This document shows, piece after piece, positions 1 through 30,200 of a stretch of DNA of 30,200 nt; positions within the stretch are counted from its first letter, which is position 1; the number at the start of each line of letters is the position of its first letter. Under the pieces are notes generated by a model. It saw only the letters and a list, made by a program, of their open reading frames with translations. It had not been told where the DNA came from and did no database searches. Source of the DNA: a virus; the IMG/VR virus record IMGVR_UViG_3300050014_000235, positions 1 to 30,200 of that record. One strand, given 5' to 3'. The translations under genes were made by a program, and so were the position numbers.

Positions 1-156
1 CCCACCAGCATCGGCGGCTCCCTCGACCTGAGCGGCTGCGACCTCAAGGGCATCACGCTCCCCACCAGCATCAGCGGCTCCCTCTACCTGCGCGGCTGCG
101 AAAACTTCGCCCTGGTTAAGGCGCAAATCAACCCCAAATGGACCGTCTACAGATGA
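1..156 (+). CDS. C-terminal end of a repeat-rich protein (5' end outside window)
   Basis: Frame 1 is open from the first base and stops at TGA 154-156, giving 51 residues with no start in the window. It holds nearly two copies of a 20-residue unit, consensus LPTSIxGSLxLxGCxLKGIT, each encoded by a 60-base direct repeat (1-60 and 61-120). The spacing of Leu, Gly and Cys suggests a beta-solenoid stack like the repeat proteins found in many phage accessory regions. The last 18 residues leave the repeat and end in KWTVYR. Function is unknown; repeat proteins of this kind often bind or mimic other molecules, but nothing here shows a target. Confidence 0.75.
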   Translation, partial: PTSIGGSLDLSGCDLKGITLPTSISGSLYLRGCENFALVKAQINPKWTVYR

Positions 157-167
157 TGTTGACCGAG

Positions 168-193
168 CGGCCCTCGCCACACCGGCAGGGCCG
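168..193 (+). terminator. GC-rich hairpin after the repeat gene
   Basis: CGGCCCT (168-174) pairs perfectly with AGGGCCG (187-193). Inside, GCC (176-178) pairs with GGC (184-186) around the loop ACACC, with C175 bulged. It lies 12 bases after the stop of the repeat protein. There is no run of T after it, so a strong intrinsic terminator is not assured; it could be an attenuator or an RNA processing site. Confidence 0.4.
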
Positions 194-220
194 TTCCACC
201 GAGCATCACAGGAGCCCACC

Positions 221-283
221 ATGCGCAAACCTCGCAAGGTCATCAAGTTTCGTCCCCGTCCAACCCTCAAACCATCAGCATAG
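221..283 (+). CDS. possible 20-residue basic peptide
   Basis: ATG 221 follows GGAG at 211-214 and the frame reads MRKPRKVIKFRPRPTLKPSA before TAG 281-283. The peptide is strongly basic. The stop lies 9 bases before the next start, and the next gene's ribosome site begins inside the stop (TAGGAGA). The spacing fits a real coupled leader peptide, but the ORF is too short to tell from chance. Confidence 0.3.
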   Translation: MRKPRKVIKFRPRPTLKPSA

Positions 284-291
284 GAGACACC

Positions 292-639
292 ATGAATTTC
301 AGCACCGATACCCGAGACTTTATGGGCACGCGCCGTGTCTATGTTTTTGCTTTTGCAAACTCGCCTCGGAAAACGATCTGCTCATGCAGCCATCGTCCCG
401 TAGATGACATCTCGATCGATCTCCTGAACCTCATCCCAGCGATGGAGGATGGGACTGGCGGGTTATCCCCGCTGCCTGACGACCCACTCATGCATGAAAT
501 GACCCGCGAAGCCGTGGTGGACATGCTGGACGGCATCCGCAGCAGCATGGAGTTGATCCCCGAACTGGAGGCCTATCTTGCGGTTCCGACCGACGCTCCG
601 GCCCTGTTCGGCGGGTATAGCGATGAGGTGGCGTCGTGA
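292..639 (+). CDS. hypothetical protein, 115 residues
   Basis: ATG 292 follows GGAGA with good spacing. The first 40 residues are mixed and Cys-containing. The rest is acidic with helical stretches (DLLNLIPAMEDG, VVDMLDGIRSSMELIPELEAYL). I do not recognise a family. The stop TGA (637-639) overlaps the GTG start of the annealing protein as GTGA, so the two are translationally coupled, and the product may be a partner of it. An internal start is possible, because the N-terminal third looks less protein-like than the remainder. Confidence 0.6.
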   Translation: MNFSTDTRDFMGTRRVYVFAFANSPRKTICSCSHRPVDDISIDLLNLIPAMEDGTGGLSPLPDDPLMHEMTREAVVDMLDGIRSSMELIPELEAYLAVPTDAPALFGGYSDEVAS

Positions 640-1337
640 CCCCGGAAGAAACAATCAAGCGGTTGGCCCTGCTCAGGGAGCCGTTCAAGGAAAACCAGAT
701 CAGCAAACTCCCCAAACCCATGGCCAAGCGCGAAGTCATGGACACCTTGCCCAAGGAAATGTGCAAGATCTGCCACAACTACCACGCCACTTCTAAGATC
801 ATCCATCTCGACTACGTGGGCCACGCCGCCCTGACCGACCGACTGCTGGATGTGGACCCCTTCTGGAACTGGGAACCGCTCATCGCGGACGATAAGGGCT
901 TGCCCATGCTGGACAGCAACGGCGGCATGTGGATCAAACTCACTGTCTGCGGCATCACCCGGCTTGGATATGGGGACGCTGACGGCAAGACGGGTGGCAA
1001 CGCCGTTAAGGAACGCATCGGGGATGCCCTGCGCAATGCTGCCATGCGGTTCGGCGCCGCCCTAGACCTCTGGCACAAAGGCGATCTCCATGTCGATTCC
1101 AACGAATGGTCAGATGAGGACCGCAAGGCCGCTCGTGACCGGATCTTTGATCTGATGGACGTCATGCTTTCCGCTGGATGGGATGAACAAACGGCCAAGG
1201 TCCGACTTAAGCGGCAGGAAGACCACATTGGGGATCCCGAGATTGATTTTGAACGATGGGACAACCGGTTCATCGCCCTGAGCGCCCGAATCAAGGAAGA
1301 GAAGATCCCGGGTTCCGTCGAATCCCCCAACGCATAG
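636..1337 (+). CDS. Rad52/ERF-like single-strand annealing protein (putative)
   Basis: The start is GTG 636, overlapping the previous stop; the product has 233 residues. The core, about residues 55-152, carries the string HLDYVGHAALTDRLL, then WNWEP, KLTVCGITRLGYGD and VKERIGDALRNAAMRFGAAL followed by DLWHKGDL. This pattern (a beta strand, then Gly-Asp-Ala-x-x-x-Ala-x-x-Arg-Phe-Gly) is typical of phage Rad52/ERF/Sak-type annealing proteins, which anneal complementary single strands during phage recombination. A CxxC pair lies at residues 43-46. The tail after residue 155 is charged and probably helical. I assign the superfamily from the motif pattern only; a related phage family of unknown function remains possible. 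Confidence 0.65.
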   Translation: MTPEETIKRLALLREPFKENQISKLPKPMAKREVMDTLPKEMCKICHNYHATSKIIHLDYVGHAALTDRLLDVDPFWNWEPLIADDKGLPMLDSNGGMWIKLTVCGITRLGYGDADGKTGGNAVKERIGDALRNAAMRFGAALDLWHKGDLHVDSNEWSDEDRKAARDRIFDLMDVMLSAGWDEQTAKVRLKRQEDHIGDPEIDFERWDNRFIALSARIKEEKIPGSVESPNA

Positions 1338-1345
1338 AGGTAGCC

Positions 1346-1600
1346 ATGGCTATGAAGCAGATGACGCCAGAATTGCTCACGGTGGCGATCACCCACGCTA
1401 ACCACGGGCGAGCCATCGAACTCCAACACCCGGAAGGAGTCCGGATTCCGCAGGAGGACCGAATCCGCGAATTTGACAAACTGATAGAGATGGAAACCCA
1501 ATTCAAGACCGCACTCCAAGAGGTTGCGGCATGGCGTGAACGGTTCCCCGAGTTTACCTATCGCCGCATCGATGAGTGCATCGAACGGATGCAGCCATGA
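1346..1600 (+). CDS. hypothetical protein, 84 residues
   Basis: I chose ATG 1346, which follows GAGG at 1337-1340, rather than upstream in-frame codons that would lie inside the annealing-protein gene. The product is helical and charged (EDRIREFDKLIEMETQFKTA, then EVAAWRERFPEFTYRRIDECIERM). No family recognised. Its stop overlaps the next start as ATGA, so it belongs to the same transcript as the annealing protein. Confidence 0.65.
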   Translation: MAMKQMTPELLTVAITHANHGRAIELQHPEGVRIPQEDRIREFDKLIEMETQFKTALQEVAAWRERFPEFTYRRIDECIERMQP

Positions 1601-1746
1601 TCCGATGTCATCAGTGCCAGTGGTTCCGTGAGCACTACGCAGGCCCAAACGATACCGGGTGGTGCGAGTTGATGGATGATCCCGCGTTCCCAGGAGAGGG
1701 ATGCACTGCCGGGAGTTTCAAGGAACCCGAACGAGATAAAGGATAG
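1597..1746 (+). CDS. small four-cysteine protein, 49 residues
   Basis: ATG 1597 overlaps the previous stop (ATGA). The product begins MIRCHQCQWFREHY and has a CxxC pair near the N-terminus plus two further Cys (WCELMDD and EGCTAGSF), enough for one zinc site. Short proteins with this layout are frequent in phage early regions, with no proven role. The stop TAG is inside the next gene's ribosome site (TAGGAGA). Confidence 0.6.
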   Translation: MIRCHQCQWFREHYAGPNDTGWCELMDDPAFPGEGCTAGSFKEPERDKG

Positions 1747-1754
1747 GAGACGCT

Positions 1755-2072
1755 ATGGATATTTACAGCGGGGAAGTTAACTTAGGTGAGACCGGAATCG
1801 AGTCAAACCATAAGGACGTTGCTGGTAATCGTCTTTATACGGGCGACATAGTCATTATTTACACCAAGGACTATATTGCGGATGGATTGACCGTAATAGT
1901 GCATGACAAGGACGGTTTCTGGGCGATGGGAATCAAGGACGCGATGACCACCGACGAAGATGGTTCGTGGATGGTCCGCAGGGTGAAATCCCATGCCGAT
2001 GCAATCCATGGCGAACATTGGTCCAATTTCGGGTTCAGCTACCGGGAAGGGCAAGGCCATGATCCCAGTTGA
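1755..2072 (+). CDS. hypothetical YopX-like protein, 105 residues
   Basis: ATG 1755 follows AGGAGA with ideal spacing. The segment DVAGNRLYTGDIVIIY followed by beta-rich LTVIVHDKDGFWAMG resembles the small beta-barrel of YopX-type phage proteins (x-G-N-x-I-Y-x-G-D-I-V), but the usual N-terminal part of that family is absent. The C-terminal third is Asp/His/Ser rich. Function unknown. The last 14 bases overlap the next gene. Confidence 0.65.
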   Translation: MDIYSGEVNLGETGIESNHKDVAGNRLYTGDIVIIYTKDYIADGLTVIVHDKDGFWAMGIKDAMTTDEDGSWMVRRVKSHADAIHGEHWSNFGFSYREGQGHDPS

Positions 2073-2313
2073 CTGGAACAACCAATGGCTCCCGCATAGC
2101 CTGGAGTGGTTCATCTCCCACGGGTTGTGGGTCGAGTGCAATACCTGCGACGGATACGGCGGGGACTCGGTATGCATCAGCCGCCGTGATGACGAATGGA
2201 TTGACCACGAGTGCCCTGATTGCCATGGGGAGTGCGGGCACATTATGCGATTCCGCAAGGTACGGCGCTACACCCTTCGGAACGGGCCTACGCTCCCACA
2301 AGTGGCGGCATAA
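2059..2313 (+). CDS. zinc-finger-like protein, 84 residues
   Basis: I chose ATG 2059, preceded by GGGAAGGGCAAGG, because an upstream in-frame ATG lies deep inside the previous gene. The product has ECNTCDGYGG near residue 29 and ECPDCHGECGH near residue 52. The Cys-x-x-Cys-x-Gly spacing resembles the DnaJ zinc-finger repeat. It probably binds zinc. The C-terminus is basic. No enzymatic motif is seen. Confidence 0.65.
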   Translation: MIPVDWNNQWLPHSLEWFISHGLWVECNTCDGYGGDSVCISRRDDEWIDHECPDCHGECGHIMRFRKVRRYTLRNGPTLPQVAA

Positions 2314-2331
2314 CCAACTTTTCAACCCAGC

Positions 2332-2344
2332 GGGGCCGTGCCCC
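2332..2344 (+). other. intergenic hairpin
   Basis: GGGGC (2332-2336), loop CGT, GCCCC (2340-2344), followed by a T-rich stretch (TGCGTTTCTT). It sits between the 84-residue zinc protein and the gene at 2366. It could act as a weak terminator or attenuator. Confidence 0.35.
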
Positions 2345-2365
2345 TGCGTTTCTTCAAGGATCATT

Positions 2366-2605
2366 ATGAAATTTCGCATCACCATGAAAGATCCTGATGG
2401 CCCCTACGAGTGCATCCAGGACGAAGCAAAGAAGATGGTTGCCGCCATCGAAGGCATCACGGATGCCGAGCGTGAACCCATCGCGGAATCCCGTGCTGAC
2501 ATGCTCCGCGACTTCGCTGGACGCTGGATGAGCTACGACGAATACATCACGGTCGAATTCGACACCGAAGCCGGAACCGCAACCGTCATCGAAGACCGCA
2601 CATAA
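2366..2605 (+). CDS. hypothetical acidic protein, 79 residues
   Basis: ATG 2366 follows AAGGA (2356-2360); upstream in-frame codons read through the previous gene and were rejected. The product opens with a beta strand (MKFRITMKDPDGPY), continues with a long acidic helix region (EAKKMVAAIEGITDAEREPIAESRAD in part), and ends with strands (YITVEFDTEAGTATVIED). No family recognised. It stands between two hairpins and may be regulated separately from its neighbours. Confidence 0.7.
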   Translation: MKFRITMKDPDGPYECIQDEAKKMVAAIEGITDAEREPIAESRADMLRDFAGRWMSYDEYITVEFDTEAGTATVIEDRT

Positions 2606-2624
2606 CTCTCCGATCCCCTGAAGT

Positions 2625-2646
2625 GAGGGGCCACACCCGGCCCCTC
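2625..2646 (+). terminator. perfect 8-bp hairpin after the 79-residue gene
   Basis: GAGGGGCC (2625-2632), loop ACACCC, GGCCCCTC (2639-2646) is an uninterrupted 8-bp GC stem. It starts 20 bases after the stop of the gene ending at 2605. There is no T-run. Its loop end (GCC-ACACCC-GGC) is almost the same as that of the hairpin at 168-193. Confidence 0.45.
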
Positions 2647-2700
2647 CGTTGAGCGGATCTGAACCCCTCTGCTCGTTTTGACAACCATCGAAAGGACCCT

Positions 2701-2934
2701 ATGCCCCACACGGAAGCCAATGAAGAACGGGTCATCTGCATCTTGACCAAGCGCCCGGCTGTTTACCCGGATAGGAGTAAGGACCTGAATGATGGGATTG
2801 CCCTTGCCGCCGACTTCCTGGCTGTCCTGGAATCCATCAAGACGGACTGCCTCCGGGGTGCCCACAAGATGGGGATGTCGGCAGACGGAGTGCTGGACAT
2901 CGTGAACCGCATCAATCGCGCCCTAAAGCCATAG
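2701..2934 (+). CDS. hypothetical protein, 77 residues
   Basis: ATG 2701 follows GAAAGGA. The product is mostly helical (DGIALAADFLAVLESIK, MSADGVLDIVNRINRAL). No recognised family. It has a leader of about 95 bases containing the 2625-2646 hairpin, and ends 4 bases before the next start. Confidence 0.7.
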   Translation: MPHTEANEERVICILTKRPAVYPDRSKDLNDGIALAADFLAVLESIKTDCLRGAHKMGMSADGVLDIVNRINRALKP

Positions 2935-2938
2935 CCCC

Positions 2939-3277
2939 ATGTGCAAACAACCCCCGTCCAAAGCAGAGGTTGAGCACATGGGCCGTGTCAAGTCGCTCCC
3001 CTGTATCGTCTGTGAGTTGTGCGGGGAGCAGCAGACGAGCGTGACCGAAGCCCACCATATCCACCGCAACCCTGAGACTGGCCAGCCCATCGGCGCATCC
3101 GAGCGTGTTGATGGGTTCGCCACTCTGCCGCTGTGCCAGAAAAAACACCACTGGAATTCCGTGTTCGTCCACATGGGCTCGCGTAAATTCGAGCGCCGCT
3201 TTGGGAATGAACTCTACCTGCTCGCCTTGACCTACGAACGGTTAGGGCTGTCCTACCCCTGGAGGATGGTCGCATGA
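2939..3277 (+). CDS. Ref/DUF968-like HNH-type putative nuclease
   Basis: The 112-residue product has a Cys pair in PCIVCELC (C22, C25, with C28 nearby), an EAHHIHRN core (H39, H40), then LPLCQKKHH (C66, H70, H71) and HMGSRKFERRFG. This order (Cys pair, HH, Cys-x-x-x-His, then Met-Gly-Ser-x-x-Phe-Glu) matches the P1 Ref / DUF968 group of HNH-like, RecA-associated nucleases. Metal-dependent DNA cleavage is therefore inferred, in keeping with the annealing protein upstream. The start at 2939 has no clear ribosome site; ATG 2978, preceded by GAGG, is an alternative that keeps the whole zinc and HNH core. Confidence 0.65.
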   Translation: MCKQPPSKAEVEHMGRVKSLPCIVCELCGEQQTSVTEAHHIHRNPETGQPIGASERVDGFATLPLCQKKHHWNSVFVHMGSRKFERRFGNELYLLALTYERLGLSYPWRMVA

Positions 3278-3381
3278 ACAACACTCCGCTTACCCGTGTG
3301 CAGCGATGGACGATCCTGATTTCGTGGGTCGTCTTCGCTCTGGCCGTGCTTTTCTGCGTGCCGGATTGGGGAAGGCCATGA
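3274..3381 (+). CDS. 35-residue single-pass membrane peptide
   Basis: ATG 3274 overlaps the previous stop (ATGA). The frame encodes a polar N-terminus with basic residues, then ILISWVVFALAVLFCV, a good transmembrane helix, and a short tail ending DWGRP. The stop overlaps the next ATG (ATGA at 3378). Coupling on both sides supports translation. Such peptides in early regions can be superinfection-exclusion or lysis-modulating proteins, but nothing here decides. Confidence 0.55.
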   Translation: MNNTPLTRVQRWTILISWVVFALAVLFCVPDWGRP

Positions 3382-3635
3382 CGTCCAAAGCCCGCCGCAA
3401 CGAACTCATCGAGTCTGGTTTCTGCCCGCGCTGTGGAGGCCGCAACCGCCTAGCGCCAGGGCTCAAGCGCTGCATCGAATGCGGAGCCAGGCGCACATCA
3501 CGGAGCACGTTCCACCGCGACCCGGAACCGCCACGGGCCCCGGTTGACCCTGGACCGAGCGTTTGGGACTGCCCGGAAACCGACCTGGAGCGGGCGGTGC
3601 GGGAGGCTGAGGTTGGCCTGGGCGAGACGGGTTAG
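3378..3635 (+). CDS. zinc-ribbon protein, 85 residues
   Basis: ATG 3378 overlaps the previous stop. FCPRCGGRN and RCIECGARR form a two-knuckle zinc ribbon within a basic N-terminal half. The C-terminal half is Pro-rich, then acidic and helical (ETDLERAVREAEVGL). A nucleic-acid or protein binding role is likely from the ribbon; the specific function is unknown. The 136 bases after it hold no gene I can support and one copy of the junction motif (3736-3744). Confidence 0.65.
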   Translation: MTSKARRNELIESGFCPRCGGRNRLAPGLKRCIECGARRTSRSTFHRDPEPPRAPVDPGPSVWDCPETDLERAVREAEVGLGETG

Positions 3636-3771
3636 GTTCCGCTCATCTTCGGGATCTAACCCCAAGCCGCGCCCCACGACTGGGTTTCAGGGCAACGGCC
3701 CGAGCACCAACGATGATGAATAATTTAACTGAATATCCTGTCCATTCCTTTACCCCTTCCACGGAGGCTTC

Positions 3772-4203
3772 ATGGCCTGGAAATGCGCAACCTGCGGCAC
3801 AGCCGTTGAGATTCTGGAGGACAGCACAAAATGTCGATGCAACCCCGATGTTTACGAGGAAGAGTGGGAATGGGATGGCAACCTGCCCAAGGTGATCTCG
3901 CCCGAACAGGAACGTGCCTGCCTCATGACCAACCCGTATGAGGGAGATTTCGGGGACGGCGAGGTGCTCCTCAAAGACAAGATGGGCAACGCCCGCAAGC
4001 CCCACATCTGCACGCAGTGTCAGGAAGGAATCAAGCCAGGGGATCGCGTTCGGATGCGCACCGAGGCGTATGAGGGCAAGGTCATGACCTTCTACTTCTG
4101 CACGGCCTGTTGCCTCGCCTTCGCGGTTTCCCATCTCGATGAAGGCCGCGCCTGGGAGTCTCGCATCAATCTCGGTCGTTCAACCGAAACCCCGCAGGCG
4201 TGA
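3772..4203 (+). CDS. zinc-binding protein, 143 residues
   Basis: ATG 3772 follows GGAGG. There are two metal-site regions: WKCATCGTAVE with CRCNPD downstream (residues 5-25), and HICTQCQEGI with YFCTACC (residues about 78-113). The centre is acidic. The second region looks like a treble-clef or LIM-like knuckle pair (phage proteins with CxxC-x-I-x-x-G-x-x). Function unknown; likely intracellular. Confidence 0.7.
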   Translation: MAWKCATCGTAVEILEDSTKCRCNPDVYEEEWEWDGNLPKVISPEQERACLMTNPYEGDFGDGEVLLKDKMGNARKPHICTQCQEGIKPGDRVRMRTEAYEGKVMTFYFCTACCLAFAVSHLDEGRAWESRINLGRSTETPQA

Positions 4204-4225
4204 GCCTGTCCAAAAGGAGGACCCA

Positions 4226-4438
4226 TTGGACCACGAACCCCTGAACAACAGGAAGTCGCTCCCGATCAACGCCATGGCGGTCTACACCATGCAAAGCGGG
4301 TGGGAGCTGGTTGCTGATGTGGTCGCGGAACGGGACCGCCTATGGACTGCCATTGACGATGCCGTTTGCAAGGATGACCTCGAAGCCATGCGCGAACGAA
4401 TCTGGCGAGAAATCAAGCCAGCCATCAAGAAACCGTAA
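4226..4438 (+). CDS. hypothetical protein, 70 residues, TTG start
   Basis: A strong AAGGAGG (4214-4220) stands 5 bases before TTG 4226, while the upstream in-frame ATG (4139) is inside the previous gene; TTG is therefore the likely start. The product is helical, with DVVAERDRLWTAIDDAV and EAMRERIWREIKPAIKK. No recognised family. The junction motif precedes the ribosome site. Confidence 0.6.
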   Translation: MDHEPLNNRKSLPINAMAVYTMQSGWELVADVVAERDRLWTAIDDAVCKDDLEAMRERIWREIKPAIKKP

Positions 4439-4457
4439 TCCTGTCCAGGAGGACACT

Positions 4458-4676
4458 GTGAAACTCCGCTGGCCCCGAGGCCGCTACAACGGGGACCGAA
4501 TCGACGGACTTGAAGCCAGAGCGTCCGTCCACCTTCTCTGGTGGAGGTGGTTCCCAATCCTCAAGTGGAACTTCGGCGCTCCCTACTTCCACTGGCTCTG
4601 CTTCTCCCTGTGGACGCATCCCCACTCCACTTCTGAATCTCATGTCCAGGAGCATGTCGATGCACCCCGAATTTGA
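4458..4676 (+). CDS. Trp-rich hypothetical protein, 72 residues, GTG start
   Basis: GGAGG (4448-4452) lies 5 bases before GTG 4458, directly after the motif TCCTGTCCA. The product is basic at the N-terminus (MKLRWPRGRY) and has an aromatic block (HLLWWRWFPILKWNFG, then FHWLCFSLW), suggesting membrane association or a hydrophobic core. The C-terminus is His/Ser/Glu rich. It overlaps the next gene's start region by 17 bases. Confidence 0.6.
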   Translation: MKLRWPRGRYNGDRIDGLEARASVHLLWWRWFPILKWNFGAPYFHWLCFSLWTHPHSTSESHVQEHVDAPRI

Positions 4677-4818
4677 GCAAGCCACCCTCACCTCCTGGGA
4701 ATATTTGACCTTCCGGGTCAAGGTGCGGCTGGCTGAATCCCGAGGTTGGACCCTGGGGACCGTGAGTGTCACTGACGGGATTCCCACCGCCACTCTCTAC
4801 CGCCCCTATACCGTCTGA
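4660..4818 (+). CDS. hypothetical protein, 52 residues
   Basis: Three in-frame ATGs occur at 4642, 4654 and 4660. AGGAG at 4648-4652 is spaced correctly only for 4660, so I chose that. The product is beta-rich (YLTFRVKVRLAES, TLGTVSVTDGIPTATLYRPY). No family recognised. It overlaps the end of the preceding gene. Confidence 0.55.
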   Translation: MHPEFEQATLTSWEYLTFRVKVRLAESRGWTLGTVSVTDGIPTATLYRPYTV

Positions 4819-4828
4819 AATCCTGTCC

Positions 4829-4844
4829 AGGCGCTGCCGCGCCT
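4829..4844 (+). other. intergenic hairpin before the 74-residue gene
   Basis: AGGCGC (4829-4834), loop TGCC, GCGCCT (4839-4844). It overlaps the last base of a TCCTGTCCA motif and replaces the ribosome site usually found there; the real ribosome site (GAGGAAG) follows downstream. It may influence translation or RNA processing. Confidence 0.35.
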
Positions 4845-4860
4845 GATTCCCGAGGAAGCC

Positions 4861-5085
4861 ATGGCAACCACCCCCATGCAGATTATGAAATCCGAACTCA
4901 CCGGACGGTTCTATCTGGTCCGGCTCGGCTACAAGCCCGGTCAAGCGAAGCAGGACATCACCCCCCAGATCGAGGAAATCATCCATGCCGAGCGGGAGCG
5001 GTGCATTCAGTTTTTCTTCGGGATGGTCCACAGCCACAAAGACTCCCCGCAATTGCGCGAAAACATACGTGAAGCCCTCAATTGA
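4861..5085 (+). CDS. hypothetical protein, 74 residues
   Basis: ATG 4861 follows GAGGAAGCC. The C-terminal part is helical (ITPQIEEIIHAERERCIQFFF, in part). The protein ends ...LRENIREALN. No recognised family. It is the last gene of the plus-strand block, 80 bases from the end of the first convergent minus-strand gene. Confidence 0.7.
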   Translation: MATTPMQIMKSELTGRFYLVRLGYKPGQAKQDITPQIEEIIHAERERCIQFFFGMVHSHKDSPQLRENIREALN

Positions 5086-5093
5086 CTTCCTCT

Positions 5094-5122
5094 CCGGCAT
5101 GAATGCCGGGGCTTTCCGCCCC
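5094..5122. terminator. two overlapping hairpins between convergent transcripts
   Basis: Stem 1 is CCGGCA (5094-5099), loop TGAA, TGCCGG (5104-5109). Stem 2 is GGGGC (5108-5112), loop TTTCC, GCCCC (5118-5122). They share bases 5108-5109, so both cannot form fully at once. They lie exactly between convergent genes ending at 5085 and 5165. A bidirectional termination role is likely by position, though T-runs are absent and only pyrimidine-rich DNA follows on the plus strand. Confidence 0.5.
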
Positions 5123-5164
5123 CTCTCGCCTCTCCCCCTTCCGGGTAACCGAATGTCCAGGAGC

Positions 5165-5545
5165 CTACCAGGGCCACCCATGAGTCCGAGCCGAAACCAG
5201 CACCCCAGCGTCAGCGGGCACCAGGCCCACCAGATGCCCCCTGTAGCGCCGGCGGGAAGGATAGCCATAGGTGTCCAGACCAAACCCCCACATCACCCAG
5301 CCCTCGGACGTATTGGCAACGTAGCCGTTGGGCAGGTTGGGATGAGTGTAGAGCATGGGCGTCACGCCGCGCTCACGGCAGAGGTCGGCCAGCAGGCCGG
5401 CCTCAATACCCGAGATCGCCGATACGTTGTTGGCCCAGTTGTTGAGGGTGCGGGTACTGGTGCTCAGTGCCTCCGCAAGACCCGTGACGCCGAGGTCGGC
5501 GGCCAGGGCACCCATGATGCCTGGGAGAGTAGTGGGACGGCCCAT
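5165..5545 (-). CDS. helix-turn-helix putative regulator, 126 residues
   Basis: Residues about 15-45 (DLGVTGLAEALSTSTRTLNNW) form a helix-turn-helix of the kind found in Cro/C1-like and plasmid regulators: a small residue in the turn and TSTRTLNNW as the recognition helix. The remainder (SGIEAGLLADLCRERGV and a Gly/Tyr-rich C-terminus) does not match a peptidase or kinase domain I know. It follows a 64-residue gene by 3 bases, and both are read away from the operator-like region 5744-5859, so it may autoregulate there and control the divergent esterase. Cro-like versus other regulator is undecided. Confidence 0.6.
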   Translation of the reverse strand: MGRPTTLPGIMGALAADLGVTGLAEALSTSTRTLNNWANNVSAISGIEAGLLADLCRERGVTPMLYTHPNLPNGYVANTSEGWVMWGFGLDTYGYPSRRRYRGHLVGLVPADAGVLVSARTHGWPW

Positions 5546-5548
5546 GGC

Positions 5549-5743
5549 TCAGATCTCCTTGATGGTGAGCTTGAGCTGGGTGGCAACGCGCCGACCAGCG
5601 TAGGTGGGGTTGACGGCCTTTTCGGCGGCTTCGCGGTCGGTGGTTTCGTAGGCCTTCTCGACGGCATTCCAGGTCATCCCAAGGCGCTTGAGCATGTCCT
5701 GGTTGTTGTAGGTCTGGCCCTTGATCTGGTAGGTGGAGGTCAT
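5549..5743 (-). CDS. hypothetical protein, 64 residues
   Basis: GGAGG (5753-5749) is 5 bases before ATG 5743, so I prefer this to an in-frame start 18 codons upstream. MTSTYQIKGQTYNNQDMLKRLGMTWNAVEK (in part) suggests a small DNA-binding or phage-conserved fold (LKRLGMTWNAVEKAY looks like a short helix-turn-helix). The C-terminus is beta (RVATQLKLTIKEI). It is the first gene of a two-gene unit with the HTH protein downstream. Confidence 0.6.
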   Translation of the reverse strand: MTSTYQIKGQTYNNQDMLKRLGMTWNAVEKAYETTDREAAEKAVNPTYAGRRVATQLKLTIKEI

Positions 5744-5859
5744 CTCATCCTCCATGCCCATAGTATCGGTCAATTGTTTCCGATATGCAAGGGGCAATCT
5801 GAAATATTTTTCTGAAATCCAACCCTCGCGGGGAGCCCCGCACAGCAGCCGAGAATCCC
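5744..5859. promoter_or_regulatory. divergent operator/promoter region
   Basis: This region separates the minus-strand regulator pair from the plus-strand esterase. It contains a dyad, TATCGG (5764-5769) and CCGATA (5780-5785), around CAATTG; an 8-bp direct repeat TCTGAAAT (5798-5805 and 5811-5818), 13 bp apart; and a hairpin GCGGG-GAGC-CCCGC (5828-5841) in the esterase leader. On the minus strand, TTGCAT and GATACT with a 17-base spacer overlap the dyad as a weak sigma70-like promoter. I see no clear promoter for the esterase. Confidence 0.45.
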
Positions 5860-6795
5860 ATGACCCCCGAAGAAATCATTGCAGGCCGCGACCTGATCCC
5901 CTGGCAGGACCTGAGCCGGTGTTTCAAGGTATCCCCCCGCGGAATGGGCCTGCGGGCCTCCCTGTTGGTGCTGGTTTGTACCGCTTGCGCCGGCCCCCAG
6001 AAGCGCTTCCCCAACCCCCAACCTGCCCCTGTGATCGGCGTCACCAATACCGGGCCGATGCCTGTCTACGTCCTAGCTGGGCAGTCGAACGCCGCTGGTG
6101 GTGGTGAGATTTCCCAGCTCACAGCCGAGCAACAGGCCGTCCCGGAGGGGGCAATGATCTACTGCGCCGGGCCCAGGAATTATTACAGCGAGGACCCGAG
6201 CCTTCTGGGGCGATGGAGCCCTCTCATCGCTGGTGATGGCAATAATTTAACCTACTGCGGACCGGAACTGGGGTTCGCGCAGAGCATTCCCTCCCCGGCG
6301 CATCTCATCAAATACACGGTCTGCGGGACCAGTATGGATACCTTCTGGCGGTCGCCCAGCGCGGGTGGAGCGTTCCCGGGCTATGTCGGGCTACTGGAGG
6401 CGGTGCGGGACGGCCTGGCCTGCGCTGACATCCCGGGCGGCCAGCACATCGCTGGGTTGCTCTGGCTCCAGGGGGAGAGTGACGCGCCGGATGGCGAGGC
6501 GGCGGCGAACTACGCCGATCGGATGGCCGCCTTCATATCGGATTTCCGCGCAGCCGTGAATGAGCCCACGATGCCCGTGGTGGTTGCCCAGATCCACACG
6601 CTGCCGGTATGGACCTATGGGGTGACCGTCCAGGGATCACAGGCGTCCATGGCGACGATCATGCCCAACGTGGGCACGTTCTCAACCATGGATATCCCAG
6701 TCCCGTCGGCCACGAATCCCCATTTTGAGGGGCCAGAGCAGATTGAGGTTGGCCAGAGATTCGCAGCGACTATGCTGGCGCTCACTCCGGATTAA
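5860..6795 (+). CDS. SASA/CE6-type carbohydrate acetylesterase, secreted or lipoprotein-like
   Basis: The product has 311 residues. VLAGQSNAAGGG carries the nucleophile Ser76 of the sialate O-acetylesterase (SASA, CE6, SGNH-like) fold. LLWLQGESDA (residues 201-209) is the second conserved block, and NPHFEGPEQIEVGQRFA (286-302) supplies the catalytic His288 region. The expected reaction is removal of O-acetyl groups from polysaccharide. An internal start at 5944 would give MGLRASLLVLVCTACAG, a signal-peptide-like segment with a possible lipidated Cys, although the lipobox is imperfect. The first 28 residues may be a non-native N-terminus or a wrong start. It is the only plus-strand gene inside the minus-strand block and converges by 14 bases on the gene at 6782. 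It may be a cargo gene altering the host surface, or a virion enzyme. Confidence 0.75.
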   Translation: MTPEEIIAGRDLIPWQDLSRCFKVSPRGMGLRASLLVLVCTACAGPQKRFPNPQPAPVIGVTNTGPMPVYVLAGQSNAAGGGEISQLTAEQQAVPEGAMIYCAGPRNYYSEDPSLLGRWSPLIAGDGNNLTYCGPELGFAQSIPSPAHLIKYTVCGTSMDTFWRSPSAGGAFPGYVGLLEAVRDGLACADIPGGQHIAGLLWLQGESDAPDGEAAANYADRMAAFISDFRAAVNEPTMPVVVAQIHTLPVWTYGVTVQGSQASMATIMPNVGTFSTMDIPVPSATNPHFEGPEQIEVGQRFAATMLALTPD

Positions 6796-6970
6796 TCTCC
6801 CTGGGGTCACGGGTCGCCTCGTATTCCCGGGCCAGCCGTTCCGCCTCTCTGATCCGCTCGGCCATGCGCTGGGCGGCCCGTTCCTCCCGGCTGGCTTTGG
6901 CCGGGAGGGGTTTCTCTGCTTTCCGGGCCATCAGAGTGGACCAGCTGCGCCCGGAGCGCCGTGGGTCCAT
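6782..6970 (-). CDS. small charged protein downstream of the tail fibre
   Basis: The frame encodes 62 residues; an internal ATG at 6931 would give 49. The C-terminal part is a single, highly charged helix (ASREERAAQRMAERIREAERLAREYEATRD). Neither start has a good ribosome site: AGGAGAG is near 6989, and fits an ATG at 6983 in another frame better. It is the last gene of the structural transcript and overlaps the esterase tail to tail. Function unknown; real translation is only moderately supported. Confidence 0.4.
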   Translation of the reverse strand: MDPRRSGRSWSTLMARKAEKPLPAKASREERAAQRMAERIREAERLAREYEATRDPREINPE

Positions 6971-6991
6971 AGCAATAAGGCATTTTCTCTC

Positions 6992-8920
6992 CTAGAGGTT
7001 AAGACGGAAGCCGGATGTGAAAACAGTATTGTTGCCGTTCACACTTGCCCAATAGATATTGGAGGACTCCAATGTGATCCATTTACTGACGGTGAAAGAT
7101 GCAATAGTGGCTTGAATTTGAACCTTTAAAGGTGGAGGGTTAGTTGTCGAACTACACGTACCATACGCATTATTTGGAGCCACCATGGCGACACTGCTAG
7201 CGCCGTTGGTAACTGATATTACAACTTCGATCTGTGCCGCGTTGGGAGGAACAAAGGCACCCGTCGCAATTGACGCCCATGTTGGTGTATCGACATTTCC
7301 CACAGCCAACCCTCCTGAACTCGCCATGGAAGGAAGGTTTTGAACATTTCCTGTTGCCCCAACAACAAATTGGGTAACGTCATTGCACATATTGGCGTGG
7401 AGGGGGTACTTACTAGCCGTTGAATCGGTTGGGATATACCATACCATCGCCTTGGAAACGTAACCCGAGGGCAGCACTGGGTTGGTTTGGCTGGATGATG
7501 CGACCATGGAATCCGTCAAAGTGGACGGGTTATAGATTGCCCACACGGAATAATGAGCACCAGAATCCAATACAGATGCCACCGTCGCAGTAGAGCTTGC
7601 TGATCCAGAGGAATTAATCGGCGTTCCGGTGAGGGTCCCGGTGGCCGCTTCCGTTCCGATGGTCCCCGGGGTAGTCGAGAGAGTCCAGGGGCCAGTCCCG
7701 CTTACGATGGTCGTCCCAGCTAGAACACCGGCAGCGGTGACAAGCTGGCCGATGGCCGGAGTGCCTTTGGTTGTGGAGACGATGGTCATAACGTTCGTGG
7801 CAAAACTCGCAGTCCCGGCCCACTCCCGGTAGACCTGAAACGTGTTGGTGGTTGGGTTGATGACCCGGTAGGCCACACCCGTTGAAATCCCAGTGGGGAC
7901 TGTGCCACCAAAGGTTACAGCGGCTCCAGCAGGGTACCCATGGTTGGCAAGAGTTACCACAGCGGGGGATGCGGCAGAAATGGAACAGGTCTGCGGAGCC
8001 TGATTGTCGAGCCCACCAGCACCTGAGGCCGTAAGGGAACACGATAGGGACAGCGGACCCCGAAGGATGCCCTGGCCCGTGTCCGTCCCTGTCGCGGTCG
8101 TCACGTGCTCATAGACATGGTTAGCCGTGACTGAAATAGCAGCGGAAAGGCCGGTGGTGCTCCCCCGTAGATTTGAATGGGAACTATTTGGCGCAGCCGC
8201 AGGACGGATTGGATTGAGCAGCACCCAATACGTGCCGTCATATTCCACATCAGACAGGAGATTCGCGCTGATATTCGCCGCCACCAGGATACCGGACGGG
8301 TCATATTCCATGAGCGCAACCGGGCCAAGCCCGCTCACATTCAGGGTGTTCGATCCGGGCGTCCCCCCTGATGTGAATTTGACCCGGTAACGGGTGGGCG
8401 TTGCAAGGACTGTAATGGCCGGCACCGGGGTCAACGTATAGGCTGGAGCCGTCCCCCCTGTCGTGAATGCCGTCGCTACCTGCGTGGGTAGCCCCTGGAG
8501 GGCCTTGCCGACAGTCCCGGCAGGGTATGATGCTAGGGAAGCGCCATACCCAACCATCCCCGCCCCGTTGGCGGCGCTTGTGTCATCTTCGAACAGCACA
8601 TTGTTGGCGGCTATGGCCGCGTTGATCGCCGTCACCGTGGCGGCGCTGGAAACCGGGCCTACCGGGAAATTGGGCTGTTGGACATTGGCTGCGTCCACCA
8701 GGTTGAAATCGTAAGGGTTCGACCCGAGCCACAATTGATGCTGGCCGTTCCCGTCAAGGATGAGCGGGTTGGTATCCGGGATGGTCCCGGTGGCATCGGT
8801 GTAGGTCGACTGCGGAATCAATGTCCCAGCTTGGTAGCTGTAGAGCTTCCCACCAGCCAACGGGTCGCCATTGTTGTCGAATGCCTGGAAAACCAGGACG
8901 GGGGAGAGCGATGCGGTCAT
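6992..8920 (-). CDS. tail fibre / receptor-binding protein
   Basis: The product has 642 residues. The N-terminus (SPVLVFQAFDNNGDPLAGGKLYSY, about residues 6-80, with DANGNGQ-like DGNGQHQLWLG) is the virion-attachment region found on podovirus tail fibres and spikes. A segment GAGMVGYGASLASYPAGTVGKALQ (119-142) is a common linker into the distal domain. Residues 313-370 and 371-430 are two beta modules common in phage fibres (VTLANHGYPAGAAV..., and VMTIVSTTKGTPAIGQLV). The rest is Ser/Thr/Gly rich and beta. No hydrolase motif was seen, so receptor binding rather than depolymerisation is inferred. The start overlaps the previous stop (ATGA); it is last in the tail order, the position of P22 gp9. 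Confidence 0.85.
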   Translation of the reverse strand: MTASLSPVLVFQAFDNNGDPLAGGKLYSYQAGTLIPQSTYTDATGTIPDTNPLILDGNGQHQLWLGSNPYDFNLVDAANVQQPNFPVGPVSSAATVTAINAAIAANNVLFEDDTSAANGAGMVGYGASLASYPAGTVGKALQGLPTQVATAFTTGGTAPAYTLTPVPAITVLATPTRYRVKFTSGGTPGSNTLNVSGLGPVALMEYDPSGILVAANISANLLSDVEYDGTYWVLLNPIRPAAAPNSSHSNLRGSTTGLSAAISVTANHVYEHVTTATGTDTGQGILRGPLSLSCSLTASGAGGLDNQAPQTCSISAASPAVVTLANHGYPAGAAVTFGGTVPTGISTGVAYRVINPTTNTFQVYREWAGTASFATNVMTIVSTTKGTPAIGQLVTAAGVLAGTTIVSGTGPWTLSTTPGTIGTEAATGTLTGTPINSSGSASSTATVASVLDSGAHYSVWAIYNPSTLTDSMVASSSQTNPVLPSGYVSKAMVWYIPTDSTASKYPLHANMCNDVTQFVVGATGNVQNLPSMASSGGLAVGNVDTPTWASIATGAFVPPNAAQIEVVISVTNGASSVAMVAPNNAYGTCSSTTNPPPLKVQIQATIASFTVSKWITLESSNIYWASVNGNNTVFTSGFRLNL

Positions 8921-11091
8921 GGATTCACCTTTGCGATTTGAGGCGGCGGTTGCAAGACGGGTTCACCATCGTTGGTTGGGGTATTCTCTGGGACGCTAGG
9001 AGAAGTCGCAGGTTGGGTCTTCCGGGCCGCCGTCATGGCTGCAAAGACCTTGGGGAAATCCCTCCCAATCAATTTCAGCATGGCGGGGGAATTTGGTTTA
9101 ACGTCAGAGGCATTGTAAAGGAACTGTTTACCAGCTGGGTTGTTGAAGAACATGTCAACCGATCCATCCTTTATCGTATTGTAGAGCTTGAGCAGAGCGC
9201 TAGTCCCTCGGGTGGATTCCATGGCGCTTTCGGTGATCCGCTGGCCCAGGGCAGACGCCTGTTCAGGGTTTACCTTGGCCAAGGTTTGCATGAGGTTGTT
9301 GATCCCACTTAGTCGCCAAGCGTTTTCTCCTCCTTTAGGCATCGTAACGCCCAAAGTATTTAGGTGATCCGAGATACCACCTGAAACATTCCCTGGGATC
9401 CAATCGCCTGTTCGCTTATTCACTGCTTGTCGGATTGCATCCTCCCAAGTCGCTTGGGCGAATGCTGCCTGCCCCTTCGGCTCAAGGGCGTTGAAAATGC
9501 GTTGTGCTTTGTGCGTTCCAGCTTTCGTCAATGCTTGCACAACTTGGTCAGGGTCAGAAGTTTGAATCGCTTTGACAACGGTTGGGTCTCGGAATGTCCC
9601 GGAGTAATCCGAATATTCAGACCTTGCGAACTTGTCGGCAGTGGCCAAAGCAGGCTTACCACTTTTTTGCGCGGCATCGCTCATCGCATCATCAATAGCC
9701 TGCTTAGTCGCCTGGAGTGCTCCAGCACCTTTCTTCCCAACCTCGGCATCGGTTCCGGTAAAATAATCCGAAATGGCATCGCCAAGATCAGACCGAGTTT
9801 TTGCCATAGCTTTAAAGGTATTAGGGGTTTGGACGGTCTTGGTCAGAGGGTTACCAGATCCATCGAGGATCCCTGTAGGGACTTCCTTGGACACAGAGGC
9901 CAGATTATCCCGCAATTGGGTCAGCCGAGCGATTGCAGCATCTTTCTGTGGCCATTTCGAGGCATCTACCCCATTGGCATCCTTAATAAAACTGTCTAGG
10001 ACCCCGATTGGTTTTGCTGGGTCAATATTTACACCCTGTGCCAGTTCGTCCCGGAGGGAGAACAGCCGGTCCATTCGCATCTTTTCACGGAATGCCTGCA
10101 AGCCAGCTGACGTCTGCACGATATCCTTGGCATCGGGTCCCGCATTATTGATGTCTTCTAGTAGAGATTTTGCTGCAACGGCTCTCTTCCCTACCCCGTT
10201 AGAAGCTTCCTCAACAGCAGAAAGCCCCGCAAAAGGGGTATTTGCCGTCTGCTGCTTAAGGTCGTTAGAAAAGGCTTGGACCACCTGCTTGGCTTGCTGC
10301 AGTTCTTCGGCTGGCTGGGCTGAGGCCTTGACGATGGTCGAAGTTGGTAGGTCAACTCCCTGTTCCGCAGCATTGCCAAGGATTGCACTTCCGGATTCGC
10401 GTTGCGCTGCGTTGCCTGCGATAAGGCGCCGGACGCCAGCAGCAACTCCGGATTTCGCAAGGGAGAGGCCTCTTGAAAGGCCTGCCCCCGCAAGAGGGAT
10501 GGCCGCCCCAACGGTCCCGCCTATTGCTGCGTCATTGGCCACCTGCCCCGCGTAGCTGCTCCCGTCCTCCCGCTTGGGCTGGATCATCGTGGACGCTGCT
10601 GCTACTGCCGGAGCCGCTGCCAGAGTGGCCGGCGCCGCAACAAGGGCCGGGGCAACGCCCGCCATTGCCCCCACAGACTGCACAGCGCCGCCGCCCCACG
10701 TCTTGGCCGCCTGGGCGTCCCATTGCGCCTGTCGGTCGCGCTGCTCCTGTTGAAACTGCTGCAACCCTTGATCGCTCTGGAGCCCTACGGCATTGGCCAC
10801 ATGCTGGCCCAACTGCTCTGCCGCATAACCCGGCTGTTTGAACCCCTCGTACAGGTTCTTGCCAAGGTTGACCGCCGCGTTCTTCTGGTTCTGCCAGAAC
10901 GAGAGCACTTGGGCCATCGTGGACGGAGGCTTGGCCGGCGCGGTAGTTGCCGCAGGCGCCCCCGCGTCACGATACCCATCCTGGTTTCCCGATTGGGACG
11001 TATGCATGGCCCGAAGCCGCGCCCCAAGTTCCGGGGTGAGGGTATCCGGCATATCCACCATCGTCCCGTCTGGCATCTGGACTTGAGGCAT
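8917..11091 (-). CDS. internal virion / DNA ejection protein (gp16 position), 724 residues
   Basis: The N-terminus has MPQVQMPDGTMVDMPDTLTPE, a short motif often seen at the start of podovirus ejection proteins. Residues about 140-210 are Ala/Gly rich and hydrophobic (GAMAGVAPALVAAPATLAAAPAVAAAS, in part, then AIGGTVGAAIPLAGAGL), suited to crossing a membrane. The rest is long, helical and Gln/Lys rich. The C-terminus is Pro-rich. Gene order (three large helical proteins between tail hub and fibre) gives the P22 gp7/gp20/gp16 ejection set. No lytic transglycosylase signature was seen. Confidence 0.75.
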   Translation of the reverse strand: MPQVQMPDGTMVDMPDTLTPELGARLRAMHTSQSGNQDGYRDAGAPAATTAPAKPPSTMAQVLSFWQNQKNAAVNLGKNLYEGFKQPGYAAEQLGQHVANAVGLQSDQGLQQFQQEQRDRQAQWDAQAAKTWGGGAVQSVGAMAGVAPALVAAPATLAAAPAVAAASTMIQPKREDGSSYAGQVANDAAIGGTVGAAIPLAGAGLSRGLSLAKSGVAAGVRRLIAGNAAQRESGSAILGNAAEQGVDLPTSTIVKASAQPAEELQQAKQVVQAFSNDLKQQTANTPFAGLSAVEEASNGVGKRAVAAKSLLEDINNAGPDAKDIVQTSAGLQAFREKMRMDRLFSLRDELAQGVNIDPAKPIGVLDSFIKDANGVDASKWPQKDAAIARLTQLRDNLASVSKEVPTGILDGSGNPLTKTVQTPNTFKAMAKTRSDLGDAISDYFTGTDAEVGKKGAGALQATKQAIDDAMSDAAQKSGKPALATADKFARSEYSDYSGTFRDPTVVKAIQTSDPDQVVQALTKAGTHKAQRIFNALEPKGQAAFAQATWEDAIRQAVNKRTGDWIPGNVSGGISDHLNTLGVTMPKGGENAWRLSGINNLMQTLAKVNPEQASALGQRITESAMESTRGTSALLKLYNTIKDGSVDMFFNNPAGKQFLYNASDVKPNSPAMLKLIGRDFPKVFAAMTAARKTQPATSPSVPENTPTNDGEPVLQPPPQIAKVNP

Positions 11092-11092
11092 T

Positions 11093-12580
11093 CTAGAACC
11101 CCTTCGATTTCAGATAATCGTCAAGCGAAAGGACTTTCCCGGATGGTGCGCTTGAGCCGCTGTTCATGACCTGCCCCTTAAGCGCTGCGTCCCGCTGCTT
11201 CATCCAAGACTGGCGCTGGCCTTCGACAAGATTTTTGAGCGTCTGGAGCCCGCCCTTGGCCTGCTGTGGGCTGCTGAACGTGGGAATCAGGTTCGCTAGT
11301 TCTGAACGTTCCCCTTCAGTGCTCTGCCCGCCGGCCAAGTACTTGCCGACTTCGGCGGAAAGGATGGTCCCGGCGATCTTGGCATTCTGCATCGTGTCAG
11401 AACCAAACTGGGCGCCGAACTGGTTCCCTAGTTTGTTGGCCATCTGCACGTTGCCATTGTCCAAGGCATCGAAGATCTGCGTGAACACATCGGCATGGTG
11501 CAGGATGGTTTCCTGCTGTCGGATGGCACTTGCACCCTGCCCGGTGGTGAAGTATTCGCGGGCCTTGGCTGCGCTCTGGAACGTCTGCTTCGAGTCTCCG
11601 ACCGTTCCACCCTGTTGCTGCGCAAGGTAGTCAGCGCGGGCATTGGTGAGCCACGCTTGCGGGTTGCGGCTGGAGGGGGTGAGCCGAACGCCAGTTTCCG
11701 CCGTGGCCTTGGCCTGGGATTCGAGCGCAGGCGGGAGCGGCTTGGATGGATCAAAATCAGAGCTCCCACCCATTCCGATCTGCACCGTCGATTTCTGTGG
11801 GACAGGGGCAAACCCCCCAGGCGCCTCCCGCACTTCCCCGGTTTTCTTGTTGGTCTGGATCATGACCGGCTTGCCACCGCTCATCGCCGCCTTGGGCTCT
11901 CCCCAGAGGTCCGTTTCAGTGATGCTCGTTGCGGTGGGCGTCCCGCCGGGTTCGCTCGCAGGGGTCACGTTCACGATCCCATTGGGCGTGCTCATCGGCT
12001 TGCCGTAAAGCTGGTTTAATTTCTGCTCGCTGGAAAGTGTCTCGAACAATTCGCGCTTGACCATGCCTCGGATATCAGAATCCGTCGCATTATCTGGTAC
12101 CGAGCCGATAGCCTGCGCGAGCATTCCCTTGGCCTGGGGAAACTTGGTAGCGATCTGGTTTCCTTGTTCAATAAGATCCGCTTTGGTTAGCTCGGGTTTA
12201 GTCAAAAGCGATGCGAGGCTATTCCCCATGACCCCATGCAGTTTGGATTGCATGTCGAACTGTTCGGCCTGCATCTTCTGTTGAAGCTGCTGCTGCTCGG
12301 CCATTTGCTTGCCCAGCGCGGCCCCCTTGGAGGGGTTGATAGCCGTGATATCCCCCAGGAGCCCAGTGGTATCCATCGAGCCGTCCTGGCCCATCCTGCG
12401 CTGCGCAGCGGCCTTGATGGCTTGGTCCTCGTCCATGGCCCGCTGGGTCTGCTGTGCGCCCAACATGCTCATTTTGGTCTGCTGATTGGTTAGGGCGGTC
12501 TGCGCATTCATCTGCGCGTATTGGGCCGGCGCCAGGTTCGCCGGGGCACCCTCAAAGAGGACTGCAGGATTGATCGCCAT
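11093..12580 (-). CDS. internal virion / DNA ejection protein (gp20 position), 495 residues
   Basis: I chose ATG 12580 because GGAGG in the end of the previous gene is 6 bases upstream; a start 12 bases earlier lacks one. The product is Gln- and Ala-rich with coiled-coil character (LGKQMAEQQQLQQKMQAEQ, in part), lacks a signal peptide, and has Pro/Gly-rich linkers. Composition and position match ejection proteins, which enter the cell with the DNA. The family cannot be proven without alignment. Confidence 0.7.
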   Translation of the reverse strand: MAINPAVLFEGAPANLAPAQYAQMNAQTALTNQQTKMSMLGAQQTQRAMDEDQAIKAAAQRRMGQDGSMDTTGLLGDITAINPSKGAALGKQMAEQQQLQQKMQAEQFDMQSKLHGVMGNSLASLLTKPELTKADLIEQGNQIATKFPQAKGMLAQAIGSVPDNATDSDIRGMVKRELFETLSSEQKLNQLYGKPMSTPNGIVNVTPASEPGGTPTATSITETDLWGEPKAAMSGGKPVMIQTNKKTGEVREAPGGFAPVPQKSTVQIGMGGSSDFDPSKPLPPALESQAKATAETGVRLTPSSRNPQAWLTNARADYLAQQQGGTVGDSKQTFQSAAKAREYFTTGQGASAIRQQETILHHADVFTQIFDALDNGNVQMANKLGNQFGAQFGSDTMQNAKIAGTILSAEVGKYLAGGQSTEGERSELANLIPTFSSPQQAKGGLQTLKNLVEGQRQSWMKQRDAALKGQVMNSGSSAPSGKVLSLDDYLKSKGF

Positions 12581-12581
12581 G

Positions 12582-13427
12582 TCAGCCTCCATACCCCATG
12601 TTCATTACTTGGCCGTTCCGGTTTGTATAGGTGTTTCCTGCGGTGTTCCAATAATTAGCGGACCCCATATTCCCATACATCCCGTTGTTTTCAATTTGGC
12701 CCCCACCGGACCCGCCGCCGAACATGCTTCCCAGGTTGCTAAAGCCAAGGCCGCTGCTCGATCCGCCTGCGGATTGCCCCGAGTTGTCCCCGCCGCCTCC
12801 GCTCCACGCGCCAGCTGCGCGGCTGTCCTGGGTCTGCCAGTTCCGGTATTTAGCCATCGTGCCGGCTGCCTGGAGATTGCCAATCTCTCCAATCCCGTTG
12901 GCCATATTGGTCCCATATTGGTTTGAGTAGTTCGCGCTCTGGTTTGCGGCATTCTGACCGATCCCGGCCATGGAACTGAGCCGGCTGAACTGGTTGTTTT
13001 GATTGGTGTTGAAGCGGTTATAGGCGTTTTGGTATTCCTGGGAAGCCTGCCCCTGGTTGTAATCCGAAATGGATTTGAGGGCGGCGCCACTGAGGTTGAG
13101 CCCTTTGGACGCGGAAGCGCGATCAAGGGCCTGTTGCCCCTGCTGGAGCCTGAACTGATACCCTGGGTCCTTGTTGAAATCCCCCATCGTGAACGACTGA
13201 CCGCCATTCGAGAATTGGGACTGGAGGCCAGCGGTTCCGGTGTCACCCACGGAACGATAAGGGGATAGATAATTCTGAGTCTTTTCGTACTGCTGGCCCA
13301 TGAAATTGTTGGCGTTTTGCTGCCCATTGATCTGGGCGTTGTTGGCTTTGTCGATTGCGTTGTTGCCCACAACCGCCTGGAGCCCGGCGCTCGCGCTCTG
13401 AATGATCGAACCACCCATTGCACCCAT
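12582..13427 (-). CDS. DNA transfer / ejection protein (gp7 position), 281 residues
   Basis: The product starts with a small-residue segment (GGSIIQSASAGLQAVVG), then DPGYQFRLQQGQQALDR, ASASKGLNLSGAALKSISDYNQ and a long Asn/Gln-rich region (SQEYQNAYNRFNTNQNNQFSRL). This order is typical of a common phage family annotated as DNA transfer or tail-tip structural protein. The C-terminus is Gly/Asn/Tyr rich and low-complexity. It precedes the two larger ejection-type genes; the stop is 1 base before the next start. Confidence 0.75.
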   Translation of the reverse strand: MGAMGGSIIQSASAGLQAVVGNNAIDKANNAQINGQQNANNFMGQQYEKTQNYLSPYRSVGDTGTAGLQSQFSNGGQSFTMGDFNKDPGYQFRLQQGQQALDRASASKGLNLSGAALKSISDYNQGQASQEYQNAYNRFNTNQNNQFSRLSSMAGIGQNAANQSANYSNQYGTNMANGIGEIGNLQAAGTMAKYRNWQTQDSRAAGAWSGGGGDNSGQSAGGSSSGLGFSNLGSMFGGGSGGGQIENNGMYGNMGSANYWNTAGNTYTNRNGQVMNMGYGG

Positions 13428-13879
13428 CAGCCCACCCCCAACATGATCAGATCATGCGTTTGGCCATTCTTCTGCCAGCTTCCCGGATTCAGACCGAACT
13501 CCTTGAGTCCAGCGAGTTTCGCATACCTCAATCCTAGCCTATTACAGCTAGGCACTGAAGTAATAATCCGTTTGAAATTAGTATTCGACCATACCCACAA
13601 CTTCAACGCTTCGCCCGCCGCCTTGGCCCGGATGCCCCCACAGGTTTTCAGCAACGCCACATGGGCCTCGCAGACAGTCATGTTTATGGTATAAATAGGG
13701 AAAAGCCCAAGGTATTCAGCCTCATCCCATGCCCCGAGCCACCAGGTTCCGATCAGCGGAACCGGGTGGAAATCTTCCGGCTTGATGAACCCATCGTCAG
13801 CCATCGCATCCCAGATATGGGGCGTGGTCAGAGTCGATCTGACCAGTTCCATATTGGTGATGGGCTCGATTCGGATCAC
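13427..13879 (-). CDS. GNAT-like virion-cluster protein (P22 gp14 position), 150 residues
   Basis: I chose GTG 13879, overlapping the previous stop as GTGA and preceded by GGAGA; a longer reading would run back through the upstream gene. MIRIEPI at the start, GIRAKAAGEALKLWVWSNTNFKRIITSV and RLGLRYAKLAGLKEFG have the strand-helix order of a GNAT acetyltransferase fold, although the acetyl-CoA loop is poor. Proteins of this type in P22-like clusters have been placed with gp14 / DUF2824. The function in the virion is unknown. Confidence 0.65.
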   Translation of the reverse strand: MIRIEPITNMELVRSTLTTPHIWDAMADDGFIKPEDFHPVPLIGTWWLGAWDEAEYLGLFPIYTINMTVCEAHVALLKTCGGIRAKAAGEALKLWVWSNTNFKRIITSVPSCNRLGLRYAKLAGLKEFGLNPGSWQKNGQTHDLIMLGVG

Positions 13880-14175
13880 GTCAATTCTCCATACCAGGTT
13901 TGCCACACGGGCGTCATTTCTCTTGTTTTCGGGTCGATTATTGGGGTGATGATGGGCGCCGGATTGGTTGGGAAATTCTTTGCACACCACAAGGCCCACA
14001 CATTGTTGATAATCCCGCTGCCAAGATCTGCCATCGGTGTGTAAATCGGGGCAGGGGACGATATGCTTTTGCTTTTAGGAATAGACATGAGGAACCAATT
14101 AGCCCAACTGGTATCACACATCCCCGTCGCTGGGTCGATGATTGGGTTGGTGAGAGGGGCAGGGGTCAGCGCCAT
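13876..14175 (-). CDS. small virion-cluster protein with two repeats (gp26 position), 99 residues
   Basis: ATG 14175 overlaps the previous stop (TGATG) and has GGGGG upstream at proper spacing; GTG 14178 is an alternative. The sequence has two related halves: NPIIDPATGMCDTSWANWF near residue 10 and TPIIDPKTREMTPVWQTWY near residue 77, both of the pattern xPIIDPxTxxxxxxWxxW. The gene sits where P22 encodes the tail needle gp26, but it is much shorter and lacks an evident coiled coil, so it may not be a needle. Confidence 0.65.
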   Translation of the reverse strand: MALTPAPLTNPIIDPATGMCDTSWANWFLMSIPKSKSISSPAPIYTPMADLGSGIINNVWALWCAKNFPTNPAPIITPIIDPKTREMTPVWQTWYGELT

Positions 14176-15869
14176 CACTTGCCCCCTGGTGTGATATCGA
14201 GTTCCGCGCCCAGGATCGCTACCGAAACGGGATCAGAGCCACTGATTTCATAGACTCGGGTGAAGGTTGAGCCCAGGCGATCCCAGAAGCACCGGTTCCG
14301 GTATTGCCCGATGAGACCTAGGCTTCGGGTGCGGGCCGGGCTCCAGGAATACCCAAAGTCATCCGAATATCTAAGGCTGATTCGTGGATCGCCACCTAGA
14401 CCTGTCCCCATTTGGGCGTCAATCTGCATCCTGGCGTGGAACTGCCGGCGCATATTCACGCTCACATGCGGGGATCGCCGCATCCATCGAATCGGGTTCC
14501 CATTGTCCGTATGAGTTGACTCATCCAGCGCGTAGAGGTTGCCGTTCGAGAAGTCCCCGACGATGTCTTGCCCATAGGCCCATGCGTGATTGTCCGCAAG
14601 GTGCCGGGAATAGGTCCCATCCGGTTCAAGGTATGCCCTCTCATGCCATTGCCCGGTGGAGGCGTCATAGACCCAGGATGTTTTAGTGTTCGGAAGGTTG
14701 AGCGCATAGAACATGTGCCCGCGCTTCTGGTAGGTGTAGGCCGTCGCCGTAGACACGTCCCCTGCGGCCTGGATGGCACTCTCTACGGCGTGATTGCTCA
14801 CCCGCACCGGTTGGTAGCCCGTGACCGACCAGACCACGCCTTGCCCGTTAGGGCCGCCACCAAGCCACATGACCGTATCCGCGAACCCAGCAACCGAATG
14901 AGCAGCGGAACACCCATATTGGATGAATGCACCCTCGATGCGGCTGAATGGGAAGGTTGATGCCCCTGAATTCCACCAGAATTCAACGCTTTGCGACCCC
15001 AACAACCCCAAAATCCGATGGCTAGCAAACACAGCAACCAGATAGTCAGGGCTTCCCTCGGCTGTGGCGAAGTCCAGCGCGTCCCATGAGGTCCCGTCAT
15101 ACAGCGCGGAAATGTTGAACTGCCCTCCTCCGCCAGGGAGAGCCGTGGCAGGGTAGGCGTTCACTATGAAATACCCGTCAATGAATATGACGTTCGTCCC
15201 GCCTGGGAAGCCTGTCCCATTTGAGGCCAGGGCGCTCATGTTTTCATCCGGTATGTCAACCGCCATTGACTGGGTGAGTTTGTAGGTCCCCACGCCACCC
15301 GTTCCGCTGATGAACGAGTCAATTTTGGTATTAGGCGATATCTGATTGCCAGTGATCAGATTCCCAACCGCAAGAGCCCCGCTCTGCACTGAAGACACGG
15401 TTAATGTAGTTGAATTCGCCAGGATTGAGCCCGTGAACACGCACGCAGCGCCTGTTTGCGCAATCTGGTCGAAATGCGCCGCTGCCGTGGTGGTGGCGAA
15501 TGTGTAAATGTAGCCATTCGGCCCGTCAACGACGATCAACTGTTTTCCGTTGTCGCTCATTCCCACGGGGCCAGTCGCGCTATTGAGAACCCCGATTTGG
15601 ACCCCGACGAACGCAGCTGGCACAGAGTAGAGAACCGACCCGCTCACTGCATACAGATCACCCTTCGCGGTGGTCCACACGCCCCGGATCGGCCCGGCCC
15701 CAAGCATCGTCAGCCATTTCAGGCCGGGGGTCCCGATCATGGCCCCCTTTTCACCATTCGTTGCGGTCCCGGCTTCGTCGGTTTCGAGATAGAGGTTAAC
15801 CGTCCTCTGGCACTCCAACGGGATTGTTGGTAGGGCATAGGAAGCTCCGACAAAGCCAGGGAAACGCAT
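14175..15869 (-). CDS. P22 gp10-like tail hub / packaged DNA stabilisation protein
   Basis: The product has 564 residues, starts MRFPGFVGASYALPTIPLECQR and continues with NLYLETDE, the usual opening of gp10-type hub proteins (variants of SxxPxxxxQRxxNxYxE). The body is beta-propeller-like (GPIRGVWTTAKGDLYAVSG, SDNGKQLIVVDG, AVFASHRILGL). Residues about 143-202 interrupt the propeller with an extra beta module (LTVSSVQSGALAVGNLITG). The function known for the family is to close the portal channel after packaging and to carry the tailspike. The gene follows a small Lys-rich gene and overlaps its neighbour's stop. Confidence 0.85.
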   Translation of the reverse strand: MRFPGFVGASYALPTIPLECQRTVNLYLETDEAGTATNGEKGAMIGTPGLKWLTMLGAGPIRGVWTTAKGDLYAVSGSVLYSVPAAFVGVQIGVLNSATGPVGMSDNGKQLIVVDGPNGYIYTFATTTAAAHFDQIAQTGAACVFTGSILANSTTLTVSSVQSGALAVGNLITGNQISPNTKIDSFISGTGGVGTYKLTQSMAVDIPDENMSALASNGTGFPGGTNVIFIDGYFIVNAYPATALPGGGGQFNISALYDGTSWDALDFATAEGSPDYLVAVFASHRILGLLGSQSVEFWWNSGASTFPFSRIEGAFIQYGCSAAHSVAGFADTVMWLGGGPNGQGVVWSVTGYQPVRVSNHAVESAIQAAGDVSTATAYTYQKRGHMFYALNLPNTKTSWVYDASTGQWHERAYLEPDGTYSRHLADNHAWAYGQDIVGDFSNGNLYALDESTHTDNGNPIRWMRRSPHVSVNMRRQFHARMQIDAQMGTGLGGDPRISLRYSDDFGYSWSPARTRSLGLIGQYRNRCFWDRLGSTFTRVYEISGSDPVSVAILGAELDITPGGK

Positions 15870-16150
15870 TAGAAAACCTTCTTCTTGGGGTAAGCACGAA
15901 GTTGGATCTTCTTCACGGGGAACGGCTCTCCAGCCTTCTTACACTTCTTGATGAAGATCCGATCCAGGTAGTTAGGGGCGCCGAACGTGACGATCATCGT
16001 TTCTCGGGTGTTCCGGTTGCTCGGCTTGAAATGCCAAGTGGCATGGACCACCGTTTTCTCATCGATGTATTTCGTCGCCGTCTTGGCGTCGGAATGGATC
16101 AAGGTGTCGCAAACGGTGGCGAATATGCCAGACATGATGTACTTCTTCAT
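15869..16150 (-). CDS. basic hypothetical protein, 93 residues
   Basis: The start ATG 16150 overlaps the previous stop (ATGA) and GGAAG precedes it. The sequence is beta-rich and basic (VHATWHFKPSNRN, ETMIVTFGAPNYLDRIFIKKCKKAGEPFPVKKIQL in part). Its stop touches the gp10-like start. No family recognised; a head-tail region structural or assembly role follows from position only. Confidence 0.65.
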   Translation of the reverse strand: MKKYIMSGIFATVCDTLIHSDAKTATKYIDEKTVVHATWHFKPSNRNTRETMIVTFGAPNYLDRIFIKKCKKAGEPFPVKKIQLRAYPKKKVF

Positions 16151-16311
16151 TTCTTGCTTCCCTTCTTGGCAGGGTACTTGGCCATGATTTTCTTATCGGC
16201 GGCGAGGTCGGCCTTGGACCCTTCCTTGACCCCCTTGGCCTTGTCCATCTTCTCATCCATGTGTTTCGCCATTTTGGACGCGCCCTTCTTCATGCCGATT
16301 TCCTTGCTCAT
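16147..16311 (-). CDS. Lys-rich small protein, 54 residues
   Basis: ATG 16311 joins the previous stop (TGATG), with GGGGAAG before it, and its own stop overlaps the next start (ATGA), so it is coupled on both sides. The product is one basic, Met/Lys/Ala-rich helix-prone chain (MSKEIGMKKGASKMAKHMDE ...). Two adjacent Lys-rich genes occur here. A DNA- or scaffold-binding role is possible but not shown. Confidence 0.65.
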   Translation of the reverse strand: MSKEIGMKKGASKMAKHMDEKMDKAKGVKEGSKADLAADKKIMAKYPAKKGSKK

Positions 16312-16493
16312 CACTTCCCCTTATTCCATTTGGCGGCGTTCTTGGCAAACACAGCCTGTTTTTTGGTTGCGGGGCTGACTTTGGCCCCAGGTTTAGAGTC
16401 TTTGGCAGCGAGGGCTTGAACGCTTGTCCCGGATTTCTTCGCCTTGGCTGTGAATTCACCCTTGTGGGCTGGATTGATCTTAATCGGCTTCAT
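16311..16493 (-). CDS. Lys-rich small protein, 60 residues
   Basis: ATG 16493 follows GAGGAGAGG. The product is Lys/Ala-rich (MKPIKINPAHKGEFTAKAKK ...) and ends in NAAKWNKGK. Similar Lys-rich short proteins often occupy the same place in P22-like gene clusters and may be minor virion proteins. The stop joins the next gene's start. Confidence 0.65.
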   Translation of the reverse strand: MKPIKINPAHKGEFTAKAKKSGTSVQALAAKDSKPGAKVSPATKKQAVFAKNAAKWNKGK

Positions 16494-16502
16494 ACCCTCT
16501 CC

Positions 16503-17234
16503 TCAATCAACTACATACCCTCGGCTCTTCTGGCCGATGCTGTTGCGGGTTCCTGACAATGCCGAATCTACCGTTCGGTAGGTCGGCTCCCAATTCATGC
16601 GCTTGATCTGTGCGAGCGAACGTGATGCCAGGGCCATCGTCGTTTGGGACGCTTCCCGCGCAAACTTGGGGGCGCACCAGACGGCAAGGTTTGAGACAAT
16701 CGCGTTTTCGTAACCCTGGGGTAGCGAAATCACGGTGTTGATGTCTGGGAACGCCGTAATCTGGCCCCATACCGAAAGGATGAGCGGAACCGGAGTGGTT
16801 GGGATAGGCCAAAAATGCAGCCCATTCAGCGGGTAATTGCCATCCGCCCACATTTGCAGCGGAATCGTGCTGTAGACCGGTTGGTAAGGCGCTTTGAGGC
16901 TGATGTCCCGCCACTGTTCGTCATTCAGGATATCGATGGGGATTTCAACCCCGTTCAGGATGACGGACGCTAGCTCGATCTGCCCAGGGCGCACGGGATA
17001 CGGCGTGACAAACGTTCCACCAACCCCGATAGTGTAATCCTGCTGGTTGGCAACCATCGCGAACGTGCGCCGGTCCACTGTATAGATCATCAACGATTCG
17101 TTCGCCCAGGACGAAACCATGCGGTTGAGCACCCGGAGGCAAGATTTGGCGTCTTCCGCCGTGAGCGCAGACCCGCCAGCGATGACACCGATGTCCTCAA
17201 GGGCATCCTCTATCAGGTCGCGCACGGTGGTCAT
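16503..17234 (-). CDS. P22 gp4-like head-to-tail adaptor
   Basis: The product has 243 residues. The N-terminus (VRDLIEDALEDIGVIAGGSALTAEDAKSCLRVLNRMVSSW, in part) matches the helical opening of the gp4 family. A long beta region (FAMVANQQDYTIGVGG, PVRPGQIELASVILNG) and a helical C-terminus with LAVWCAPKFAREAS follow. The family protein binds under the portal and stabilises packaged DNA before gp10 joins. Its ATG overlaps the previous stop (ATGA). I see no convincing muramidase active site. Confidence 0.85.
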   Translation of the reverse strand: MTTVRDLIEDALEDIGVIAGGSALTAEDAKSCLRVLNRMVSSWANESLMIYTVDRRTFAMVANQQDYTIGVGGTFVTPYPVRPGQIELASVILNGVEIPIDILNDEQWRDISLKAPYQPVYSTIPLQMWADGNYPLNGLHFWPIPTTPVPLILSVWGQITAFPDINTVISLPQGYENAIVSNLAVWCAPKFAREASQTTMALASRSLAQIKRMNWEPTYRTVDSALSGTRNSIGQKSRGYVVD

Positions 17235-17428
17235 TTGGCGTCCTTCCTGGGCCTGCCGCCCTTGCGTTTGACGGGTTCCGTGGGCTCGCTCGGATCTTCC
17301 GGATCATCCGGGAAATTACGATCATCCCGCCAGCCGTCATCATCAGGGGTCTGCGAAACCTCGATGCCTTCATCCCAAACAATCATGGATTCCAGGGTTG
17401 GGTGGTGTCTCCACTTTGGGTAAGTCAC
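17231..17428 (-). CDS. KWRHHP-motif paralogue A, 65 residues
   Basis: MTYPKWRHHPTLESMIVWD, then PDDDGWRDDRNF, followed by an acidic Pro-rich tail and a basic end (KRKGGRPRKDAK). It is similar along its first 38 residues to the adjacent gene at 17425. ATGA overlaps join the two and the gp4-like gene. Proteins starting with xPKWxxHPxxE and ending xGWxxxP appear in many phages and are usually called hypothetical. The GRPRK tail suggests nucleic-acid contact. Confidence 0.65.
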   Translation of the reverse strand: MTYPKWRHHPTLESMIVWDEGIEVSQTPDDDGWRDDRNFPDDPEDPSEPTEPVKRKGGRPRKDAK

Positions 17429-17613
17429 AGAAGTTCACCAATGTTGGGGATTGGTTCGGGTGCGATTTCTTCAGGTGGCTCATCTATCACAAATTCACGG
17501 TTATCAAACCATCCCTGATCATCCGGGGCAAGGATGGATTCTTCGTAAGCATCCTGGACGATCACGGACTCTTTATCCGGGTGGTGGCGCCATTTCGGGA
17601 AAGGTAGGCTCAT
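17425..17613 (-). CDS. KWRHHP-motif paralogue B, 62 residues
   Basis: LPFPKWRHHPDKESVIVQD and PDDQGWFDNREF align with paralogue A without gaps. The acidic tail differs and the basic end is missing. The start ATG 17613 overlaps the stop of the 125-residue gene (ATGA), and AGGTAGG lies upstream. With A it forms a tandem duplicated pair. Confidence 0.65.
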   Translation of the reverse strand: MSLPFPKWRHHPDKESVIVQDAYEESILAPDDQGWFDNREFVIDEPPEEIAPEPIPNIGELL

Positions 17614-17987
17614 GGTTTGAGATATCCAATCAGGTTAGCTTCCCAATCGAAGGAAGTCGCGGCCAAAGGAGTGCAGACAATCGTGAAAACATCGCCTGCG
17701 GAATAGGGGAGATCAGGGAAAGGGAGAAAGAGAGGGGTGCTAAGCGTCCCAGTCCCTGCTACGGTCGAAAACGTAACAACCTTGACGCCATTCTGCCTAA
17801 GGCTGATGCTCCCAAAATCGGTAGCAGTAGCGGCAAAGGTAGTAAGAGCGACATTCGCCTCAATCGCATTCAGGTAGAACGTTTGGTTAGCAGGGACTGT
17901 ATAACTCAAGATGACCTGGTCAGCGGTAGTCGCCGTGGTCGTCAAAAGTGCCGTCTGGAGCACGTTTTTATTCAACGTTCCGGTCAT
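17610..17987 (-). CDS. beta-rich putative virion protein, 125 residues
   Basis: ATG 17987 follows TAGGAG. The sequence is Thr/Ala-rich, alternates polar and hydrophobic residues (VILSYTVPANQTFYLNAIEANVAL, in part), has no signal peptide and few charges. It looks like a single beta sandwich, typical of decoration or head-surface proteins encoded near coat. Function inferred from position only. Confidence 0.65.
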   Translation of the reverse strand: MTGTLNKNVLQTALLTTTATTADQVILSYTVPANQTFYLNAIEANVALTTFAATATDFGSISLRQNGVKVVTFSTVAGTGTLSTPLFLPFPDLPYSAGDVFTIVCTPLAATSFDWEANLIGYLKP

Positions 17988-17995
17988 GAGTGCTC

Positions 17996-18733
17996 CTAAC
18001 AGGGATACCAGATGAGGGTTGCATGGTTGTATTTGAACGAATTCCGAGCATTGGCGACGAAAGAGCTGGGCGCAGCAACGAATGTCGCACCACTCGATAC
18101 CAGAGAGGCGGTTGCCACAGCTGCTGAAACAACCAGCGTGATCTCGCGCCCATCAATCGCAGCCGCAGCCGCAGGGAACGTCACGGTTAGGCTAGTCGCC
18201 GTAGTCGTCAGGTAGACGTAATCACTGGTCGTCGGGATAGTGTAGGTCGCCGTTGCCCCGTTATCGATGATCGTTTTGGCTGAACTCGAATAGGGCCGCT
18301 GAAGAAGAATCTGCGTATCCGAGATGACCATGCGGGAGTTGGCAAGTAGGGTGCCCCCAGTGAAGAAAACCACGTTCTTCCCGGCAGTATCCGTTCCTAT
18401 GGCTACATTGCCGCCAGCGCAGTAGTAATACGCGTCGAGGGCGCCGTTAATGGTCCAGGTCGCAACGCTGTATTGCGACCCGTTGATTCCGTGGTCCACA
18501 TAGCCGGTTGTGTCAGAGCCGGTATCAGCCGTTGCGATCCAATCGGCGGAAGCGTTTTTCCCGCTGGACAGATTGGAGATGTTGTTCTGAATGAACGCAT
18601 CCTCTGTGTCATACGAATTGATCTGGATGTTCGTCAGGGTAGGGCCAGCATTGGCAGGATACTGGAAAACCTGGATAGGCCCTTGGATGTTCTGGGTGAA
18701 CGAATTCTGGTATTTATTTGGGGTGCTAGGCAT
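17996..18733 (-). CDS. beta-rich putative structural / head-fibre-like protein, 245 residues
   Basis: I chose ATG 18733 because AGAGG is immediately upstream; a start 4 codons earlier lies inside that ribosome site. Features include SGKNASADWIATADTGSDT, GYVDHGINGSQYS and CAGGNVAIGTDTAGKNVVFFTGG, a repeat style of phage fibre or appendage proteins, followed by a beta C-terminal domain (YLTTTATSLTVTFPAA). It has no enzyme motif. It is expected on the virion surface, but whether on head or tail is not known. Confidence 0.65.
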   Translation of the reverse strand: MPSTPNKYQNSFTQNIQGPIQVFQYPANAGPTLTNIQINSYDTEDAFIQNNISNLSSGKNASADWIATADTGSDTTGYVDHGINGSQYSVATWTINGALDAYYYCAGGNVAIGTDTAGKNVVFFTGGTLLANSRMVISDTQILLQRPYSSSAKTIIDNGATATYTIPTTSDYVYLTTTATSLTVTFPAAAAAIDGREITLVVSAAVATASLVSSGATFVAAPSSFVANARNSFKYNHATLIWYPC

Positions 18734-18736
18734 TGG

Positions 18737-18750
18737 CCTCTCCAAAGAGG
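18737..18750 (-). promoter_or_regulatory. hairpin enclosing the ribosome site of the 245-residue gene
   Basis: On the transcript, CCTCT, loop TTGG, AGAGG forms a 5-bp stem; AGAGG is the Shine-Dalgarno of the gene starting at 18733. Closing this stem would lower translation of that gene relative to the one upstream. Confidence 0.35.
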
Positions 18751-18774
18751 GGGGCCCGGAGGCTCCCCGTAGGT

Positions 18775-19194
18775 TTAGGCGTTGTTGCCAACGTTGCGGA
18801 GAAGGAGGATCCAGTAGCCGGCGCCTTCAGTAAAAGCAGTAACGGCCGATCCAGTCAATTTGATCTTGCTGGTGGCAGTGCCATAGACTTTCGAGGTGGG
18901 CGCATTGCCGTAGGTGACGACGCCCTTGGCCTTGGCACCGGCCACGGTGATCGAGCATCCGGGAACGGCCACGGCGTCGATGTAGGGCGTCAGGGTGGCA
19001 GTCTTGCCACCGGTAGTGATCGCGGTCACAGTCACATGCTGGAGCCCGATGATCTCAAAGTTGAAACCCGGGATCCAGTCCGTGAGTTCATCGGCGGCCG
19101 CAACCGCAGACATCGCGAAAATCAGAATCATGACGGGGATAATATCGGGCTGGGAGCCCTGAGAAACTGCGGTCGCATAAGGGGTGGAAGCCAT
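18775..19194 (-). CDS. putative decoration / minor head protein, 139 residues
   Basis: ATG 19194 follows AGGAGATC. A short hydrophobic stretch (PDIIPVMILIFAMSAVAAADEL) might suggest a membrane segment, but the remainder is beta-rich (TVTAITTGGKTATLTPYIDAVAVPGCSITVAG, in part), and the gene is next to coat, which favours a capsid-associated protein. No match to a named family. Confidence 0.6.
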   Translation of the reverse strand: MASTPYATAVSQGSQPDIIPVMILIFAMSAVAAADELTDWIPGFNFEIIGLQHVTVTAITTGGKTATLTPYIDAVAVPGCSITVAGAKAKGVVTYGNAPTSKVYGTATSKIKLTGSAVTAFTEGAGYWILLLRNVGNNA

Positions 19195-19230
19195 TTTGAT
19201 CTCCTATTGTTGTGGGTTTTGAACTTAGGC

Positions 19231-20466
19231 TCAGCCCTGGACGCGGCATCCGAACTTGTCACGGAGGACAGCCCAGCCATAGAGAACGTCGAGCCGGAAC
19301 AGGAGGTCATCATTCACGCCATCCCAGTAGCGAGACAGGCGGATCGACAACCCCAGATCCTTGTCGCGAACCCGATGCTGGAGATCAGCGGAGGTGGTCT
19401 GCGGAAGATCGGCAGCAGCGAAGGCGAGGCAATCGCGGTGCATGACCAGGTTGGCCGGGCCGGTCTTGGCGCTGTAGGTGGCAGCGGCACCGAAGATGGT
19501 CACAGCGGCGGTGGTCAGCGGCAGAGCGGTCACGTTCTGGAGCGGGCCAGAGGTAGCGGTGTAGATAGCCGGGGAGATCGGCAGGGCCGCCATGGCATTG
19601 GTGGTCGCGGCGTAGTCGGCAGTCACGCGGAACTGCATGAGTTGGCCAGTGGAGAGCTTGGACACCGGGTTGACGGCATAGACGCCGGCAATCTGGATCA
19701 CATCGCCCTTTTTCAGGCTGTCAGTCGCACCGCCCCAGGAATTGACAGCGATAGTGGTAGCGCCTTCAAGTGTGGCGCCGTTCATGGCCGGGCTGCCGGA
19801 GAAGGTCCCGGTGAGATGCGTGGGGACGTTCTGGCTCATCATGAAGGTCATGCCGGCGGCGGTCCCCATGAGCCCCTTCTTGTACTGCTTGGAGATCTCC
19901 GTGGAATCCTGGAACAAGCCCTTTAAGCCCTGGACCATGCTGGACTGAGTCCGGGGGCTCAGGTAGGCGTAGACTTCGTCGTCCACCGGAGTGGCGAATT
20001 CAGACATGGTCGCGGCCGCGTCCAGGAAGTACTGGAGGTCAACCGGCTTGGTGCCCGGAGTGCCAGTAGCGTTGGACAGCTGGTTGTAGAGGCCGAAACC
20101 GTCCGCCTCCATGGTGTTGACCAGGCTGGCCATCTGCGGGCCGAGCACGGAGCGCTCGAACTCGCCGCCCTCTTCCACGTTCAGGCTCAGTTCCTTGGAA
20201 CTGAACTTGAGCGAGGCATTCACCTGGGCGACGGTGATGGGCACGTAGCTGTCGTTGTAGCCAGCGGGGTTCGCCACCTTGCCCCGGGTGGTGGTCCCGT
20301 AGCCCGGGATCCTGGCGCTCACGGTATCGCCGATCTTCCCCATGCCCTTGTTGAATTCGGCCTCGTAGGTTCGGTTGACGCGGGGGATGAGAACCAGCTG
20401 GTTCTTGAGCACGTTCATTGCGGATCGGGTGATCATCGCAATGTTATTGAAATTGTTGGTAGGCAT
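19231..20466 (-). CDS. P22-like major coat protein
   Basis: The product has 411 residues and starts MPTNNFNNIAMITRSAMNVL. Hallmarks of the P22 coat (HK97 fold with an inserted domain) are the N-terminal arm, RTYEAEFNKGMGKIGDTVSARIPG, SLNVEEGGEFERSVLGPQM and a beta-rich insertion (residues about 225-330, for example LKKGDVIQIAGVYAVNPVS). The length is near the family norm. A 6-bp hairpin and the GAGGTAAAACA leader precede it. It assembles around the scaffold encoded just upstream. Confidence 0.9.
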   Translation of the reverse strand: MPTNNFNNIAMITRSAMNVLKNQLVLIPRVNRTYEAEFNKGMGKIGDTVSARIPGYGTTTRGKVANPAGYNDSYVPITVAQVNASLKFSSKELSLNVEEGGEFERSVLGPQMASLVNTMEADGFGLYNQLSNATGTPGTKPVDLQYFLDAAATMSEFATPVDDEVYAYLSPRTQSSMVQGLKGLFQDSTEISKQYKKGLMGTAAGMTFMMSQNVPTHLTGTFSGSPAMNGATLEGATTIAVNSWGGATDSLKKGDVIQIAGVYAVNPVSKLSTGQLMQFRVTADYAATTNAMAALPISPAIYTATSGPLQNVTALPLTTAAVTIFGAAATYSAKTGPANLVMHRDCLAFAAADLPQTTSADLQHRVRDKDLGLSIRLSRYWDGVNDDLLFRLDVLYGWAVLRDKFGCRVQG

Positions 20467-20480
20467 TGTTTTACCTCGTA

Positions 20481-20499
20481 TGACGGTATTTATCCGTCA
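20481..20499 (-). promoter_or_regulatory. hairpin in the coat leader
   Basis: TGACGG (20481-20486) and CCGTCA (20494-20499) make a perfect 6-bp stem around a 7-base A/T loop. It lies between the scaffold stop and the coat ribosome site. It may protect or process the coat message, or contain a promoter; no convincing -35/-10 pair was found. Confidence 0.4.
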
Positions 20500-20510
20500 A
20501 AGCCAAGGCC

Positions 20511-21233
20511 CTAGAAGTCCTCGTATTTCGACTGCACAACCGGGGGCGCAGAAGCGCTGGACGGGAGCGGGGTCACAGGGGCCGGGGCCTTGCTGATTTG
20601 TTTTTGGGGTGGGGCGGTGAGTTTCGCCTCCAGCGCGTCAAGCGCGTGAATCGCGGCTCGGGTGCCCATCGCGTTGATTTCTTTGAGTTCCTTGGGGTGA
20701 GTTGCGAGATGGTAGGCCAGGTCAACACCGGTTTCCGCTTCAAGGAGGGCCTGGAGGACTACCGGAGAGGCGTTGGCCGAATCCAGCACTTCATCGAGGT
20801 CTTCATACTTCTCACGGGCCGCTTCTTTCTTGGCTTCCCAGGAGTTGACGGCATCGGTTTTGGCCTTTTCGGCCTCCCGCGCCTGGATCTTCTGATCGGT
20901 TTTCCAGTCAGTCAGAGCTTCGATCCACTCCTCATGGCTTTCAAACTGGTCAGCAGTGGGCTTACCCTGCGGCTTGGGTGCTTCGACCGGCTTCCCGCCA
21001 GCCAACTGCTCGCGCAGCACGCGATTTTCCGCTTCCACGGCGATCCGCTTCTCTCGCTCCCGCTGCGATCCGGGCTTCTTGTGGGGCGGATCTTCCACCA
21101 CCACTTCCGCAGGGGTTTCTTCACCACTTGCGGCGGCCGGTTCGGTTTCAGCAACGGGTTTGACTTCTTCGACAGGTTCCGCAACGGCAGGGGTTTCGCC
21201 GTCGATATGGTTCATGTCTTCGTATTCGCTCAT
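20511..21233 (-). CDS. scaffolding protein
   Basis: The product has 240 residues, is very acidic and Glu/Ala/Pro-rich at the N-terminus (about residues 1-60), has a helical charged core (REREKRIAVEAENRVLREQL; AREAEKAKTDAVNSWEAKKE), and ends basic-acidic with SKYEDF. No enzyme motif. Place between portal and coat, high charge and coiled-coil content identify it as the scaffold (P22 gp8 role). The start overlaps the portal stop as ATGA. Confidence 0.85.
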   Translation of the reverse strand: MSEYEDMNHIDGETPAVAEPVEEVKPVAETEPAAASGEETPAEVVVEDPPHKKPGSQREREKRIAVEAENRVLREQLAGGKPVEAPKPQGKPTADQFESHEEWIEALTDWKTDQKIQAREAEKAKTDAVNSWEAKKEAAREKYEDLDEVLDSANASPVVLQALLEAETGVDLAYHLATHPKELKEINAMGTRAAIHALDALEAKLTAPPQKQISKAPAPVTPLPSSASAPPVVQSKYEDF

Positions 21234-23437
21234 AACTGCTCCATGCCGGCGCTACCGCCAGCGGTTGGGGGTTGTGCTCCAGCAGAGATCGCCGGAGTTG
21301 GCTGGGCAGGTTCCGGCGCACCAGCCGGTGTCTGCGATTGGTCGGGCTGAGATTGTGGGGCGGTCAGCGCTTCGTGCATGGAAAGGACAAGTTCCTCAAG
21401 CTGTTCAAGCCGTGAGGCATCCCCGCTGCTAGCCGCAATCTGTGCATCGCCTTCTTGCTCGCCCTTGACGGGGTCGCCCTTCATGGCCGCGATGGCAAGC
21501 TGAGCGTTGGCCGCAATCTCGGCAACGCGGATTCGAGTTTCAGCATCGAGCACCTTCTGTGCCATTTCCTGATCAGCCTTTTCCTTAGCAGATTCGAGCT
21601 GGTCTATGGCGGTATGTAGAGCCTGGGTGAGCTGCTGGTTCTGTTGGTCCATCTGCTGGAGATGCTGCTGAAGTGCAGGCGGAACAGGGGTTTCTTGCTG
21701 CTCTTTGGCCGCGATGTCGGCAGGCACAAGGCGCTCTGACAGTTCCTTGGCGATGGGAGAATCTAGAGTCTTGGCAACCAAGTCACCGGCTCGCTGCGCA
21801 ATGAGCTCGCCCATGGGACCCTGGAGCATCGAGAGGAGCATTGCCCGGTCTTCCTGCCTCTTGGACTGGTAGCTAGGGCCGGCGGAGATCGTCACGTCAT
21901 AACGGCCCGTGCGCACATCAAAGATCTTCCCGACCTTCGTCTGATCATCGGTATCGTCTTTGGTGACCTTGCCATTGATGCGGATTTGCTTGGGCGTCAA
22001 ATCCTCGCCCAGGATACGAATGACCTGCTCGGTATCGTAATAGGTGGAGAGCCACGACAGGATGATCCGAATCTCGTAGCGGATCGCCCGACTCAGGTTG
22101 TCTTGGAAGTGGTAATTGCCCGTGTCTCCCTGCTGCTGGAGCCGCTGGAGGGCGATGCCAGACTCACCCGCCTGCCGGTTCCCCATATTGGCGTCATACA
22201 TGCCCAGGACAGCCTTAAACCCCTGCTCTGCGCCCTCCATGGCCTGGGTAACGGCCACGATGGGAGCCTCTTCAGTGATCAGCCTAGGCGCGTTGATCTG
22301 CTTGTCCTCGTCGCCAATGATTTCGTATTCGAGCGCAGCCATCTGGTTTTTATGAGCGTTCTGCCATATTTTGGCATTCTTGCCCATGAACCCCTTGGCC
22401 CCAACCCAGGTAGCCAAGGGCATGAAAGCGATGCGCTCAACCTGGGAGGTCAAGAGGTAATTGTGCCGCTTCTGAGGGTCTTTCCCGCTCCGAACGATGC
22501 CTGAATAGGTACGAACACCGTCCTGGATGAGTTCCTTGCCGAGGACTGCAATGATTGGGATGAGTTCACCGGGAAGGTCCGAGCGCTCCAGAACCTCAAC
22601 CGCCGTGCAAACAACCCGTTTGACGTTGATTTGGGTAGTCTCGCGTTTGTTGCTACCCTTGCCGACCGTGACCTTCTTGGATTCCTTGTAAAAGTATTCG
22701 GTCACAAGGCAAGCGCCACCATCCTTACTCATCCAGGACGGAGCGTCATCCCCGATGGACAGCCACGCGGTTTGGGTGGCGTTGGCGAGTTGGGAATCAG
22801 AGTAGAGTTCCGCGTAATCCTCTTTGGAATACCACTGCTTGAAGCCGCCCCATTTCATATCCGAGTAGTCGGCTTCCTGCGCGGCGGGGTCAATAAACAC
22901 CATATGAGGATTGGCAACCCGCTTGATCTGGATTTCTTGCTGGTTGGTCTCTGCGTCCACATAGGCGGTGCAAAGACGATAGAACCCACGCCCACAGCGC
23001 ACGGCCCATTCAAACGCCGTGTCATAGGCAGTGTCGGCATTGCTCGAATACTCGATGTGCCGAATGAGGCCCTGGATGATCTCTGCCGTATCCACATCAG
23101 CGTCAGAATCGACTGGGTTGATTTGGCCGCCTGGCTTGTTCTTGCGCTGCTCATTGCAGATCTGCATCAAGAACGGCCCAAGGCGGTCCTCAGTCAAGCA
23201 CGGACGCCCGGCATCCTCACGGACCTTCCGATCCTCGTCTGTCCACTGGGTAGCTGGGTCACAGAACCGGAGATCGTCCAATTCAAGCGCACGCTGGACG
23301 GAGGTAGCCTCATCATCGAGTTCGATGTGTTTGCGGATCCGCTCCAGGAGTTCCGCGTCTTCATCGGATGTTTCGATAGTCGCAACGAACCCAATTTTCT
23401 TGAGCACCGTGCGGGAGGCTTTGCCGATGGCACTCAT
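21230..23437 (-). CDS. P22-like portal protein
   Basis: I chose ATG 23437, overlapping the previous stop (ATGA). The product has 735 residues, near P22 gp1. It has ELLERIRKHIELDDEATSVQRAL, WTDEDRKVREDAGRPCLTEDRL, then CGRGFYRL and KRVANPHMVFIDPAAQEADYSDMKWGG (in part), hallmarks of the P22-type portal. The C-terminus is a Gln-rich coiled coil (residues about 610-660) and a Pro-rich tail. It forms the DNA-entry ring for the terminase. Confidence 0.9.
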   Translation of the reverse strand: MSAIGKASRTVLKKIGFVATIETSDEDAELLERIRKHIELDDEATSVQRALELDDLRFCDPATQWTDEDRKVREDAGRPCLTEDRLGPFLMQICNEQRKNKPGGQINPVDSDADVDTAEIIQGLIRHIEYSSNADTAYDTAFEWAVRCGRGFYRLCTAYVDAETNQQEIQIKRVANPHMVFIDPAAQEADYSDMKWGGFKQWYSKEDYAELYSDSQLANATQTAWLSIGDDAPSWMSKDGGACLVTEYFYKESKKVTVGKGSNKRETTQINVKRVVCTAVEVLERSDLPGELIPIIAVLGKELIQDGVRTYSGIVRSGKDPQKRHNYLLTSQVERIAFMPLATWVGAKGFMGKNAKIWQNAHKNQMAALEYEIIGDEDKQINAPRLITEEAPIVAVTQAMEGAEQGFKAVLGMYDANMGNRQAGESGIALQRLQQQGDTGNYHFQDNLSRAIRYEIRIILSWLSTYYDTEQVIRILGEDLTPKQIRINGKVTKDDTDDQTKVGKIFDVRTGRYDVTISAGPSYQSKRQEDRAMLLSMLQGPMGELIAQRAGDLVAKTLDSPIAKELSERLVPADIAAKEQQETPVPPALQQHLQQMDQQNQQLTQALHTAIDQLESAKEKADQEMAQKVLDAETRIRVAEIAANAQLAIAAMKGDPVKGEQEGDAQIAASSGDASRLEQLEELVLSMHEALTAPQSQPDQSQTPAGAPEPAQPTPAISAGAQPPTAGGSAGMEQL

Positions 23438-23682
23438 CCGCAATGCTCCCGCGCGACCTTGCGGAGATCGCAAATGGTCTCTACCTTGGATACACGCTTA
23501 TCGAGTTCCGACGCAAAATCATCGGTATCCTGGATACCCACCTCTAGCTTGGTCAACCGCTCGTTGTTTACCTTCCATTTGTCATCAAGCAAACGGGTTA
23601 TGATTGCAGTCATGCCCTTCAATAGCACCCCGACTGCGGCACACACAAGGGCAATGATGGCAATCCAATTGGCGGGGGTCAT
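23434..23682 (-). CDS. membrane-anchored coiled-coil protein, 82 residues (lysis-associated?)
   Basis: One N-terminal transmembrane helix (WIAIIALVCAAVGVLL) is followed by a charged helix with heptad-like pattern (KVNNERLTKLEVGIQDTDDFASELDKRVSKVE, in part). It overlaps both neighbours (ATGA). Lying between the spanin-like gene and portal, it is likely a lysis accessory protein. No lipobox; it might be an alternative inner-membrane spanin-like protein, but this is unproven. Confidence 0.55.
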   Translation of the reverse strand: MTPANWIAIIALVCAAVGVLLKGMTAIITRLLDDKWKVNNERLTKLEVGIQDTDDFASELDKRVSKVETICDLRKVAREHCG

Positions 23683-24281
23683 AACTTTGCTCCTGCGTAA
23701 CCTGCGCCAATGCCGAAGGCGAAGCCCTCAAATCTACCTTTCCACCGTTCCGCCTTGTTCGCCGCAACCTGGGCTTCAAGGGCAATGCGGATTGCTACAG
23801 CTTCCTTGGATTTCTCATCGTAAGCCAGTTTCCAAGAGTCACGCGACAGCACAAGGGTAGAATTCTCAGCCTTTAGGGACGCAACTTCCTCAACGTATGC
23901 CTTGATTACCTCGTCCTGTTTCGCCACCACAGCAACCAGGTCAGTGTTCGCCGGAATAGGTTGCGGATCGGGGGTTCCAGGATCGGCGGGAACTGAAACA
24001 TGAGCGAAACGCAGCTTGGCCAGCTCCGCATTGAGACGGGCCACCTTGGATTCGGCTGCTTCGCGCTGCGCCTTTTCGGCGGTGAGTTCCTGGTCATGGG
24101 TTGCACCTTGAGCCGCTGCGATGGCTGCTTGCTGGGCGTGCTGATCGGCAATTTGGGTCTGAGCGGTGGCGGTATGCTGTTTGGCACATCCACGCGCTGC
24201 AAACGCGAGATAGGCCACAGCGAGGCAGCCAGCCGCCACGGCGAGCCATTTGAGCGGGGTGGTGAGAGCCGGGATCGTCAT
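23679..24281 (-). CDS. Rz-like inner-membrane spanin (putative), 200 residues
   Basis: The N-terminal segment has one transmembrane helix (WLAVAAGCLAVAYLAFAA), then a long Ala/Gln/Glu coiled coil (residues about 40-95), a Pro-rich hinge (PADPGTPDPQPIPANTD) and a second coil (residues about 115-180). The C-terminus is Gly/Phe rich. This is the layout of phage Rz proteins but longer than lambda Rz. It overlaps the holin-like gene (ATGA) and follows the endolysin. No convincing nested Rz1 lipoprotein was seen. Confidence 0.6.
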   Translation of the reverse strand: MTIPALTTPLKWLAVAAGCLAVAYLAFAARGCAKQHTATAQTQIADQHAQQAAIAAAQGATHDQELTAEKAQREAAESKVARLNAELAKLRFAHVSVPADPGTPDPQPIPANTDLVAVVAKQDEVIKAYVEEVASLKAENSTLVLSRDSWKLAYDEKSKEAVAIRIALEAQVAANKAERWKGRFEGFAFGIGAGYAGAKL

Positions 24282-24493
24282 TGCTGGCCCTCCGTCTCAA
24301 CCGTCCGCTTCGCGCAGATCATCTCGGTGACCTTGGATGCCCCATAATTACCCAGGGCCACCCCAAGCCACACCGAAAGGTGGGCAATATCCATCGGGTT
24401 TTTCTGGAGCTGGCCATAAACCGCGACGATCAACCCAACCAGACTGCAAATACGGCCCCAGCTCATCTGCCCCCGGAAGTCCCGCAAGATCAT
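24278..24493 (-). CDS. holin-like membrane protein, 71 residues
   Basis: The product starts MILRDFRGQMSWGRICSLVG. It has two predicted membrane helices: ICSLVGLIVAVYGQL and, after a short loop (QKNPMDIAHLS), VWLGVALGNYGASKV. LRDxxGxxSWxR before the first helix is common in phage holin-type proteins. ATG 24493 has GGTGG at a wide spacing; ATG 24466 or upstream in-frame ATGs (24565, 24601) are alternatives, so the start is uncertain. It follows the endolysin gene with a 64-base gap that is open in another frame. Confidence 0.6.
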   Translation of the reverse strand: MILRDFRGQMSWGRICSLVGLIVAVYGQLQKNPMDIAHLSVWLGVALGNYGASKVTEMICAKRTVETEGQQ

Positions 24494-24557
24494 CCCGCCA
24501 GTCCACCAGTGGGATGTCCCAGTCGTAAGGACGGCAGATGGGGCATTCGCACACGGG

Positions 24558-25001
24558 CTATCCATTGGGCACCAGGTGGTAGGACCAGTGGCCAGGGCCA
24601 CCCGCTGCGGTCAATGCCTGCCTGCGGGGTTTTTCACCGTCCCGGGCGATGGCAAGATGAATCCAGGAATTGCACTCGAAAATGATCTGGTCGTAAGGGA
24701 GATCGGAATTCTTGAGGGTTAGGAAGGCGCTCTGGAGATTACCGGCCGGCACACAGTCGGCGGCGCGGCCTTCAAGGTGCGCTGAAGTCCTAGCCCCCCC
24801 AACGGCCTCGTTCAGTTCCTCGCAGCGGTACCCCGAGTCAATACGAAAGGGCACCCCTAGGAGTGCCCTGGCTGGTTCGAGAATTGTGCTGGTGAGCTGC
24901 TGGAGGTAATCGATAGCCTGTTGGGGAGGGGTGTTATCGATGCCCTTGCGGCTTGCAATCTGGGAAAAGGTCAGCTCGGCAATACTGAAATGCTCGGACA
25001 T
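24558..25001 (-). CDS. M15-family endolysin (L-alanyl-D-glutamate or D-Ala-D-Ala peptidase type)
   Basis: The product has 147 residues. RIDSGYRCEELNEAVGG, then TSAHLEGRAAD (H75, D82) and FECNSWIHLAI (E109, H115) give the zinc ligands and catalytic Glu pattern of the peptidase M15 fold. It is cytoplasmic, with no signal peptide, so it would need the holin to reach murein. GGGGAGG stands before ATG 25001 within a hairpin (25008-25022). It is first in a lysis set with the holin-like, Rz-like and 82-residue genes. Confidence 0.85.
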   Translation of the reverse strand: MSEHFSIAELTFSQIASRKGIDNTPPQQAIDYLQQLTSTILEPARALLGVPFRIDSGYRCEELNEAVGGARTSAHLEGRAADCVPAGNLQSAFLTLKNSDLPYDQIIFECNSWIHLAIARDGEKPRRQALTAAGGPGHWSYHLVPNG

Positions 25002-25007
25002 ACCGGC

Positions 25008-25022
25008 GAACCTCCCCGGTTC
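25008..25022 (-). promoter_or_regulatory. hairpin on the endolysin ribosome site
   Basis: On the transcript GAACC (from 25022), loop GGGGA, GGTTC (to 25008). The GGGGAGG ribosome site is partly in the loop and partly in the stem. A second pairing, ACCGG (25002-25006) with CCGGT (25016-25020), competes with it. Two mutually exclusive folds around a start suggest translational control of lysis timing. Confidence 0.4.
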
Positions 25023-25058
25023 AGGGTCGGTCCGTTACCGTGAAATAAGCATTTCCTT

Positions 25059-25087
25059 ATTATACAATTCGGCAAATCTCTAGTTGG
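25059..25087 (-). promoter_or_regulatory. candidate late promoter for the lysis-structural genes
   Basis: The minus strand carries a perfect TATAAT at 25064-25059, overlapping the stop of the HTH gene, about 57 bases before the endolysin start. The -35 region (around 25082-25087) has no good match to TTGACA, so activation by a phage factor is possible. The HTH protein encoded just upstream is a candidate activator. Confidence 0.45.
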
Positions 25088-25308
25088 GCCTTGATCACCT
25101 GCCGCACCCGCCGCTCTGTCACACCAAACCGTTCCGCCAAATCCTGCGCAGTCATCCCTTTGCGCAGCTCATAGATCCTGGCGTCCCGCTCCGCCCGCTG
25201 GATTGTCATGGGATCAACCAAGCCGAACAGCCCTAACAATCGAATGACTTCCTCGGCCTGGGCCGGGGCGATCCCGCTGCGCTGGGCGAGGGTTGAGGAT
25301 AGTGTCAT
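25060..25308 (-). CDS. helix-turn-helix protein, 82 residues
   Basis: I chose ATG 25308, with GGGG upstream at proper spacing; a TTG five codons earlier is less likely. IYELRKGMTAQDLAERFGVTERRVRQVIKAQL is a clear sigma-like/trihelical HTH (LAERFGVTERRVRQV as turn and recognition helix). The N-terminal part (AQRSGIAPAQAEEVIRLLGLFGLV) may dimerise. Placed between packaging and lysis genes, it may regulate late transcription. The TATAAT overlaps its stop. Confidence 0.7.
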   Translation of the reverse strand: MTLSSTLAQRSGIAPAQAEEVIRLLGLFGLVDPMTIQRAERDARIYELRKGMTAQDLAERFGVTERRVRQVIKAQLEICRIV

Positions 25309-25316
25309 GGATGCCC

Positions 25317-25415
25317 CTACCAATACTTAATAATGAAATGGACGAGCACCCAGATAGGCATGATCGACAAGATCAGGATAATGCAGGTGCCGAAACATCC
25401 GTATTCGTCAACCAT
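25317..25415 (-). CDS. 32-residue membrane peptide
   Basis: GGAGG is 6 bases before ATG 25415, and the frame overlaps the end of the 88-residue gene by 8 bases. After MVDEYGCFG comes TCIILILSIMPIWVLVHFII, a complete transmembrane helix, then KYW. It stops just before the HTH gene. Coupling and a good ribosome site support expression. Possible role in lysis timing or membrane interference; unproven. Confidence 0.6.
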   Translation of the reverse strand: MVDEYGCFGTCIILILSIMPIWVLVHFIIKYW

Positions 25416-25674
25416 TGGTGTCCTCCCCCAGCACTTCGGCGGCGCGGGCGTTGAGCCTAACTAGACAGTCATACATGACCTGAAGATCAGTTAGATTGGG
25501 CGTATCCAATTCCCCATGCGGAACCTGCATTAGTTTGCTGGTCGACTTCCACAGTGCCAGGAGTTCGGGGCCAAGCACCCATAATGGAAAGGCACTCTCT
25601 GCGGATTCAGGGGCGGCAGGGGCATCGTTGATGTCCTGCGCAATCATCACCTTCAACCGCTCAACTGCGTTCAT
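25408..25674 (-). CDS. hypothetical protein, 88 residues
   Basis: ATG 25674 follows AGGAGG. The N-terminus is helical (VERLKVMIAQDI), the centre Trp/Leu-rich (FPLWVLGPELLALWKSTS), and the end acidic. It sits immediately after the large terminase. No family recognised. Confidence 0.65.
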   Translation of the reverse strand: MNAVERLKVMIAQDINDAPAAPESAESAFPLWVLGPELLALWKSTSKLMQVPHGELDTPNLTDLQVMYDCLVRLNARAAEVLGEDTNG

Positions 25675-25682
25675 TTAGCCTC

Positions 25683-27026
25683 CTACGCCATCCATGAGTT
25701 ATGTGCAGCGGGCATACCTGGGAATTCGTCGTCGTTCGGCTCGGGTTCTTCGCCTGGCTTAGTCATGCCTGGGAATAGTTCGGTGAGCAGCCAGATCAAG
25801 GCATCAGCCCGGTTTGGAGACCTGGTTCCCATGTAGCCCACGGTTGAGAATGCGGTCAGTTCATCCTCAAGCTCAGGGAAGAACCCAACATGACAAACCT
25901 TGCCGTTTTCGTATAGGGCGCTGAACGGTTCGGCCCGCACTGTCTTACCCCTGCTGGCATGGACTTCGCGGTATGGGGTGCGCGGCCTGGCTGTCTGAAT
26001 GACAAAGCGGACCATCTCACCACCAAAGTTGGACTCACCAATCACCGCGCCGGCCTGGTGGCGATCATAGGCGCTTGTGGCAATCCTGCCCCATGTCGCT
26101 GGTCCAGCCTTGACGGTAAGGTCTTCGAGAATGTAAGCCCGTCCATCGATCCCGAGCCCCCCGACCATGATCCCGATTGCATCATTATCCGCGTTATCGG
26201 TATCACCTGATCCTGACGGGTCAACAGACACCAATACCCGGATAAGTTCGGGCACCCTCCCATCAATGACCCGCCATTTGTCAATGTCCACCTCACTGAA
26301 AAGGGCGTTGGGATTCTCATCGGACCATTCTCCACGGAGGAACCGGCGCTGCTGCCGGGCGCTCATGCCGTCCAGGACTTTCAGGTAGGAGTCTGAGATG
26401 TTGGTCAGGTTGTCTTCTGGATTGATCCTGAAAAACGCGTAGTCCTGCGGATCTTTGATGGCTTGTTTGGTCTCAGGGTCACGGCTTTCATGGAATAGTT
26501 TGTATCCCCAATGTCCCTTACTTGTGGGGTTGAGGTCGTAATACATCCTCACCGGAAGTAGCCGTTTTACCCCACTAACCTCCTGCCAAACTTTTTGGGC
26601 TAGGCGGGTGACTGCGATATTGCGCGCATCGAACCCAATTTGGCTAATTTCATTCAAATAAATAGTCGCAAACTCAAGCCCAAGGATTTTCTCAGTTCTT
26701 GCCTTGTCATCCAGCCCACCAAACCATATTTCTGCACCATTTGGGAACTTTGCGAACCAATCTGTCTTGTTCAGATCATATTCCACGTCTGGGTAACAGA
26801 CCGACATGACCTTTGGAAACGTGTCCATAATGATCGACGCTTTGATATGGTTGAACCTATACCGCAAAATACAATGTCTGCTGTCCGCCGCCTTGATTGC
26901 CCTGAAACTCACAGCCCTGGTGAGGAGGAAGGTTTTGCCTGACCGTGATCCCCCTTCAAGCATGATGTGGGTGGCGTCTCCGGATAAGACCTTTTGAGCT
27001 GCTTTTTGGGCGTCGGTGAGGCTCAC
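25683..27026 (-). CDS. terminase large subunit
   Basis: The product has 447 residues. Walker A is GGSRSGKT (25-32), Walker B is ATIYLNE (120-126, with Asn before the Glu), and the coupling motif is YYDLNPTSKGHW. The nuclease domain shows VSVDPSGSG (D269), GESNFGGEMV (E331) and SPNRADALIWLLTELF (D408). It is therefore an ATP-driven packaging motor with a C-terminal RNase-H-like nuclease, acting with the portal. It follows TerS with a 4-base overlap (ATGA). Confidence 0.92.
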   Translation of the reverse strand: MSLTDAQKAAQKVLSGDATHIMLEGGSRSGKTFLLTRAVSFRAIKAADSRHCILRYRFNHIKASIIMDTFPKVMSVCYPDVEYDLNKTDWFAKFPNGAEIWFGGLDDKARTEKILGLEFATIYLNEISQIGFDARNIAVTRLAQKVWQEVSGVKRLLPVRMYYDLNPTSKGHWGYKLFHESRDPETKQAIKDPQDYAFFRINPEDNLTNISDSYLKVLDGMSARQQRRFLRGEWSDENPNALFSEVDIDKWRVIDGRVPELIRVLVSVDPSGSGDTDNADNDAIGIMVGGLGIDGRAYILEDLTVKAGPATWGRIATSAYDRHQAGAVIGESNFGGEMVRFVIQTARPRTPYREVHASRGKTVRAEPFSALYENGKVCHVGFFPELEDELTAFSTVGYMGTRSPNRADALIWLLTELFPGMTKPGEEPEPNDDEFPGMPAAHNSWMA

Positions 27027-27379
27027 AGTTTTTCATCCTCTGGACTGCACTGGACAATCAGCGGGCCACCGTCCTTGCCTGTGTGCTCGGTCCTGGCCAG
27101 CTTAGGCACATGGTATTCGATCAGGTCAGTGAAGCACTTCACGGCAGCCTGGGCGCCCTGGTTTTCCGCGATCTCGTCTAACCAGTCTTGCAGCCTTGCA
27201 GCGTTGCCGTCGATCAGCCGGCCTATTGCCTCCCTCGCATTGGCTGTTGCCTTGTTGGGGGACCCCGCAGGGCGCCCACCGAGGCCGGCACCTTCCGCGT
27301 TAGCCTTGGCACACCCCTTCAGAGTTGCCGAGGGTTTTCTACTCTTGGGCTTGGGATCTTTGGTGTCAGGCTTGGTCAT
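27023..27379 (-). CDS. terminase small subunit (putative)
   Basis: I chose ATG 27379, preceded by GAGGG; upstream in-frame starts lie inside the previous gene. After a basic, Pro/Lys-rich N-terminus comes GLGGRPAGSPNKATANAREAI, the usual nucleic-acid-binding opening of a TerS family, then helices (GRLIDGNAARLQDWLDEIA) and HVPKLARTE. It recognises phage DNA and recruits the large subunit encoded next. Confidence 0.8.
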   Translation of the reverse strand: MTKPDTKDPKPKSRKPSATLKGCAKANAEGAGLGGRPAGSPNKATANAREAIGRLIDGNAARLQDWLDEIAENQGAQAAVKCFTDLIEYHVPKLARTEHTGKDGGPLIVQCSPEDEKL

Positions 27380-27647
27380 CGGCATCCCTCGCACATATCG
27401 CATCCCAAACATTGATGAGATACCACTTCGCTCTCAGTAAGGGCCGTTTGATGGGGTAGGTTTTTCGGCTAATCCAGGACTTGATGCGCTCCCACCGCGT
27501 AGGAACGAATTGCCCACAGATGATAAACTCATCACCTACCTGAAACCCAGATGTTGAGCTGGTGGTCAAAGTTATGTCTTTGGAATTCAGTGTTTGGCCA
27601 GATACAGATGTGATCTTGAAACGTTGGAGTTCCCTTGGTTTAATCAT
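27366..27647 (-). CDS. hypothetical protein, 93 residues
   Basis: I chose ATG 27647, as GGAGG stands upstream; a GTG five codons earlier is unlikely. The N-terminus is beta (FKITSVSGQTLNSKDITLTT), followed by SGFQVGDEFIICGQF and a basic, Trp-rich C-terminus (WERIKSWISRKTYPIKRPLLRAKWYLI). The last 14 bases overlap the TerS start. No family recognised. Confidence 0.65.
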   Translation of the reverse strand: MIKPRELQRFKITSVSGQTLNSKDITLTTSSTSGFQVGDEFIICGQFVPTRWERIKSWISRKTYPIKRPLLRAKWYLINVWDAICARDADDQA

Positions 27648-27739
27648 ATCCTCTTCCTCCACTCATCCAGTATATGCCCTAACCGGATGTAAAGCATCCA
27701 GAGAGGTAAAGTTAGGATTACGATTTGCCAGTCGGTCAT
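27644..27739 (-). CDS. 31-residue membrane peptide
   Basis: ATG 27739 has GAGGA close upstream. MTDWQIVILTLPLWMLYIRLG is a likely membrane helix, followed by a charged end (HILDEWRKRI). The stop overlaps the next start (ATGA) and the start overlaps the stop of the HEXXH frame (27736-27738). These overlaps strongly suggest translation. Confidence 0.6.
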   Translation of the reverse strand: MTDWQIVILTLPLWMLYIRLGHILDEWRKRI

Positions 27740-27882
27740 CTCGTCCTCATGGAAGGCACCCGTTTGAACACGGCGTTCATCAGGTATGCGAGGTTGTAGG
27801 CGTCCCATTCGTCGTGGGTTCCGTCGATTGCTTCGTTGATGTATTGAACGGCGTGTAGGCATTCATGGGCCAGGATCTTCCC
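27736..27882 (-). pseudogene. HEXXH-containing coding segment without a start (frameshifted part?)
   Basis: This frame is open from 27882 to TGA 27738-27736 and reads KILAHECLHAVQYINEAIDG, then a DEWDAYNLAYLMNAVF motif. HECLH is a zinc-metallopeptidase HEXXH signature, and the downstream Glu/Asp-containing helix is typical of small phage zincin-like proteins. There is no ATG, GTG or TTG before the motif; two stops lie just upstream in this frame. The 107-residue gene overlaps its 5' end in another frame. Skipping one base near 27883 would join them. Either a sequencing error, a pseudogene or a programmed +1 shift explains this. Confidence 0.55.
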
Positions 27883-28186
27883 TCACTAAAAATTCAGGGT
27901 TGTCCTGTAATAGGACCCATTTAACCCCGGTCCTGACTTGCTTGAAGATATCCCCTTTCTCCGCATGACAAGGTGGTTTGTATTGCGCAGCGAATTCTTC
28001 CAGCGCTGGGCCCACAATGTCCCGGCCGTTCATTTGGGCAAATGCCTCATGGGGGATAAATGCATATGCATCAATGCCGGGTAGCTTCATCCTCTCCCAC
28101 CCTTCGACCTTGGGGGGCTCCTTGACCGAGAACATCATCCCGCAAGAGATAGCATAGTTCAGTGGTGATTCGAACGTTGGCTTCAC
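27863..28186 (-). CDS. hypothetical protein, 107 residues (possible N-terminal part of a split zincin gene)
   Basis: GTG 28186 overlaps the NinB stop (GTGA) and has GGGAG upstream. The product includes MMFSVKEPPKVEGW, a short PHEAFAQMNGRDIVG and GVKWVLLQDNPEFLV, then ends REDPGP. The final strand WVLLQDNPEFLV is where zincin-like phage proteins place the strand before their HEXXH helix. The real helix lies in the next frame (27736-27882). Confidence 0.6.
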   Translation of the reverse strand: MKPTFESPLNYAISCGMMFSVKEPPKVEGWERMKLPGIDAYAFIPHEAFAQMNGRDIVGPALEEFAAQYKPPCHAEKGDIFKQVRTGVKWVLLQDNPEFLVREDPGP

Positions 28187-28614
28187 GACGGTCTCCCTTC
28201 GTATTTCAAATCTTCAACAAACACAACGGGTGGTTTGTTTTGCGCCCCAATCACATAGGCTCGCTCAATAACCTCGCTCATTTCTGCCGATGTCATGTCG
28301 CTAGTGTGGCATCCGAGCACAACCACGCCACCGTCCATGCCGGGTATGACCCGCAGTTCCCCGCGCTTAGACCGCATTACGGCAGAGCCGATGTAGTCTT
28401 TCCAGTCTTCAACATCCATTGTTTGGTCGTGGCATTTGACGCCAGCCTTGACTAGTTGGCTCAGCACCACGTGCATTTTGGCGCTTTGGAGGTTTGACCG
28501 GGTCGGTGGTTTGAAAACCACAACCCAGTCAGGGGGACATGACCAAAGGAATTTAACAGCGTTGGCCCTGGATGGCCCTGGGAGGCTCCGCAGAATGAAT
28601 TGGGTTGATCTCAT
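28183..28614 (-). CDS. ninB: NinB-like recombination protein
   Basis: The product has 143 residues. RSNLQSAKMHVVLSQLVKAG, then VEDWKDYIGSAVM and VVVLGCHTSDMTSAEMSEVIERAYVIGAQ match the NinB (lambda Orf) pattern of R-S-L-x-Q-N-x-K-M-W, E-D-W-K-D, L-G-x-x-T-S-x-M-T-x-A-E-M. The family aids RecF-pathway-type phage recombination by binding SSB or single-stranded DNA. It begins with an ATGA overlap at the upstream zinc-ribbon gene. Confidence 0.8.
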   Translation of the reverse strand: MRSTQFILRSLPGPSRANAVKFLWSCPPDWVVVFKPPTRSNLQSAKMHVVLSQLVKAGVKCHDQTMDVEDWKDYIGSAVMRSKRGELRVIPGMDGGVVVLGCHTSDMTSAEMSEVIERAYVIGAQNKPPVVFVEDLKYEGRPS

Positions 28615-28877
28615 CGGTTATCCCCCTTCCGCGTCTCCTGGGCCTGGTTCCGCCCCGGCGCGGTGGGTTCAGGGCTCACCCCACAACGGGCCATCTTTGC
28701 CTTGAGTGCGCAATCCGGGCAGACGGCCTTGGTGGTCGGTGCCTTGCACTTGACACATTGCCCGGCAGATCGGCGTGCCTGATATCGTGCCAAGTGGTAT
28801 CCGTGCTGCTTGGCGGCTTCCTGGGCCTTCTTGGCTTGGGCTTCGGACTTTAGTTTGGCTTGTTCAAATCCGTTCAT
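28611..28877 (-). CDS. zinc-ribbon protein, 88 residues
   Basis: The N-terminus is a Lys/Ala helix (EQAKLKSEAQAKKAQEAAKQ), followed by QCVKCKAPTTKAVCPDCALK, a four-Cys ribbon. The C-terminus is Pro-rich. ATG 28877 follows GGGGAAC. It looks like a small basic phage protein associated with recombination or replication. The stop overlaps NinB. Confidence 0.65.
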   Translation of the reverse strand: MNGFEQAKLKSEAQAKKAQEAAKQHGYHLARYQARRSAGQCVKCKAPTTKAVCPDCALKAKMARCGVSPEPTAPGRNQAQETRKGDNR

Positions 28878-28896
28878 TCCGTTCCCCTGTATGGTT

Positions 28897-29403
28897 TCAT
28901 GCTACGCCATCCGGATTGACCGGGCCAGCCCAGTCAGTTGTGTCTCCCCTATCCGTGTTCCTACTTATAGATTCCGTCCCTGGTACAGATGCATAGGCAG
29001 AGGCAGGTAACGTAACTTTTGGTAACGCGTTACCAGTTGTTACCCGGCGGCGTTCGCGTGACTCTCTCATAGCTCGCGCCTTGCTCCCATCTTTTTCTTG
29101 CAACCGCTCTCTATAATTTGAATAATTCAAAATTTGCCATCCCCCAGGTATGGATGAAATCCTCCGCCCCTCATTGTCGGGAGTCCTGCTCTCCGGATCA
29201 GGGGAAGAAAGGCGACCGATGGCAAACCGCATCTCGTCCACACTCACCCTGGCTAGGCTAGCAAACCCAGGGATTGAACCCTCAACCTTCCCATAGGCGT
29301 CACAAGTGGCCAGCATCGCAATCCACACAATACGGGTGGCGTTGTCCTCGCACCAAATTGTGCTGGTGATGATGGACGAAAATAATTTTGAATACCCAGC
29401 CAT
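28897..29403 (-). CDS. winged-helix-like replication protein (putative), 168 residues
   Basis: ATG 29403 joins the previous stop (TGATG), GTG 29406 is an alternative. The N-terminal 100 residues (YSKLFSSIITSTIWCED, then RIVWIAMLATCDAYGKVEGSI, LARVSVDEMRFAIGRLSSPDP, SRTPDNEGRRI and GGWQILNYSNYRE) match a very common phage replication-initiation-like module with a winged-helix fold. The C-terminus is Ser/Arg-rich and variable. It follows the primase; a helper for helicase or origin loading is inferred. Confidence 0.65.
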   Translation of the reverse strand: MAGYSKLFSSIITSTIWCEDNATRIVWIAMLATCDAYGKVEGSIPGFASLARVSVDEMRFAIGRLSSPDPESRTPDNEGRRISSIPGGWQILNYSNYRERLQEKDGSKARAMRESRERRRVTTGNALPKVTLPASAYASVPGTESISRNTDRGDTTDWAGPVNPDGVA

Positions 29404-30200
29404 CACGCCCCCGATTTGTTTTGCTCAGACCAAACATCTTGCCAGTCCATCCCAGGGATAGGCGGGATCATAACCTCAACCGTCAACCCCTTGGCTTTGA
29501 GTTTCCGGGCCAATTCGAACGCCGCAGCTTGCCCGGTGAACGATAGGTCATGATCTCCGCATACCACCACAGACTCAACCCCGAGGGGAACATCCCATAC
29601 CCGCATCCCGTTGGCGCTCACAGCGGCCCATACCGGGAGGCCGAACAGTTTGCCGGCACAGATCGCCGTTTCGATCCCCTCGGCAATGCCGATGCGCTTT
29701 TGGAGAGGCCCTAGCCGAACGGCGGCGCCCTCCAGGGAGAACCCCGGCATCATCATGCGCACAGGGTCCACGGCGGCTTTCTGCCCATCTGCGCCCAGAA
29801 ACGTCCGGTGGATACTCGCGCCCTTGCCGTCAGCGTAGCGCAGGACGGCGAGCATCCCAGGGTGGGTTCCGCCGTCAGGGTGTCTCAACCCAGGATGTGC
29901 CCGCAGATCACCCATGAGGCCATCCAGGGCCCCGCAACGCCGGGTCAGGTAGGACCATGCTGCCGTCTCCGGGAGAACGCGCCCTGAGCCTTCCCACATG
30001 GCCTTTAGCGAGCGCCCCTTGTCTTCGTCGGTTCGCTCCGCCCGGTGTTGTTCGGTGGGGATCCTACCGAGCATGGCATCAATCTCGAATGCAGCTCGCG
30101 GGAATGCCCACCCTCGGTAGGCCATGAGCAGTTGCATCCCGGTCCCGGCGCCGCAGGCAGAGCAAAAATAACTTCCGGATCCGTCCTTATCGTCGTACCG
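29403..30200 (-). CDS. Toprim primase (5' end outside window)
   Basis: The open frame continues past 30137 to the edge, starting RYDDKDGSGSYFCSACGAGTG and then MQLLMAYRGWAF, the C-terminal half of a primase zinc ribbon. IGIAEGIETAICAGKLFGLPVWAAVSANGM with VVVCGDHDLSFTGQAAAF forms the Toprim core (E of EGIETA; D-x-D in GDHDLS). This fits DnaG- or P4-alpha-like phage primases; no helicase motif (Walker A) is in the visible part. It is coupled to the winged-helix gene downstream. Confidence 0.8.
   Translation of the reverse strand, partial: RYDDKDGSGSYFCSACGAGTGMQLLMAYRGWAFPRAAFEIDAMLGRIPTEQHRAERTDEDKGRSLKAMWEGSGRVLPETAAWSYLTRRCGALDGLMGDLRAHPGLRHPDGGTHPGMLAVLRYADGKGASIHRTFLGADGQKAAVDPVRMMMPGFSLEGAAVRLGPLQKRIGIAEGIETAICAGKLFGLPVWAAVSANGMRVWDVPLGVESVVVCGDHDLSFTGQAAAFELARKLKAKGLTVEVMIPPIPGMDWQDVWSEQNKSGA

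Follow-up and report, generated by a model that had tools for sequence, protein, structure and literature searches.

Small zincin-like proteins of phages

In zincins, the histidines of the HEXXH motif serve as zinc ligands and its glutamate as the catalytic base, and the site is usually supported by a sheet. The closest described counterparts of the gene presented here belong to PHROG 1365, a family of unknown function, and are found in Flavobacterium phage FpV4 (ALN97115.1, 136 aa) and Tenacibaculum phage Gundel_1 (gp112, YP_010356860.1, 127 aa). Both are small proteins encoded in a single frame, with a HECxH helix followed by a DExxAY-like helix. Our literature search retrieved nothing on this family and no activity on record. 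The window analysed here, a viral record of 30.2 kb, harbors a gene that shares these helices, but it is laid out in two frames and its N-terminal part has no detectable profile match. The SprT-like metallopeptidases (Pfam PF10263) also carry a HEXXH helix; however, a protein read across both frames of the window (hereafter the joined reading) reaches only 18.0 bits with that profile, below the Pfam cut-off of 25.6 bits, and it is consequently not filed there. Concerning the change of frame itself, the prfB-type programmed +1 frameshift offers a comparison in that a +1 change would join the two parts, although the window has neither CUU-UGA, nor a stop at the shift point, nor an upstream ribosome-binding site.

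Organization of the locus

The minus-strand genes of the window include those of the terminase large subunit, the NinB/Orf recombination mediator and a primase. Directly downstream of NinB, a 107-residue ORF and a HEXXH-encoding segment overlap in neighboring frames (Table 1), as a reading made from the sequence only had pointed out. That reading had also noted that the HEXXH frame is start-less, and indeed it has no ATG, GTG or TTG between the twin stops and HECLH. The stop of the 107-residue frame falls within the HECLH codons, at those for His-Glu, and the spacing in the HEXXH segment is HECLH-x13-DEWDAY.

Table 1. Features around the frame change and other genes of the window referred to in the text.
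Feature	Position	Strand	Remarks
107-residue ORF	27863..28186	-	GTG start at 28186, stop at 27865-27863; C-terminal end REDPGP
HEXXH-frame segment, start-less	27739..27882	-	encodes GKILAHECLHAVQYINEAIDGTHDEWDAYNLAYLMNAVFKRVPSMRTR; TGA at 27741-27739
HECLH zinc-site motif	27853..27867	-	direct sequence
DEWDAY motif of the next helix	27796..27813	-	direct sequence and family alignment
Twin stops TAG TGA, upstream limit of the HEXXH frame	27883..27888	-	direct sequence
Stretch where the frame must change to keep HEXXH whole	27868..27883	-	deduced from stop positions
Downstream 31-residue ORF	27647..27742	-	ATG at 27742; ATGA overlap with the HEXXH-frame stop
NinB/Orf recombination mediator gene, directly upstream	28183..28614	-	Pfam PF05772, E = 9.2e-20; PHROG 72
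Terminase large subunit	25683..27026	-	family matches; used to place the phage

The sequence-only reading had placed the change of frame between 27863 and 27883. Keeping both the His and the Glu of HEXXH narrows this to the stretch given in Table 1. Two features had escaped it: the stop of NinB (28185-28183) is shared with the GTG of the 107-residue ORF as a GTGA overlap, and the distance from this GTG to the TGA of the HEXXH frame is 448 nt, that is 3x149+1. At the other end, the overlap with the 31-residue ORF had been taken as a sign of coupling and hence of translation. It does mark the HEXXH frame as the end of a gene, though present translation does not follow from it. Profile searches against Pfam and PHROG gave no family match for the 31-residue ORF or for the 107-residue ORF alone.

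Coding signal in both frames

HExxH alone is not beyond chance in this window, as it occurs four times in the six frames against about two expected. Its combination with DExxAY occurs once in the window and in none of 100 shuffles. We scored codon use as log-odds trained on the other genes of the window. The HEXXH segment obtained +15.6 bits in its own frame vs. -23.7 and -23.2 in the other two, and the 107-residue region +16.1 bits vs. -69.7 and -45.9, while in a sliding scan the best frame switched between about 27900 and 27870. Since codon use favors the own frame of each, both pieces are coding sequence, adjacent and in different frames. The codon scan revealed no second break of this kind in the window, which fits a single true mutation as well as a single error. 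The same scan highlighted a minus-strand ORF of 74 codons (window 5549-5773) with an unusually high score (46 bits), lying beside plus-strand genes.

Relatives encoded in a single frame

PHROG 1365 was matched by the HEXXH segment alone (E = 5.6e-6) and by the joined reading (E = 2.5e-6). The zincin-like identity first suggested from the sequence holds. The segment displays the succession of HEXXH and a DExxAY-like helix that characterizes the family, and the Glu and Tyr of DEWDAY are common to all aligned members. An uninterrupted ORF of 106-136 residues was found in eight viral contigs of six kinds (L002, 122 aa; L096/L103, 106 aa; L006/L008, 108 aa; L007, 123 aa; L009, 124 aa; L104, 115 aa), as well as in FpV4 and Gundel_1. 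None of the relatives found keeps the two-frame layout, and the single frame of the PHROG 1365 relatives is the feature that the window gene lacks.

The nearest relative, L002, is a 122-aa ORF of IMGVR_UViG_3300029955_000144 with 69% identity to the window over the last 45 residues. Both share a VFKRxPxMRTR end (VFKRAPFMRTR in L002, VFKRVPSMRTR in the window) and a GTG start with (A)KPT, but L002 is intact in one frame, has another N-terminal half and sits after the terminase gene instead of after NinB. Comparison of the C-terminal parts gave a dN of 0.21 and a dS of 1.9, indicative of purifying selection; this part has therefore been under selection since the split from L002, although the lesion is not dated thereby. 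The two phages are sisters (terminase 77% and endolysin 72% identical). Since the sister phage has its zincin gene after the terminase gene and other genes in the space between NinB and terminase, the zincin gene is moving cargo, placed differently in the two sisters. Both phages encode a NinB protein of 143 residues (178-609 of L106 in the sister phage) ahead of variable cargo genes, and the NinB-to-terminase cargo differs between them.

Other searches yielded no matches. A nucleotide search of phages gave no hit, and none was obtained for the 107-residue ORF in named phages or viral contigs, for two queries in genome contigs, or for the NinB protein used as bait in viral contigs. The zincin gene was absent near the terminase in 80 contigs with a related terminase, and also from 34 of the longer ones among them, which were searched whole. 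A degenerate pattern across the joint between the two frames detected no near-identical contigs.

One interrupted gene or two joined pieces

The data are probably best explained by one small zincin-like gene in which a lesion at 27868-27883, immediately ahead of the active-site codons, changed the frame. This lesion would be a genuine mutation of recent date or else an error in the sequence or its assembly. The 107-residue ORF is likely the N-terminal half of that gene. Tblastn matches of the joined reading cross the joint, covering query residues 95-149 in L096/L103 and 96-143 in L006/L008, and the run-in to the helix is alike in the window (VLLQDNPEFLVRKILAHECLHAVQYI), L096 (DLNYIDPGRFIVFLVHECVHAVQFI) and L006 (CFDPKFLTPGIIAHECLHA). 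It had been proposed that the strand WVLLQDNPEFLV leads into the HEXXH helix; by eye this is plausible (compare DPGRFIVFLVHECVHAVQFI in L096/L103 and FDPKFLTPGIIAHECLHA in L006), while the scores support it weakly. With the 107-residue frame included, the SprT-like score was 18.0 bits vs. 13.6 without it, and ten shuffled controls reached 15.6 at most.

The likeness of the 107-residue ORF to the fast-evolving N-terminal halves of the relatives is, as far as sequence comparison can tell, not clearly above that of shuffled sequence. A local family profile on the N-terminal part showed no gain over shuffles, hhalign profile comparison aligned only residues 101-149, and the joined reading scored 28.4 bits with PHROG 1365, inside the shuffle range of 26.0-29.3. 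The best stretch with this family begins at residue 83 of 149, and L002 and L096 also match it only partly. Summed pairwise global scores of the N-terminal halves were reached by 21 of 300 shuffles, which is not significant; in the same pairwise test the relatives' own N-terminal halves were poorly alike in many pairs, which limits its power. Modelling of the joined reading with AlphaFold2, both in full and starting at Met33, gave low-confidence models (pLDDT 53 and 50) that were left out of the evidence; a PDB sequence search returned no relevant match and a viral fold search no usable one.

The main rival explanation, which we consider unlikely, is a chance fusion, in which the 107-residue ORF would be what is left of an unrelated cargo gene after loss of its end, joined out of frame to a 3' remnant of a zincin gene introduced by recombination. 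The N-terminal part, for which neither a family match nor a convincing match to any relative emerged, would suit such a fusion, as would the mobility of cargo implied by the sister phage, where the gene is placed elsewhere and other genes lie between NinB and terminase. The 149 aa of the joined reading also exceed the 106-136 aa of the relatives. However, the coding signal changes frame over about 20 nt and leaves no sequence unaccounted for, the start/stop overlaps at both ends agree with one gene, the spacing from strand to helix is similar to that of L096 and L006, and a poorly conserved N-terminal half is common among the relatives as well.

Frameshifting or separate chains

The sequence-only reading had left the choice between a programmed shift and a broken gene. 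The discontinuity of frame stands, and a broken or mis-sequenced copy is most likely rather than a programmed frameshift, because all relatives found carry the gene in one frame; an intact single frame was also what that reading had itself named as speaking against a programmed shift. That only a few ribosomes would produce the active site, be it by +1 recoding at AGG-G or with the two chains made separately, is improbable even when the two are taken together.

With regard to recoding, the only site with possible re-pairing in the frame-change stretch is AGG-G (27883-27880), where a programmed +1 shift would make a low level of full-length zincin beside the 107-residue short form; we regard this as very unlikely. 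A published predictor of forward shifts seeks 3-4 equal bases and a 0-frame A-site codon rarer than that of the +1 frame, and also weighs ribosome-binding-like sequence and structure (PMC10885494). On paper AGG could re-pair on GGG, and this phage uses AAG, the A-site codon of the +1 frame, slightly more often than GAA (31 vs. 26 per thousand), but the GGG and this small difference are the only predictor features at the joint and they are unremarkable. Known stimulators are absent from GTG-AGG-GAA, which had been proposed as the shift site: GAA is a common codon and would not leave a hungry A-site, the RNA surrounding and following the joint shows no more stable fold than shuffled sequences do (z = +0.66), and no ribosome-binding-like site was seen by eye at the right place upstream. 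In addition, the genes of the window contain 13 in-frame instances of AGG with a G after it. Programmed frameshifts are recognized by a conserved two-frame layout and by a slow A-site codon, a stop or another stimulator, and neither was found here. As for a stop-driven shift of the prfB kind, the stop lies inside HEXXH, and a shift at this stop was rejected because the first His, a zinc ligand, would be lost. Slippage on the run of T immediately preceding the joint was likewise rejected, as it would enter the TAG TGA stops. Purposeful use of the frame change would make this locus a rare phage example of an enzyme whose active site is recoded by a +1 shift, and nothing found points in that direction.

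Least credible of all is a split zincin, in which a HEXXH-DExxAY chain of 44-46 residues would start at a non-standard codon (ATC/CTG at 27876-27871) after GAGGG and work with the 107-residue protein, for in spite of the GAGG 4-7 nt before ATC/CTG and the coding signal in this frame, there is no standard start codon, none of the relatives is split, and a two-helix fragment alone would be deprived of the supporting sheet.

Predicted function of the intact gene

Returning to the interrupted gene, an intact, PHROG 1365-related ancestor of about 149 codons would once have filled the space from NinB to the 31-residue gene, with stop/start overlaps at both ends, until the frame-changing lesion, mutational or artifactual, interrupted it just before the active-site helix. 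As the sequence is written, ribosomes would yield only the 107-residue product, presumably inactive, since it ends inside the HEXXH codons and no zinc site is made. The intact protein is most likely a putative small zinc-dependent peptidase, as its motif and the general properties of zincins suggest, and would bind zinc and cleave peptides. By the same motif, the two His of HECLH would act as zinc ligands and the Glu as catalytic base, and an acidic residue of the DExxAY helix may be a further ligand. Beyond annotation the locus contributes little; the small zincin-like phage proteins of this family gain one interrupted member.

Our searches also came across other HEXXH proteins. Salmonella phage PMBT28 (L101, 2824-3678) has a long HEXXH ORF (AHECYHATNFIYKRY) akin to annotated proteins of PSA28 and K21lambda1; at the matched stretch it is absent from the annotation of the PMBT28 record, which gives just a shorter, more internal ORF. 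Synechococcus phage Ssp-JY42 (L090, 11788-12213) encodes, among structural genes, a hypothetical HEXXH protein with CHEAVHVWQFV, which matches the local zincin profile with E = 2e-6.
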